Of a DNA stretch of 64,000 bases, positions 1 to 64,000 are shown piece after piece. This DNA comes from Viridothelium virens (Eukaryota > Ascomycota > Dothideomycetes > Trypetheliales > Trypetheliaceae): assembly GCA_010094025.1 (NCBI GenBank), contig ML991774.1, positions 64,821 to 128,820 on the forward strand. The letters are read 5' to 3'. Both the position numbers and the translations under genes were made by a program. Position 1 is the stretch's first letter. Each line of letters starts with the position of its first letter. The notes under the pieces are model-generated. The model did not search any database. It saw only the letters and a list, made by a program, of their open reading frames with translations, and was not told the origin of the DNA.

Positions 1-1697
1 TGGCAGCGAGGCTTCTGATGTTCATCAAAGCAAGTGGTTTTCCGATACAGCCATAGGTACCTATCACGGAAGGCTTAGTTAATGATGTCCCTTAATCGCC
101 ATTCATCACGCTCAGATTGAAAAGAAAAAAAAAAAGCTTACCCATTGAGAAAGGTGCGAAGGCGCCTTTTGTCCTGATCAATTCTGGCTTGGAGAACCAG
201 CGCTCGGGTATGAACGCATCGGCGTGGGTATATATCTCCTCCTCTATCCCGAATTTAGCAACAGGATCCAGCTTTGGGAGGCTTATCAAAGCTGAACTCA
301 CTCCTTCCGATCACGTACTGCGGACAAAACACAACCATATTTCCAGGGATATGAGTATCACCCACCTGGATTCCTTCCGGCGGCGTTATTCGCCGAAGAG
401 TAGCTGGCAATAATGGTTGTAAGCGGAACGTCTCATTGATGCAGCCGTTCAAATACGGAAGATCCTGGAGATCCGTATGTTTGGCATCACCATTGCCATC
501 CACGAAAGGGAGGATCTCCTCCCGTAGACGTGCTTGATGCAGAGGCTCACGTGTGAGGAAATAGAAGAGGAATGTTAGAGTTGCAGCTGTTGTATCACTA
601 CCAGCAATAATGATGGTTCGAGAGTCTGCATGCAACTGCAACCATTCTTTTTTGGAAGGTTCGGTACCTCTGGACTTGAATGGGATGAACAAATTGGACG
701 CAATATCTGGTATGTCATGTTCCTTTTCTCGATAATGCGATTCAATCTTCCTCCAGCAATATTCATTCATTGTTTTGTAGCTGCTTGAGGAGCCCGGAAT
801 TAGCAGCATCATTCGGACGGACCAAGTAGGAACTTTCTGTAGTCAGCCTTGTCCTTGCTGGCAATGCTACGCTCCGAAAGGACCCTTACGCATCAAAGAG
901 AATATGTCTAAACCTTTCTTTATCAACTTAGCCGCTGGATGATAGTCTCCTGTCGTCAGGTTTCCAAAACTTTCTCCGAATGCCAGATCACCCATGGTAT
1001 CGAACGCATAAAAATTGAACCAGTCCCGAATATTTACGGGCATCCCTTGAAACGCTTTTAGCTGATTTCGGAGCTCTTCCTCGTACCTTTTTATTCTCTG
1101 CTGATAACCCCGCAATGCCTTATCACTGAACGCTGAAGACCAAAACCTTCGACGCTTGTCATGCTTGGTCTTGTCCCGTTCCGCCATCATCGGCTTTTTT
1201 GGGAAATCTGTATCATACCAGTCGCTCTTGATACATCTCGAATTGGGACCGTAAATTGCGGCGATTCCCTGCGGATGTGTTATTGAGAGGTCTGATGAGC
1301 CTACTCGCAAAAAGTCTGTGTCATGATCCCGATGGAGTTTGTAAAGCTGTTTATGTGCGTCGGCATTCAAGCATTTGGTGCTAAACCAGAGATTGGAGAG
1401 GCGAGCAGTGATGGGGCCCGGGAAGCGGTTAAGGGGATGAAAGCAACCGCGGTAGGCAACAAGAGATGAGTAGAGCCCGACAAGATAAAGGATAGATAGC
1501 TGCCCGACGACTATGAGCGAAGATCCGAAGCCAGTACGAAAGTGCCAGCAGAAGGCAATGCTGAAAACAAGGTAGATGTCGAAAAATACTTCAACATATT
1601 TCGGACCACTAAGATGATGTTCGCCGCGCTTGAAATAAAGCTGGTGGGTCAGGACTCCTGCTACTACAGCAGAGGAGCAAGACAGTAGAGAGATCAT
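1..1697 (-). CDS. Cytochrome P450 monooxygenase, partial (3' end beyond the left edge)
   Basis: This is a membrane-bound haem-thiolate monooxygenase; the substrate cannot be told from sequence. Proposed exons, read leftwards, are 1697-890, 832-302, 243-142 and 60-1, with three introns of 57, 58 and 81 bp. The first ATG of the open frame is at 1697. Several hydrophobic N-terminal segments are followed by a proline-rich hinge (HPLNRFPGP), the I-helix oxygen-binding motif AGSDTT near residue 343, a K-helix ExxR (ETFR), and FIPERW. The haem loop is rebuilt across the last intron as FSMGTYGCIG, with the cysteine ligand present, so about 500 residues of an apparently intact enzyme are visible. No other biosynthetic genes lie beside it in the window, so a secondary-metabolite cluster could only continue off the left edge. 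Family is certain; splice points are my inference. Confidence 0.88.
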
Positions 1698-2613
1698 ATT
1701 TTCTCGGTGTAGAAAAATGAGGAAACAAATAACTCATACCCGAAATCAATAGAGCATTTAAGACATTGTTTTATAGTGATGCACCCCGCCTTCTTTATCT
1801 GGGTGGACCGGTGAGACCCTCACCACTCTTCACCGGTAAAGTCTCAAAGACAGGTAGCAATAAGTGCTCTGCCAGTAAGCGACTCAGCCACAAGTGCAGA
1901 TTGCCTACGCAGTCTTCGTACGTCGGAGTTCACGCACTGCCAGCTTCAATAGCTTATTGGATACGCTTTGGGACGAAGTCAGGAATACCCGTGATTACGA
2001 GAGTTGCAACAACTGCGACTACAACGTGTCAGCTAGAGTAATGATATGACTGTGATTCTATCAATGCAACAGCGCATCACCGATCTTCTTTTAGCGACTT
2101 CACAACCGATGCTACGAAGAGTCCGTAATCAAATAAGGGGAGCCCTATATGCCTTGGCAGTCTCATATACATGGGGCTAGAAGCTCCAGAGCATCGTGTA
2201 TTGAATCGGAAGGGACAAATTGTCGACTTCAACATGAATATGCAACTGACCTCATGATTTTTCGATGACACAAAGGAAGCTAGTGGTCAAGTGAATGGAG
2301 AAGGACTCACAAGGGAGTAAATTGAGAAATCTCGATGATACTAGCTGTAGTCCAGTATCTGGTCCTTGTACATATTTGGGGCAATGGGCAATATCTACCT
2401 CTATCAAAGAATAGTAGGGAAAAGGCCCTAACAGAATAACGAATAAGGACTGTTGGGTGATCTCCCGTAGTCTTATTGCGACTTTGCATAACCCTGAAGA
2501 CTCCTAGCAAGAGCTCAAAACTTCATCTGCGCCGCCAACATTTTTATTGTAACTTGTAACCCCCGGTAGCCTCTGGAACTGGGCATGCCTGATCATCTCC
2601 AAATTTCTTCAGG
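1698..2613. other. Intergenic stretch between P450 start and Saf1-like gene end
   Basis: It holds only short open frames without recognisable motifs or codon bias. It should contain the P450 promoter on its left side and the 3' end of the F-box gene on its right side. I see no RNA gene or repeat in it. Confidence 0.5.
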
Positions 2614-4860
2614 TCAGACTTCGAAATTAAGGTCCCAATCTGGCGGCCCGTCTGCCCAATCCGAAAACGGGATTTCGCCAGGCATTTCTACTCCACTCGA
2701 GAGCCTCAGCCTTGGGAAAGGATCACTCGCCCAGGTATACTTGAAGCCTTCCGCCGGCGAAGCGCCATGAAAAACTGGGTCACAAAATTGGGAGCTCCGA
2801 TAGGTGGCTATAGAGCTCTCTGCGGTAGGAGCATCATTACTTCTGCTTGGCGATAATCCGAATGCCGACCTCACAGACTGCCAGCCCTGGTCAAGCAGGT
2901 CAGGAATTGCTCCATACGCCACTTCTTCGGCTGACCGCTCGAGCGGCTCGATCTCATCCTCAGTTACGCTCTCTACCGGGACTTCACCCATAGACGAGGA
3001 AGGTGGCTGGTCCGGTACGATACAAGTCTCCCTGATCTTGTTGACGAGCTCATCATTCCGTAAAACTAGCGCGCCGCTATGCTCGCCGGCGGCTGCAATG
3101 CCCAGAACAAAATAGGGACCCAGGCCATCATCGTCATAGTCTTTAGCACCTTCTTTTCTCTCCCAATTTCGTCCCCTCTGTTCCATCCACTCGCTCAATT
3201 CTCCTTGAGCACCTGAATCAACGGCACAAATTTGCATTCTCTGTGCGGCTTCGAGCGGATCACTCCCACCACTAGTCACGAATCGTACCCATGCCGCTTT
3301 CTCTTCTTCGAACCAAACCTGCCGCCCCAAACCTGCATAGCACTGTTTCAATAAAGAGCTGTCTCCTCGAGGATGACCCATGAATCCAGGGTTGTCCCTA
3401 AATCTTAATCCACGTATGCGGCCTTCCGGGTCGCCATCACCCCCTAAGCCAAAGCTGCCACAGGTTTGCATATCTATACCTCCCGAGAGGATAGAGCCGT
3501 CGCGGAGCAGAGCATGCCAATGCCTGTATCCGCATGCAAGACTGACGACACCGCGTTTTTGGAGACACGGATACCGCTTCAAAGCAGGCATGGGCGGTGG
3601 ACCACGGTCGTCGGGGTGGAATGGGTTGTCCAGAGCGTGATACAAAAGATCTAAGTATAGTGAATTTGGAGTACCGAGAAGAACGTCGTCGTTGGCCAGA
3701 ATTAGTCCAAAACCAGAGTAAGAACCATAAAGTGCTTTCACCACAACATTGTTTGGGACTGGGATTTCCACTGGGAATTCCGAATCCCAGCTTCTATTCG
3801 GGCCGTCCCTCGCGGCGAAAACTCGTCCAGTGTGCGTAAGGAAAGCACAAAATGGGTCCATCATGAGGTAGTCTGTCACCTCACCAAACTCTTCCGGAGT
3901 CTTTGGGTTAGAGATGCGATTATTTGCAACATTGGAAGGTAGTTTCGAAGCTCGTTCATAAGATGTTCCAGGGATAACGACAGACTTCAAAATCAGGGAC
4001 GTATCATCTTGCTCCAATGTAGGATCGTCACTTCGGAAGGTCAAGTCTTGAGTGGGCCAGATCACAATTCCAGTGCCCTCTATCAGGGCAGACACCCAAT
4101 CCACACCTGCAACGACTTTTTTCACGCGGCCATTTCCCTGCTTCTGGCCGGTTTCGCCTTCGAGGAGATCGATATCGAGGAACTTGACCTGGCTACCAGC
4201 TTGATCAATGTCGTGCCAGACCCAAATCTTTCCGCTGTCGGATAAAGCTAGAATATGATTGCATCCGGCTGAAAATTGTTTGATAGCTGTGGCTGGATCA
4301 TAACGTTCCCGCGGACTCGGAAATCCGGGCGGAAATCTCAGATCACGAAATGCCGGATTGCGATTGCCTTCTTCTAAAGCACCAACGGAGCACAAGATGC
4401 CCTGGGAGGTGAGCACGGTGGTAGACCGTGCGGTGCATTGTAAGTCGACTAGAACGCCAAGCTTAGGTGCATCATCCATTTCCTTTGGCACTGACACATT
4501 CTTGGCATCTATTCTATGAGAGCGTCGGAGGCCGCTTCCAGGGTTGCTTGATTGAATTTCGAAGCTGTGTCCCAAGCTTCCGTATGCATTGCTTCCCCAT
4601 GTATAAACGTGCGTCTGCGTGACAAGACGCCTGTAGAGCTTCTGCCAGTGCTCGCCATCACCTTCGATTATTGGCTGATTTGGGACACGATAAGAGCGCA
4701 CGGCTTGACGCCAAAAAGTCGCATTGAGGCGAATATCAGCATGATGTAAGGCACGACAGGTGCTGCACAAGTTCAGCAAACTTTTTGGTTCGAGATAAGA
4801 GAGAATGATGTCGAAGACTTCTTTTGGAAGCTCCAGCACTGGGGGTTTAGGAGAAGACAT
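2614..4860 (-). CDS. SAF1: F-box protein with RCC1-like repeats (SCF-associated factor Saf1 type)
   Basis: A single-exon frame of 748 residues from the ATG at 4860. Residues about 10-50 form an F-box (LELPKEVFDIILSYL, then a Cys-rich helix and a Trp), which in this family binds Skp1 and brings substrates to the SCF ubiquitin ligase. RCC1-like blades follow: YTWGSNAYGSLGHS near residue 85, GCNHILALSDSGKIWVW near 200, a CGYRHWHALLRDGSI blade near 440 and AAAGEHSGALVL near 595. F-box plus RCC1 is the architecture of budding-yeast Saf1, which directs adenine deaminase Aah1 to the proteasome on entry into quiescence. Here the target is unknown. The acidic tail (about 630-748) is lineage-specific. 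An ADA-superfamily enzyme is encoded 6.4 kb away. Confidence 0.85.
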   Translation of the reverse strand: MSSPKPPVLELPKEVFDIILSYLEPKSLLNLCSTCRALHHADIRLNATFWRQAVRSYRVPNQPIIEGDGEHWQKLYRRLVTQTHVYTWGSNAYGSLGHSFEIQSSNPGSGLRRSHRIDAKNVSVPKEMDDAPKLGVLVDLQCTARSTTVLTSQGILCSVGALEEGNRNPAFRDLRFPPGFPSPRERYDPATAIKQFSAGCNHILALSDSGKIWVWHDIDQAGSQVKFLDIDLLEGETGQKQGNGRVKKVVAGVDWVSALIEGTGIVIWPTQDLTFRSDDPTLEQDDTSLILKSVVIPGTSYERASKLPSNVANNRISNPKTPEEFGEVTDYLMMDPFCAFLTHTGRVFAARDGPNRSWDSEFPVEIPVPNNVVVKALYGSYSGFGLILANDDVLLGTPNSLYLDLLYHALDNPFHPDDRGPPPMPALKRYPCLQKRGVVSLACGYRHWHALLRDGSILSGGIDMQTCGSFGLGGDGDPEGRIRGLRFRDNPGFMGHPRGDSSLLKQCYAGLGRQVWFEEEKAAWVRFVTSGGSDPLEAAQRMQICAVDSGAQGELSEWMEQRGRNWERKEGAKDYDDDGLGPYFVLGIAAAGEHSGALVLRNDELVNKIRETCIVPDQPPSSSMGEVPVESVTEDEIEPLERSAEEVAYGAIPDLLDQGWQSVRSAFGLSPSRSNDAPTAESSIATYRSSQFCDPVFHGASPAEGFKYTWASDPFPRLRLSSGVEMPGEIPFSDWADGPPDWDLNFEV

Positions 4861-5738
4861 GACGTTTTAGAACGGAAAAGAGACCGCAATCGATTGCAGG
4901 ACGGGGCCTGGAAGGTAAGTTGCCCTTTTGCTGTCATGTCTGTCGGTGTCGCGCGCCAGAGCGCGTGGTTGCCTAGGTACAGCTTGAGTGCCTGCCCTGC
5001 TAGACATGACAGAATCCGCCTTTCTGCCTAGGTTGGTCAGTGCGGGTCTACTAGCTAGGTGCCTTACGGCGGCTGGGGGGTTCCTTAACAGGTAATCAAT
5101 ACAATGTTATTTGGACTTTACTGTTAAAACCTTGTTGGTCCATGTTAACACCGCCTTAACATGGGCCAACATGGTCATAACAGTTGAACTGAGGTAACAT
5201 TGTATTGATTACCTGTTGAGGAACCCCCCAGCAGCCGTAAGGTAAGGTAAGGTAGGATCCAGTGACGATACCTCCTCCCCTTTTTTTTGAAACTGGCTTT
5301 GCGTTATGTGTCGCCTGTTGCTTACATTAACAAAGCCTACTGCGAGCTGGCTCATCTTACCTGTTCAGACTATTGTCTCCGTTAGTAAACAGCCGCTGAA
5401 GTGCGACGGCTAGTTGCAGAGTTCTTCGTGGCGTTTGTGGCGATAGCAGCGCAATGATTAGGCATTTTTCATGAAATTGCAATCTTTCCTTATGTCTCAT
5501 TTTAAATCTTGGGTTGAGAGGGCATGAGACTGCACTGATGCTCATTTGACTATCTGCTATTAGGACTACCTCTATGTCTAAAGATTTTTGAAACGCACCA
5601 TCCTCTTTTCTGCCATAGATCCAGAGCGGTCCCCTATGTCTTTCTAGCCTCTTGAGACTCTGGTATGCAAGAACTGAGTCGTAAGATAATTGCTGCCGAT
5701 TTTGCCTAGAGTATTTCCTGGTGTGTGGTATTTCGTTC
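4861..5738. other. Intergenic stretch with fold-back repeat
   Basis: It lies upstream of the Saf1-like gene and downstream of Ctp1. The only clear structure is the 181-bp inverted repeat at 5062-5242, described separately. Short open frames elsewhere look random. Confidence 0.5.
5062..5242. repeat. MITE-like fold-back element (long terminal inverted repeats)
   Basis: The left arm 5062-5109 and the right arm 5195-5242 are reverse complements at 46 of 48 positions. The complementarity continues imperfectly towards the centre near 5152, so almost the whole element could fold into one hairpin. Both arms begin with CCTTACGGC and contain a GGGGGG run followed by TTCCT. The right end runs into three or four copies of AAGGT, and no clean target-site duplication is visible. 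There is no coding capacity. The form suggests a non-autonomous DNA-transposon remnant. A structured regulatory hairpin is less likely given the length and near identity of the arms. It probably arrived recently, because the arms have barely diverged. Confidence 0.75.
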
Positions 5739-6897
5739 TTAGTCTCCCTTGTCCAAGATCGGACTCAATACGGGCCTCACCAACCTCGCCACCTGCTCAT
5801 ACGTCGTAAATAAGATCCCTCCCGCCATCACGGTTCTCCCCAGCCTCATTACAGTTCCCCTCCAGAATGCTCTTATTCCACCGTCCTCCCAAATCCCCTT
5901 ACACGCCTCCACCACCCCCTCACCCCTCGCCGACTGACTCCGCGTCTTGATTGTATCAAATGGCTGCGTCGCCAACGTCGTCACCGTTCCAGCTACCGCA
6001 CCATTCGCAAAATTCGTCGCCGCTCCCTCCTGCGGAATATTGTGCCTCTTCTCGTAGTCCTTGAGGATATTGTACGTGCCCATACGAAACGCCGTTGCGC
6101 CCGCCTGCTTCAGTGTCGTGCCAGCAAACCCACGATAGATGCCCCCAATCCCGTGCTCCTTCCATATGACAGCCACTGCATGCCCTGGCCCGCGAAATCT
6201 CCTCTCGGTCCGGGCGTCGTCAATAAGCGCTGTCTTGATCCGCTCCGTTGGCGTTACAGCGGTAACGGAGGCGATCACGCCGGCAGTCATCCCCGCGAGG
6301 AGGTTCCGCAAAGGGGAAAGGGTCCCCGTTTCTGGGTCAGCGAAGGCATGCTTGACGGTGTCGAAGGAGAGGAAACGGACAGCGTCCTTGGCGATGGAAC
6401 CGACAATAAGACTGCTGCAGCCTTTGTAGAGGGCGGGCAGGCCTTCACGGCGGAAAGTCTGGGCGACGACAAGAAAGGGGTTGCGCGAGGTTGGATTGCC
6501 GCGCTCCTGTCGCAGTTGGGCACGAGTTTTGGCGAATTCGAAGGGGTACTGTTGTGGAGGGGGAAAGTTTTAGTTAGAAGGTCTTACGCGGGATCGGGAG
6601 ATGAGAGGCTTGCGTTTGGATGGATGGGTGGTGGACTTTAAGGGAACACGAAAAGCTAGGTAACTTATGCAGGAAGAGATTCATAAGGTAGAACCTGTGT
6701 GCATGGTGCAGCATGAGATTGAACGCTTACAGTTGCAGCAGCCTCAACGCCGCCTGCTACGCCTCCTGCGATGAGTGAAACTATGGGAGGGGTACCCGTC
6801 GAGGAGCTCTAGAATCCCCAAAGTGCTAAATTAGCCTTTTCAAACACATGTTGGCACGTGGGAGCCACATTACGTTCTTGTCCAACTTGGCACTCAT
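5739..6897 (-). CDS. CTP1: Mitochondrial tricarboxylate (citrate) carrier
   Basis: A mitochondrial inner-membrane exchanger of the SLC25 family that moves citrate for malate. Proposed exons are 6897-6874, 6808-6731 and 6548-5739 with introns of 65 and 182 bp, giving 303 residues, the usual Ctp1 size. The protein starts MSAKLDKN and continues through a Gly-rich first helix. Three carrier signatures are visible: YPFEFAKTR at the first repeat, VTPTERIKTALIDD at the second and TQPFDTIKTR at the third. The second is diagnostic for the citrate subfamily. Each is followed by a G-x-x-x-LYKG or IYRG type matrix motif. An ATG further in, at 6311, lies after the first repeat and would lose it, so the spliced model is preferred. 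Cytosolic citrate export feeds acetyl-CoA synthesis. Confidence 0.9.
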
Positions 6898-8060
6898 CCT
6901 TCTCCCCTAAACCGAAGGTGAAGAAGGATTCGCGTCGTCCCGTAACACGATCTGATTCAAGGATGACGGCACATCAGCTTAGGGTTTGCAGCCTGTAGGA
7001 TGGTGTCATTGATCAGACGAAAGCCGCGCCATATTCTACGCAACGCTTCCTTGATTGTTCTCGAAGCGAGCCCTCTCTCAGATGCAAGGGTTTGATTGTT
7101 TCAGGAGGCCTAATACATCGGTCCGTGCAATAGAAGAATGAGCACAAGGGTGAAATGACGATTACCGAGGTTAGGGTACAAACGGGCAAGCCTACACCCA
7201 TCGTATCTAAGTTGGGCCCACGGTACAGTACCTCCATGAAGGCAGACGTTAAGCTGGGCACTCACACCGCACATTCGATGAGTTGGCTGCCAACAAGCTG
7301 GAGCTGCGGGCCTTGACTCGTCTCGATCCTTTTGCCTGTTGCCCACACGGCACCGATGATTACGTTCTTGACAAGCCAGTCGAGACACCGGACTTGACCG
7401 AATGTGCTGTGACAATATAGACACTTATATGCCGAGTACTCGAAGGCGACGTAAGAGCTTCACCAGGCAGAGGTAAACGCCTCTTGTGCGGTCCTAGGCA
7501 TGGGGAGGTTCCAGTGAACACGAATAAGGAGGCAGCAGAAGATCAGAGCGGATGATGGTCCGACAGATGGAACAGGGGTCTTCCACGTGGTGTTTGGACT
7601 AGCGCCCCCTCATGTTCCAGGTTTAGAAGCGACGCGTGACAAGAACTCACCATTGCACTGATTCCTTTTGCTCATGCACCAAAATTCCCTCAAAACTCCC
7701 ACTCGAATCCAGCAAACAACAAGTTGCCGCCTCCATTACCGGTGCTGCGGGCCCGGCCAGCGCCCAGTCCTCGTCTCCGGCTAGGCCAGATCGAACTTTC
7801 TGAAGCAAACAACCTGTCATCACATCCCTCTGGCTTGCATAAGACTTGTGGCTCTCGGCGCGGCAGCCGTGCACAACCCTCATTGACCGTGCTATCTCTG
7901 GGGCCGTTTGGCAATCAGCCTGCGAAGGGCTGACACGAAACAGACCGGGGGCGCTGCCACGCGGGCCACATCCTACCATCTGCATTGACAGGCCAACCAA
8001 GCACAGGAGCTTAGCCAAAACACCCTCTACTCATAAGCCTTTATACCGCCATCCCCCGGT
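6898..8060. other. Intergenic stretch between divergent Ctp1 and phosducin-like genes
   Basis: These 1.16 kb carry the promoters of both flanking genes. Frames such as 7647-8018 (-) and 7846-8316 (+) have no motif, and the latter overlaps the real gene out of frame. No RNA gene or repeat is seen. Confidence 0.5.
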
Positions 8061-9140
8061 ATGTCTACCACCGCCGCCCAAGACGAATTCGACGCTCTCT
8101 TTGCAGACAAGGACCGATCATCTGCTCATCCAGAAGACCGTGGCAATTCCCCCGATTCTGACGATTCACTCGAGCAAAGGAGAGCAGAGCGCAGTCGAGG
8201 CAGACGTATCTCGAGCACTACCGCCTGGCATCAGAACCAAAATCGGCGAGATCCCGACCTCTCAGACGAAGACGACTTTTTCGACAGCACGGAAAAGCAC
8301 GATCCGGCCAGCATAAATATCCGCAACAACAAAATGGCTGCCACCGCAACGGCAACCTACACCCTCCCCCCTCTATTCTCCGAAGCCAACACCGGCCCAA
8401 AGGGCGTCATCGCCGACGCCCAGTCCTACGAAACCGCCAAAAAATCCCACTACAAGCGCTTCTCTTTCTTCCGCAACCCCTCAGACTCCAAATCCCGCTC
8501 TCCACCCGCCCCAACCACCCGCCGCAACCGCTCCGCCGACGCCAACCGCATCGGCAACAACAACGAAAAGGCCCACGCCTCCAGCAGCGGCGACGATTCG
8601 GACGGCATGCCAGACGAAGAGGGCTTCCTCACGCGCTGGCGCCAGTCGCGGCTCAAGCAGCTGCAGGACCGCAGCAAGGCGCCACCGCCACGCCAGGACC
8701 GCTCCAAGTCGCGGAGCAAGCGGGTGTGGGGTAGCCTGACGGAAGTGGACGGCGCGGGCTACCTCGACGCCATCGACCGCGTCATGTCGGACACGGTGGT
8801 GGTGGTGCTGATTGCGGACGAGGAGAGCGAGGTCAGTCGGTTGGTGGAGGGGTGTGTGCGGATGCTGGCGGCGGCGCATGCGACGACGCGGTTTGTGAAG
8901 TTGGGATGGGAGGATGCGGAGATGGAGAGGGCGGGCGTGCCGGCGCTTCTGGCGTACAGGGGTGGCGAGAAGTTTGCTGGCTTGGTGCCGGTTATTGAGG
9001 AGATTCCCGAGGAGGAGGAGCTGGATGTGCGCAGTTTGGAGGCGGCGATGAAGAGGTGAGTGCTGCAAACTACTCCGTTCATATTAGTCGAAGTGAATGG
9101 TAACTAACGACATTGATGATACAGACATCAAATCCTCTGA
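8061..9140 (+). CDS. phlp1: Phosducin-like protein (PhLP1/BDM-1 type), G-beta-gamma chaperone
   Basis: Proposed exons are 8061-9055 and 9125-9140, joined over a 69-bp intron, giving 336 residues ending RHQIL. The N-terminus (AAQDEFDALF, then HPEDR and an acidic Ser/Asp stretch) and GPKGVIADAQSYE near residue 112 match the helical Gbg-binding region of phosducins. The C-terminal part from about 225 (GYLDAIDRV, VVVVLIADEESEVSRLVEGC, VPALLAYRGGEKF) is the thioredoxin-like domain without a redox CxxC, as usual in the family. Phosducin-like proteins act in the cytosol with CCT to assemble G-beta-gamma; the chestnut blight fungus homologue BDM-1 is needed for normal G-beta levels. A G-beta gene sits 4.8 kb downstream. 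The central segment, about 130-215, is Arg/Ser-rich and low complexity. Confidence 0.88.
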
Positions 9141-10179
9141 GTCCGTCATCTTTCTTTTCTTTTGTACAGGGTTGATCGGCATGGCTTTGGTGATGACTGT
9201 ATAACTACTGGTTTGGGGGTTAATGTCGGTGCCGGCGTAGTCCACGGAATCTCAAAAGGAGGGACCTGGTGGGTTGTGGTCTTTGTTTTGGTGAAGCGAT
9301 TTGTTGTTTGTTGGGATACTGCAAAATAGATTGGGGAATTCAGGCTATAGGCTGAGCCTGCCTGCAGTCAGGGAGCGAATGATACCAGATCCAGATGCCG
9401 CGGCATGAGCTTTTAGATTTCGTCCTATTGTATAAGTTAAATATGTGGTATTTTGTCTTAATATTATCAGAAATCTCGCTCCACGAGCCTCTTCCCACCC
9501 CCTAGACTGCTTACGTGTTCTTGCCAATTTCGAGCTGCTAAGAGCAGCTTGACAGAGGCTAATGTTTCTCCTCAGCTTGAGCTAAATTATCCGTATTAGA
9601 CTTTGTTGAATTTCGAGCCAAGAAAGATGGTGAGACGACTTGGAGCAGGGGCAACAATTTTGATGAAGAAGGAAAGAGCTTTTAGCAATATCGCTGCGAA
9701 CTTGACAGCCTCCAGGCATCACTTCTTTCTTCGCGATGTTCCTCTATGAAATGTTCTCTCCACCGACTTCTATGAGAGAATTTGCAATAGCCTAGTCGCA
9801 TTGTTCTATCGTGCTTCGTGAGATGTCTTCAAATCAAGCTTTCGATAATGAAAGCTTCCCCAAGACCGCGCCAACATCTTCAGCAATGAAGAGTGTCTTC
9901 TACGCAGCGTACCTCACCGTAAATGACATGTCTTCTGCTCTCGATCCATGAAAGGCTAAACGGAACTCCTGCCAGGCTCCGCAGGCTCTCCATGTGACTC
10001 CGAACTCCTTCTTCCAAATCCCGAGCTCAAAGTCGTTCACAATCCAAGGAGGCCTGATCCCCGTTCCCTAACCAACCGGGAAGCCCCCAATATTTGCATC
10101 AGATAAAAAATTCGACACCAAACTCCCTCGAGAACCGCCCTACTCGATCGCCTCACAGAGATCTCCCTCCACTCCATGT
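9141..10179. other. Intergenic stretch downstream of phlp1
   Basis: It holds the 3' flank of phlp1 and the 3' flank of the small membrane-protein gene (the two genes converge). AT-rich patches alternate with pyrimidine-rich sequence near 10100-10250. I see no further gene. Confidence 0.45.
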
Positions 10180-10698
10180 TCACTCCCTAGTCTCCATTCC
10201 CTCATCCTTCTCTTCCCAGCCTCCTCTTTGTCCCTTTGACTCTAGATATCCCGCTTTCCGCAACTCCTGTACTCGAGTGGCTTCCCGCTGCGCGCTGCGC
10301 TTATTTCCAACCTGCCAGGCGAGCGTATAGAGAACCATACTGAGGAGCATAGCGCCTATACATATGAAAGGGAAGGAGGTTAGTTTGATTTCTGTGGAGA
10401 AGGAGCGAGGATTCGGATTCGGAAGTAAAACGGGGGAAACGAAAGGCATAGAGGATCATTGGAGAAGGAGGAGGAATGTGGGCGTATACCAACGAAGCCA
10501 AACATAATGCCAATTTCGTGACCTACAGAGGGGGGTGGGGCGTACGCCGGATCTGAGTACCATGACCGTTAGCTGGTTTGATATCTACGGAGACGCATTA
10601 CTGATGAGAAAAGCACCATTGTAATTCAGATCATCTCTCGCTGATGTGCCGGTAATGAGGTAGGCAGCCAACAAGGTCGAGGCTAGAAGAGCAAACAT
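10180..10698 (-). CDS. Small predicted membrane protein, unrecognised family
   Basis: Proposed exons are 10698-10602, 10552-10490 and 10355-10180, with consistent phases and introns of 49 and 134 bp, giving 111 residues. The first part is a hydrophobic helix (FALLASTLLAAYLIT) followed by a polar stretch with DDLNYNGAFLI. A Pro-rich turn (PAYAPPPS) leads to a second helix with GIMFGFVGAMLLS and LYTLAW. A basic and then acidic C-terminus follows (about 35 residues). It looks like a two-helix membrane protein with a cytosolic tail. An additional upstream exon is possible, because a possible acceptor (CCCTTAG) precedes the ATG by about 30 bases. I cannot assign it to a family. Open frames and matching intron phases support a real gene; the exact 5' end is uncertain. 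Confidence 0.5.
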
Positions 10699-11292
10699 GT
10701 AGACAGAAGTATTGTGACGGTAGTTCCTAAGGGCCGGAATTTATGCCAGAGAATCTTCAAGAATACGAGACGTCTATTCAAGAACATGGAGTAGAACAGC
10801 AAAATGACACAAAATGCCTTTAAGGTAGTGTGGAAATGTGCATATTGAATTCTTCGACAAGAGGAAGCTCGTGTTGTCTGCGATTCTGCCTTGGCTTTCC
10901 CGTTCGGCGGTCACAGCGGTGAAGGGATCTAAGATCCTTGGGGCATCTACCCTATCTTGTTCATAGCTGCATGAGATGCAATTTGCTCTTCCTGTGGACA
11001 CGACACCAATGGAAGTTTGCCTATGGCAGACATGACTCCATTTGACTGGGCTTGGATTGCGAACGCGAGATCTGTCCTGGAGATTTGTCTTTAGGTTGTG
11101 GTAGAAATCGTTACACCACCAGGATGTTCATGTTTGTTGGTGCAACTTCACTCCATATTCGAAACATAGGATACTTGAGTTTGGCTTTTGCCTGAGCATC
11201 AAGGTCTTGATACTTGGATGTCATTCTACCTTCTGTGTCCAGAGTCGAAGATTAACTTCTCTACGAAAGTATCCGTCATCTTCAGCGTCACC
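10699..11292. other. Intergenic stretch upstream of the small membrane-protein gene
   Basis: About 0.6 kb with only motif-free short frames (for example 10774-11001 on the minus strand). It may hide a 5' exon of the small membrane protein. Otherwise I see nothing. Confidence 0.4.
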
Positions 11293-13016
11293 TTAGATTT
11301 GATGAAACCATTGAAGATATAGATCCCTTAGTCTGTCCTTCTCCGCCTCCTCCGCAAATACAATTCCCACCATATCTTCACACAATCTCTGAATGTCTCC
11401 CTGTTCCAACTTGAAGTGCTTCGCCGCAAGGTAATATTCCTGAGAAAGTGGACTGCAAAACACGCCGACATCATCAGTCTAAAAAGATTATTAGCCAGCC
11501 CTTTCACAACAGACTCCACTCTCTTTTGAGTGAGAGTTGGAATTAGAATCATGTTCCCGACGATACCCAAAGTGAAGGTTAGTACCTACGCACAGCGCTA
11601 CTACTGCACCCCGACCGTCCTTGCACCACTCACCAAAGTGATGCTCTTCCAGGCCACCGCCCTTCGGCAACATTTTCGCGTGGACGTTACAGCTCAGACA
11701 CAGTTCCACCCCCAATGCTCGCCGTCTCACCTCGTCTTTAATCTCCCCGGGCATATAGATGGCATGTCCAATGCGGTGGGGTTGCCACGATAGCATCTCC
11801 TCTAGCTCCGAGGCATCCGCGCTGGGGATTTCCCCAAAATGTACGCAGACTCCGAGGCCAGCTGTATGAGCCTTAGTAAATGCAGGTCGGAGATCTGAGA
11901 CGGTGCCTTTGCTTGGGTCACCGCAGAGATCAATGCCAACAACGCCCTGAGCTCGCCTCGCGATCGCTATATCAACAGTGTCGAGCGCATCCTCAAGAGT
12001 GCTGCGGCGGTCAATGGAGAGGATTAGCGTTGTATGCAAAGGGCCTGGGCCACCGTTATGGGCCTTGATGGTTGCAAGGATAGCGTCCACGTAGTCGGTT
12101 TTGGTGATGGGGGGCAAAGCAGTCGGAACCGCGCGGGGAGTAGAACGTAATTCCAAATATACGACATTGTCGGCTTCAAAGTCGCACAGCACGGACTTGG
12201 TAGCGTATCTGACGTGATGAGCATCATGAGTGTGATTGAGATGGAATGGTACCTCAAGGAGATCTTACTGTATGCTTACCACGTCGCTACATAATCGATA
12301 AATGTATGACGAGAACAGGGGGAAGAAGCTGCCAAATCATAGAGGCTTAGAATCGTCGAAGGGCGAGTTGAAAATTTCGGAGAATTGAACAGAAATAGAA
12401 ATGCCCCATGATAATTTACGGGAGCTTGTGGGACAATGACATTCTTCAATGAATCAAGCTGTAAGCAGACCCTGAACTCTATTGGGAAGGTTTCTGGAAG
12501 GTCTGACAGACGGAGGCTGCGGCTACCCATCTGGCATAAGCTGTGTCTGCGCGACACAGCGAGTCATGCAGTTATGTATGTAACCAGTGCCACAGACCTG
12601 AGCACCTGGGAATGAATTTGACATGACTCAAGACATTTGTAATGTGATGCGGACTTGGGAGTTGACAGAAACAGGGTCGAGGCAGACCTACGTAGTCAAA
12701 TCATAGTCCACCTTCCCGGCTGGCATTGCCGTCAACGGGTCTTGAAGTGGGAAATCCGGTTCGGCCTGGATGCGCTGCAGCCAGATGGCATGTAGGCATT
12801 CTCGACTGATGCTACCGGTAAGATGAGCGTGGAGCTGCTCGATAGAAGGACAAAGTGATCAGCAGGTTGCATGGGTTGGAGGCTCATGTGACATGGGTGT
12901 TTGTTACTGCAGGTGGGCAGCAATTATTAGGGGGGTAGGGAAGGTGAGGCAGTAGTTACCTCGATCTTGGGTAGCGCTCGAGTGAATGCAAGATCGACAG
13001 TCCTGGCTTTGCTCAT
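11293..13016 (-). CDS. Adenosine deaminase-like protein (ADAL / N6-methyl-AMP deaminase type)
   Basis: A zinc hydrolase of the adenosine/AMP deaminase superfamily. Five exons are proposed: 13016-12960, 12834-12692, 12328-12269, 12208-11590 and 11478-11293. Phases agree and give 354 residues, about the length of human ADAL. All catalytic elements are visible: HxH (LHAHLTGS, residues 20-27), a conserved SIDRR strand, the VHFGE motif with catalytic Glu, HRIGHA, and the metal/substrate TDD of CTDDVGVF, which is rebuilt exactly across the last intron. The LELRSTPR strand is typical of ADAL rather than yeast Aah1. Animal and plant ADAL removes the N6 group from N6-methyl-AMP, clearing modified nucleotides from RNA turnover; that activity is inferred here. 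The 363-bp second intron is unusually long for this window. Divergent from the G-beta gene. Confidence 0.87.
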
Positions 13017-13965
13017 GATTTGGGAGGGATACCAACTGGAGGTGCCGGGGGTGGAATTGCGAAGACGGACGTGTTGTATCCCAGCTTCCCAGCTTCCCAG
13101 CCGTTTGCAAGTGCCCCTGCTCTAGCTTCGGAAGCGTCCCTCGCAGCGGTAGATTAACTGGGGTTCACTAAGGTACGGAGTGTGGGAGTGTTCGAATTCT
13201 CATAGTTAGTCCGTTTGTTCTCGCTCGCACCGTCCCGCCTTCTGCCACTTCAGGCGTCGTTCCGCAGCTTGCGCATCGAGCATCCGGGCAATACATAATT
13301 TGTGGCAGCGGTCCAGCACCTCTCAAGGCCTGCATTCAACTGCCTCCACCACGCATCGCTGATCACCCCATCCGCCGCCCACCGTCAAAACATCCACATC
13401 ACCACTACATCGCTGCCCACTGCCTGCTGCCCACTGCACAAGTCGCTCGCCCAGACAGCTGCCGGACCCGCAAGACACTCCCAGCGGGCGGCGCGTGAAG
13501 ACCGGGCTATCATTGGAGCAACGGCCCCTCCGCTCTAATGACTGAGCTCGATTTGGTAAGATTAAGTGGTGGAACTAGCGCGCTTTGGGTTGGCTGAGGA
13601 GCTCCCTCTCTGCCACTCGAGCAGCCCGCTCCGCTTCCTTCTCGACGCTGGGCTCGGCCTATCTCAGCCTGCACTGAAACCCTTCTGACGTGCGCCTTCT
13701 CCACTCCACCCATATCCTCCATCATCATCTGGTACCTCCCCATCCGAGCTCACACGCCGGCTGCGCAACGCCAGACACCTCCCATCTGCCTCAGTCCTGA
13801 CTCTGGGGGAGACCCAGCCACCGGCCCTCGCCCTTGCAGCCCGGTCGCTCCACGTTCGTTTCGCCCCTAATCCAGAACAACCTTACCTCGTCATCCCACT
13901 GCTGCCTACCACACCTACACGCACCTCCTGTAGCTATCCAGCTACCCACTGCTTGGATTTCGAAT
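13017..13965. promoter_or_regulatory. Divergent promoter and pyrimidine-rich leader of the G-beta gene
   Basis: This 949-bp region separates the ADAL and G-beta start codons. From about 13230 the plus strand is C/T-rich with many CCAC/CTCC runs, typical of a long fungal 5' leader. It contains one ATG-started short frame (13538-13597). TACGGAGT occurs at 13174-13181. The transcription start cannot be placed from sequence. Confidence 0.45.
13538..13597 (+). CDS. Possible upstream ORF in the G-beta leader (19 codons)
   Basis: An ATG at 13538 opens a frame of 19 codons that stops at 13595-13597, about 370 bases before the G-beta start. I see no other ATG between it and 13966. If the transcript starts upstream of it, the uORF could lower translation of G-beta. 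Whether the leader includes it, or removes it by splicing (a GTAAG lies inside at about 13556), is unknown. Confidence 0.3.
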   Translation: MTELDLVRLSGGTSALWVG

Positions 13966-15312
13966 ATGTCTGCGGACATGAGTGCTGAATCTATCCAGCA
14001 GAAGATACAGATTGCTCGCCGGGATGCCGAGGCGCTCAAGGACCGCATAAAGCGCAAGAAAGATGAGCTTGCCGACACCTCGCGTAAGTCTTGACCGCGT
14101 TCGTGAGCTGTACTGTCCCAATTGGCGTGTATGGCTGCTGTTTTCCGTGGAGTACTCACAATTTGCCTGCAGTTCGCGATGTCGCGCGACAACGGCTCGA
14201 AGCTTTGCCAAGGCTAACCATGAAGACCAAACGGACCTTGAAGGGCCATCTCGCGAAGATTTATGCTATGCACTGGTCCACCGACCGAAGACATCTTGTC
14301 TCTGCCTCACAAGACGGAAAGCTCATTATCTGGGATGCCTACACCACAAATAAAGTCCACGCCATCCCACTCCGGTCGTCTTGGGTCATGACCTGCGCCT
14401 ACTCACCTAGCGGAAACTACGTCGCTTGCGGTGGATTAGACAACATCTGCTCCATCTACAATCTCTCCGCCCGCGAAGGGCCTACCCGCGTTGCCCGTGA
14501 GCTTTCTGGTCATTCTGGATACTTATCTTGCTGTCGATTTATCAACGACCGGAGAATTCTGACCTCATCCGGTGATATGACTTGTGTGCTATGGGATATC
14601 GAGACCGGATCAAAAGTGCACGAGTTCGCTGACCATCTCGGCGATGTCATGAGCCTGAGCATCAACCCTCTCGACGCTAACCAGTTCGTTTCCGGCGCTT
14701 GTGATGCCTTTGCTAAACTTTGGGACATTCGTCAACAGAAGTGCGTGCAGACGTTTGCCGCCCACGACTCCGACATCAATGCCATTCAGTACTTCCCCAG
14801 CGGCAACGCCTTTGGAACTGGCTCAGACGACGCATCATGCCGCCTCTTCGACGTCCGTGCTGACAGAGAAGTGCAATCATACACGGTTAGTATTCTGATT
14901 TGCGTAGAAGAATTGTTTCCGCAATAACTCCTGTATCAGTGGCTTACAAGACCTTTTACTGACATACCAATACCGCAGATCGGTGAACCAGTGTGTGGGA
15001 TCACGTCAGTGGCCTTCTCAGTCTCTGGAAGACTGCTCTTCGCCGGATACGATGACTTTGAATGCAAGGTTTGTTACATCGGATGGCTATGGAGACAGTC
15101 GCGATTCTAACTCTGAAATAAAGGTGTGGGATACAATGCGTGGAGACCGTGTCGGCACGTTACAAGGTCACGACAACCGAGTAAGCTGTCTAGGAGTGAG
15201 CAACGACGCAATGAGTCTTTGCACTGGATCTTGGGATTCAATGGTATGTTTGATCTGTTGAAATTTTCTAAATTACGTCTAACAATGCCTCTAGCTCCGC
15301 GTATGGGCATAA
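13966..15312 (+). CDS. Heterotrimeric G-protein beta subunit
   Basis: Five exons are proposed: 13966-14083, 14173-14885, 14979-15068, 15124-15243 and 15295-15312. They give 352 residues, the standard fungal G-beta length. Residues 1-45 form the N-terminal coiled coil that pairs with G-gamma ([20 protein letters not shown]). Seven WD40 blades follow, with clear GH...WD pairs: [27 protein letters not shown] with [27 protein letters not shown] with CRLFDVR, and the last blade [14 protein letters not shown] ending in RVWA. It acts at the plasma membrane with G-alpha and G-gamma, controlling growth, conidiation and mating in filamentous fungi (SfaD, GPB1 and CPGB-1 are relatives). Its likely chaperone, the phosducin-like gene, is about 5 kb upstream on the same strand. 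Confidence 0.95.
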
Positions 15313-18211
15313 CCGCTCGGCCTCAGACACGCAGCATCATAAGATCCAAAAGAAAAAAAATTACCTGAAACATCTAATTCGCTTCCTGGCATAGAGTCAC
15401 GGGGTGAGGGCGGGAAGCGATGAATGTAATATGAACCGCAATTCAGCAAGGAGTTGCCCCGTTAGATGGAGGAGAGGAGTCCAGTTTCCGATGCTGCATA
15501 CTTTGACGCTCTGACTGAGGAGTTCTTTGATCGGATCCTCTAGTCGAGTGTCACTACTTATCAGCATATGGTCGTCTTCTATTTATTCTTTTCCTTTTCC
15601 CTGACCCCTTGTCCCACTCTCGGAGATTCATACCATAAGGCGCTTCTCTTCATGCTTTAGCTCAGTTTCCGCCGGTGGTGGTGGGAATGTCTTTAAGCAA
15701 GTCTACTGCTGTGCAACAAACTCACGGCACCTGTGCTCTTTCTATTCGCTACCCTTGAAAATGTTCGCTCTAATGCGCAGTTTGCGAAATCTCACTGCCT
15801 GCCCCATCATTTCTTCGCCTTGACAAATTCAGTTCCCCCCCAAAAATGGCGCGAGAGTTGAATGTGATGCTCGGTTCACTGTTCTTACTTACTCCCGCTT
15901 CACTTCTATCTATGGCGCGGCGTCCGATGTGTAACCTCTTTTCCCTTTCTATTATATCTCTTCAGAACTGCACCGCTAGCAACTACGTATATGTAAATGC
16001 GCGGGATAATGGAACCACCGCCAGGTCCTGCGTCTAAACCCTCAAATTCAATCCAATGGGAAGTTTCTGAATGTTCTCACCGCCTGAAAATCTTTCTCTC
16101 GCCTGATACGGTTACTTCACCCACGCCCGGCAGCAGAAGCAGCAGCCTCGCTTCGTTCGACCAAAAACGGGCGCTCATGCTTGCATTATGCATGCATTCG
16201 TGATCGGCGACACCGTCCTCGACCCACCCATTCCAGCCACTAGTTCCCGCCCGCTTCATCAAACTTATCTGATCGTCGCCGAATGTATATGCAATCTCTC
16301 GGCGTTCTATGCATATACCGGGTGGCACAATTACGGAGTAGGCAAATGCCTCTGAACGCTGTGACGCTGTATCCTGTCATTTCAACAAGGAACGCTCCAT
16401 ACCGTACCCTCCCGCCCATCGATTCATCCACCCGGTGGCCAAACAACGCGCAGGCAGCGATGCCCCAGCGTCGAGCGGTCGCAAGTCTTAGATGAGGCTG
16501 CATCTGCCTGCATCCATGATGTCGCAGCTCCCCTCTGTAGCTAGAGGCCCTCCTTTAGCACAGTAATACGTATCCACCTACCTCTAGGATCGCGCAGCGC
16601 CACGCAGCGACGGACTCGTTGCGGCTCTACTTACATACCTGCCGGCCTTGCTATGGCTACACATCGCGTCTCTGTGCACAAAGTGCCTCTGGGGTAGATA
16701 TCTGATGTAGACGTACATACATATCCTTGGTTCTGTTGCAGTAGCAGCAGACAGGCAGATGATCTCTCCGGTCCCTAGTCTCGATATCTGAGTGAGACGC
16801 CACTGCGATCGCGCCGAGTCCGGCGTGTGCTGATGCTGTTACCCACGTTGCGGTTCGCCGAGCTCCCGGAGACGATTGCTGCATCGAGGACGAAAAAAGA
16901 CGTGGGGCTAGGGCTTCTGGAAGGGGTAGGATACCTAGGTTGAGTAGGTAGGGAGGGGTGGAGGGGAGGGTGGGTGAGTCCGGGGGGTATTTCTCTACGG
17001 CCATGTCGGGCGAAAGGAAAATAAGGGTGCGTGGACGGAGGAGCTACACATGAATGTAGACTCCGTATGTATAAGTTGCGCCTGGCTTGACAGTACGGAG
17101 ATTAATGAGGGTCCGGTATATCGGGCTCTGCAGGTTCTGAATATTTGGTGTGGACCCTGAGGATAATTTCATGGGTAAAGTGGCGGAAGTAGGCGTAGCA
17201 GGGTCTTTTCTTCACATGCCGTGCACGCTTCCCTCTGATCTTATACTGTTTCGGGCATCTATCTCATATGCAGACAGATAGACAACTACTCAAGAATGGG
17301 GTTCCAGGCAAGATCCCGGGTATTGCTCCGTTTGGAATTGCGACGGTATCTGGCTCCAGCTCAATAACAAGTAGTACTGTACTGCCAGTTGGACCCTGGA
17401 TAGAGAATGTGCGCCTAGCAGATCATATCACAAAGCTCCTTGTTTTGTTCATTCGGGCCCTGGGCAAGGTGTACGTGGAGAAGCCATCAAATCTCTTCTA
17501 GACTTGCGTCTGTGATCTTGCGAGACCCACCTGGCGCTAAGGCCGTCTGCATAATGAATTGTATGCGTACACCGTCCCTTCGCATTCAGAAGGCTGCTTG
17601 ACCTGTGAAATATTCTGGGTGCATCAGCAGAACGTTGACGTTTTGAGCAAGAGGTAAATAAAACGAACAATACAAGCTTGGTCGGGAAGTCAAGATGGAT
17701 CCTTCAGTAGTCTCGACAAGTCCCTCCAAAGGATGACTTGGCTGAGGGACCATCCGAAAGAGCTATCGGTTCGACAGGAAATTGACATTACTGGTAAACA
17801 AAGCTTCCACGAGTGCTAGGCTGGAGGGAATTTAGGAAGCGACCTCTATTAATGCAATGTAGTTGAGCCGGAGCCAGAGCAGTCCTTCAGGAATTCTCCC
17901 TAAGAAACCCGTAAGGGAAAAGCGTGGTGACATTACGCAACGCAACTAGACGGCACGACCAAGATGCGACAGAGATTTATAGCACAGAAGCAGCATGCCG
18001 ACGTTGATTACGATTTAACAGTTGCAGTCTTTCCCTTTGGATTGATGAAATTCATGAAGTTCATGAAACCTATCTTTAGTTCCAGCACACTCAAACGTCC
18101 TGCATCATATCGCTGCGATGAAACCTGCTGTTGGGGTATCATAACACCATCAAAAAACGCCATCACGCCAATTCCATGCATTAATCATGCAAAAACTGCC
18201 TCTCATGACTT
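15313..18211. other. 2.9-kb gap between convergent G-beta and Slx8-like genes
   Basis: No gene could be supported. The longest frames, 16657-17004 (-) and 17964-18245 (+), lack motifs. TACGGAGTA occurs at 16332-16340 and its reverse-complement core ACTCCGTA at 17060-17067; TACGGAG also occurs at 17094-17100. As the flanking genes converge here, the region should hold only terminators, so its size is unexplained. Confidence 0.45.
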
Positions 18212-19127
18212 CTATGTTCCCGACGATGATGATCTTTTAGGCTGAGTGGCTAGCCCTTTTTTCATGATTTCGAGGGGAATGATGTCGTCTTTCTTGACTC
18301 GGGAAACCACTTTGCGACACACTGGACACATGCCACGCCGGCCGTCACCACCATTTCTAGCACTGAAGTTCAGGGCTTGCATCAGACATTCATAACAGAA
18401 TAAATGACCTGCAGCGCTGTTAGCATGACTCTCCGCTAGCATGGGAATGAGATGTAAACAAAGCGTTCGACTCACCACAGGAGGTCGCCGTGAGGTTGGT
18501 CGGGGTCTCCATGCAAATAATACAGCTTATTTTCGAAAGTTTTGTAGGCTTTCTCGAATCTTCTTGCAGTGCCACCTGTTGCTGCCGTTGCTTCTTCAAA
18601 GTATCGGCTAGAGCAGTGTCTTCCTCCACGAGATCTAGTTCTTCAATCGATCTATCGGCATTGCGCTGTAGCCCTGGCACTGAATCTTTTCTCATTCGCT
18701 TGTTTGGGGACGAAGAAGACGCTTCCGCTGCTCGTTTGGGAGCCTTTCGGGGGGCCATACCCAGGTAATCAGACTCAGAGCCGGGATCTAGTAGGTCGCT
18801 CCAAGATAGACTTGGCTGAGATTGGTCGAAACCCAAGGGGGAGCCAGTGGTGTCTCGAAATCCTGTGATTTCGGCAAAAGAAGGTAACTGGATCGAATCG
18901 TAGGAACTTCCTTCGAAGGTCGGTCGTATAGTAGGCGAGCTCTCCGAGTCTCTCGACGACGCAGCAGAGGATGGAAGGATATAGTTCTGGAGGACGGGGG
19001 GTAGCTGTCGAAAAGACTCGGAACGAGGAAAATTGGAGAACTGGGACTGGGTGTGAGAAGGCCGCCGGCGGGGAAGAGAGGTGTGAGAGCTGGCCGACTG
19101 AGAGGAAGCTGAGTCACGAATATCCAT
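18212..19127 (-). CDS. SLX8: RING-finger E3 ligase, Slx8-like (SUMO-targeted ubiquitin ligase subunit)
   Basis: Exons 19127-18476 and 18408-18212 around a 67-bp intron give 282 residues. The long N-terminus is Ser/Pro-rich and disordered, with a basic patch (APRKAPKRAAE, PNKRMRK) that looks like a nuclear signal. The C-terminal RING, residues about 202-256, reads CIICMETPTNLTATSC, then GHLFCYECL, then CPVCRK. The intron splits the cysteine pair from the GH motif, and splicing restores it. Slx8/Rfp proteins ubiquitinate SUMO-modified nuclear proteins together with a SIM-bearing partner; a candidate partner lies at 51424-52823. Assignment to Slx8 rests on RING spacing, small size and C-terminal position, so another nuclear RING ligase remains possible. 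It shares a 299-bp promoter with Mip1. Confidence 0.75.
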
Positions 19128-19426
19128 TACACTTTATTGATAGCTTGTTCCACACTCAAAGATCGTGTCCTGACATTGTAGCCATCCCTTTCCATGGCGG
19201 ATGAGACTGAATACCCAGAAAGCCTCACAAGCACGGTAAAGGACATCACCATCGTGAGCTCCGACCAGAAGATGCAGGTGCAAGGGCAGTCGCACGGACC
19301 ACAACATCGTGACTGTGCGTCATGACGCGAATATCTAGCTCTCAAAGCGAGTATTTCTATTCATCCACATCTCGTCTTCACCACTTGCCTACAATGAGGT
19401 GACAGCGGCACGCCTGTCGCCATATC
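19128..19426. promoter_or_regulatory. Divergent promoter of the Slx8-like and Mip1 genes
   Basis: Only 299 bp separate the two start codons. A perfect 12-bp palindrome, GCGTCATGACGC, lies at 19317-19328. It contains outward-facing CGTCA/TGACG half-sites, the core bound by many bZIP factors, and runs into ACGCGA. Function as an operator is inference from symmetry and position. Confidence 0.4.
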
Positions 19427-22400
19427 ATGCGTATCGCTACTCAAACGCGCCTGACATCGAATGCTCTCCAACGGCAACGCATTCGACTCCCCTCTACACA
19501 AACCCCTTTTTGGTGTCAACTGCGAAAATGGCAAATAAGGACGTACGCAGCCGAGGCCACAGAGATAGAAGGAAGTCCATCCTTGGCTTCGCAAGGGAGA
19601 TACAACGACATCGGCGTCCAACAAGTGAGCGAACATGTCCACAAGCAACTTTTCCCAGGAACGGCTACGCGAACCCCTCCTGAGCTCGTCGCTTTGGCCA
19701 GAGATCATCTCTCTCGTCATGATCTGCTCGGAAAGAGCAGTGACTCGGGTAATCCAGTGGTCCTCGACCTGCCAGTCCTTCAAGGGCACTCCCTCGATGA
19801 ACATTTTTACAGGCTGGGGATGGACGCGGCAGAGCCCTACTTGACTCAGTGCAAAAGGTATACCAGGGCCAACGCACCGCCGAGACCACGGAAATGGGTC
19901 GTGAGGAGCGGGTGGACTAAGTATAACGTAGATGGCACATCGGAGCCAGTCGATGCTCCGAACGAGTCCATGCTTACCTTTGATACTGAAGTCATGTGGA
20001 AAGAAACCTCTTTTCCAGCTATGGCATGCGCCCTCAGTCCAACAGCCTGGTATGCCTGGATTTCGCCATGGTTGCTGGAAGAATCGAAGTCAGACCGACA
20101 CTTGATCCCGCTTGGAACTATCGACGAGCCGAGGATAGTCGTAGGTCATAACATTGGGTATGACCGGGCTCGTATAGCCGAGGAGTACGATCTGAGGCAA
20201 TCGAAGAGCTATTATGTTGATACAATGTCTCTCCATGTTGCTGTCAATGGAATGTGTTCACGGCAACGCCCTACATGGAACAAACATAAAAAAGCGCGAG
20301 AGCTGCGGGAGAAGATTTCCAAAACCGACCGCGATGCCGACTTAGCCCTTCTCTTGGAGTCGCGTGCGATGCAAGATGACGAAGAAGAACTATGGGTCGG
20401 GAGGAGTTCTGTCAATTCATTACGAGACGTAGCCAAGTTCCACTGCGGAGTAACAATCGACAAGGCGAGAAGAGAGTACTTCAGTGAGCTGGACCGCGAA
20501 GGGATACGAGCTAAGCTGGACGAATTATTGGACTATTGTGCAGCTGATGTCGAAATCACACACCGCGTGTACAAGAAAGTATTTCCTCTGTTCTTAGAGA
20601 CATGCCCTCACCCCGTGTCGTTTGCTGCTCTCCGGCATCTTTCAGCACAGATGCTTCCGGTCAACCGATCATGGGATGCTTATATTGCTAATGCGGAGGT
20701 GACCTATCACAAGCTTTCCGACGCTGTCGTGCAGCGTCTCGTAGACCTCACGGAAACAGCGCTTGAGGTTAAAGAGCAACCGGACAAATATCTCAATGAT
20801 CCCTGGCTACAGCAGCTCGATTGGTCTGGTCAAGAAATCAAGATGGTCAAGGGAAAGAAGAAGGGGGACCCACCACGTCCAGCATCAAGGCAGAAGAAGC
20901 CGGGAATGCCAAAGTGGTATCGAGACCTCTTTCCAACGAGTACCGCGGCTATCAGTCTTTCTGTAAGAACAAGAATTGCACCCCTTTTGCTCAAAATGGC
21001 TTGGGACGGTTATCCGTTGTTCTGGTCGGATAAATATGGGTGGACATTTCGGGTGCCAAAGGAAGAGGCACAAGCCTACAGTAATAAAGCTATCCTCGAC
21101 TGCGACATGTCGGAGGAAACCAATCTACAACTTCGTCATGATACCAAGCATCGATATTTCAAGCTGCCCCACAAGGATGGACCAAGCGCTCGTTGCGCCA
21201 GTCCTCTAGCAAAGGGCTATTTGCAGTATTTTGAAAAAGGCACCCTCTCGTCTGAATACTCATATGCAAAGGAAGCTCTCAAGATGAATGCTTCCTGCTC
21301 GTACTGGATCAGCGCCAGAGAAAGAATCACGTCACAAATGGTTGTTTACGATCATGAGGCCAAAGGAAAGCTCAAGCAAAGGGGGCGCGAACACGATGAA
21401 ATGGGCTATATCCTGCCACAGGTCATTCCAATGGGGACGATAACTCGCCGTGCCGTGGAAAATACTTGGCTCACAGCTAGTAATGCCAAATCCAATCGAG
21501 TTGGCTCAGAATTGAAATCTCTGGTCAAGGCTCCACCAGGCTATTGCTTCGTTGGTGCTGATGTCGATTCAGAAGAGCTGTGGATCGCAAGTTTAGTCGG
21601 AGACTCTCAATTCAAGCTGCATGGAGGAAATGCCATTGGGTTCATGACGTTGGAAGGCAGCAAAGCCGCCGGCACCGATCTACACTCGCGAACAGCAAAG
21701 ATTCTGGACATCTCTAGGAATGATGCCAAAGTTTTTAATTATGGCCGAATTTATGGAGCAGGACTCAAATTTGCCTGCACCCTACTCCGTCAGTTCAATC
21801 CGGAACTCACAGATGCACAAGCTCTGGAAGTCGCCTCCAGGCTCTACACAGAAACGAAGGGTAAACGAACTACGCGCAAGGCTCTCCACGAGCGCTCATT
21901 TTGGCGCGGTGGAACGGAATCGTTTGTCTTCAACAAGCTCGAGGATTTCGCAGAACAAGAGCATCCTCGGACACCAGTGCTCGCCGCGGGAATTACTGAG
22001 GCGTTGATGCGTCGTTACATTAACAAGGGTGGTTTCATGACATCACGTATCAATTGGGCTATCCAGTCTTCAGGCGTGGACTATTTGCATTTGCTCATAA
22101 TTTCGATGGACTATCTCTCTAGGCGGTACAATCTTCAGGTCCGACTTACACTCACTGTCCATGACGAAATCCGTTATCTGGTTAGGGAAGAAGATAAATA
22201 TCGGGCTGCTATGGCATTGCAAGTGGCAAACGTTTGGACTCGCGCTATGTTCAGCCAGCAAATGGGCATCGACGACTTACCCCAGTCTTGCGCCTACTTC
22301 TCGGCCGTGGACATCGACCACGTGCTGAGAAAGGAAGTTGACATGGATTGCATAACACCGTCGCAGCCTAATCCAATACCGCCGGGCGAAAGCATTGATA

Positions 22401-22837
22401 TTGAAGGTCTCATTGCTAAAGGCAAAGAAGCGCAGCTCGACCCTAATATAAAGCCACTGGATCCACCGCAGGTGGAGAATTTCCCCTACACACCACGTAC
22501 GCCTGTCATGGCGGATCTGCAGCACCGAAGTGATCAGTTGTACCTAAGGGCGCAAGTCACCAATGATGATAAGGAATTCCGCGAAATCTTGAAAGAGCTC
22601 AAGCCTCCTAGCGCGCCGAGAAAGTTGTCTCCAAGGGTAAAGAAGGAACAGCAAGGTTCCGATTTCCAAGCGAAACCGTTGCACTATCAGCAGACGGCAG
22701 CCCTGCTACCTGTCGACGAGTGGGCAGGTCAGAAGACCCATCAAACATGGGAGAGGGCGAAGAAATTCAACGGCTGGCATCATCTGGATGGAAATGCATT
22801 CAAAGCAGTTCCAACGAGGACTGCCGGCAGAGTGTGA
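19427..22837 (+). CDS. MIP1: Mitochondrial DNA polymerase gamma catalytic subunit
   Basis: An intronless frame of 1136 residues. This family-A polymerase replicates and repairs mitochondrial DNA in the matrix. The first 40 residues are rich in Arg, Thr and Gln without acids, a typical presequence. The 3'-5' exonuclease motifs are intact: TFDTEV (about 183), VGHNIGYDRARI (about 240) and YCAADVEITHRVY (about 370). The polymerase motifs are also intact: A, GADVDSEELWIASL near 711; B, RNDAKVFNYGRIYGAG near 764; and C, TVHDEIRYL near 911. The C-terminal extension past about 980 is the fungal tail, shorter than in budding yeast (1254 residues in total). The ATG at 19427 is chosen because it opens the presequence; the earlier ATG at 19394 is followed at once by a stop. 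Confidence 0.96.
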   Translation: MRIATQTRLTSNALQRQRIRLPSTQTPFWCQLRKWQIRTYAAEATEIEGSPSLASQGRYNDIGVQQVSEHVHKQLFPGTATRTPPELVALARDHLSRHDLLGKSSDSGNPVVLDLPVLQGHSLDEHFYRLGMDAAEPYLTQCKRYTRANAPPRPRKWVVRSGWTKYNVDGTSEPVDAPNESMLTFDTEVMWKETSFPAMACALSPTAWYAWISPWLLEESKSDRHLIPLGTIDEPRIVVGHNIGYDRARIAEEYDLRQSKSYYVDTMSLHVAVNGMCSRQRPTWNKHKKARELREKISKTDRDADLALLLESRAMQDDEEELWVGRSSVNSLRDVAKFHCGVTIDKARREYFSELDREGIRAKLDELLDYCAADVEITHRVYKKVFPLFLETCPHPVSFAALRHLSAQMLPVNRSWDAYIANAEVTYHKLSDAVVQRLVDLTETALEVKEQPDKYLNDPWLQQLDWSGQEIKMVKGKKKGDPPRPASRQKKPGMPKWYRDLFPTSTAAISLSVRTRIAPLLLKMAWDGYPLFWSDKYGWTFRVPKEEAQAYSNKAILDCDMSEETNLQLRHDTKHRYFKLPHKDGPSARCASPLAKGYLQYFEKGTLSSEYSYAKEALKMNASCSYWISARERITSQMVVYDHEAKGKLKQRGREHDEMGYILPQVIPMGTITRRAVENTWLTASNAKSNRVGSELKSLVKAPPGYCFVGADVDSEELWIASLVGDSQFKLHGGNAIGFMTLEGSKAAGTDLHSRTAKILDISRNDAKVFNYGRIYGAGLKFACTLLRQFNPELTDAQALEVASRLYTETKGKRTTRKALHERSFWRGGTESFVFNKLEDFAEQEHPRTPVLAAGITEALMRRYINKGGFMTSRINWAIQSSGVDYLHLLIISMDYLSRRYNLQVRLTLTVHDEIRYLVREEDKYRAAMALQVANVWTRAMFSQQMGIDDLPQSCAYFSAVDIDHVLRKEVDMDCITPSQPNPIPPGESIDIEGLIAKGKEAQLDPNIKPLDPPQVENFPYTPRTPVMADLQHRSDQLYLRAQVTNDDKEFREILKELKPPSAPRKLSPRVKKEQQGSDFQAKPLHYQQTAALLPVDEWAGQKTHQTWERAKKFNGWHHLDGNAFKAVPTRTAGRV

Positions 22838-23152
22838 AGAAAAGGGAGGTAGATGGGTCAGTACATGTGTATATTCTGGGATGGCTCTGCGGCGTATTCA
22901 CCGAGGTATAAAAGGTATGAGTTTGTGATTCAGCCTGATTATATTTCACTGGCATGTAAGAACTGCGTTTCGTATGTACATAATGTATGATAATGCGTGA
23001 AGTTCTCATATTTCCGAGAGGAAGTCAACGCTCTGATCCTGCCTGCTTTCGCTCGTACTTCGAGGCGCCTTCCCTTCGGAACCAGGAGTATAGCTTCCTC
23101 AGATGGTCGTCCCTACTTTCCTCATTCTGACCGTGTCGGACCTGCTCCATCG
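22838..23152. other. Short intergenic stretch after Mip1
   Basis: It contains the 3' flank of Mip1 and the promoter of the repeat-protein gene. A minus-strand frame at 22800-23009 has no support. Confidence 0.4.
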
Positions 23153-26100
23153 ATGGACAAGAAGGCGCATGGTCTTGGCTTCGCGCGTACGTTACCTTCA
23201 CACCTTACCTACCTTTTTACCTTCCTTCACACTTTTCTTTATCTTCTTCCTCTCACTTCGTCCTCGTACCGTTTTCCTTTGCCCTGCATCCTAAGACCTC
23301 ATCTTCATCTATACTTCAGCTAAAGCATTTTCAATTTCGGCTCTACAAGTTTCGTTCATTTACGCTGCGGCGATAGGAACAGAGGTCCACACCGCAAGCG
23401 TACCCTACCACACGACCTATGCTATCGTAAACCAGCACAGTTTCTACTCAGGGACGGAACAGCCAGTAGAAAAATCCGGCATGAAGCCACCTTCCGGGCG
23501 ACTTGATGGCAATACGGTTGACAATCCAGTTAGCCCTGCCAACAACATGGAGCAGCTGGGCAAGAGTAACCACGCTGAGCGACCTTCTAGTGAGTCTTAC
23601 CTATATTGATTGATCGTCTCAACGGTCTCTCAATAATTGATGAATGGCTAGACTGTGCATTGATAAGGACGACCTGGATCGGCTTAGATGGTGCTGACGA
23701 CGAAACGCCTCAACCTTTGACGGATCTTACTGAAGAACCAGCGCCCGAAGAGCCTGCCCCCGGAGATCCTGCTCCGGAAGAACCTGCTTCAGGGCCTCCC
23801 GTCGACGAAGCTCCGGCCACAGAGCTATCTGCTGAGGATGTATCTACCACGGAACCAGAGGCTCCGGTTCCTGAAGAGGGACTGGTCGGAAGACAAGTTT
23901 CTGCTGAAGATCCAGCTCCTGCCGATCCAGCTGCTGGTGAGGAGCCAGCTCCTATAGAAGAGCTTCCTCCTACTGGAGCACCTGCTACACAGGTGGAACC
24001 TACGGCCGAGCAGGCTCTTGTTGATAATCTACCCGTCGAAGACGCTCCTGTTGAAAGGCCCGTCGAACGACGTGTCATCGAACAGCTTCCAGGCGAGCAG
24101 CCTCCATTCGAGCAGTCTCCAATGGAACGGTCTTCGGCTGAACAGCCTTCCGTTGAACAGCGTTCTAATGAGCAGACCGACCCTGTCATCAAAAAGGCTC
24201 TGGCTGAAGCTCCTCCAGTCGAACAGCCCGACTCGGTTATCACAACAGCACCAGTTGAGACTCCTCTTGAACAGCCGGAATCTATCGTCGAACAAGCATC
24301 AGCGGAGTCCACAAATATTGAGCAACCTGGGCCAGTAATCAAGTTGACATCCGAAGAGTCTCCACCTGCTGATCAGCCCGAGCCTGCCGTTGAGAAGGCA
24401 CTGGCGGAGCCTCCAGATACTGAGCAGCCTGGGCCTGTCAACGACACGCCAGCTGTTGAGTCCCAAGCCGTTGAGCCGCCTGAATCACCTGCGGCACAAC
24501 ACGAGCCTGTCACCGAAGAGGTATCTGTCGAGACTCCTCAACCTGACCCTCTCGTACAAAGGCAGGCCGATGAGCTTCCAATCGAACAAGCAGACCGTGT
24601 AGATGAGCAAGCAGCGGCTGAGCCTCTTGTTGTACAGGCCGACCCTGCTATTGCAAGTACACTGGCGGAGCCTCCTGCAGCACAACCTGAATCCTTCATC
24701 GAGAAGTCTGCCATGGAGCAACTTGAGCCGGTTGTTCAAGAACCGCGGCCGGAGCCGCCAATGGGTGAGCAACCTGAGGTGATTGTCGAGAATCCTCCGA
24801 CGGAAGAGCTGGTCAAAGAAGAGCCTCCGGTTGAGCTCACCAATGCCGAGCAGCGCTTCGTACAGCAGCCTTCCACTGAGCAGCCTTCCATTAAACAGCC
24901 TGAGCCCGTCGATGAGGCAAAGGTGGAAGAGCCTCTCGAACAGGAGCTCTCTACCGATCCGCCCGCGCTCGAACAATCTCCTGTGAACCAGGTCCACGAT
25001 GAACAAGCCCTCGATGCACAGGTAAAGCCTATCTCCGAACAGCTACCTGTGGAAGCACCCGTCAAAGAAGATCCTCGCATCGAAGCACCTACTGCCGAGC
25101 AGGCTCCGGTCGAACAGCTTCCCGTTGAGCAGGAAAAATCGGTGGAAGAGCCTACTGAAGAGAAAGCTCGCGATGATCAACCTGTCGTAGAGCAGGCTCT
25201 TATCCAGCCGGCTGCTCAGGAAGAGCTATACACGGAGCAATCGGCTGTGGAGCAACCGAGGCTCGTGAGAGAGCCAGTTGTCGAACAGCGTTCTATCGGG
25301 GAGCCTGCGGATGATGCTCCTGATAAAGAACCGGCTGTTGGACAGCCTCCTTCCACAGAGCAGCCTCCCTCAATCATCGGACCTGCTGCAGAAGTGCCTG
25401 CCGATAAGCCGCCTTCCCCATTCGATAGCACTCCTTCAGCAGAGAAGCCTCCCCCGATTGAGGGGCCCGTGCAAGCGGAGCAACCTTCCGTGGAGCTACC
25501 TCCACCGGTCGAGCGTCCAATTGACCAGCCTCCGCCAGTTGAGCGATCTGTACTCGAGCAAACCCCTGTTGAGCAGCCTCCTGCTGTGCAGGCTGCCGTG
25601 GAGCAACTTCCGGTCGAGCCGACTCCTGTCGAGCAGCCTCCTGTTGAGCAGCCTCCTGTTGAGCCGCCTCCCGTGGAGCAGTTTCCAGTAGCACAGCCCC
25701 TTGAAGAAAAGCCTCCTGCTGTGCAGACTCCTGTGGAGCAGCCTCCAATTGAGCAGTCTCCGGTCGAGCAGTCTCCGGTCGAGCAGCCTCCCGAGGAGCA
25801 ACTTTCAATCGAACAGCCTCCAGTTGAACAGCCTCCAGTCGAGCAGCCTCCAGTCGAGCAGCCTCCAGTCGCACAGCCTCCAGTCGAGCAGCCTCCAGTC
25901 GAGCAGCCTCCAGTCGAGCAGCCTCCAGTCGCACAGCCTCCTGAAGAACAGCCTCCAGTCGAGCAGCCTCCTGTGGAGCAACTTCCAATCGAACAACGTC
26001 CTGTAGAGCAACCTCCACTCGGGCCGCCTCCGGTCGAGCAATCCCCAGTTGAGCAGCCTCCTGTCGAGCAGCTTCCTGTCGAGCAACAATATGCACCCGA

Positions 26101-28705
26101 ACCTGTCCGTGAAGTAATCGCTCCGGAAGCTCCTCCCATTGAAGTAATAGCGTCAGAGCCTCTTGTCGAGGAATCTTCTGCTGCGGTACCAGATGTCAAA
26201 TCAGCTCCTGTTGAGGAAACTCCGGCGTCAACTCAAAGAGCTTCAGCTGAGGTATCTGCTGTCGATCCTATTGCCGAGACCGCCCCTAGAAAGCTACAGG
26301 TCGAGGATCCTCCCGTGATCGTACCTCCAGCTGAAATCCCCATCTCCGAGATGCCTCCTCAGGAACCTACTTTGGATCCTGCTCCTGTGGCCGAGCAGCA
26401 GGCTGAGATGCGTCCCGTCGAGGTGCCTGCACCAGAGTCGGAACCGACAACTACAAATGCTCCTCCTGAGGAAGCTCCAGCAGAGCCAGTTCAACAGCCG
26501 CCCCCACCTGAGCCTACCATTATCGAAGCAGGTCCAGTCCTGATAAGAATCTCGACAGCTCCGATTAATCCAACGCCTTCTCGACAACCAACACTTCCTG
26601 AAGTCGCCCCTGCAGACGTGTTTGAATCTGTTGCCGAGCCTCCGGCTCCTGTTGTTGCGGCTGAGCCACCCCCGGTGGAGGTCCCAGTGATTGAGGAACG
26701 ACCAGAGGTCAAGCAGCCCTTGCCTGTCCTCGAGCCTCCAAAAGCCGAGGAGCCGCCCAAGATCGAAGAGCCTCCCAGGATTGAAGAAACTTCCCCAATT
26801 GTTGAGCCTCCAAGGATCGAAGAAGCGCCTAAGATCGAGGAGCCTCCACCAACGGTTCAACCTCCACCAATTGCTGAAGCTCCGAAAGCTACTGAGCCGC
26901 CACAGATTGAAGAGCCTCCACCAATCATTGAGGTTGCGAAGGTCGAGGAAATTCCGCCAGTCACTGAACCTCCTGAGGTTGAGGAAACTCCGCCGATTGT
27001 CGACCCTCCAAAGGTTGAAGAGCCGCCTAAGATTGAACCACCGAGGATGGAGGAGCCTCCACCTGGGGTGGAACCTCCAAAGATCGAAGAGCCTCCATCA
27101 GTCATCGAACCTCCAAGGGTTGCAGAACCTCCGCCAGTGGTTCAACCCCCGATCGTTGAAGAGCCGCGCAGGATTGATAAACTGAACATCGAGGAGCTTC
27201 CGCCCGTTATTGAACTTTCCAAGACTGAGGAGCCGCCTAGGACTGAAACGCCGAAGATAGTGGAGCCTCCGCCGGTTGTTGAACCTGCAAAGGTCGAGGA
27301 GCCTTCGCCCGTTGTTAAGTCTCTGCCGATCGAGGAGCCGCCCAACATCGAGCCACCGGAAATTAAGGAGCCACGACTGATAGTACAACCTCCGAAGGTT
27401 GAGGAACCTCCGCCCGTTATCGAAGTCCCACCGTTAGTCGAGGCTCTAAACACTGTAGAGGCTCCTGCTGTCATCCAGCCTGTACCGGCTACCGAGCCTC
27501 CCAAGGTCGTCCAGCCTCCACCGTCCATTGAAGCTTCACCAATTGTTGAATCTCTAGTTGCTGTGCCTCCGCCAGTTGTTGAACTTCCGTCAGTGGCTAA
27601 ACCTCCAAGAATTGCCCAGGCTCCCCTCGTTACTGAAGCTCCTCCAATTGTCGAGCCTCCGCGAATCATTGAAGCTCCTGTGGAAATCGAGCCTTCCCCT
27701 GTCATTCGGTCTCCATCAGTAGTAGAAGCTTCAAAGGTCGTCGGGATTCCGTCCGTCATTGAGCCACCTAGGACTGTAGACCCCCCAAGGGTTGTCGAGC
27801 CTCCAACGGAAGCAGAACCTCCAAAGGTTGTCGAGGCCCCATCCTTCATTGAGCCACCCAGGCCCATAGACCCTCCAAAGATTATCGAGCCGTCAAAGGT
27901 CACCGTTGAACCCCCACTATTCGTTGAGGCTCCCAAGGTTGAACCTCCTAAGGTCGAGCCTTCAAAAATCGAGCCTCCGAAGGTCGAGCCCCTCAAATTT
28001 GAGCCTTTGAAGGTCCAGTCTCTCTCCACAGAGCCATTAAAGGTTGAGCCTTTGAAGTTAGAGCCATTGAAGGTCGACAAGCTTCCAGTTGAGCCGCTTA
28101 AGGTGGAACCTTTGAAGGTCGAGCCGATGAAGGTAGAGCCGCTTAGGGTGGAGATCAGGGTCGATGTGCCTAAGGCCGAGCCTCCTAAGGTCGAGCCTCC
28201 AAAGGTCGAGCCTCCACAGATCGAGCTGCCAAAAGTTGAACCGCCCAAAATCGAGCCGGCAAAGGCCGAGCCTCCCAAGCCTCTCAGACCGATTGACAAG
28301 CTGCTCAATTTGTTCAAACATAAGCCCAAGGGTACGTTGTTCAAGAACAGTATTTTGATCACGACCTGAAATAACGTATCGGCAGCTCCAAAAGCACCCA
28401 AGCCACCAAAACAGCCGAAGGCGCCTAAACCTCCAAAGCCTCCAAAGCCCCCAAAGGCCCCAAAGCCTCCCAAGGCTCCCAAGGCGCCGAAGCCGCCGAA
28501 GAAGGTCAAGCCGCCCAAACCACTCAGACCCCCAAAGAAGGTGAAGCCGCCAAAGCCTCCAAAGCCGCCTAAACCGCCTAAGCCACCAAAGCCGCCCAAA
28601 AAGATCAAGCCACCCAAGAAGCCAAAGCCGCCCAAGAAGCCAAAACCACCCAAGAAGCCCAAGCCTCCGAAGAAAGTCAAACCACCCAAGAAACCCAAGA
28701 AATAG
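23153..28705 (+). CDS. Giant Pro/Glu/Val/Lys repeat protein (PEVK-like low complexity), unrecognised
   Basis: Proposed exons 23153-23186, 23320-23589, 23688-28331 and 28386-28705 keep one frame and give about 1755 residues. Residues 1-101 are non-repetitive, with one hydrophobic stretch (AFSISALQVSFIYAAAIG, about 13-30) that could be a membrane anchor. Residues 102-700 are acidic irregular repeats rich in EEPAP and VEQP. Residues 700-905 are near-perfect PPVEQ pentads. From about 1105 to 1500 the unit is EEPPxVEPPK, and from 1515 to 1640 it is KVEPPKVEPLK. The last exon (about 105 residues) is nearly all KPP/PKK. The 4.6-kb main exon has no stop, and repeat codons differ mostly at silent positions, so the protein seems selected. 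No catalytic domain is seen and I recognise no family. Composition recalls the titin PEVK segment and proline-rich wall or cytoskeletal linkers. The 5' exons are less certain than the repeat exons. Confidence 0.72.
25610..26087 (+). repeat. 15-bp coding tandem repeat (PPVEQ units)
   Basis: About thirty 15-bp units encode Pro-Pro-Val-Glu-Gln with a few Ala, Ile, Glu or Leu substitutions. The block 25815-25940 is the most uniform (unit CAGCCTCCAGTCGAG). Flanking units vary at third codon positions. Uniform units suggest recent expansion by slippage or unequal crossing over, so length may vary between strains. Confidence 0.85.
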
Positions 28706-29138
28706 ACTTGGGGAGGCCCTGAGACTTGCTTTCTTTCTTTGGCAGAGAATTCACTGTAAGGCTTTGGCTGTGACGAGGGCTGTGATTGGGCTACGGACGG
28801 CGTGGAGTTCTGGATTGATTACCCTAGAGCAAGATAATGTACTTGTTGGGGCCCCTCGAGCTTGTGGACATAAATTTTTAGCATTAGAAACTTGGTATCA
28901 TCTTCTACTTCCTTTTTTAATTAAATTCCGGGTACGAAAGAAAAAGAGAACAGGTCTTTTGACAGTATACAAGAACGAAGCGAATGTGAAATCTAGGTGC
29001 CAGCCGAAGCAGCAGTAAGACCCTACTCGGGCATTCCAGCGCCCGTCGACTTGTATGATGCTCATTCGAGCCCACCGAATATCGCCGAAATGCTCTTCAT
29101 TATCCATCCATATATTAAGACAAAAAGAGTATCTATAC
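28706..29138. other. Short intergenic stretch between convergent genes
   Basis: This is the 3' flank of both the repeat-protein gene and the ceramide-synthase gene. AT-rich sequence near 28915-28930 could hold polyadenylation signals. No gene is seen. Confidence 0.4.
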
Positions 29139-30653
29139 TCAGCTCCCATTCTTCTTCCTTGACCGAAGATTTCTTTGGTTCTCCTGCTTTTCCTCGATCG
29201 GCTGACCATTGACCAAGACCTCGGGCGTCTGAGCCTGCTCCACCTCCTCCTCTTCCTCCTCGTCGTCACTTCTCTCATCCTTGCCCACGTTGGTCGCAAC
29301 ATATCTGTATGCAATTCGCAAGATGAAAGCAAGCCAGAGCAGATTTACGGCCTGCAAACTAGCAAGTAAGGCAAAGGTGATTATCTGTGAGATCCAACAT
29401 TTGTACTGTTGGGTCTCCCAGTTGAGCTCGTACGGGCCGACGGTGGCAAATTCTGTAAGGACGGCCCAAAGAATTCGAAGGTTAAGGTAATGACGGAGGT
29501 AGATCCAGATGCCAATGAAGGTCCCAAAATAGGGGCCCGTGATCGGCGAGTCGATGTAGTTGAGTACTTTGGATGTCTACCGCGCAAGTATGCACATCAG
29601 CACAATCCCACACCAATAGAAGAAAGTGATGTCTGCTTACCGCAAGAAAGAAATCGCTAATATCATGGGTAATGTACACCGCCAACCCCATGGTCGTAAA
29701 ATGAAACCGATAGCTCAGTCCAATCAAGGACAACGTGATGATATGATGCGCAACCAACTCCTTAAAATCCTTCCGCGGCTTCTCCAGCATCAGACACAGC
29801 ACAATCGCCTGCTGCGTCCAGTAGCTCGCCTGCAGCAAATAATACGCCTTGAACAACCCAACATGCTCCCGGTGCGGAAACCCCTCGAACATCGGCGCAG
29901 TCTGAAAATACCAGATCGGGCTCGCGTACCGCATTACGTAGAGCCCGAAGGGCCCGAACACAGCGAAGTAGATGGCGGTGTAGAACTGCTCCATGTAGCG
30001 GGCTTGCTTCCCTCGTGACCGGATCCCGGCGCGGATGGCAAGGGGTCGGATGAGGCGCTGCATGAGGAATTCGCGCGTGAAGGACAGGAAGACGGTGTAG
30101 AAGGCGACGAAGCAGAAGTCCTTGCGGCCCTTGCCGTAGAGGGTTTGCGCGGGGCAGCCGGCGCAGGGCACAGCGGTTCGGGAGAGAGGGTAGGAGAGGA
30201 AGAGGAAGGAGTGAAGCGGATTCGAGGGCGTCGGATTGAGGAGGTAGAGTCCGACCATAACGAGGCATATTATCAGAGGGTTGAGCCATGTGTGGCGTAG
30301 GGATATTGTCTTCCATCGTCGAAAGAGGGTTTTGGCTTTCCGTCGCTTCGAGTGTCGTGGTTTGTCTGTGGAACGCTGAGAGATCGCATGTTAGGTCTTT
30401 TCCACGTGCCGTGATCTTGGAGGGATTTTCGTAATGCTGAACCTACCCCTGCCGGTGTGGTGGGAGTCGTTGGGGGGCTCCCTTCTAACAGCGTCGCCAT
30501 GGCTGCAGCTCCAGTGTCGCCTCGGGGCTCTCCGCCGAGAGAGTTGGATTTTCGGCGTGGACGTACAGCGCTGCCATTGACGGACTTTGGAGACTCTCGC
30601 CGCACATACTGCGTGTGCGGTGTTGAGATAGAAGCCATGGATGTTTGAACCAT
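29139..30653 (-). CDS. lag1: Ceramide synthase (sphingosine N-acyltransferase, TLC domain)
   Basis: Exons 30653-30447, 30375-29641 and 29576-29139 give 459 residues. The enzyme joins a fatty acyl-CoA to a sphingoid base in the endoplasmic reticulum. The cytosolic N-terminus is Ser/Thr/Pro-rich and basic (KPRHSKRRKAKTLF), followed by several membrane helices. The Lag1 motif, residues about 275-314, holds the essential His pair and Asp pair: AHHIITLSLIGLSYRFHF and YITHDISDFFLA. The second intron follows FFLA and the frame resumes at SKVLNYIDSPI, as in other fungal Lag1 proteins. The tail carries an acidic DERSDDEEEEEEVEQ run and then a basic end. The ATG at 30638 is an alternative start five codons in. 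Whether it is the Lag1- or Lac1-type paralogue cannot be told. Confidence 0.92.
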
Positions 30654-31789
30654 GCTGAGTACGAGAAATCAAAGTAAAGGAGTGTGGGACGTTAACTTTC
30701 GCAACCTAATTTCCAGCGGAACCAGAACCAGAGTAACAGGAGAACGGCAGAATCTCGGACAGCTACACCGCTCTCGGAGGCCATCGGAGATTGAAGATGG
30801 ATGCTCGTTCTCGTTATTGATCATCGGCCACACATACCTCCGGCCTCCGGGGCATCCCCATACTGTAGTGCTTTGAAGTACGGGGTAATTACCTAGCATT
30901 TCCCCCTGTATGAGATGAAGTTCACACCTCGCAATTAACTAGCCCTCGTTTCCATTATTCATTTGTTGAGCTTGCACTCCTCCTCACACCTGAAATGAAC
31001 GTTCTAGAAGATATCTTCATGTAGTGCCAAATCAGTACCTATTGATCTATCAAATCTCGCCCGTTTTCGTGGAAGAACTGTATCATGTTTACTGATACGT
31101 AACCGAGCCAGTATTCTCCTTGCTTGTCCGGATAACCAGGCATGGTTCGCTCAATCTGGAGTTCATAGACAGGGGAGCCGATGCTTACACCAACAGAACA
31201 CTAAGGCAATAACGTGGTTGCTAAAGAATCCTGGCCAAATTTCCTATCCATCGTCCGTGCTCTACAGTCCAATTTGGGCAAGGAGATTCATGGCTTTGAC
31301 TTCACTGCTTTGTGAGTCACTCCGACCGCAACCGCCGCGGCAGTATGTGTAAATCTGTCTGTAGCTTCGCGTCGGCCATGTCGTGGGGCGATCGAAAATC
31401 TTTAGAACACAAGAGCTAAGGTGATAAGGCCTTCAATCAAGTGGCAACATGCTTCCACAAAGGAGGAATTACTACAAGTATGCGGCGCTTACCAACCCAA
31501 CAACAACAACGATTCCATGCCATTTCGTGCCACTTCGCCGCTGGCATCCCTAACCACGTCATTCAAACATAGATGCACACTAAGGTGCCGCAGAGAACGC
31601 TGTATTTTTGCCATTCTTATATTGTTCATATTTCCAATCTTCAATCTTGCATCTCTTTTACTCTTGATACCGTCTTTCCTCGTCTGCGCCGGACGCCAAA
31701 GTATATTCAGTACATGCGGTCTTTAATTACTTACCCTGGAGCTTAATTAAGTTTCTTTTCAGTTCGAGCAAATCACCGTCCTAGCAAAC
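30654..31789. other. Intergenic promoter region between divergent lag1 and secreted-protein genes
   Basis: It contains 1.1 kb without a supported gene. The part next to 31790 is T/C-rich, as in fungal promoters. Short frames such as 31421-31726 lack motifs. Confidence 0.4.
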
Positions 31790-32766
31790 ATGTTCGGCTC
31801 TTTCTACCTTCTGCTCCTGATAGTTAATATCGTGGGAGTTGCCCATGCAATTCCTTTATTTAATTTACCTGCGCCTCAAACGAGCAGCACAACTCAGCAA
31901 CCCTTTGGTCCTCGTACAGTACGGGACGCGATGGATAAGATGATACCGAAGAAGCACATCAAGCCGAATAGCCAATACGTCTTCCAAGCCACCATCCAAC
32001 TGGACAAGATGGGAACGTGGGAAAAGGATTTCTTTAGAAGTGATCGTCATGAGGAAGACGTTAGCAAGTCGCTTGTGTCCGCGCAGTCACAATGGCATGG
32101 CAAGAAATACAGTACCGCATTCCTGTGGTGTTCAGCCGACAATGCAGCGTCGCCGGTACAGCAATCAGCCTTTCAAACCTTCTCCTGACCCTAACTCCCA
32201 CTAAGATAATTGTTTAGTATAACTACTGCGATATCGACATCCTCGTCGAACGTATCCCGGGAAACCGTAATACAAAGGGTTGGAAGAAGACCCAGTTCGC
32301 CGATACGACGCCTCTCCCAGACGGCTTCACCATCAACAAGGTTATTGGTCGGACCACTTTCGAGGATGTGGGCTGGATGACAGGGCAGAGCCGCAAAGAT
32401 CGCAATAATTATGACAACTTCGGTATGCAGCCGTCCATTCCCCTGCACACCTTGCTCAATTCGCGAATGATTGAAGTTTGGGGAAGTGATGTACGTCCCT
32501 CCATTCCTTATTTCCACGTGTGTTTTTGTTCCCCAATAAGCCAGACCCATAATGATGATGATGTTTTTCATGTCTCAACTAACGATTTCTCGGCAGTGAG
32601 AATGGCCGGCAGAGCCAAGTCGAATTCCCATGACAAGGCAAAAAATCTGTTTGGCGACAGCATCGATTACGATAGCTACAAGTACTTCAAAGTGCTAGTC
32701 AAGTACTTCGAGGCATGGAAGCCGCATGATCCAATGTACACCTACACTCCAGCCAGCCGCTTGTAG
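31790..32766 (+). CDS. Predicted secreted protein, unrecognised family
   Basis: Exons 31790-32155, 32218-32422 and 32597-32766 are proposed, giving 246 residues. The N-terminus is a clear signal peptide (hydrophobic SFYLLLLIVNIVGVAHA with small residues before a cut near residue 20). The mature part is polar, with Trp and Tyr residues and few cysteines: one in FLWCSAD and one in NYCDIDILVERIPG, which are close after splicing and could form one disulfide. The C-terminal exon (KYFKVLVKYFEAWKPHD) looks helical. I recognise no enzyme motif. A small secreted protein of this sort could be an effector or wall protein, but nothing here proves it. The 174-bp second intron could hide a small exon. Confidence 0.6.
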
Positions 32767-33250
32767 ATGAATGGCTTGGCCGAAGTAAACGGCAATTCTC
32801 CAAGCCTTGCAAAGTGGTGAATTCTGGCTTCGGAGGGGTTCCTTTGTGCTGTACATATGTTAGATACCCTTTTATTTAGAGAATGCCTAAAGTGGCCAGT
32901 CCTCCGTAAGGATCTTAGAGTTCTCTACGATATCGGTCCATTTCACCTACTGAGGGGTCTCAGCAGCTCTGATTGGCGCATGAAAATAGCGAAATGTATG
33001 CTTTCTATTGCCTAGCGAGCGCTGTCGCGAGCCTTCTATTCAAGAGCATCGACGTAACCATCCCGGCACACGAAGCCGAAGAAGTTTTGGAATAACGCCA
33101 TTCCACTCCAAATGCAAATGCCGAAATCACTGGTATCATACTGTGTACCGCGCCAAACGCCCCGCCACACACCCAGGCAATCCCTCAGAGTTCCTCAAAC
33201 CCCTGCTTCGAGCGAGCATCTCACCTCTGTCCAGTCTCTCCCATTGGTAC
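32767..33250. other. Short intergenic stretch between convergent genes
   Basis: This is the 3' flank of the secreted-protein gene and of Dcn1. The frame 33008-33487 (+) is an antisense shadow that runs into Dcn1. Nothing else is seen. Confidence 0.4.
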
Positions 33251-34484
33251 CTACTCCACATCCATCTCCCCGGCCTGCCCCTCCCCACCTCTCTTCTCTT
33301 CTCTGACAAACGTCACGAACTCATCAATTACACTCGGCCACGCGCCTTCCTCACTGTACCAGTCCATGCTCTCGTCCTGCATCGTCTGTTCAAAGAACTG
33401 ATATGTCTGCTCCCACATGTCGCGGTTCACGCTCTTCTTCCAGCGAGCCTCGAGGAAGTCACACCAGTAGTCGAGCCAGGGGGTTGACTCGGTCCGCCAT
33501 TCGATGGAAGGCGAGGAGAAGAGGGTGCGCCAGTTGGTGAGCGCGAACTCCAGGGGTACGACTTTCTGCGAGGTGGATTGCCGGGCGATGGTGAAGGTGT
33601 GCTTGTAGATGGCGTGGAAGAGGGGTCGTGAGGTCGGGGTCGTGAGGGATTGTTTGCGGGCGGCGAGGAGGGATTTTTGCTTCGGTATGGTGTCGGCGCT
33701 GGGATTGACGATAAGTGAGTGGCAGATGGTGGCGGGGAGAAAGTGAAGAGGTCACAGGTAAAGGTGTGATGGGTGGAAAGAACGTACTTGGTGGAGGCCC
33801 AGCCGTCGATGAAGTTCTGACGTTTGAGCTCGCCGAGGATCTCGCATTTGAGGAGCTCCGAGGCGATGAGCACGTCGACGCCTTCGAGATCGACTCCTAT
33901 GTCTTGGAAGTACTTCATCGTGCCTTCGGGGCCGACCAGATCCGGTTCTGCCTTATTGTCTGCGGAGAGTTTAGTGGGTATGCGGATGGCATTAGCGGGT
34001 TGGGCTTGAATGTTCAGGACTGACCTCGGTACTTGTCAAAGAGCTTCCCAAGTCCTGCTCTGAGCGGAGCATTTTGAGGTGGCCCTCCATGTTCTAGATG
34101 CCTAGAGTACAAGTCATTTATAGCTCGCAGAAAAGGGAACACTTTGCACAACAGTCTTCGCCTTCGCTTTGCTGGAGCAAGTCCGGGAGAAGAGCTGGGG
34201 AAATTTCCACCGCGTTTACGACGTGGTGCCATAAGGTGTGATAAAAATCGTAGTAAAAATGAACGTACTCGTTGACGGCAACTTCAAGATTCCAATTATG
34301 CGATCTTAGAACCTATGCAGAGTCAGAACGAACGCTGAGAGAAATTCTTCAAAAGTCCTAGAGAGATTCGGAAGGTTCGATTTGAGTAGAGACTTACGCG
34401 TGCAGCAGTCTTGTTGTCAGCTTGCGTGATGTTCGTAAATTGGGAAATGGCAGCCTTCTGGGTTGCTGTATACGCTGCCGGCAT
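33251..34484 (-). CDS. DCN1: Dcn1-like cullin neddylation factor
   Basis: Five exons are proposed: 34484-34398, 34312-34269, 34101-34025, 33959-33788 and 33698-33251. They total 275 residues (yeast Dcn1 has 269). Residues 1-47 match the N-terminal UBA-like helices (TQKAAISQFTNIT, then LRSHNWNLEVAVNE). After LFDKYR comes the DCUN1 (PONY) domain: GPEGTMKYFQDIGVDLEGVD, FIDGWAST, then W-rich helices with VPLEFALTNWRTLFSS and WLDYWCDFLEARW. Dcn1 acts as a scaffold E3 that helps Ubc12 attach NEDD8 to cullins and so activates SCF ligases. It therefore works in the same pathway as the Saf1-type F-box protein in this window. Splicing restores family-typical sequence at each join, which supports the model. 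Confidence 0.9.
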
Positions 34485-35203
34485 GGTTAACGAGGGTCAA
34501 GTCGATGCTTCCTGAAGCGGAGAGGACAGATCAAGAAGGGAGTAAGGTCGATTGTTTGAGGATCAACAGAAAAGAGAGGTCAAGCATTTCCAGCTCCGGT
34601 TCATAGTCGAGGATTGACGTATGAGAGTAGCAGGAGTCAGGCTACACTCAAAGTCCCCGACACTCGCACGCCACATCTAGCGCAGGGCTGAACCATCATC
34701 CCTCACCCCGAATAAGTAACCTCTGATCACATCCATGGCTCAAAAGCCTTCTTCGCTTTAAGAGTTAAGCCCACTAACCTATGCGCCCCCTCTTAGGGTT
34801 AACCTCCTCGTCGGATCCATCGGACGAATCTGGCCTGCCCCTGCGCTTGACCATCTTCTAAGCATGCAATTCTTGTTCGGCTTGTTGGCTAGGTAATTAG
34901 ATTCGCAGAAAGTGCACTCCGAGCTAGGATAGTTCAGAATAAATCAACAAATCTCTAAGATGTCTTCAGCTATATATCTAGGCATGAGGGTGGGCACAGA
35001 ACTTGTTTGGTGAAGTGCGAAGACACAAAGGATCCACAAAGCCGCTCCGTATGCAATCCGTTGTCACCGTAATACGGCACTCCTTCTCACACAACATGTT
35101 TATACGCAAAGTGGATGCAAACAATAACTAAAATATGGAAGAGATTAACAGACCATCTGATACCGAAGGATATTTGTACAAATAATGAAAGTTCCAATCT
35201 TGC
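34485..35203. other. Intergenic stretch between Dcn1 start and Mvp1 end
   Basis: About 0.7 kb holds the Dcn1 promoter and the Mvp1 3' flank. No gene, RNA or repeat is seen. Confidence 0.4.
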
Positions 35204-37590
35204 TTAGTCTCCCATCGGCATTCCGTCTACTTCGTCGCTCAGTGCTCGCCAATTATCTGCTTGCAGTTCTGTGTATTTCACCCGCTCCTGACTCCAGTCC
35301 TGATGCAAGCGACTGACATGGTACTGCGAATTTTGAAAATACACCAGCTCATCACGAATGCATTCCTTGATGAACACTCCTCGAGCGTGCTGCTGGACAA
35401 TCGATTCTTTATCCTGCAATTGCGCTTGTCAGTACGGCAATCGCTTTGCACAGAGTTTGTCCAAGACCAACCTTGATGATTGCCTCCTCCACCTTCTCCG
35501 CTTCCCCAGCTTTCTGGGACTGCTCCGGCTTGGCTCGAATGCCGGATAGCTTGTTCTCATTCGCTTGGATCCTCCTCTCCAGCTGCGGAATATTATCTCT
35601 CGCATAACGGTCTCGGCGATCAAACAGATCCCGCATGCTCACAAGAGTATCTCGCTGTGCTTTCATATCTTCCAAGACACCTTCATCCCATGCTTTCGCC
35701 TCATCTTCTAGCAAAATCTGACTGCTCGAAAGGTGCTTAGCCGTCGCGTTCAGACCCTCGTTCAAGAGAGGCACATCATTCTTGTCAATCGCATACGTGT
35801 CTGCAGATGCCTCCGTGAGTGTCTGCAAGGCCACTGAGAGCCGCAAGTATTCAGCAGCAATGCCTTCATTCCGTTTCGCGAGTCGCTCCACCAGGCTGCA
35901 CAGATTGATGTACACTTCAGCTGAGCGGCGGACACCCGATCGAACAGTGTCGAATGTGTCTTGCAGTGTCGCTGGCAAGGAATCTTCAAGACTAGGTGGT
36001 AGTGCCTTGCCTAAAAATTCTTCTTGCACGGATATCGTCGCCTGCTTTCGCCATACAGCTAACTCCTTTGCAGTATTAGTTAGTTACCTGAGTGAGAATT
36101 AAAGGGAAGCAGACTTCTACCGTGGGGACCGTCAGAAACATGACGACCAATTGTTCCTGGCTGAGAACCGGATGTCGTACCAGAGCGTTGGCAAAACGTG
36201 CAAGGCCTCGCCTTCGCTTCTCCAGAAACGTGTTATCGGCTGCAATATGATTGCCGTTGACTGAAAGCAGATTAGCATAAGATTTTATCACGACTCGTCC
36301 ATACGCACTGGCTACTCGCTTTGGCGGTAACAATGGCAGCTGCCTGAACGGATATCTCTTGTGGAGGCAGTCAAGTAACCACACAAAGTCGCTGTACCTC
36401 CGGATAACCTTACTGTTCCTCCGCACACTTGCGACCTGATAATTTCGATGCTGGAAAAGGAACGTGCCCTCTTTTTCTGGAAGAGCAGTAATAGTAATGA
36501 CTTCTTCGGCACCGTGGCTTGTTCCTCTGTGACCACCAATGGGTCTTCGAAGCACACCACCATCGTTTGTTTGAGCGTCTCCTCCCGTCTGTGCTCCGCC
36601 GAAGCCCTCGTTTTCCAGGCCAGATCCAGCGAAGCCAGTATCTGAGCCAGCCCAGCCACCTCCTTGCCCTCCAGTTGTCGACTGGTCAACCATTGTACTC
36701 GAGCCAATTGTACTGGAACTGGGACCAGTGTCGCTCATGATAGAGTTTGTGGTGAAAGTGCTGGTGGTCCTGTGTGGCTCGGGATTGGAAGTGCCATTCG
36801 CTTGAGAATTGGAGCCATCCATATCGGAATGGCCATGGCCTTTGTGCATCGCTGGGCTGCCCCAAGGGTCTGCTTCTGGAATCCCGAAGGATTGTTTGCG
36901 CATGTTGCGTGAGGAAGGTTGTGTAGTTCCTGAAGATGGTCGCTTAGGTTGCGGCGTCGAGGGCGGTCTATCTTCCTGAGTTGACTGCGATCGCGAGGGT
37001 TTTGCAGACTCAGGATCCTCGAGATTTGATAGTTTTGGTTGAGGCAGATCTGCGGAAATTCAAAGTGAGCCACTGGAATCAAAATACGAGTAGATGCAAG
37101 ATTGGGACCCACTCCTCCGTCGCTCGTCCACACCGTCAAGACTTATTTCTTCTCCTTCTTGAGCCAATCCCACCAAAGCGACTAGGACATTGAACTCGCC
37201 ACGCCCAAGTCCCGTCGTTGATTCTTGCCCAGCAGGAACAACCAGGCTTAGTGTCCTTTGCTGCTCTTCAGTAGATATGCCACTGTTTTGCAGCAGTCGC
37301 CTGACACCCCTTAAACCAACAACCCCAGCAACTTTATCGCCAGAGTCCAGTAGAGTATCGTAGGCGTCAATGTAGCTTTCTGGTACGTCCGTTGCAGGCA
37401 GGAGTGTCTTCACAAGATCCCCTCTCGCCGGCTTCTTCGGAGTAGGAAAGTTCCAGGGCGACTCGTTCGTCTCTCCGTCGTCGGCAAAGAGCCCAGAGCC
37501 CAACTTGGCCGCAGGCGCCGTTCCGTCGTCGAAGAGAGAATGCTTAGATTGGGAAGGTGCGTTGGTAGGCTCGTCTCCAAATAGCGACAT
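35204..37590 (-). CDS. MVP1: Sorting nexin Mvp1 (PX-BAR)
   Basis: Five exons are proposed: 37590-37113, 37049-36309, 36260-36121, 36065-35472 and 35413-35204. They give 720 residues starting MSLFGDEP. Residues 1-159 include an EF/EH-like helical segment (ESYIDAYDTLLD). A long Ser/Pro/Gly-rich linker follows. The PX domain, about 343-455, contains the phosphoinositide pocket residues in IRRYSDFVWLLDCL and the PPK loop (LPLLPPKRVA), then FLEKRRRGLARFANALVRHP. A C-terminal BAR region follows from about 470. Mvp1 binds PI3P on endosomes and drives recycling and vacuolar protein sorting. The family's usual start is MSLF, so the ATG at 37590 is used; the codon before it is GTG. PI3P here would be made by the Vps34 complex that Vps38 (59.6 kb) belongs to. 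Confidence 0.92.
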
Positions 37591-38184
37591 CACGAGGGTG
37601 GACGAGTTGGCAAATCAGACGGCTTTGTCGCCGAAGTTTTACAGACGGAGGCGCGAGTGGGACAGAACGTGGGATTGATGTAATCGAGCTTGTGTGCCAA
37701 GCTGAGAACAGCATAGAGGAGCTCGGGCCTATGCTCACTACCTTACCAACAGCCACATCCGTCTTCCAAGGCTGGAGGCTGGTCTGTGGACAGGGATGCC
37801 GGTGTCAAGCTGCGTACTGTACCGCAATGATGCAAATGCTCGTCATTTGAGGTGCCGCGATTTCATCAAGAACGCATGTTACACGACAAGTACATGAAAA
37901 TGCGCAGTACGCATTGCGGTTCGTCTTATCTACAGACTATGTCATAACCTTCCACAGATGCTATATCGCTCCAAATGCTACCCTGAAGGCGGAGAAATTC
38001 GACTCCACTTCCATCTCTTTGACTCCATTACAAACGCCTCGCTATGCTCTGAATTTCGCAAAGAACGCACAGTATACATGCCCATCTGTAAGGCCTGGCT
38101 AACCCGAACGTTCGATTCGCCATGTCTTCCGACCATTCGTAGACAACAAAATGACCCTCAACTCATGGTGATACCGCGAGAAAC
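37591..38184. other. Intergenic stretch between Mvp1 start and PalH end
   Basis: About 0.6 kb; the Mvp1 promoter and PalH 3' flank. No other feature is seen. Confidence 0.4.
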
Positions 38185-40463
38185 CTAGGAATGACCATTG
38201 GTGGCACCCTGGGACGCGAAATCATCAGGACTGTCACGTCTCACGGGCGCAGCAGAAATCCTGGTGCCATCCCCGGGCCGACCTCTGAGCACGTCATTCT
38301 CTGCAGCTGTATACAGAGCGAGAGGAGACATGCCCACTGGTGAGGCCGCCGGGCTGGTCGAGCTTGCTCCTGGCTGCATGGGCGATGAAAGACCCCCTCG
38401 ACTCATTTGCATATCTTGACCTGCGTCCGATGATGTCCTCGGAGGGAGAGTAGAGTTAGGCTTACTGATGGAGTCATTTAGTGGCAAAGAGCCTGGAGAC
38501 CAGGTCCTTCCACGAGGCTGCGCTGGAATGATGGTGACTGGAAGCTCGATATCTGCTTGACGCCTACCGCTCTTGTCACGCCATCTTTCTGTGCTGTCGG
38601 CTGCTAGAGAGGCAAGTCTCGACATCACATCCCATTTTGATGCGTTGCTGTTTGTCGGGACTTGTGTAGGGCCAGAGTTGCTATTCGCCATCGCCTGACG
38701 AACCTCTAGCGGCGGTGTGTCCCTTCTTCGCTTGAATGAGTTTGCGATTGCTTGCCAGCGCATGCTAGCACCACGGCGTATTGCAGCAGCGTCTGTCCCT
38801 CTACTGCTATATTCCTCTCCAGGCTGGTCTTTCTCAGCAGCTTTCCCAATTGCGAATGCACCGCCGTTTTTCTCAGTCTCCGCGGGCCTAGGGTTCTTAG
38901 GTCGGGCAGAAGGTGCAGGCGAATCGACAGTATGGTACTGGACTGCATACACAGTGCTGATTGCACTTGTGGCATCCGTTGAGATAGCAGGCGAGGCTAT
39001 TGCAGTTGGCGGTCTGACATCGTCCGGGTTACCATGCCTTGGCATGACCAATGGTCGATTCGACGAATTGCTCTGCGGATGCTCAGGCCCATCTGATTGT
39101 TGCCGTCGCAGATGCAATCGAGTTCCAGCAATACGTTGAGCAATCCTGGTCAACCCGTGGCCTCTTGTGCCAGAGGTATAAGGTTTTGATGCTTTCGAGT
39201 CTTGCCCAGAAGGTTCATCGCCGCCGAAATCGTGTCCTTGACCTGGCCATTTGACTTCAGACGATGGAGTCACGTCAAGCATTTCGTCACCATCAAAAAT
39301 CTCCCTTCCCAGTATTCCGTCTTTCTTTTCCTCGCGTTCGAGTGATTCAATGCGTTCGACCCATTCCCAAACCAGTACACTAGCAGCTGCGGCTCCTACC
39401 CAGCGGAAGTAGTCGCCCCATCCATCAACGTCTGGTTGAGCTATATCTGTCACGAAGAAAACCACCGGAGTGAGTATGGCAAGCAACGACAGGAAGGCAA
39501 CCAAAGAAATATTCTTCATCTTAGGATGATACCAAGCATATCTACGCTTAGTAGCAACGTAGAAGAGTACCCACGCGCCATAGAGAAGTTCCAATGCCAG
39601 CTGAAAGAGATAACTTAAAGCCGGAATAGCGTTGACGAATTCCCGGGGCTTGTCCGTCGAATCGACTAAGAAGCTATTGAGACAGCTGAATACGGTATCG
39701 AAGACAATGAGTGCGAATCCAATCCATTTGATGAGCACCTTTTCCTTATGCCGTGGGAATAAGCGGATTAACGTCTGAACTTGGGCAAGCCATAAGAAGA
39801 TGTCCGAAATGACCCGAATGATCCTAATCTCCATCCCTCCGACTACTTCATTTCGCATTGCTGCTGCGTTCATGAACCCTGTGTTGTACTGTCTTTCTGC
39901 GACTCTGAAGGTATCCACCGTAGCTATTATTAGGGATACGGCGACCGTGAGGGCAGCAACCTTTTGCAACCATGGCCTGGATCCCATTCCGACTATGGAT
40001 GCATTTCTTGACGATGCTCCTGCAATAATGCCTCTGCCACCCAACAGTCTGCCTCCACTGGTTGGCGCGCCAATGAAGAACGTTCGCGGTGTTATTACGA
40101 GCATGATGACCAGCATCCAGCTGATTACAGTCGCCGCCGCGATGGCGTAGACTTGCGGGGTGGTTGAGGCATAGAAAGGTTCATGAGAGTTCGTGAAATT
40201 CGCTGAATCTAGGGAGTTGACGTTCCAGGCAAAGCTTCCCGTACATTCTGGCACGAATACTATGTTCGTCGTCAAAGTAGAGGTCGTCGTGGCTTCATCA
40301 ATAATGTTATGCGCTTGAAGAGTGAAAGGGGTGCATTGCTATAAGCAGTCATTAGTTGTTGGTCTTGCGTTGATTTTTGTCCGATATAAAACCATACGTG
40401 AATATAAGGAGTGGTCGTCGAGGTCTTGGTATTCCATAGTTGTCGCTTGTCAATGGTGGACAT
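38185..40463 (-). CDS. palH: pH-response sensor PalH/Rim21
   Basis: Exons 40463-40398 and 40338-38185 give 739 residues. This plasma-membrane seven-helix sensor starts the alkaline-pH Pal/Rim pathway that activates the PacC factor through ESCRT proteins. The luminal or external N-terminus has paired cysteines (QCTPFTLQ and PECTGSFAW), as in the family. Helices follow from about residue 75 (YAIAAATVISWMLVIML) through GYF-type helices to about 360, including WLAQVQTLIRLFPRHKEK and SYLFQLALELLYGAWVLFYV. The C-terminal half, about 370-739, is a Ser/Pro-rich cytosolic tail where PalF arrestin binds in relatives. An open-frame start at 40275 would remove the first cysteine, so the spliced start MSTIDKRQLW is preferred. 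Confidence 0.93.
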
Positions 40464-41815
40464 GCCTTCCTCCTTATCCGATTGCGATGGAGTTCGGTTC
40501 GGTTTTGAGGCTTTTAATTTCGCGAAGAAGGTGATGTGCAGATCATCGCCGCGACTGCAGTCGAACAGCACCGCAGTGAAGTCAATCCAGTTGACGCTTC
40601 TCCACGAGACCAAGGGAGTATGTCGACCCGGGTAAAGTTAGTCCTACGCTGTTTGGTGTGGCGGCAATAATGATGAGTGAGAGCATGGACGTCCGGCTGA
40701 ATCGTTTTGGGTCTCGGAGTCGTATCCCTCGGGATGGACGTGATTGGTTGCTTCGACCTCCGCCGCTTGTTTCTCAACTTCACTTGGAGCTGGAACAAAA
40801 CGTATAACAACACTTGTCTCATGAACGAAGATATCTGATGGATAACCTTGTATACATGAACCTATAGTCTGATGAATCGAGAGTCACGCCTTCGAGTGGC
40901 TCCGCGTTTTCCATTCTAGACACTGATACCCTCGAGAATGCAACAGACTCAGGAACGCACTACTAGAAAGGTGGAAGTAGCAGTACACCTGGGTCATTAG
41001 AGCAGGTCTTTAGGTCTCCTCTTTCGATATATCTACATGCACTTCTGACCGGGTCACCTTTCCCCTTTGTAAGATGAGATCCTTCCAGTACTTGTAAAAA
41101 AATGTCACAAACATAATTGGCGCTGGATTGATTGCACGCAATGTGCAGGATAATGTAAAGCATTTGCTCATTTCAAGTCGTTTGCTATACACATTCATCT
41201 CATTAAAGACCACCCGTAAGATCAAAGCTCCATCCAAGACGTCCCGGCCTTCGGTCCACCCAAAATTGCAGACAATCAAAAGTCACGGTGGTAAGAACCG
41301 AGAAAGTGACATGAGGAATAGAAACTAGGAGAAAAGAGCACAAGATCGTATCAAGTAAATGTATGAAAGTAGAGCTGGACCAATCCAAACCCTATATGTA
41401 CGTGGTCCTCGGCTTATGGAAGGAGGAATCCTGTACGGCCTCAAGCAAGCTTTTGCAGAAGCCAAGCGTGATGTCAAGCCTTTTCAAGAAGGCCAATCCT
41501 CGTGAAAGGAAAAGGTAGTGTAAAAGACTTTGGAAAGCTAAGAATTGAATTTTCCCACCGACCCGCACTGCAAGATTGAACGCCGATTAAGCGGAATTGT
41601 CCACATTTACTGTAGTTCCGATTTTTATCTCTTCATGACTGCTGAAGCACATGAAGCACGTCAATATTCATGTCTTGAATCTGAGTGACATGTACACATC
41701 GGATTGGTAGGTGATGTATCATCAATTCATCAATAGTGAGGGCGAAGGCGCAGGTCCAAGTCCTTTGGGAATTCATAGAAATCGTGAAGCTGATCACCAA
41801 AGATACTTGGTCTAT
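40464..41815. other. Intergenic stretch upstream of palH
   Basis: It holds 1.35 kb with short motif-free frames only (for example 40514-40822 and 41010-41279, both minus). One PacC-type core GCCAAG occurs at 41461-41466, but such a short site is expected by chance. Confidence 0.4.
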
Positions 41816-44800
41816 TTACGCGGCGATCGGCGTGGATACTGACGCTTCGATGCGCTGGTCCATATGCCTCGATTGGAATTCGAGAGAGCGAGCCATGACA
41901 TGGGCGACTTTAGGTTCAATGTTAGCGTAAGGACGAAACAGTCATGTCGATTTCACGGTAAAAAAGCTTACCAGGCCATACGGGATGTCTTTCTACCATG
42001 ACTGCAGTGACTGCTAAAATCTTGCTACCATATCCCCCCCTGAGTACACTCGGCATACCATTAAGTGGATTTATTGGTGCGCTTGGATCAGCCATCTCGT
42101 ATGCCTTTGGCGGTATGACTTTAGCTTCGACGCTGTCAAGCCAGGCCCTAATCTTGCTCATAAGATTGCAGTCTTCATCATCTAGAAGCATGATTGCCGG
42201 CACTTCTGTGAAGTTGATGTTGTCCTGACCAAGAACGCCCAAATACCGCCCTACCCGCTCTTGAACTGTAGCAACCCACTCAGCTAGAATTTGTGCACAG
42301 TCAAAAGTGCACATGGCCGATTGAATCGGAAGCTCGCGAGAGGTTAGGTCGGCAAAGGAGATGCCCATCCCATCTGCCATTGTGAGAGAGTCTGCCGCAT
42401 ACCATGCTGCTTTGCGCAGGTGCCGTTCCCGTTTCGAAGATTGTCCAGATTGCTGCGGCGGAGCTGCAATATGAGGGTTGGCAGGAGTTGGAGTGGTGAG
42501 ACTCGAGGTGCTGTTGTTGTTCGCATTTGGCGAGTTGCTAGGTGTATTGCTCGACGCATTCTGATCCGTTGGCATTGAGGGCGAGTATTCTGCATGTTGG
42601 ACAAAGTCATGCCCTCGCGCCAACTCCTCAGACATCTGTTCGAAGTCTCGGGCAAAAAATGCTTCTTTAGATCGACCCATGCTGACGTGCAATCGCACAA
42701 AAGCAAGATCTAAGAGTGGAATACTGTCGGCTGAAAGAGTACCATGTCGGTTTGGTCGGGTTATGGCGCGATAAGGATTAGCGGCCCAAGCGGCTTGCCA
42801 AGCCTTCAGGGCAGGTTCGATGTGCGCAAGCATCGAATCAGTCTCTTCTGTCGTCCACTGCCGACCGTGATGTCGTGACCTTGTTTCCCAGATGTAATTG
42901 TGCAGCGCGTTGATCAAGACTAGACAGCCGAACGTACTCGGCTTTAAATCACTCTGGGGTAATTCCTCTAAAGGCACGCTGGATCCTACTCGCTGGCTGT
43001 ACGGCGAGGACATATACGAATCATTTGAAGATCGCTGGCTGGCTGTAAGTAGAGTGCTCAGCGCGCTTGCGAACGATATCGAATTTTGATGTGCAGTAAG
43101 ACCGCCCAGGTCGGCCCACGCTTGCGCCGTATCTGCCGCCCATAAATCTTCTTCACAAGGAAGATCCAACATGATCTCGGAGTTCATGATAGCAGGCGTC
43201 GAATTGTAAGCGATGACTAGGAGACTGGACAAGTTGAATAGCGCGAAGAGCGTCCGTTTTCTTTCCTCTTTTATTTTCCAGGCCGACCACTGAGCATTCA
43301 AATCAAGCATACCAGCTTGTTGCTGGTCATTTAGATGTCCGCTATCACCCATATCCACATCTTCGGATCCATGGCGCTGCGATGGCATGTTGACATCTTC
43401 GTCCGTGGCCGGAAGCGGCACATTGGCCGCTTTCGCGAGGCTGACAAGGGCAGCACAGTGAGTGCTTGCAATATCTGCAGCAACCTTGTCGCCGGCATTG
43501 TGGCCGTATATAATGTTGAGCATCATGGCTTGGACTAGCCACAAGGGGGTATGGTGGCCGGAGCTTTCGGTAGCAACGTGCGATCCGTTCCCGTTAGCTG
43601 CAGCTGAGACGTCGATTCGTCGTCGTTCCTCGAGGTAACTTGAAATCAATCTCTTTGCGGATTCGAAGAGTTCTTTCGATGCCTTTTGATCGAACTCATA
43701 CAGGGCCCCGATGGCCGCCATTGCAAGAATGAGGCAACCGCCTCCACCAACGATGCCCATTTGACTGATTCCGCCGTGGACGCTTGTCGCTCTCAAACTG
43801 GTCGTGAACTCGGCGCTATCGAATGAAAGTGTCGGTATATGCAAAAAAGGAAAATGAGGGTGGAAATAGGATATGTACGCGCTTACGAAGCGCTGAAGAT
43901 CACACGTACTGGGAAAATTAGAACTGCCAGTACCTTGCGAGCGAGGACCAAACCCGGGAGACAGAGGCGAACTGACTGCAGGCTGGGAATACTTGCGAGG
44001 ACCGAAGCCGGTATGCTGGGATAAGCTAGCCAGAAGTGCCTGACGCGTAGCTTCAGTGATGGAATCAGTAGATACTGATGTAACCGAGCTGTGACGCGCG
44101 CTACCGTTGATCGAAGATGAGCATCCGCTGGGACTTTCTGAGCTAAAGTTTGATGGAGCGTTGAAGAAGTGAGTCTGTACATTTGGTGTGATAGGATTGG
44201 CTTCATTCAAGAAATTTTGGTGAGATTGAGGAAAGTACGCCTCCCCTGCATTAGCTCCCTGAAGTGACTTAGGTGAAAGAGGTCCAGACGTAGGGACGAA
44301 TCCTCCTAAAGCGGCGCCTATACTGTCCATGGAGAATTGCGCTGGGGCCAAGACATTTGGAGGTATTGTCCCGTTCGACCATAGAGGACCACTAGTATTT
44401 ATGGTTTTGTTCGAACCATCCATCATTATTTCACTGAATCCACTTTGGCTTGCTGTACTTATTACCGATGGAGGTGATGGCTCGTCTACTGCGTGCTCGT
44501 TGGCATTGGCGAAGGTCATTTGGGCGTCAAACCCTCGCATCCACTCGAAATTATCCTCATCGTCGATTGCTGGTACTCCTTGGGGAAATTGAGGGAATTG
44601 ATCTGCGGGCGATATGGGAGTGCCTAAAGCATCCCCAAAGTGGAGTTGCGCAGGATTGATGGTGGAGGCTGATCCCGGACTGAACATCTGGTCCATGTCG
44701 AAAGCACCCATACCACCAAAGGGTGGCGCTGTCCGAAGAGATCCACTAATGTCATTACCTATGGCATTAGTATCTAGACGGGGTAAATTCGGAAAATTTG

Positions 44801-45559
44801 GGTGGTGACTGATTGTACTGGACATCCCCCGGTAATCGAAGCCTCCAGGGCCGGGAAGACCGCCCAGACTTGGGTGGTGCGCGTGTCCGCCTGGGAAGCC
44901 TGGATTTCTCGCAAAAGAAGGATTAGCACCAGCCAGCAAGCCAATGCCCGCTCCCTCAATGTGACTAATCGTAGCAGCCCTTGGTCTCATGCCTGCTGTG
45001 CCAACACCGCCGGAGCCTCCAACGGCGCTATTTGCAATTGAGTTTTTACGAACACGGCCAGCGCCATTTGCGGGCATCCCGCTCGTACTCTCCCTCCTTC
45101 CGCTCCTTGGTCTAGAAGAAGCTGTCGTTGTCATGTGAAGCTTTTGCTGGTGCCGAAGAAGCAGATCGCGGCGAGCAAAGCATCGTGTGCATTCTGGGCA
45201 CTCAAATGGCTTCTCCTTTGTATGAGATCGCTCATGCCTCTTCAAATGTTCTAGCCTTGCGAAGGATCTACCACATGTACCGCAAACATGTGGGCGTGGT
45301 TTATCGGTCTTCGGGGGAGGAAAGTTCGCTGAGGGAGTTTGGGCAACAGTTGGTTTTGCATTGGTTGGACGTCCTAATAATCTCATTGATAAGCAATTGG
45401 CAACCTGTCGTGTCTACAGATCATGCAACATGCAACATGTTGTCTTCCCCAGGACATACCATTAGCAGACTCGGGTCGACCGGCCCCAGCGCCAGCACTA
45501 TCATTGGTGTCTGTAGGACTTAGCTCAGCCGACTGAGTGTTCGGTGTATCAGATAGCAT
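41816..45559 (-). CDS. C2H2 zinc-finger regulator with fungal-specific transcription factor domain
   Basis: Exons 45559-45460, 45373-41972 and 41907-41816 give 1197 residues. Two adjacent C2H2 fingers lie at about 60-85 (HVCGTCGRSFARLEHLKRH) and 90-113 (FECPECTRCFARRDLLLRH), joined by the canonical HTKEKP-type linker. A basic GRRES stretch follows. The centre is Ser/Gly/Asn-rich. From about 530 to 950 there is a fungal_trans-type helical domain (CDLQRFVSAYISYFHPHFPF and later helices). This arrangement is shared by Adr1/AmdX/Rsf2-type activators of carbon and nitrogen use. AmdX is my closest recollection but I cannot verify it, so no symbol is given. The 5' join restores ESANGRPTNAKP. Upstream lies an unusually large gap of 5.9 kb that may be its promoter. 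Confidence 0.87.
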
Positions 45560-48391
45560 CTTGTCCTGATATGACAAGTAATCGGAGAACTAATTAATTC
45601 CGAGGAGTTGATTCCAATTCGACCCGAAAGTTGGAGGGATGACGTCCTAGGTTTAAGACGTGCAGTTTGTAGGGAGCCGAGAATAGACCATTTACAAATA
45701 GCTTGGATATAAAAAACCGTCGAGGAGCTGCCGCAGTCCTTGTGATGCGCAACGGCTTTCGATGGAGTGAGAATGTCTGCCACAACAGAGGTCACCAGGA
45801 CAAGCAGACCAAGTATGTGAAACTGCCCGGCACGTCAGCATAAACCTAGAAACGTGATCGAGAGCCAAAGTGTGAGACTTGAACATACAAGGAAACCAAT
45901 GGACCTAAAGATCAGATAACAATGGAAGGACAGGCCAAAGCCAATGCCGTATGAATGCTCATATGTACGCAATTGCTTCTAAAGAAGTCAGATATCTTAC
46001 AAGAGCCTCCCAATTGACCAGGATCTGGCCGAGGTTCAGAATTGCACGATGCTGGTCGAACAATCTCCTCGAAGCGAGTCGACTTCAAGCCGACTAGTAA
46101 GGTTTGGGTAGGCCCTGGGCTTCTCGTACAGCCGAGTAGCAGCGCAACCGAAAAGGTAATCCGGCAGGAGCGGACGATAACAGTAATTGCTGAAGAGGCA
46201 GTTGCGAATGGCCCAGGGAGTTGAACAATTGAAGGCGAGGAAAAAGTCAGAGGCAGGCTTCAATTCGGAGTCCAGTGTCAACGCAGTGGCGCTCGGTGGG
46301 TACCAGTGATTCGCGCGCAGAAGCCCGTGGCCGAAGGTACCTTAAGGTGGGTTGGGTCCACTCTAGCGTGTCTAGCCGTGGACAGACGAGGCCGAAGCAA
46401 CAGTCGTTTGGAAGATTGGGTCGGTGGTCGTCCAAGGGAACCTGAATTGCGTCAAAGGACAGCGAGAAAAGGTAACGGAGGCAAGCTCTCCCTCGGCGAG
46501 AAGAACTGGTTGGTTGAGCAAAGGCAACGGCCAGCGGCCAGGGCTTAGAGAAACCTGGAGAGCAGCGGAGCTAGGGTGATTGGCGGGATGATGAGGGTCT
46601 ACGCCGAGTCAGGGAAGATTGGCGGAAGGGTCTGCTGGGGCGTTACGGGAGAAATGGGATTTAGCACCAGCCGGGCCTCTGGCCTCTGGCCTCTGGGCAA
46701 GGGCCCTAGCAGTCAGAGCAGATGGCCGTGACCGTCGAAGCTCGATAGCGGGCTTCCGGCATGACAAAGGCTCGGCAGGCCAGCGATCACCCATCGCTCG
46801 ACAGTACGGAGGATGGACGGAGCCACGGACCACAGGACCAGACGAATACGTGCAGCTTGTTGTCAATAGGTACGTTGGCTAGAGAGACGCTTGCTCAAGC
46901 AGCTTCAGCATTAGATCATCCGCAGCACGAAAGAAAGGGTAACTTTAACGCCGCGCCTGCAGACGCAGAAGGGCCGCGGATTGGCTGTGTGGCTTGCTAG
47001 TTATGCCCAGGATCCCAGCACTCGACGGCAAAGCGAGAGAGACTTTGTCACCCTGAAGAACTTCGACCAGAGGCTTACCTGGCTCAGCAAAGATCGGGGT
47101 CTGGAAGGCACAAGCGCTGAACGGGCATGTACATCTACATCAACATCGAATTCAATCCTCCATTTTGACTGCCCTGCACCCAAGTCTTTCTCCTACAAAA
47201 GCGCCGCAGCCACCGGGTACGAGTACATGCTGGCCCCGATCTCGATCCTGCAACCTCGTTTCCTCTAGCAGCCGGTCATTGCACTGCTGACCGCTAAGCC
47301 GGAATCGCTCGTCTACTGCGGCAATAAAGGCAGGCATCTCATATGGACTCATCTATCGATAGGATACTCGGCACACCTGCTTTCTTGCTTTCGATGGTGC
47401 CGAGGACGGGGCCCCAAACGTCTCCTATTGACTAATTACTGGTAGTACGGAGTATTCCACAGTTCCCATGCTCCATGTTCTCGTCTCAACACACCTCATC
47501 CGGCACGAAGCGTTACTCATCAACTCTCTCGGATGCGAGATCTCGCCCGTCGATGTTTCAAGTGGTGCGTGGCCTAGGGCCAGGCTGTCAGAAGGATCCA
47601 GACTGCTGGTTGCGCGGACCCATTTGGATGTTACGATACCCGTTCTAGGGAGAGTGCACACCAGTCGAGCGACACCAGGGGAGTCGGGAACCTACCATTT
47701 TGATCAGCGAGGCACTGTACCTTCATTTTAAATTGAATTGCCCGCTGCGTTTAGTGAAGGCCGACATATCGAATTTTACGAATGTACGGCCGATCGCCGA
47801 AATTTGCCAAGGGCATCGCAGCCATAGGCGCAGGAAGTCAGGCCCTAACGACCTAGTCTTCTGCATGCAATGCCCGTTCACGCAGGTGACGGCACGGCCA
47901 CGACGCTTGCCCGCTGCAACCGCCGTTAGCCTTGCCAATGGTCGTCGGCGGGTTCCAGAAGACGAAGTCGACAATGCAATCTTCGTCATGGCGAAGATGC
48001 GACTTCCTTCCACTTGCCGACCAGCAGTGACAGAGTGGCGCTTGCCGGAGGCCGGACATGGTTGCATGAAAACCTGGGGTAATAGGCGTCGTGGGGAAGC
48101 TTTTCTCACACCAGCTCTGCCGCGGGCCACCACGGCTCGTTCAATGCATGGGCCAGCTTGGGGCTTCCTCCTGGTGCTGGTGCTCTTGGTGTGCTTCGCT
48201 CCAAACAAGTCCCACAGGCACGTCACGCCATGAGGCCAGCGCTCGAGTCGCCAGCGCTCAATGGACCGGCCCTAGCTCGCATGCGCGAGAAAATCTGGGG
48301 GAGGTCATGCGCGTATGCGCGCAGCTCGGCACGCTAAAGCATCTTGTCGTCTTTGACTAGCCCAATCCCAGCATCCCAGTCTCTGCCGTCT

Positions 48392-48415
48392 TGCTGCTGC
48401 TGCTGCTGCTGCTGC
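48392..48415. repeat. (TGC)8 microsatellite
   Basis: Eight uninterrupted TGC units in non-coding DNA. Likely to vary in length between strains. Confidence 0.9.
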
Positions 48416-49528
48416 CGTACCTAGCCGTCCGATGAGCTCGGGGCAGTAATAACTGTTCTTCTTCCCAAACTAGAAGACATTCTCAAACAAGCAGGCGCTT
48501 CTCTGCACGAAACTGCGTCGACGACGTATTGATGAGGATATCAATATGCTATGCATGGAGCAGTTCTTCATCCTTCGTCCCCACTGTGGGTTGCAATAAT
48601 CATGTTAGACCCAGTCCTATGGCCTCGCAGTAGCAAACGAGCTTTGTATTGCAGCAATTCCGCTGCCAAAGAGACTCCGGCTATCTGCCTCCTCTAGCCT
48701 TTCGTGCATGCAAACTACGCGGGACCGCAAGCAACACAAAGTTGTCATTCTCTTGCACTGTCACCAGTGTTCATGCCATTTGCCGGCAGACATTCCGACC
48801 AATGCAAGCTTCCCAGCCAGCCAATGTTTTCCTTTTGCCGGCAGTCTCACCAGGTTGATAGGTTGGGTTGCACGAAGTCGGAGTCAAAGCTGGCTGGAAT
48901 GGGGTTTTTTTGCAATGAATAAATGAACAGGTGCGAGCGATCCGATGAGGAGCAGCAGCAGCAATAACGACACAAGCTTTGGCAATGTCTTCCGGTCGCC
49001 TTCAGGGTTCTACAGTACAAGGATGGTCCGAAGTACTTGCGACCACGCCTTATCCTGTCATGTATATTGGCGTGTCTGGGCAAATAGAAACTCGCCCGTG
49101 CCACCTCCATGCCATCATCACGCATCTGAGCCGCATTGGATCCCAGACAAAGCTCAACTGCCTTCCTCGATAGTTGCTCTTAAATATGCATCCAAAGATC
49201 TACAGGGAACTTTATCCTCAAACAACCTCCTTCCTTTTACTTGTGGCTTTGACGTATATGGCTGGCTACGTTCGCGCAAGCCGTCCTTCTCTTTCGCTCA
49301 AAATCGTATCGAAGTAGATTAGCACTTTATGTGCACACAAGCCATCGCCTGCTCCCGTCAACTTTTACGCATCTTTCCCGCATCTCTCACGCATATGTAC
49401 TGCTCAACCAATGGCGTCCATGCCATCAGAAAGCATGACACAAAGATTTGTCGTACTTACACGGTTTCTGTCATGGCATAGCGACTGCGGCTCCTACAAC
49501 TGCGCCTTGCCGCTGGCTGGCATCGACT

Positions 49529-50050
49529 TTATGTAGCGATAACGCAAGATGGAGACGGGATGTCTAATTTTACTTGCTGGACGATGAATCTACCCACCCA
49601 CATCCCACTTCGCGTCGCAGTATCTACCCCTCTTACCACATCCGGCTTAGCATCAGCGCATGATCGTCGGACCTCTGCAGTTTTTGTGGAGACGGCCAAC
49701 GTTTGCTGGCCATAAGTCTCATCCACATCGCAGTAGTTGCCCTCGGTGTCAGTACGTACCTTAAGCGAGTAGCCGGTGTGTTTGGGGATCCAATAGCTTC
49801 TTTGGAATAAGCCTTTTGAGTTTTTAAATTCTTCACTATCTCCGAAGGGCTCCTCAGGAACACGAGGACGCGGACCCACTGCAGCAGACTATGACCATGT
49901 TATGGGAACATCGGAGTAAATTACGGCAGTACTTTCCTCAACGGTGTTAAAAGACCAAGCCACCGAGCCATGCAAGGCGTCCCTAAGCAGCCGCTGTGGG
50001 GTGGGTTCAATTGTCAACGTGACCTAAAAAGAAAGACCCTGGAACAGTCA
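49529..50050 (-). other. Possible unrecognised or decayed coding segment
   Basis: Two successive open stretches lie in the same minus-strand frame. The left one (116 residues from 49879) reads like protein, with RSYWIPKHTGYSLKVRTDTE and GNYCDVDETYG. The right one, up to about 50040, contains AWSFNTVEESTAVIY. No family is recognised and no start with a signal peptide is seen. It could be part of a lineage-specific gene with an intron, a host pseudogene or chance. Confidence 0.22.
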
Positions 50051-51423
50051 TAGCGGCATTGCGAGTCACCACGAGCCTATGGCTGTGCATGTACATGACA
50101 TCGGTGATAGTGCTGGCTTTGAAGATGGCCGATATACCGGAAGGACTGTAGTATGAGGTCAGAAAGGTAGATGCCGTTGTAGATCTCCGGTACGCTAAGG
50201 GAAAACTTTGTCGACCTTCCGACATCATGTCATTTTCCTGGTCTCCATCCAGTATTGTCAATACTCTTCAAACCAGAGATCGACCAGAAAATCGAGTCAA
50301 GTTGCCACTCTCTTACGATCTTAAACAGCTCCCTCGAATGGTTTCGGAGGCAATCGTCAGATACCGACAACGTGGTCATAACCGGCTACATTTGAAATCG
50401 AGCATCCGTCAACTCGCTGCTGTATCCATACCAATGCCGTTGAAATAAACATACTCGTCATTGCATGAGCGACAAGTTCAATAAGCCTACTGAATCGAGT
50501 ATGTCGTGTTACCTCAGCACAGGCAATCTGACATATCTGTTCATGAATATACTCGTGGGGCTTTGTAAACTTGCAGCGCTTTCCATGTGCCACTGCGTAC
50601 CTTAAAAGCACTATACATGTAGGTAGGTAGTCGCAGCAGCCCGCTACTGCCTTAGGATAAGTCTATTTCCCAGCAACAGATTAGCTATGCGTGGTCCATT
50701 TCATGTATTAAGGTTCCCGATGTGTTATTTAGTAATATAGGGCTGTAACATTCCTGTTCGAAGTGGTCATGCTTATCCTTACGCTGCCGGATTTGCTCAA
50801 TTTTACTTGGTAGCATCTGATATTACTATCCCCGTTCCCTTGGACTCGGCTTTCTGGAATGCTGCCAATGTGGATGAAGCCAACATCATCAAAAACGATA
50901 CCCACGGCCCTGCTCACATTCAATTTCGGCCGTGAGTAATGGATTCTGTGCCTATATATCACTGTTGCTCTTCCCGCACTCATGTTTGAGAAGCCAGCAG
51001 CTGAGCTGGGACTCGGGTAAGTACCTAGCCAGGGCTTTCTGAGAAAAGAAGATACGATGAGGTTAGTGCTATCAAACTTGCCGCTTGTTCTCTGCAAAGG
51101 TCTTCTGGGTATGGTACTAAAACTTTACGAACGCGCCTATCGATCATCCTGCGCCTCAATTGCGACATGGATTAATAGATTCCCGAGTTCAAAGACTGAT
51201 TGTCTGAAGTATTAGTATCGATGGTACAACTGGCGAACGCTACTGATGCAGAATTTGCTCAGTGGATGAGGATTTGAAAAGGACTGATCAAAGATCGAAG
51301 CTGTTAGCCTCAGACCACCTCCCATGCCGTAACCCAGCCACATGAATCATTGGAAACCACAAATGCAGGACCAGACCGTACCGCGCTATGCAAATACTTG
51401 AAACCCTTTGATGAACACCAAGA

Positions 51424-52823
51424 TCATAGGAACAGTTGCAGCATTTGCTTTGGTCCGGATACCTTCCTATGGCACCCCTCGACCACGCACGTCGTAAACC
51501 CCGTCTTCGTTCCCGCCTTCGCCTTCCCCTTTCCCATCGGCTCCTTCCCTTTCTTCTTCGCACTACCCCTCCCGTGCGCGCACTCGCCGCAGTAGACCTA
51601 TAACCGGCATCGTCAGCATCATTCACCAACACAGCACTCATCTTCGACCTCCCAGCAAAGAGACAATATCCAAAAGAGCCACTCACATGTCCACACCCCT
51701 TCACGATCCACACCTGCACCTTCAACGTCCCCTCCCCTCCATCCCCAAGCTCATCCCCACAATTCGGACACACCAACACCTCCTCCGCAGGGCTCCTCGT
51801 AAACCCCTCCCGCGCCGGCGCCGGCGGCTCCAACATCTCCTTCATCCGCCGCTGCCGCCCGTCTCCACCCGCATACCCCAAGTCGAACCCGACGCTCTCG
51901 TAATCCTCAGGCCCGATCCCGATGTGCACGAGCGGCGTCGCCCCCACGCCCACCGCCGCCGCGGGCGTCGCGACGCGGATGCCGCGCTCGGTGCCGCGGT
52001 GGTGATGGTGGTGGTGATGGTGATGATGGTGGTGTCGGTGCGGGTTGGAGCCGCCACCACCGGCAGCTGGGTCGTGCAGGCTCGCCGGGTGGACGGTGGA
52101 GGTGGTGGCGGAGGAGCCGCTGGCGAGGCTGGCGAGCGAGATGGGGCCGGAGAGGTCGTCGAGGCCTTGTACGTGCCGTCGGAGGCGGGCGGTTGGGTGG
52201 TGCTGCGATTCCCGGTTTAGGATGGCGAGGGCGCGGTGGTGGGGGGAGGCGGCGGAGGAGGAGGTTACGTGGAAGGGGCTGTAGGAGCCGAGGAAGTCGG
52301 CGATGGATTGGCCGAGTGACGTGGGTCCGGATATGAAGTCGAGGTGTCCGGGAGGTGGAGAGATTTGGCGGGAGGAGAGGAATTCGACTTCTGGAGAAGA
52401 TGCACGAGGGGCGGCGGGGGAGCCGTCATCTTGTGTGAGGTCTATGGGTTGAGTTTGTGACTGTGACTGTGAGGACGGATCGTGTGTTGTGAAGTCTTCA
52501 ACATCTATTATATCTCGATCAAAACGTGGAGGTCTGGTAGGTCGTGAGGTGGTGGCATTGCTACTATTATCTTGTTGATCCCGAAGAGGCGCTTGTGGTG
52601 GTGTATCTTCTGTGAGGTCGATGACAGTTTCCTGGCGATCAGTAGAGCCCATTGGGCGTCGAAAGTCAAAACCATCTCCTGGGAATCTGATATTATCTAA
52701 GGATGGGTAACGAGGGTTGGTCGCTTGTGTAGACTGAGAGTCTGAATCGTTTGAAGACGATGGAACTTCGCTCAGCCACCGCGATGGCACATACGGAGAG
52801 GTAGATCGATTATTACTCGACAT
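51424..52823 (-). CDS. SIM-rich RING-like protein, candidate Slx5-type STUbL partner
   Basis: Exons 52823-51687 and 51597-51424 (89-bp intron) give 436 residues. The N-terminal half carries four acidic-hydrophobic SUMO-interaction-like motifs: VIDLTED (67-73), IIDVED (105-110), PIDLTQDD (126-133) and VEFLSS (146-151). A 13-residue His tract lies near 263-276. The C-terminal zinc-binding part reads VCPNCGDEL, then KGCGH joined by splicing to VYCGECAHGR, a Lys/Gly-rich insert, then TTCVVEGCHRKV. That is a RING-like CxxC...C-GH-xxC-xxC...CxxxxC pattern with an atypical last pair. Slx5/Rfp proteins have this plan (SIMs plus degenerate RING) and pair with Slx8, whose homologue is at 18212-19127. 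The role is inferred; I give no symbol because family membership was not tested. Confidence 0.72.
51996..52036. repeat. His-codon repeat (coding) in the SIM-rich gene
   Basis: A GGT/GAT-type trinucleotide run on the plus strand encodes a nearly pure His tract on the minus strand. CAC and CAT alternate, so the protein rather than the DNA repeat may be maintained. Confidence 0.8.
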
Positions 52824-53431
52824 TTGGTCGAAGTTTCGCTAAGAGACAGCGTCAGCATTGGTTTCGTCGATTTTATAGGTGCTTGAGGAGTAGATTTGTC
52901 GTTCATTACCTTTCGCCTTGTAGGAGTATGAGTGCACACAAAGGGCAAGCTGCTCGCCATCGTCACTGACTTTGGCACAGTCAGTGAAACGGCAAAGAGG
53001 AAGCAGGCAGGTTCAAGCAGCTGAAGGTCTGCTGCATTGAGGTTGAGTGGCGGGTCGAGGTTAGCGCGGGAGGGCTCGAAACGAAGTGTCGTTCAAAGCT
53101 GGCGGCAGTTGGTGGGCGCCTCAGTGATGTCGAGATCAGCAGTCTCACACCAGGCAATCCAAGAATCCTGAAGAACTGAGGATTTGAGCATCTCACTTCT
53201 TGAAGATCCCCTCAAAGTTTTTTTTATTGAAGATGCGCACATGAAGACTTCTTCGCAGGTAGACAGTAAATATCATTTCGTTGTCACGCTTGCGCAATTG
53301 ATTCGCTTTGACCGAAGTCCACTACCTATCTTGTTGTACAAGCCGTCAAAGAGCACCATTTTAAAAGATCACCTCTCCTTCGAATGAGGCTTTGAGGACT
53401 CTAAAAGAAATTTTCCGCATTTATTCCCAGT
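52824..53431. other. Intergenic stretch upstream of the SIM-rich gene
   Basis: About 0.6 kb; promoter of the SIM-rich gene and the 3' flank of Prp19. No gene is seen. Confidence 0.4.
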
Positions 53432-55070
53432 CTACTCCCCGCCCAAGGTGCTCACTGTACCGTCAGTCCCCAGAACTACGATAGATTGTGCCTGTGCACC
53501 CCATTCAATTGCGGAGGCTGGGATCGCCTTTCGGAACGGCTCAGACCAACTCTTTGACGATTTCGCGTAATGCAGCACTGTGACGGAACCAGGTCCAGCG
53601 GCAGCAAGGAATTGTCCTGTATAGTCCCAAATGACGTTGGTGATGGGGTTGCCGATGTCGTGGACTTTGAGTTCAGCAGATTTGCGTAGATCCCAAATCG
53701 AGATGGTCGTCTGGGCCTTCATGGCCGTTGCAAGCCATGTACCATTTTCTGAGAATGCAAGAGTCTGCACCGATCCAGCGCCGTCAAAATTTGCCATATT
53801 CGCACCTGTCTTGACATCAAAGACTTGAATCTGCCCGCTGACCGCCCCAACGGCAAACAAATGACCGTCAGGGTGGAATTTGCAGGTTGTGAGTTCTGTG
53901 CATACTGTCAACGGTGTCTCACAAAAAAGCGAACAGAATCACTGCTTACCTGAGTCTGTGAAGACATGCAAAATAACTTTAGAGCTTGTCAAGTCGTAAA
54001 GCGCAAAACTTTTATCCTGCCCAACCGAGCCCAAAAGATCACCACATGGATGCAGAGCTACTGCAGTCGCTGGGCCAGCATGCGCTCGGATCTTCGCAAT
54101 CTGTGCATCTCCTTCAAAAATCTCGATCGCACCGGTCGAGGTCGCAATCACAGGCCTATCATTCCACCATAGAGCATCCGTAGCCGTACCACTACATTTC
54201 AGAGATTGCGCGATTTCTTGTTCTGTCAAATCGCATATGTCCGCCGTGCCCTGCGGACCAGCGACCAGTGCTAATTTTTTTGTATCATTCACTGCTAATG
54301 CCTTGCTCTTGCGATGAGATGTTGGAATCGAGCCTGTAACATCAAAAGTTTCTATCCTCTCCGGGGTTGCCCAGTCTTTTGGCACAGCCCGTTTCCTACG
54401 TGTACTTGAAAGCCTACCGACGTGTTAGCATTTGCGATACCCCAACCTGAGAGTAATAATGTACTTCTGTTGTGTAGCATCGACTTTTGCAGCGATGGCC
54501 TCAGGCACTGTCTGGGCATCGACCTGCATGGCGTCACCGTTGGTGCCACTAGCTGTACCATTGCCAGTAATTGATAACTTTGACAATGTATCTCGTGCCT
54601 CGTCCCTCTCTTTCGTGACACGCGCGATCACCCTTACTGCTGCATCGTGCTGATATAGCGCTGTGCTGAGCTCCTGCCGTGTTTGAGCGAGCTGTTGCTT
54701 CATTTGGTAGGTCTCAAGGACTAGGGCATCCCATTCGTTCTGGAATACAGACAGGAGAGAGGGTATAGAAGTGAGAGTAGGTGGTCGAGGGCGGACGACG
54801 CGTGCTGTCTTCAATTCTACTAAATCGTCGACCGAGAGATCTTCGCCATTGACAGGATCCGTGCCATGTTCGGAGATATATGCCTCGACTAATCGTTTCT
54901 CAAATACATTACCTATAGGTTCATCAGCGTAAAGTAATCTACAAGAAGACTGTTGACCCTTACCACTCTTGCGCGATGCGACTGGTGCTTGAGGCGGCTC
55001 GCCAGAGACTGTTGTTTACGTTAGTATACAATTTCTTGAATATAGTTGAAAACTCACTTGCACAGAGCAT
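53432..55070 (-). CDS. PRP19: Pre-mRNA-processing factor 19 (U-box E3 ligase)
   Basis: Five exons are proposed: 55070-55058, 55008-54964, 54912-54465, 54413-53950 and 53895-53432. They give 477 residues. The start MLCAISGEPPQAPVAS and the EKRLVEAYI and GTDPVNGEDL stretch form the U-box (about 1-58), the E2-binding ligase fold. A coiled coil follows (FQNEWDALVLETYQMKQQL, then SALYQHDAAVRVIARV), through which Prp19 tetramerises. From about 205 there is a WD40 propeller (HAGPATAVALHPCGDLL, TTCKFHPDGHLFAVGAVSG, and a last blade ending STLGGE). Prp19 is the core of the NineTeen complex that activates the spliceosome, and it also acts in DNA repair. The first exon is only 13 bases, which is why the ATG is easily missed. 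Confidence 0.94.
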
Positions 55071-55924
55071 GTCGACCCTCAACGATCTGAATAGATTAAA
55101 TGGAGTAAAGGAACCTGTAAATGCTTGGCAAGAAATCTGCCTGCTCGCGAAATCTTTAGCTAGGAGGATAGGCCGAAGTTTCGCCGACCCTTGCAAGATC
55201 AACAGCCGCACATGGCAAGATTGCCTCAGGCTCAAAGCAACTCGATACTAGTTTCACGTGCATGTCTTGTACCGTGCTTACTTTCATGCCATGCATTGTT
55301 TGCCATTGTAGCACCGTAGCCTTTGCACTACTTAATATCACCGACTTCAGTGGAAATCATTGATCAGACTTTGTACACTCTGGTCAGCCTAATCTAAAAA
55401 TGAAGCTTGTCAAGGTTACTACTCCGTAGCGCTGGCAAATCCAAAGAGGCACGAGAGGGAGGTCAGCTTGTTGCTATGTAGGTATTGCAGAGCAGGCAGG
55501 GGCTGCATGACCGCCATCAAGATCTGTCTGCCAGATGCTTGTGCTCCCACCGTGCCACCGTGCTTCTCCTTCCCCCTACTCCCGATGGCAACCATCTTTT
55601 CCTCAATGTTGCTTCTGACGTCACGGATCCATGGGAAAGCCTCAAGGCTAAAGGACCAACCCCACACTGTTCCCCTGGAGCTGGCCCCGCAACGATGATC
55701 TTTTGCTCAAATTTCTGGACAGTCCGAACTAAAATTGCATCGGAATACAAAGGCGATGGTAGCTATACTGCAATGGAGCTCCCGATCGAGCTCCCGAGAG
55801 GTCAGTGCCGTCATTGGAAGTTTCTTTTCAGATTTCTTTTAAAGTCTTGTCTCTCCCGCAATTTTTCACTTTCATCTCTGATCTAAAAGACTCAACTGTT
55901 GCGCTACACCTGTGTTCGCTCAGT
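55071..55924. other. Divergent intergenic region between Prp19 and the lactonohydrolase
   Basis: About 0.85 kb of promoter sequence. TACTCCGTA (the reverse complement of TACGGAGTA) lies at 55420-55428. Non-ATG frames reach in from the right gene. No extra gene is seen. Confidence 0.45.
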
Positions 55925-57016
55925 ATGGCAAGCGTCACCTCTGTGAACCTGTTGTCCCTCGCGACTAGCCTACCGTACGCTGCGCAGCTAAACTCAATTA
56001 CGCCGAACGCCACATCTTCGGTTCAGTTCCTCTCCTACAATGACAGCTTCACCACTGATATTCTCGGACCGAACGTTTCCCAGGAGCTTATTTCCCACCA
56101 GCCTTATCAGGCTTTCCATGAAGCTGGCATCTATTACAAGGCCACCAACTCGGTCTACATAGCCTCAAATTGGCAGACTTATGACAACCCTGTCAATGTC
56201 ACCATCCTCAATCTCACCGACTATTCAATTAGCACGACGAGATACCCAGGGCTTTACGAAGCGAATGGTGGCTGCCCCTATACCTCGTCGGCAGACAACA
56301 AGAGTTACCTGCTGTTCTGCGATGAAGGCAACTTTCAAGGTGCCTCTGGTCTTACTCTGGTCGATCCACTTACGAACACGACCCAGGTTATGGTCAACAA
56401 CTTCCTCGGCCGTAACTTTTCCTCAATAAATGATGTGGAATGGGTTCCTGATACTGGTGATGTCTGGTTCACGGACGCAGATTATGGCTATTTCCAGAAC
56501 TTTAGGCCATATCCTTCGATCCCTAAACAGGTCTATCGCTTCGAGCCATCAACCGGAGTCATACAAGCTGTGGCGGATGGCTTCGTCGAGTCTAACGGCA
56601 TTGAGTTTTCTCCTGACTACAAAACATTGTACGTGACGGATACTGGCCAGCAGGAGACGACAAACGTCAGCTTGTCACGTCCCGCCTCCATATACGCTTT
56701 TGACGTGGTCAATGGGAAATCACTACAAAATCGACGGTTATTCGCGTATGTGGATGTAGGAATACCAGATGGCATACACACAGATACACAGGGTAACGTC
56801 TTCAGTTCCTGCAGTGATGGAATTCACGTTTGGAATGCGGATGGGGTCTTGTTGGGGAAAATGGTTGTTGCTAATGGTTCGAATAATTTTGCATTCATCC
56901 CTGGTGGTCTTTTGCTATTTAACGGAGACAACTTGTACAAAGTCAATTTGAAGGCCCAAGGAAGAGCGGTTCAACGAGATTTCGGGTTGGTTTGTGAGGA
57001 GCATTGGCCTTCGTAA
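55925..57016 (+). CDS. Secreted SMP-30/gluconolactonase-like (lactonohydrolase) protein
   Basis: A single exon from the ATG at 55925 gives 363 residues. The open frame runs further 5' only from non-ATG codons. The N-terminus (SVTSVNLLSLATSLPYAAQ) is a probable signal peptide. Many N-glycosylation sequons (NVS, NVT, NLT, NTT, NFS, NGS) support secretion. Propeller strands of the SMP-30/LRE superfamily are visible: INDVEWVPDTGDVWFTDADY with the metal-site Asn/Asp, SNGIEFSPDYKTLYVTDTG, IPDGIHTDTQGNVFSS and WNADGVLLGKM. These carry the Glu/Asn/Asp ligands expected for a Ca-dependent lactone hydrolase. The natural lactone is unknown. No neighbouring sugar-acid genes are present. Confidence 0.88.
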   Translation: MASVTSVNLLSLATSLPYAAQLNSITPNATSSVQFLSYNDSFTTDILGPNVSQELISHQPYQAFHEAGIYYKATNSVYIASNWQTYDNPVNVTILNLTDYSISTTRYPGLYEANGGCPYTSSADNKSYLLFCDEGNFQGASGLTLVDPLTNTTQVMVNNFLGRNFSSINDVEWVPDTGDVWFTDADYGYFQNFRPYPSIPKQVYRFEPSTGVIQAVADGFVESNGIEFSPDYKTLYVTDTGQQETTNVSLSRPASIYAFDVVNGKSLQNRRLFAYVDVGIPDGIHTDTQGNVFSSCSDGIHVWNADGVLLGKMVVANGSNNFAFIPGGLLLFNGDNLYKVNLKAQGRAVQRDFGLVCEEHWPS

Positions 57017-57926
57017 GGTAGATTTCCCTTTCACTGTTAAGGCTCATGGATTTCATGATACCCTTTTTTCCGAAATGGCGCCGCTTTGCCATGAAACATC
57101 ATTAATAGATGCGACGTAGAGTTTAATAAGCAAATCAAGTCTAGAATCAATCCTCATATAATATGCCTTTTCTCCGATCAGAATATTACGGTACAACGTA
57201 CATAATCTATTGAATAAAATCTCCGGTATATCCGTCCATGCTAGTCTCGCTATATTTCCTCCTCAAGACCTCGTCTCTGGTCTTCCTCATCAAACTGACA
57301 CATCGTACCCTTCTAAGTCTAGAGGTACTCTCGAGGCTGTTTTCTCTCACCTCTTCTGCTGAGAAGACACGTCTGTGTCCGATAATGCAAGAAATCGGCA
57401 AAAAGGACCTACAGGTCATAGACCTCAAGCTTGTCGACGTAACTCGTGGAGACATGAATGCATTCATCACGGTGAAAATGGGTTCGCTTTTGTGCTCTCG
57501 TAGCATATCCTCTATCGTGTTATCTCTATCACCTACATTCTGCGCTCGATGAACGGATGTGCGGTGTAGCAATAATGCATGTTTTAAGAGATCGTGTTTT
57601 AAGCCTGGACTGGGTTATTTGTTAGAGAAGGGGTAGGGCTGGTAGAGGCAGAGGATTGGAGGAGACAATTCGGAGCGTTGGACTAAACACAGGATTCTAG
57701 GGATACTACTGTTCTGGAGTCATTTACGATGGAAATCCAGGCCGAAGTGCATGTAGACTTGCTCTTTTATGATCGATCCCGCTAGTAAGCTAAGTCTAAG
57801 TAATTTGACGATGCAGATGAGAAGCAAAGTATGTGGCTATCTATCTTACACACCAATGCTGCCTGGCCAGAATAGACTTTCAGGAGGGCCTCAGAGAAAC
57901 GCGAATGCTACGAAACCACAAATGCT
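57017..57926. other. Intergenic stretch between convergent genes
   Basis: About 0.9 kb of 3' flanks. A plus frame at 57238-57552 and its antisense lack motifs. Nothing further is seen. Confidence 0.4.
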
Positions 57927-59195
57927 CTATGGAGAAAGTCTAGCACGGAGCCGACGTACTAAATTCCATCCAGGTTCATTGTCTGTAGCCGCATTTGCCT
58001 TCTTCTCCTCTTCTGCCGCCTCTCTCTTGCTTTGCTTGATCTCCTCCTTCCTCCCCTCCACCTCAGCCTCGTGCATCGGAGAACGATGTCTTACTTTTGG
58101 CTCCATTCTTGGTGGAAGGTCTGGATTCGCCGCGGTATGCCGCGTAATACCCATATGTGTGTGCTGCACGGCCTCCGGCCAGCTTTCGGCGAACTCGGCG
58201 TCCATAACGTTTGACCACGCTACTTTGACACCCTCGGAAGTGTAATAATTAACCTTCTTTGGCAGACTGAGGATACGGCGTCGGCCAAAATGAGGCGGTG
58301 GCCAGCTTCCCTTAATTAGATCCTGATCGTGGAGAATCTGTTTCGGCTCCTGTCCGCTCAAAGCACGACTGATTCTTCGTCTCTCGACCCTGTTCTTCGC
58401 TACCTCGGACACGCTTCCATCTTGTACAGTCTCATCTGCTCTTTTGATGCTGTTTCTCAACTGCCGTAGCCTGAGAATTTGCTTTGCTATATTCTCCTTC
58501 CGTCGTTCTCCTGGGGAGGGCTGATTTGGAAATTTCTGGCCAAGCATGTGTGCAGTCAGATCTTCGATTTTTGCCTCCAGTTCTGCGGGCTCGCCGTTTT
58601 GAGCCCGCTTGGCCAACTCTCTGAGCTCTGACTCAACCTGCCTCTGCTCTTCTGCGGCCTTGGCCTGTTGCTCTTCCCTAACCTGCTCTGCCTTCGCTGC
58701 AGTTTCCCGGCCAATTATCTCCTGTTTGTGGAGTATTGCAGCGAGGTCCGCTATGCTAGCTGCTTTTTGATTCATCAACGCTTTCTTGCGCCTTTTTTTC
58801 TCCAGTGGCATGCCTTCGGCGTCTTTGTCCCATGTAACATCGCGAATTCTACGATACTCTCGGAGTTTACGAAAAGCGTCTAGACCTTGGTTGTTGCGCG
58901 GAAAGGTGACAGAAATAAGGGGGGCCCAGACATCTTTTCGGAGCGTCGCTGGGACGGATTTTTTGCCAAAGTACGCGAGCTGCTTCAAGGCATGGTTGTT
59001 CTGACATTTGCTCGTCAGCACACCCTGCTAGACACAAGAAAGGATTAAAACCGTTACTCTCGTTCGTACCTGCATGGACTGGGTAAGGGAATAGATGACT
59101 TGGTTGGTGAGGAGATTATTGTAGATGAAAATGTGTCGGCCATGACCATCCGCTTTTTTGACCGCAATTGCGGCTTTTGTTGACTTGGTACGCAT
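57927..59195 (-). CDS. MHR1: Mitochondrial ribosomal protein mL67 / recombinase Mhr1
   Basis: Exons 59195-59070 and 59024-57927 (45-bp intron) give 407 residues. The first exon (GHGRHIFIYNNLLTNQVIYSL) joins to GVLTSKCQNNHALKQLAYFGKKSVPATLRKD, the conserved core of the Mhr1/mL67 family; then come WAPLISVTFP and FRKLREYRRIRDVTWD. The middle (about 125-250) is a charged Lys/Glu/Ala-rich helix, and the conserved part resumes with VNYYTSEGVKVAWSNVMDAEFAESWP. In yeast this protein promotes homologous pairing of mitochondrial DNA, and in filamentous fungi it is a subunit of the mitochondrial large ribosomal subunit. Either role places it in the matrix, alongside Mip1. The acceptor may lie three bases earlier, adding one Gln. 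Confidence 0.85.
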
Positions 59196-59646
59196 CGGCG
59201 TGGTGTGGGCTGTGTAGTTATCGTATCATGATGCGTTCCGAGGTCGAAAAAGATGGACAGAGTAAAAGCTCGTTTAGATTATAGGGTAATGAGTACGGAG
59301 TACGGAGTATGGAGTACAGAGGTACGAGGAAATGTTAACCGGACTTTGCGCCGGCCGCGACATCGTAAGAATAAACCAACGCACCAGCAAACCTCCACTC
59401 AAGTCACCCTGTTCACAACCTCAATTGATATCTCGCAAGCCTGCTGTGGTAATACAGGAAACCATGAACATAGGCTTTTGGTACATGTCTCCTTGCCGGG
59501 CGCCCTACCAAGCTCTACTAAGGGAGAGCCTAACTCATCCGGCTAGGTAATGGATACGAATGGTAATTCTACAGTATGGAGTGACCAAGTCGCTCGGCGG
59601 GGAAAACCATGGCTACTACCTTTTGTAAGCCTACTCTACAAGATCA
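59196..59646. promoter_or_regulatory. Divergent promoter of mL67/Mhr1 and Vps38 with tandem TACGGAGTA
   Basis: These 451 bp separate the two start codons. Two overlapping copies of TACGGAGTA at 59294-59302 and 59301-59309 are followed by the variant TATGGAGTA. The repeat may be a binding site or a remnant of dispersed repeat DNA. Confidence 0.4.
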
Positions 59647-61557
59647 ATGTTTGACGTAATTCAACGTATTGACGCTCCTTCCCAGAATCGAAAGCTCAGG
59701 CACCTTCAAGGCATTTCTATTCGGAACATCACCCTACCCCAGAATCACAGTCGACCGCGTAGAAAAACCATTGACGATGACGTTCTACCAAACACGCATC
59801 AATCACCCTCAAAACACATTCTACAACGCGAGACGAAGAAGCTGGAACATTCACGTTCATCCTCGAGTCTGAAGCCAATTCACGAGTCCTCGTTCCATGA
59901 AGAGGAGCTGGGTCGTCCTGAACATTTCATCCAGACACCGTCAAGAGAATCTTTGAAGAGACATCGCAGGAGGAGCAGTGCGCATTGGACAGATGCGGCA
60001 CCGCAAGAGCGGCAGAAGAAGCTTGAGGAGGTCGCCTCGGGCCGACTGGTAGACTCGTTTTTTTCGTTGCATGTCGGCAACCTGGAGGAGCCACTATATG
60101 TGAGCGAAGTCGTTGATAAGGCGATGAATCCAAACTTTCGGCTCTTTGATCTCAGCGGCTGTAATCCAGACATCATCCGGCACCATGAATTGACTGTGAG
60201 GGTTTGGGCAAAGAGTGAGAACATGCAAGGATATCACTTTCTGATTGACTGGACCGTCGAGTTTTCACGTTTACAATACGTCGGCAAGGCAATCGAAACT
60301 TTCGATCGCTCGCTTCCTTCCAATTGTGTGTTATTCCATCTCCTAGACGGCATCTACACCAATTTTACCTCATTTCCACAGGTGGATCTCCCTGTCACCT
60401 TCTTGGCCGGCCCGCAGAAGCCAAACTCACCACGAGCAGCTTCAACAGCTTCCTACGAGACACTCATGCGTCTGTCTAACTTAGATGCTTGCGTTCAAGA
60501 TGCGCTCGTCACTCGAGAGAAGCTTGCATCAGAAATCGATGAAATTCTCCGCAAAAACAAGAAGTCCTTTGCGACCAAAAACCAAGTGGGAGAAACGCAT
60601 GAAAAACTAGAGTCTACAAAGCGTGCCGTCGAGGCCGAGACTCGGCTTATGAATGCTGCTCGGAAAAGGCGTGACAATCTACAAACCAGCATCCAGGCTC
60701 GCAGAGACGCAATACGCGCGGGCAGTGAGGCTGACAAGACCGCATATCTCCAAATGCAGGAAGGTGGTGCGAAGGTGCAAAAGTGCAAGGAGACCTGTTA
60801 TCAGATCAACGAAGGCATCACTGGACAGCGACGACGCATTTGCGAAGATCTGTTGGCAGTCTACCCGATCGAGGCAATTCCAAATCGATCTCTTGCTTTT
60901 ACTATCCGTGGACTCTACTTACCGAATTCCGAAAACCTCGAAGATGCTGATGTAGATGTCATTGCTGCAGCTTTGGGGCACGCTGCTCAAGTCGTTCAAC
61001 TTCTTTCTTTCTATCTCTCTGTGCCTTTGCCGTATCCGGTCTATCCATACGCTTCGAAATCAACAATTTCTGATCCGGTTTCAATCATCAAAGGCAACGA
61101 GAGCCGCGACTTTCCACTTTTTACCAAGGGCGCGGTGCGATATCGGTTTGAATATGGCGTGTTCCTTCTGAACAAGGACATCGAGATTTTGCTCGATCGA
61201 TTCAGTCTCCGCATTATGGATATACGACAGACGCTGCCAAATTTGAAGTACCTCCTCTATGTTGCGACCGCGGGAAAGGGGGAATTGCCGGCTAGAAAAG
61301 CTGGCGGTGTGAGAGGCCTGCTTAGAGGCGGAAGTGGTGGAACTACGCCGAATCTGTCACGCCAGGGGAGTCTAGGCAGTGACGGGTCTGACGAGCATGT
61401 ACAGCTAGGAAAGAGTAAAGGCGTGCTTGTTGATGCAGCAAACGGTAGGGCCGTTGCAAGCAAAGGAATGCAGCGGTCAGCAATTGGATCTCTGAATGGC
61501 TCTCTGCAAAAGAACGCGACTACGCAATCCAGCAAACTGAGAGACGTCTCTCGATAA
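59647..61557 (+). CDS. VPS38: Vps38/UVRAG-type subunit of the class III PI3-kinase complex II
   Basis: A single frame of 636 residues from the ATG at 59647. The N-terminus carries RKLRHLQGISIRN and a basic-Ser stretch. Residues about 130-250 form a C2-like domain (SFFSLHVGNLEEPLYVSEV, then LFDLSGCNPD and LTVRVWAK). A coiled coil spans about 275-390, and the C-terminal part is a BARA-like fold (AIPNRSLAFTIRGLYLP; HAAQVVQLLSFYLSVPLPYP; YGVFLLNKDIEILLDRFSL). Vps38 joins Vps34, Vps15 and Vps30/Atg6 on endosomes to make PI3P. Mvp1, encoded in the same window, binds that lipid. Assignment to Vps38 rather than Atg14 rests on the C2-coiled-coil-BARA order and the lack of an N-terminal Cys cluster. 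A short 5' exon cannot be excluded. Confidence 0.87.
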   Translation: MFDVIQRIDAPSQNRKLRHLQGISIRNITLPQNHSRPRRKTIDDDVLPNTHQSPSKHILQRETKKLEHSRSSSSLKPIHESSFHEEELGRPEHFIQTPSRESLKRHRRRSSAHWTDAAPQERQKKLEEVASGRLVDSFFSLHVGNLEEPLYVSEVVDKAMNPNFRLFDLSGCNPDIIRHHELTVRVWAKSENMQGYHFLIDWTVEFSRLQYVGKAIETFDRSLPSNCVLFHLLDGIYTNFTSFPQVDLPVTFLAGPQKPNSPRAASTASYETLMRLSNLDACVQDALVTREKLASEIDEILRKNKKSFATKNQVGETHEKLESTKRAVEAETRLMNAARKRRDNLQTSIQARRDAIRAGSEADKTAYLQMQEGGAKVQKCKETCYQINEGITGQRRRICEDLLAVYPIEAIPNRSLAFTIRGLYLPNSENLEDADVDVIAAALGHAAQVVQLLSFYLSVPLPYPVYPYASKSTISDPVSIIKGNESRDFPLFTKGAVRYRFEYGVFLLNKDIEILLDRFSLRIMDIRQTLPNLKYLLYVATAGKGELPARKAGGVRGLLRGGSGGTTPNLSRQGSLGSDGSDEHVQLGKSKGVLVDAANGRAVASKGMQRSAIGSLNGSLQKNATTQSSKLRDVSR

Positions 61558-62002
61558 GAGTCTTTGATTTGCCCGCGGTCTTTCTCGCCAGAGGCTGTTA
61601 GGGAAGGCATTCAGAACGTTCAATGCTTCTGAGAGGTACCTGGGGTATCACCTGTTTTTGTTGGGATATCGTTCGTGTGTGTCAAATCGAATGACTAAAA
61701 TGAGTAGCAGGTCATTTGAAGGTCTTTAAATAACATATGCGCAAGACTTGCATCGGATTTGGATTTTAGAAAATTTTCAAATAATCGCATTTTAGCAATG
61801 TCAAAGTGCCACGAGACTCAGCGTCAGTGGTGTACCTTACTAGCCTTTCCAAGCACGGCAAGTCAGGAGAGCAGCGGGTCGGCCCGCACTCCGCAAAGTG
61901 GCTCTTCCACGTCCCAATCGAAATTTCTCAATCCACGCATGCCCCAATTTACTCTGATCTCTGCTTAAGTATCGTCCTCTTTGCTGGCGCGCACTTCTTA
62001 CA
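61558..62002. other. Short intergenic stretch between Vps38 and Phs1
   Basis: 3' flank of Vps38 and promoter of Phs1. No other feature is seen. Confidence 0.4.
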
Positions 62003-62826
62003 ATGGCCGACTCCTCACGTAGTACAGCTCGGCCTCCTCCCCAGACTTCTCTCCTGAAAGCCCGTTATCTCACCTTCTACAACTTCATCTCCGCCGTCCT
62101 CTGGTTCACCGTCCTCGGCCGCACCACGCTGCTCATCCCCCTCGTCGGCTACGCCAACATCCACGGCGGCGTCGGCAACTTCGCAAGATGGACCCAAACC
62201 CTCGCATTGATGGAGATCTTACATAGCGCCACTGGTACGTCATTGTCTTCTCCCCTCCACCACCCACGACCACCATCTCCAGTTCCTTCTCAACCCCACT
62301 GCTCTACCCAAGCATCCAGCCCGCCATCAACCCATCCTAACCACCCACTAACGCTCTCCTCACCAAAACCTCAGGCCTCGTACGCGCCCCCCTCCCCACC
62401 ACCGCCCTCCAAGTCGCCTCCCGCCTCCTCCTCATCCAGCTCATCGTCCCCACCTTCCCGCACACCACCACCGCCTCCCCCGCCTACGCCAGCATGCTGG
62501 TCGCGTGGAGCAGCAGCGAAGTCGTGCGATACAGCTATTTCGCGTGGGCGCTCGGGGCGGGGTCGCCGCGCTTCATTCCGGGACTGCTGGCCTGGCTGCG
62601 CTACAACCTGTTCTTCGTGCTGTATCCGCTGGGCATCGGCAGCGAGTGCTGGTTGGTGTATCGCAGCATTGGGCCTGCGGGAAGGCTGGGCGCGGGCTGG
62701 GGCACGTGGGTCCCTGTGGCGCTGTGGGCGGTGTTGGCGGTGTATGTGCCTGGTTCGTATGTGCTGTATACGCATATGATGACGCAGCGGAGGAAAGTGA
62801 TGAAGGGGAAGGGGAGGGATGAGTAA
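62003..62826 (+). CDS. PHS1: Very-long-chain (3R)-3-hydroxyacyl-CoA dehydratase
   Basis: Exons 62003-62234 and 62375-62826 (140-bp intron) give 227 residues, near the yeast size. The multi-pass ER enzyme carries out the third step of very-long-chain fatty-acid elongation. The join rebuilds LMEILHSATGLVRAPLPTTALQVASR, the family hallmark. Then follow AWSSSEVVRYSYF and YPLGIGSE. In yeast Phs1 the catalytic pair is Tyr149/Glu156; the equivalents here are Tyr161 and Glu168, with the same spacing of seven. A basic tail (KVMKGKGRDE) may act as an ER signal. Very-long-chain acyl-CoAs feed ceramide synthase, whose gene is at 29-30.6 kb. The third codon position is extremely G/C-rich in the second exon. 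Confidence 0.93.
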
Positions 62827-63366
62827 GGGTATCAGTGAGTCAGTGAGTTGGGAGAAGGTGCATCAGCATTGGGTTTGGGGGCCCTGTAATTTGAATGGCG
62901 GCAAGAGTGGGCATAGAGCATATTTTGCGAAAGATAGCATTGGCTGTGGAACTTCTGATAGACTGAGGATCCAGCCGCTACGCCTTAGCGAGCGCTGTTA
63001 CGTTCAATATACCCATTTGTTGGCGCAAGGCTGGTCCAACTTCAGCTCCACGGTTTGAGCTCTTCCATGCGCACATGTGACCACGGCCCTCTGAACCCCC
63101 TTTTCCAAACTCCAGCGCTGGGACATAGATGCCAAAAATCAGATTAATGAGAATAGACGAGGGAAAAAATTGAAAGCAAGTAAAAGGCAAATCTGTGGAC
63201 TTGTCCATCAAACCGAATCATGCACTTAAGATACACTCGTAGCGAGAAGCACACAAATTCGATCTAAAATGGCCTGCATAATGAGGAGATGCGTGCGAAG
63301 GCGTAGGGTATCAGATCGCGGAATCGGCCGCAAGCAGAATGCTGGAAAGGTATCATCCATTGAGCG
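62827..63366. other. Intergenic stretch between convergent Phs1 and Taf14
   Basis: About 0.54 kb of 3' flanks without a further gene. Confidence 0.4.
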
Positions 63367-64000
63367 TCATATTTCGGTCTTTTGAGTCGTGAAGTCCCAG
63401 AGCATCTTGACGAGATTGTCCGGCAGAGTGTAGAGATCGACGTGGAATTCGCCATCTAAGACATGGCAAGTCAGCTGGTTCAGATCAAAGTTTCGTTTGC
63501 AGTGATGGACAGTTCTTTCCCGAAAGTGCTGGGTATGGCCTCTAGCCGGCAGGAGCTTACTTTCGACGTCATTCTTCGTGTACGTCTCCGGCGATTTGTT
63601 GTCATGTACGAGCTGTACAACATGTAGAAGGTCGTCTTCACTTAGCCGCTGCAAGCCATCTGCTAATTTTTCCATGTCCACCTGTGACACGATCTCGTCA
63701 GCAGTGCGTGTCGACAAGAAGATAGTGAGAGCCATACATTTCCCCCTTTCCTGCTGCGCTTCTTTGTCGACTCACTGGCCTTGTTCCTTGCGCCATTCTC
63801 GTCGCCCGTAGGCCCTGTTTCTCTCAAGCGCTCCAGCAACTCCCCCTTCGGATTTCGGAAAGTCTGTCCCGCCATCAGCACGTCTGAAGAGCGTATTTCA
63901 ACACGTAGTCGTTCAAATGAGCCCTTACGAGTGTGTGCTTGGCCTCATAGCGCTCGTTTGTGAAGTTGAGGTCATGTTCGATTGTGTGTTCACCACCTTT
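63367..64000 (-). CDS. TAF14: Taf14-like YEATS/ET-domain protein, partial (5' end beyond the right edge)
   Basis: Visible exons are 64000-63929, 63863-63738, 63681-63561 and 63455-63367. The first encodes the end of the YEATS domain (GGEHTIEHDLNF, then YEAKHTL), which reads acetyl- or crotonyl-lysine on histones. Next comes RNPKGELLERLRETGP with a basic linker (STKKRSRKGGN). The last two exons encode the extra-terminal (ET) domain: VDMEKLADGLQRLSEDDLL, SPETYTKNDVENGEFHVDL and YTLPDNLVKMLWDF. Taf14 is shared by TFIID, TFIIF, SWI/SNF, INO80 and NuA3, and the ET domain binds their subunits. Splicing restores NDVENGEFHVD exactly. About 135 residues of the protein are in the window. Confidence 0.92.

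Follow-up and report, generated by a model that had tools for sequence, protein, structure and literature searches.

Gene structure and open reading frame

The window, a 64,000-nucleotide stretch of Viridothelium virens contig ML991774.1, contains a predicted four-exon gene at 23153-28705 on the forward strand, which also carries all features of this gene described below. The four-exon model of the preliminary description was upheld: GT..AG introns fit this span, and the predicted splices give a product of 1767 aa (191 kDa). Putative exon 1 (23153..23186; MDKKAHGLGFA..; donor GTACGT) hinges on intron 1, and its start codon at 23153 has a poor context, with T at −3. Putative intron 1 (23187..23319; 133 nt, 77% pyrimidine) has no branch-like motif among those searched, and this tract could alternatively be the CT tract of a promoter or 5′ untranslated region. 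Exon 2 (23320..23589) encodes a non-repetitive N-terminal region with a weak hydrophobic segment, AFSISALQVSFIYAAAIG, and includes an alternative ATG at 23481. It is followed by intron 2 (23590..23651; 62 nt, GTGAGT..TAG), exon 3 (23652..28331), which holds the main open frame, intron 3 (28332..28385; 54 nt, frame-neutral), and exon 4 (28386..28705), which encodes a KPP/PPK tail and the stop codon.

The open frame of exon 3 is far beyond chance, with 0 stops in 1559 codons versus a Markov-1 mean of 52.3 (minimum of 33 in 500 resamples), and the other five frames over the exon contain 11 to 117 stops. Synonymous codon bias failed to single out the frame (33.8 versus 56.8, 46.2, and 74.7 in three other frames). 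A real fungal gene is very probable at this locus; its product would be long, unfolded, and rich in proline, with a charge that passes from acidic to strongly basic.

Composition and charge zoning

The product had been described as consisting of Pro, Glu, Val, Lys, Gln, Ala, or Ile at 1650 of 1755 residues, which is an overstatement: the measured count is 1359 of 1767 (77%), with P+E+V+K accounting for 1013 (57%) and Pro for 24%. Aromatic residues are scarce (F, W, Y, and H together 29/1767), and the longest stretch without these four is 407 residues.

The zoning of charge and motif proposed earlier is real. Zone 1 (23729..25567; residues 128 to 740) is a degenerate acidic PxxEQ/EEPAP sequence with a net charge of −108. 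Zone 2 (25568..26068; residues 741 to 907) consists of VEQPP pentapeptides, and in this region TRF reports an array of 34 copies of a 15-nt unit (25571-26085). A degenerate acidic/Ala/Val spacer forms zone 3 (26069..26692; residues 908 to 1115), EEPPxxxEPPK units with six- and twelve-residue periodicity form zone 4 (26693..27907; residues 1116 to 1520), and near-neutral KVEPPK/KVEPLK pentapeptides form zone 5 (27908..28267; residues 1521 to 1640). The first part of basic zone 6 (28268..28331) contains an LRPIDKLLNLF motif and leads into the KPP tail. The repeat period varies from zone to zone. Net charge is −211 over residues 1 to 1500 and +48 over residues 1641 to 1767, and basic residues sit on average closer to the C-terminus than acidic residues do (mean relative positions of 0.69 versus 0.46; Mann-Whitney P = 3e-16). 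The gradient has a Spearman coefficient of 0.69 across 39 windows of 40 aa (residues 129 to 1688), the last of which already lies in the tail.

The likeness to the PEVK segment of titin holds for at most the last third of the protein. Lysine makes up just 1.8% of residues 128 to 1115, and most of the protein is therefore an acidic P/E/V/A/Q sequence. By our own criterion of at least 8% each of P, E, V, and K in 60-aa windows, all four residues are abundant only at 1265-1362 and 1476-1664 (287 of 1767 residues), and zone 5 is the part nearest to PEVK by composition. The P+E+V+K+A ratio is 0.658 for the whole protein and 0.683 over residues 128 to 1767, above the 0.54 threshold of PEVK_Finder, which counts A but is defined for exons in a sliding window and is here applied to the whole protein; mammalian PEVK exons average 0.79 and 0.84 in the two halves of the segment (PMC6469411). 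A presumably disordered chain would be a further shared feature. Unlike titin, the protein contains no PPAK, no EEE, and no Ig or other domain by Pfam, and there is no homology.

Divergence among repeat units

Silent variation among repeat codons had been read as evidence of selection on the protein, and this argument holds for some repeats only. Third codon positions vary most among VEQPP units at lag 15 (differences of 0.156, 0.228, and 0.373 at codon positions 1, 2, and 3; P = 3e-4), among KVEPP units at lag 15 (27926-28279; 0.363, 0.204, and 0.566; P = 5e-5), and in the tail at lag 9 (0.296, 0.296, and 0.510; P = 0.017), but a 90-nt segmental duplication is without third-position excess (8, 3, and 6 differences; P = 0.33), and all of these P values are optimistic because the compared sites overlap. 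The DNA polymerase gene compared at the same lag was flat (0.745, 0.735, and 0.750). Between repeat units, pN/pS was 0.22 to 0.38 across all pairs, values biased low by the choice of units for amino acid likeness.

Comparison with random synonymous codons separates two parts of the chain. Third-position differences in zone 5 at lag 15 (0.583 versus 0.649; 14 of 200 draws as low) and in the tail at lag 9 (0.534 versus 0.612; 15 of 200) and lag 18 (0.600 versus 0.594; 117 of 200) lie near the random level, and the amino acid motifs therefore outlast the DNA there. Third positions in zone 4 and in the VEQPP array resemble one another more closely than random synonymous codons would (none of 200 draws fell as low in either; 0.383 versus 0.654 in the array), and the inference of long constraint is therefore limited to zone 5 and the tail. 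On sequence evidence, a charge-zoned, proline-rich, and probably disordered protein under protein-level constraint is supported.

These data also bear on a less constrained alternative, which we consider somewhat unlikely: a low-complexity protein that evolves fast and fills a loose, replaceable role (as a coat, charge buffer, or crowding agent), its zones being successive repeat expansions and its length and order mattering little. The VEQPP array does look recently expanded, and the differing repeat periods, together with the lack of any relative in the collections searched or of a second copy, are in keeping with such a filler. Sharply separated charge zones would be unnecessary for it, however, and motifs that persist while silent sites change in zone 5 and the tail speak against it.

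Searches for relatives

No homologue was found in Pfam, NCBIfam, the PDB, bacterial and archaeal contigs, or the fungus's own genome, apart from a Pfam match of the exon 3 frame to Extensin_1 (PF02095; score of 106.8, above the gathering cutoff of 105) that we judge to be compositional. The N-terminal 127 aa had no relative in Pfam up to an E value of 1, and none of their 96 pattern matches in bacterial and archaeal genome contigs was confirmed by tblastn; their best PDB match was a cryptochrome at an E value of 0.14, not counted as a relative. For exons 3 and 4, NCBIfam returned nothing up to an E value of 0.1, and two weak PDB matches to zones 4 to 6 (E = 0.0024 and 0.066) were judged to be compositional. 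In the own genome, the N-terminus had two matches, zone 4 three, and the tail two, all but one of them to the gene itself; the exception, on another contig (C35; 26% identity, E = 0.005), was not accepted as a relative. As far as these searches show, the gene is single-copy, with no second copy found, although the own-genome search scores only the best candidates, low-complexity queries are hard, and a diverged copy could escape. The term "orphan" is relative to the collections searched, with fungal proteomes and the viral, phage, plasmid, PHROGs, and PADLOC sets outside the scope. Literal repeat strings retrieved nothing relevant by title among the literature matches listed.

N-terminus and the cell wall

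A membrane threshold of 1.6 is usual for the 19-residue Kyte-Doolittle mean. The suggested N-terminal hydrophobic anchor would be a weak hydrophobic stretch near residues 14 to 32, but this reaches a mean of only 1.46, the maximum for the protein, and is translated only with the start at 23153 and the pyrimidine-rich intron 1; the ATG at 23481 skips it. Between intron 1 and that ATG, the exon 2 frame has the best of three coding scores (−1.5 versus −7.0 and −16.7). A coding log-likelihood ratio (LLR) of −1.04 was obtained for this segment; 20% of 234 in-frame control segments were as low or lower, and the value was reached by 7.5% of 702 out-of-frame or antisense segments but by 40% of the 88 stop-free ones.

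If translation does begin at 23153, exons 1 and 2 could encode a signal peptide, and the product could be a secreted or cell wall protein with a lysine tail that attaches to melanin or to anionic polymers of the wall. The short Pro-rich tandem repeats are shared with plant extensins and PELPK proteins, as is the match to Extensin_1, barely above its cutoff. SPPP(P) glycomodules define extensins, and the present protein has no SPPP, no secure signal peptide, and a very long acidic zone. Low S+T (8.4%), a single N-glycosylation sequon, and a C-terminus that reads KKPKK, where a hydrophobic end for a GPI anchor is absent, likewise disfavor secretion to the wall. The PELPK repeats of plant walls (PMC3149072) resemble KVEPPK. 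A wall protein is not favored, and we regard it as unlikely.

Relationship to Leashin

Elastic tethers of a similar general kind have already been proposed in molds: in 2009, titin-PEVK-like elasticity was suggested for Leashin (LAH-1/LAH-2, Lah), the Woronin body tether of Pezizomycotina (PMC2690989). Like Leashin, the present gene encodes a long repetitive linker, acidic and containing proline, and belongs to a HEX-1-bearing filamentous ascomycete, but its identity with Leashin or a split half is practically refuted, and we give it almost no credence. The gene is not Leashin because this fungus has a separate Leashin elsewhere (contig C40), where by reading there are an apparent coiled coil, a transmembrane segment (VFMSVVMTMVWEYVFTRYLFG), and the peptide MDREQRQKLK. 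Leashin is characterized by a coiled coil and, near its C-terminus, a transmembrane segment (PMC5345055). The present protein has no hydrophobic C-terminal segment (best 19-residue mean of 0.2 in the last 300 aa), and its longest proline-free stretch, the N-terminal hydrophobic one, is 27 residues, which argues against a coiled coil. Leashin is also giant: predicted homologues in other species have 5,936 to 7,480 aa, the unsplit locus of Neurospora corresponds to 10,821 aa, and its split halves run at about 400 and 450 kDa (PMC2690989), compared with 1767 aa and 191 kDa here. Finally, the present gene ends in a basic KPP tail, and its PEVK content peaks at 73%, versus 44% in the 6205-aa frame of the C40 Leashin (300-aa windows, 25-aa steps).

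The C40 gene was located with a degenerate pattern for a C-terminal Lah peptide, hand-translated from primers given in PMC5345055. There were four matches, one exact (C40, the only one examined further) and three with one mismatch, and because the reversed-pattern control gave seven, what identifies the gene is the coiled-coil-like sequence beside the match, MDREQRQKLK, and the giant open reading frame rather than the pattern count. Two repeated-string searches for Leashin yielded one match (E = 0.29) and four matches (best E = 0.004, with four internal stops), none of them on C40 and none accepted.

Basic tail and intron 3

The tail contains 16 PxxPx[KR] motifs, whereas shuffled tails average 9.1 and 5 of 1,000 have at least as many. 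Such an excess would suit a multivalent SH3 ligand or a polarity or endocytic scaffold that recruits SH3 proteins through its PPK tail. This class II excess may be no more than a by-product of the KPP repeat, as it would be of any such repeat, whereas class I motifs are depleted (3 versus 9.0) and PPPP occurs once in the whole protein; we consider a dedicated SH3 scaffold decidedly unlikely. Retention of intron 3, with its in-frame TGA at 28367-28369, would delete the basic tail.

Proposed role

The chain opens with a short non-repetitive N-terminus, continues through some 1,400 residues that are acidic and rich in proline, turns near neutral in the KVEPP stretch, and closes with a PPK tail of strongly basic character. 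The reading we prefer is an intracellular, presumably disordered spacer or scaffold. This proposal is tentative, possible rather than probable. The acidic part would form an expanded arm, and the tail would dock on an anionic partner (acidic lipid, nucleic acid, or cytoskeleton) or on SH3 domains, with splicing of the 54-nt intron 3 deciding whether the tail is present. The spacer may be stretchable. A stronger version, in which the protein represents a second kind of molecular spring in fungi with no relationship to Leashin, its N-terminus anchored, its basic tail clamped, and intron 3 retention serving as the on/off switch of the clamp, is in our view very unlikely.

If the protein is a tether, PEVK-like elastic linkers would have arisen two or more times in filamentous ascomycetes, and it would become possible to test which features (charge zoning, length, and proline spacing) elastic tethering needs. 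Otherwise, it is a large orphan disordered protein in part of which amino acid motifs outlast the DNA.

The periplasmic spacer of TonB, which is bacterial and short, is an extended chain in which an acidic Glu-Pro segment precedes a basic Lys-Pro one; the order is alike, and no homology is expected. Among filamentous ascomycetes, the SPA/SPP septal pore proteins are long and disordered, at least one has proline-rich motifs, and their composition is biased toward R and H and against K and G (PMC10023807). That bias is not seen in the present protein (R, 2.6%; H, 0.5%; K, 6.4%; G, 1.6%), although G is indeed low; these are whole-protein percentages, in contrast to the fractional-difference method of that source.

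Charge repulsion and a polyproline II bias would keep the acidic chain of the proposed spacer expanded, with an estimated span of tens of nanometers at rest and up to ∼0.5 μm when stretched. Under assumed persistence lengths of 0.5 to 2 nm and an assumed contour length of 590 nm, a worm-like-chain estimate gives an end-to-end distance (Ree) of 24 to 49 nm.

Gene model and coding potential

The window gene appears to be a real protein-coding gene of an unusual kind, and searches covering its own genome, Pfam, NCBIfam, and PDB revealed no known relatives. Its putative exons lie on the plus strand at 23153 to 23186, 23320 to 23589, 23652 to 28331, and 28386 to 28705, separated by GT..AG introns at predicted splices, and the four-exon model gives a product of 1767 aa (190.6 kDa). 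Intron 2 is required, as the exon 3 frame by itself has its first Met codon only well within the repeat. The predicted last intron, intron 3 (28332 to 28385, plus strand), is 54 nt long and frame-neutral and contains one in-frame TGA; its retention would yield a tail-less protein ending at 28369. The window gene is the one plus-strand gene in the interval that opens after the stop codon (22837) of the mitochondrial DNA polymerase gene and closes at a TLC-domain frame (29482 to 30390) of the minus strand. Gene content of the window is fungal (PalH, fungal transcription factor, and mitochondrial polymerase genes), and the surrounding genome comprises 30.7 Mb in 175 contigs. Two minus-strand frames, 51288 to 52838 (516 codons) and 18420 to 19133 (237 codons), have no Pfam match.

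The protein-coding status proposed in the preliminary description is supported by a stop-free exon 3 and by repeat differences that are most frequent at third positions. Exon 3 runs through 1559 codons without a stop, where Markov-1 resamples (n = 500) averaged 52.3 stops and never had fewer than 33; the remaining five frames contain 11 to 117 stops. Synonymous codon bias did not single out the frame of the window gene. Silent variation among repeats, previously taken as a sign of selection, holds for the VEQPP array (residues 741 to 907), zone 4 (EEPPxxxEPPK, 1116 to 1520), zone 5 (KVEPPK/KVEPLK, 1521 to 1640), and the basic tail, where codon position 3 is the commonest site of difference, but not for a 90-nt duplication; the control, the polymerase gene at equal lag, was flat across codon positions. 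Third positions are near the expectation for random synonymous codons in zone 5 and the tail, somewhat more alike in zone 4 (difference of 0.617 versus 0.694), and much more alike in the VEQPP array (0.383 versus 0.654), with 0 of 200 draws as low in either of the latter. This pattern suggests that the basic end is old and motif-constrained and that the VEQPP core is a recent expansion. The protein could instead be dispensable and of low complexity, a reading to which the recent core would be congenial and the constrained end would not. Stop-to-stop antisense frames on the minus strand (25216 to 26232, 338 codons; 27142 to 28818, 558 codons) mirror the repeat and are judged to be by-products of its composition.

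Composition, charge, and N terminus

The reported 1650 of 1755 residues as P, E, V, K, Q, A, or I was not reproduced: the count is 1359 of 1767, with P, E, V, and K contributing 1013. Net charge per 100 residues runs from −24 (residues 101 to 200) via −6 (1401 to 1500) to +31 (last 67 residues), summing to −211 over the fifteen bins of residues 1 to 1500 (Spearman coefficient of the gradient, 0.69; 39 windows of 40 aa, residues 129 to 1688). Proline recurs every five residues in zones 1 (128 to 740), 2 (the VEQPP array), and 5, every six in zone 4, and every three or six in the tail; zone 3 (908 to 1115) has no clear spacing. Few lysines occur ahead of residue 1116 (1.8% of residues 128 to 1115), so the likeness to titin PEVK is confined to the last third.

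The N-terminal hydrophobic anchor raised earlier is possible but not established, since the segment (best KD19, 1.46; exon 2) would be skipped if translation began at a later in-frame ATG (23481), which has G at −3 where the ATG at 23153 has T; the stretch ahead of 23481 is stop-free and has an intermediate coding score. A cell-wall protein is one alternative; Pfam Extensin_1 was the sole match above a curated cutoff, and only just, in the searches of Pfam, NCBIfam, and PDB, and we take it as compositional.

Possible role

A chain so rich in proline (24%) and poor in aromatics, with its charges segregated in blocks, would be expected to be disordered and expanded; assuming a persistence length of 0.5 to 2 nm, the repeat part would have a resting span of 24 to 49 nm and a maximum of about 0.5 to 0.6 µm. 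The tail (residues 1641 to 1767; charge, +48) has 20 PP[KR] motifs against a shuffle mean of 9.3, features that would fit binding to an anionic surface or to SH3 domains. Titin PEVK binds F-actin (PMC12295887), so cytoskeletal docking by chains of this kind has a precedent. Together, these features lead us to favor, tentatively, an intracellular spacer or scaffold over the dispensable low-complexity protein, the cell-wall protein, and an SH3 scaffold as rival readings.

Relation to Leashin

Searches of the genome turned up no paralogue of the window gene. On contig C79, at 15131 to 15331, a frame (658 to 1725 of the extracted stretch) with an eIF-5a-family domain, a histidine-rich N-terminal part, and a C-terminal SRL is presumably HEX-1, the Woronin body core protein, which indicates Woronin bodies and hence Pezizomycotina.

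Leashin, the Woronin body tether, has acidic PELS-rich linkers that were likened to titin PEVK by Ng et al. (2009; PMC2690989), who suggested convergent elastic tethers. The PEVK comparison is thus not new for fungi; it is partly right in composition and hypothetical as a mechanism. A. fumigatus Lah primers (PMC5345055) were translated into a peptide, and a degenerate pattern built on it gave 4 hits, of which the one exact hit lies on contig C40; the reversed pattern gave 7 hits, and the identification rests on flanking features. The 558-aa frame there contains an apparent coiled coil, an apparent transmembrane segment (VFMSVVMTMVWEYVFTRYLFG), and the peptide MDREQRQKLK. Upstream, in the same frame with one stop between, lies a frame of at least 6205 aa that reaches the edge of the fetched stretch; the two probably form one spliced gene, the probable Leashin gene of this genome (about 50,702 to 70,994). 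The window gene was rejected as Leashin: besides this separate candidate, maximum PEVK content per 300 aa (25-aa steps) is 44% in the 6205-aa frame versus 73% in the window protein, which also lacks a hydrophobic segment at its C terminus and whose longest run free of proline is 27 residues. Its composition also departs from the SPA/SPP signature (PMC10023807). The linker of the probable Leashin carries repeated SKKEKKK-type basic motifs.
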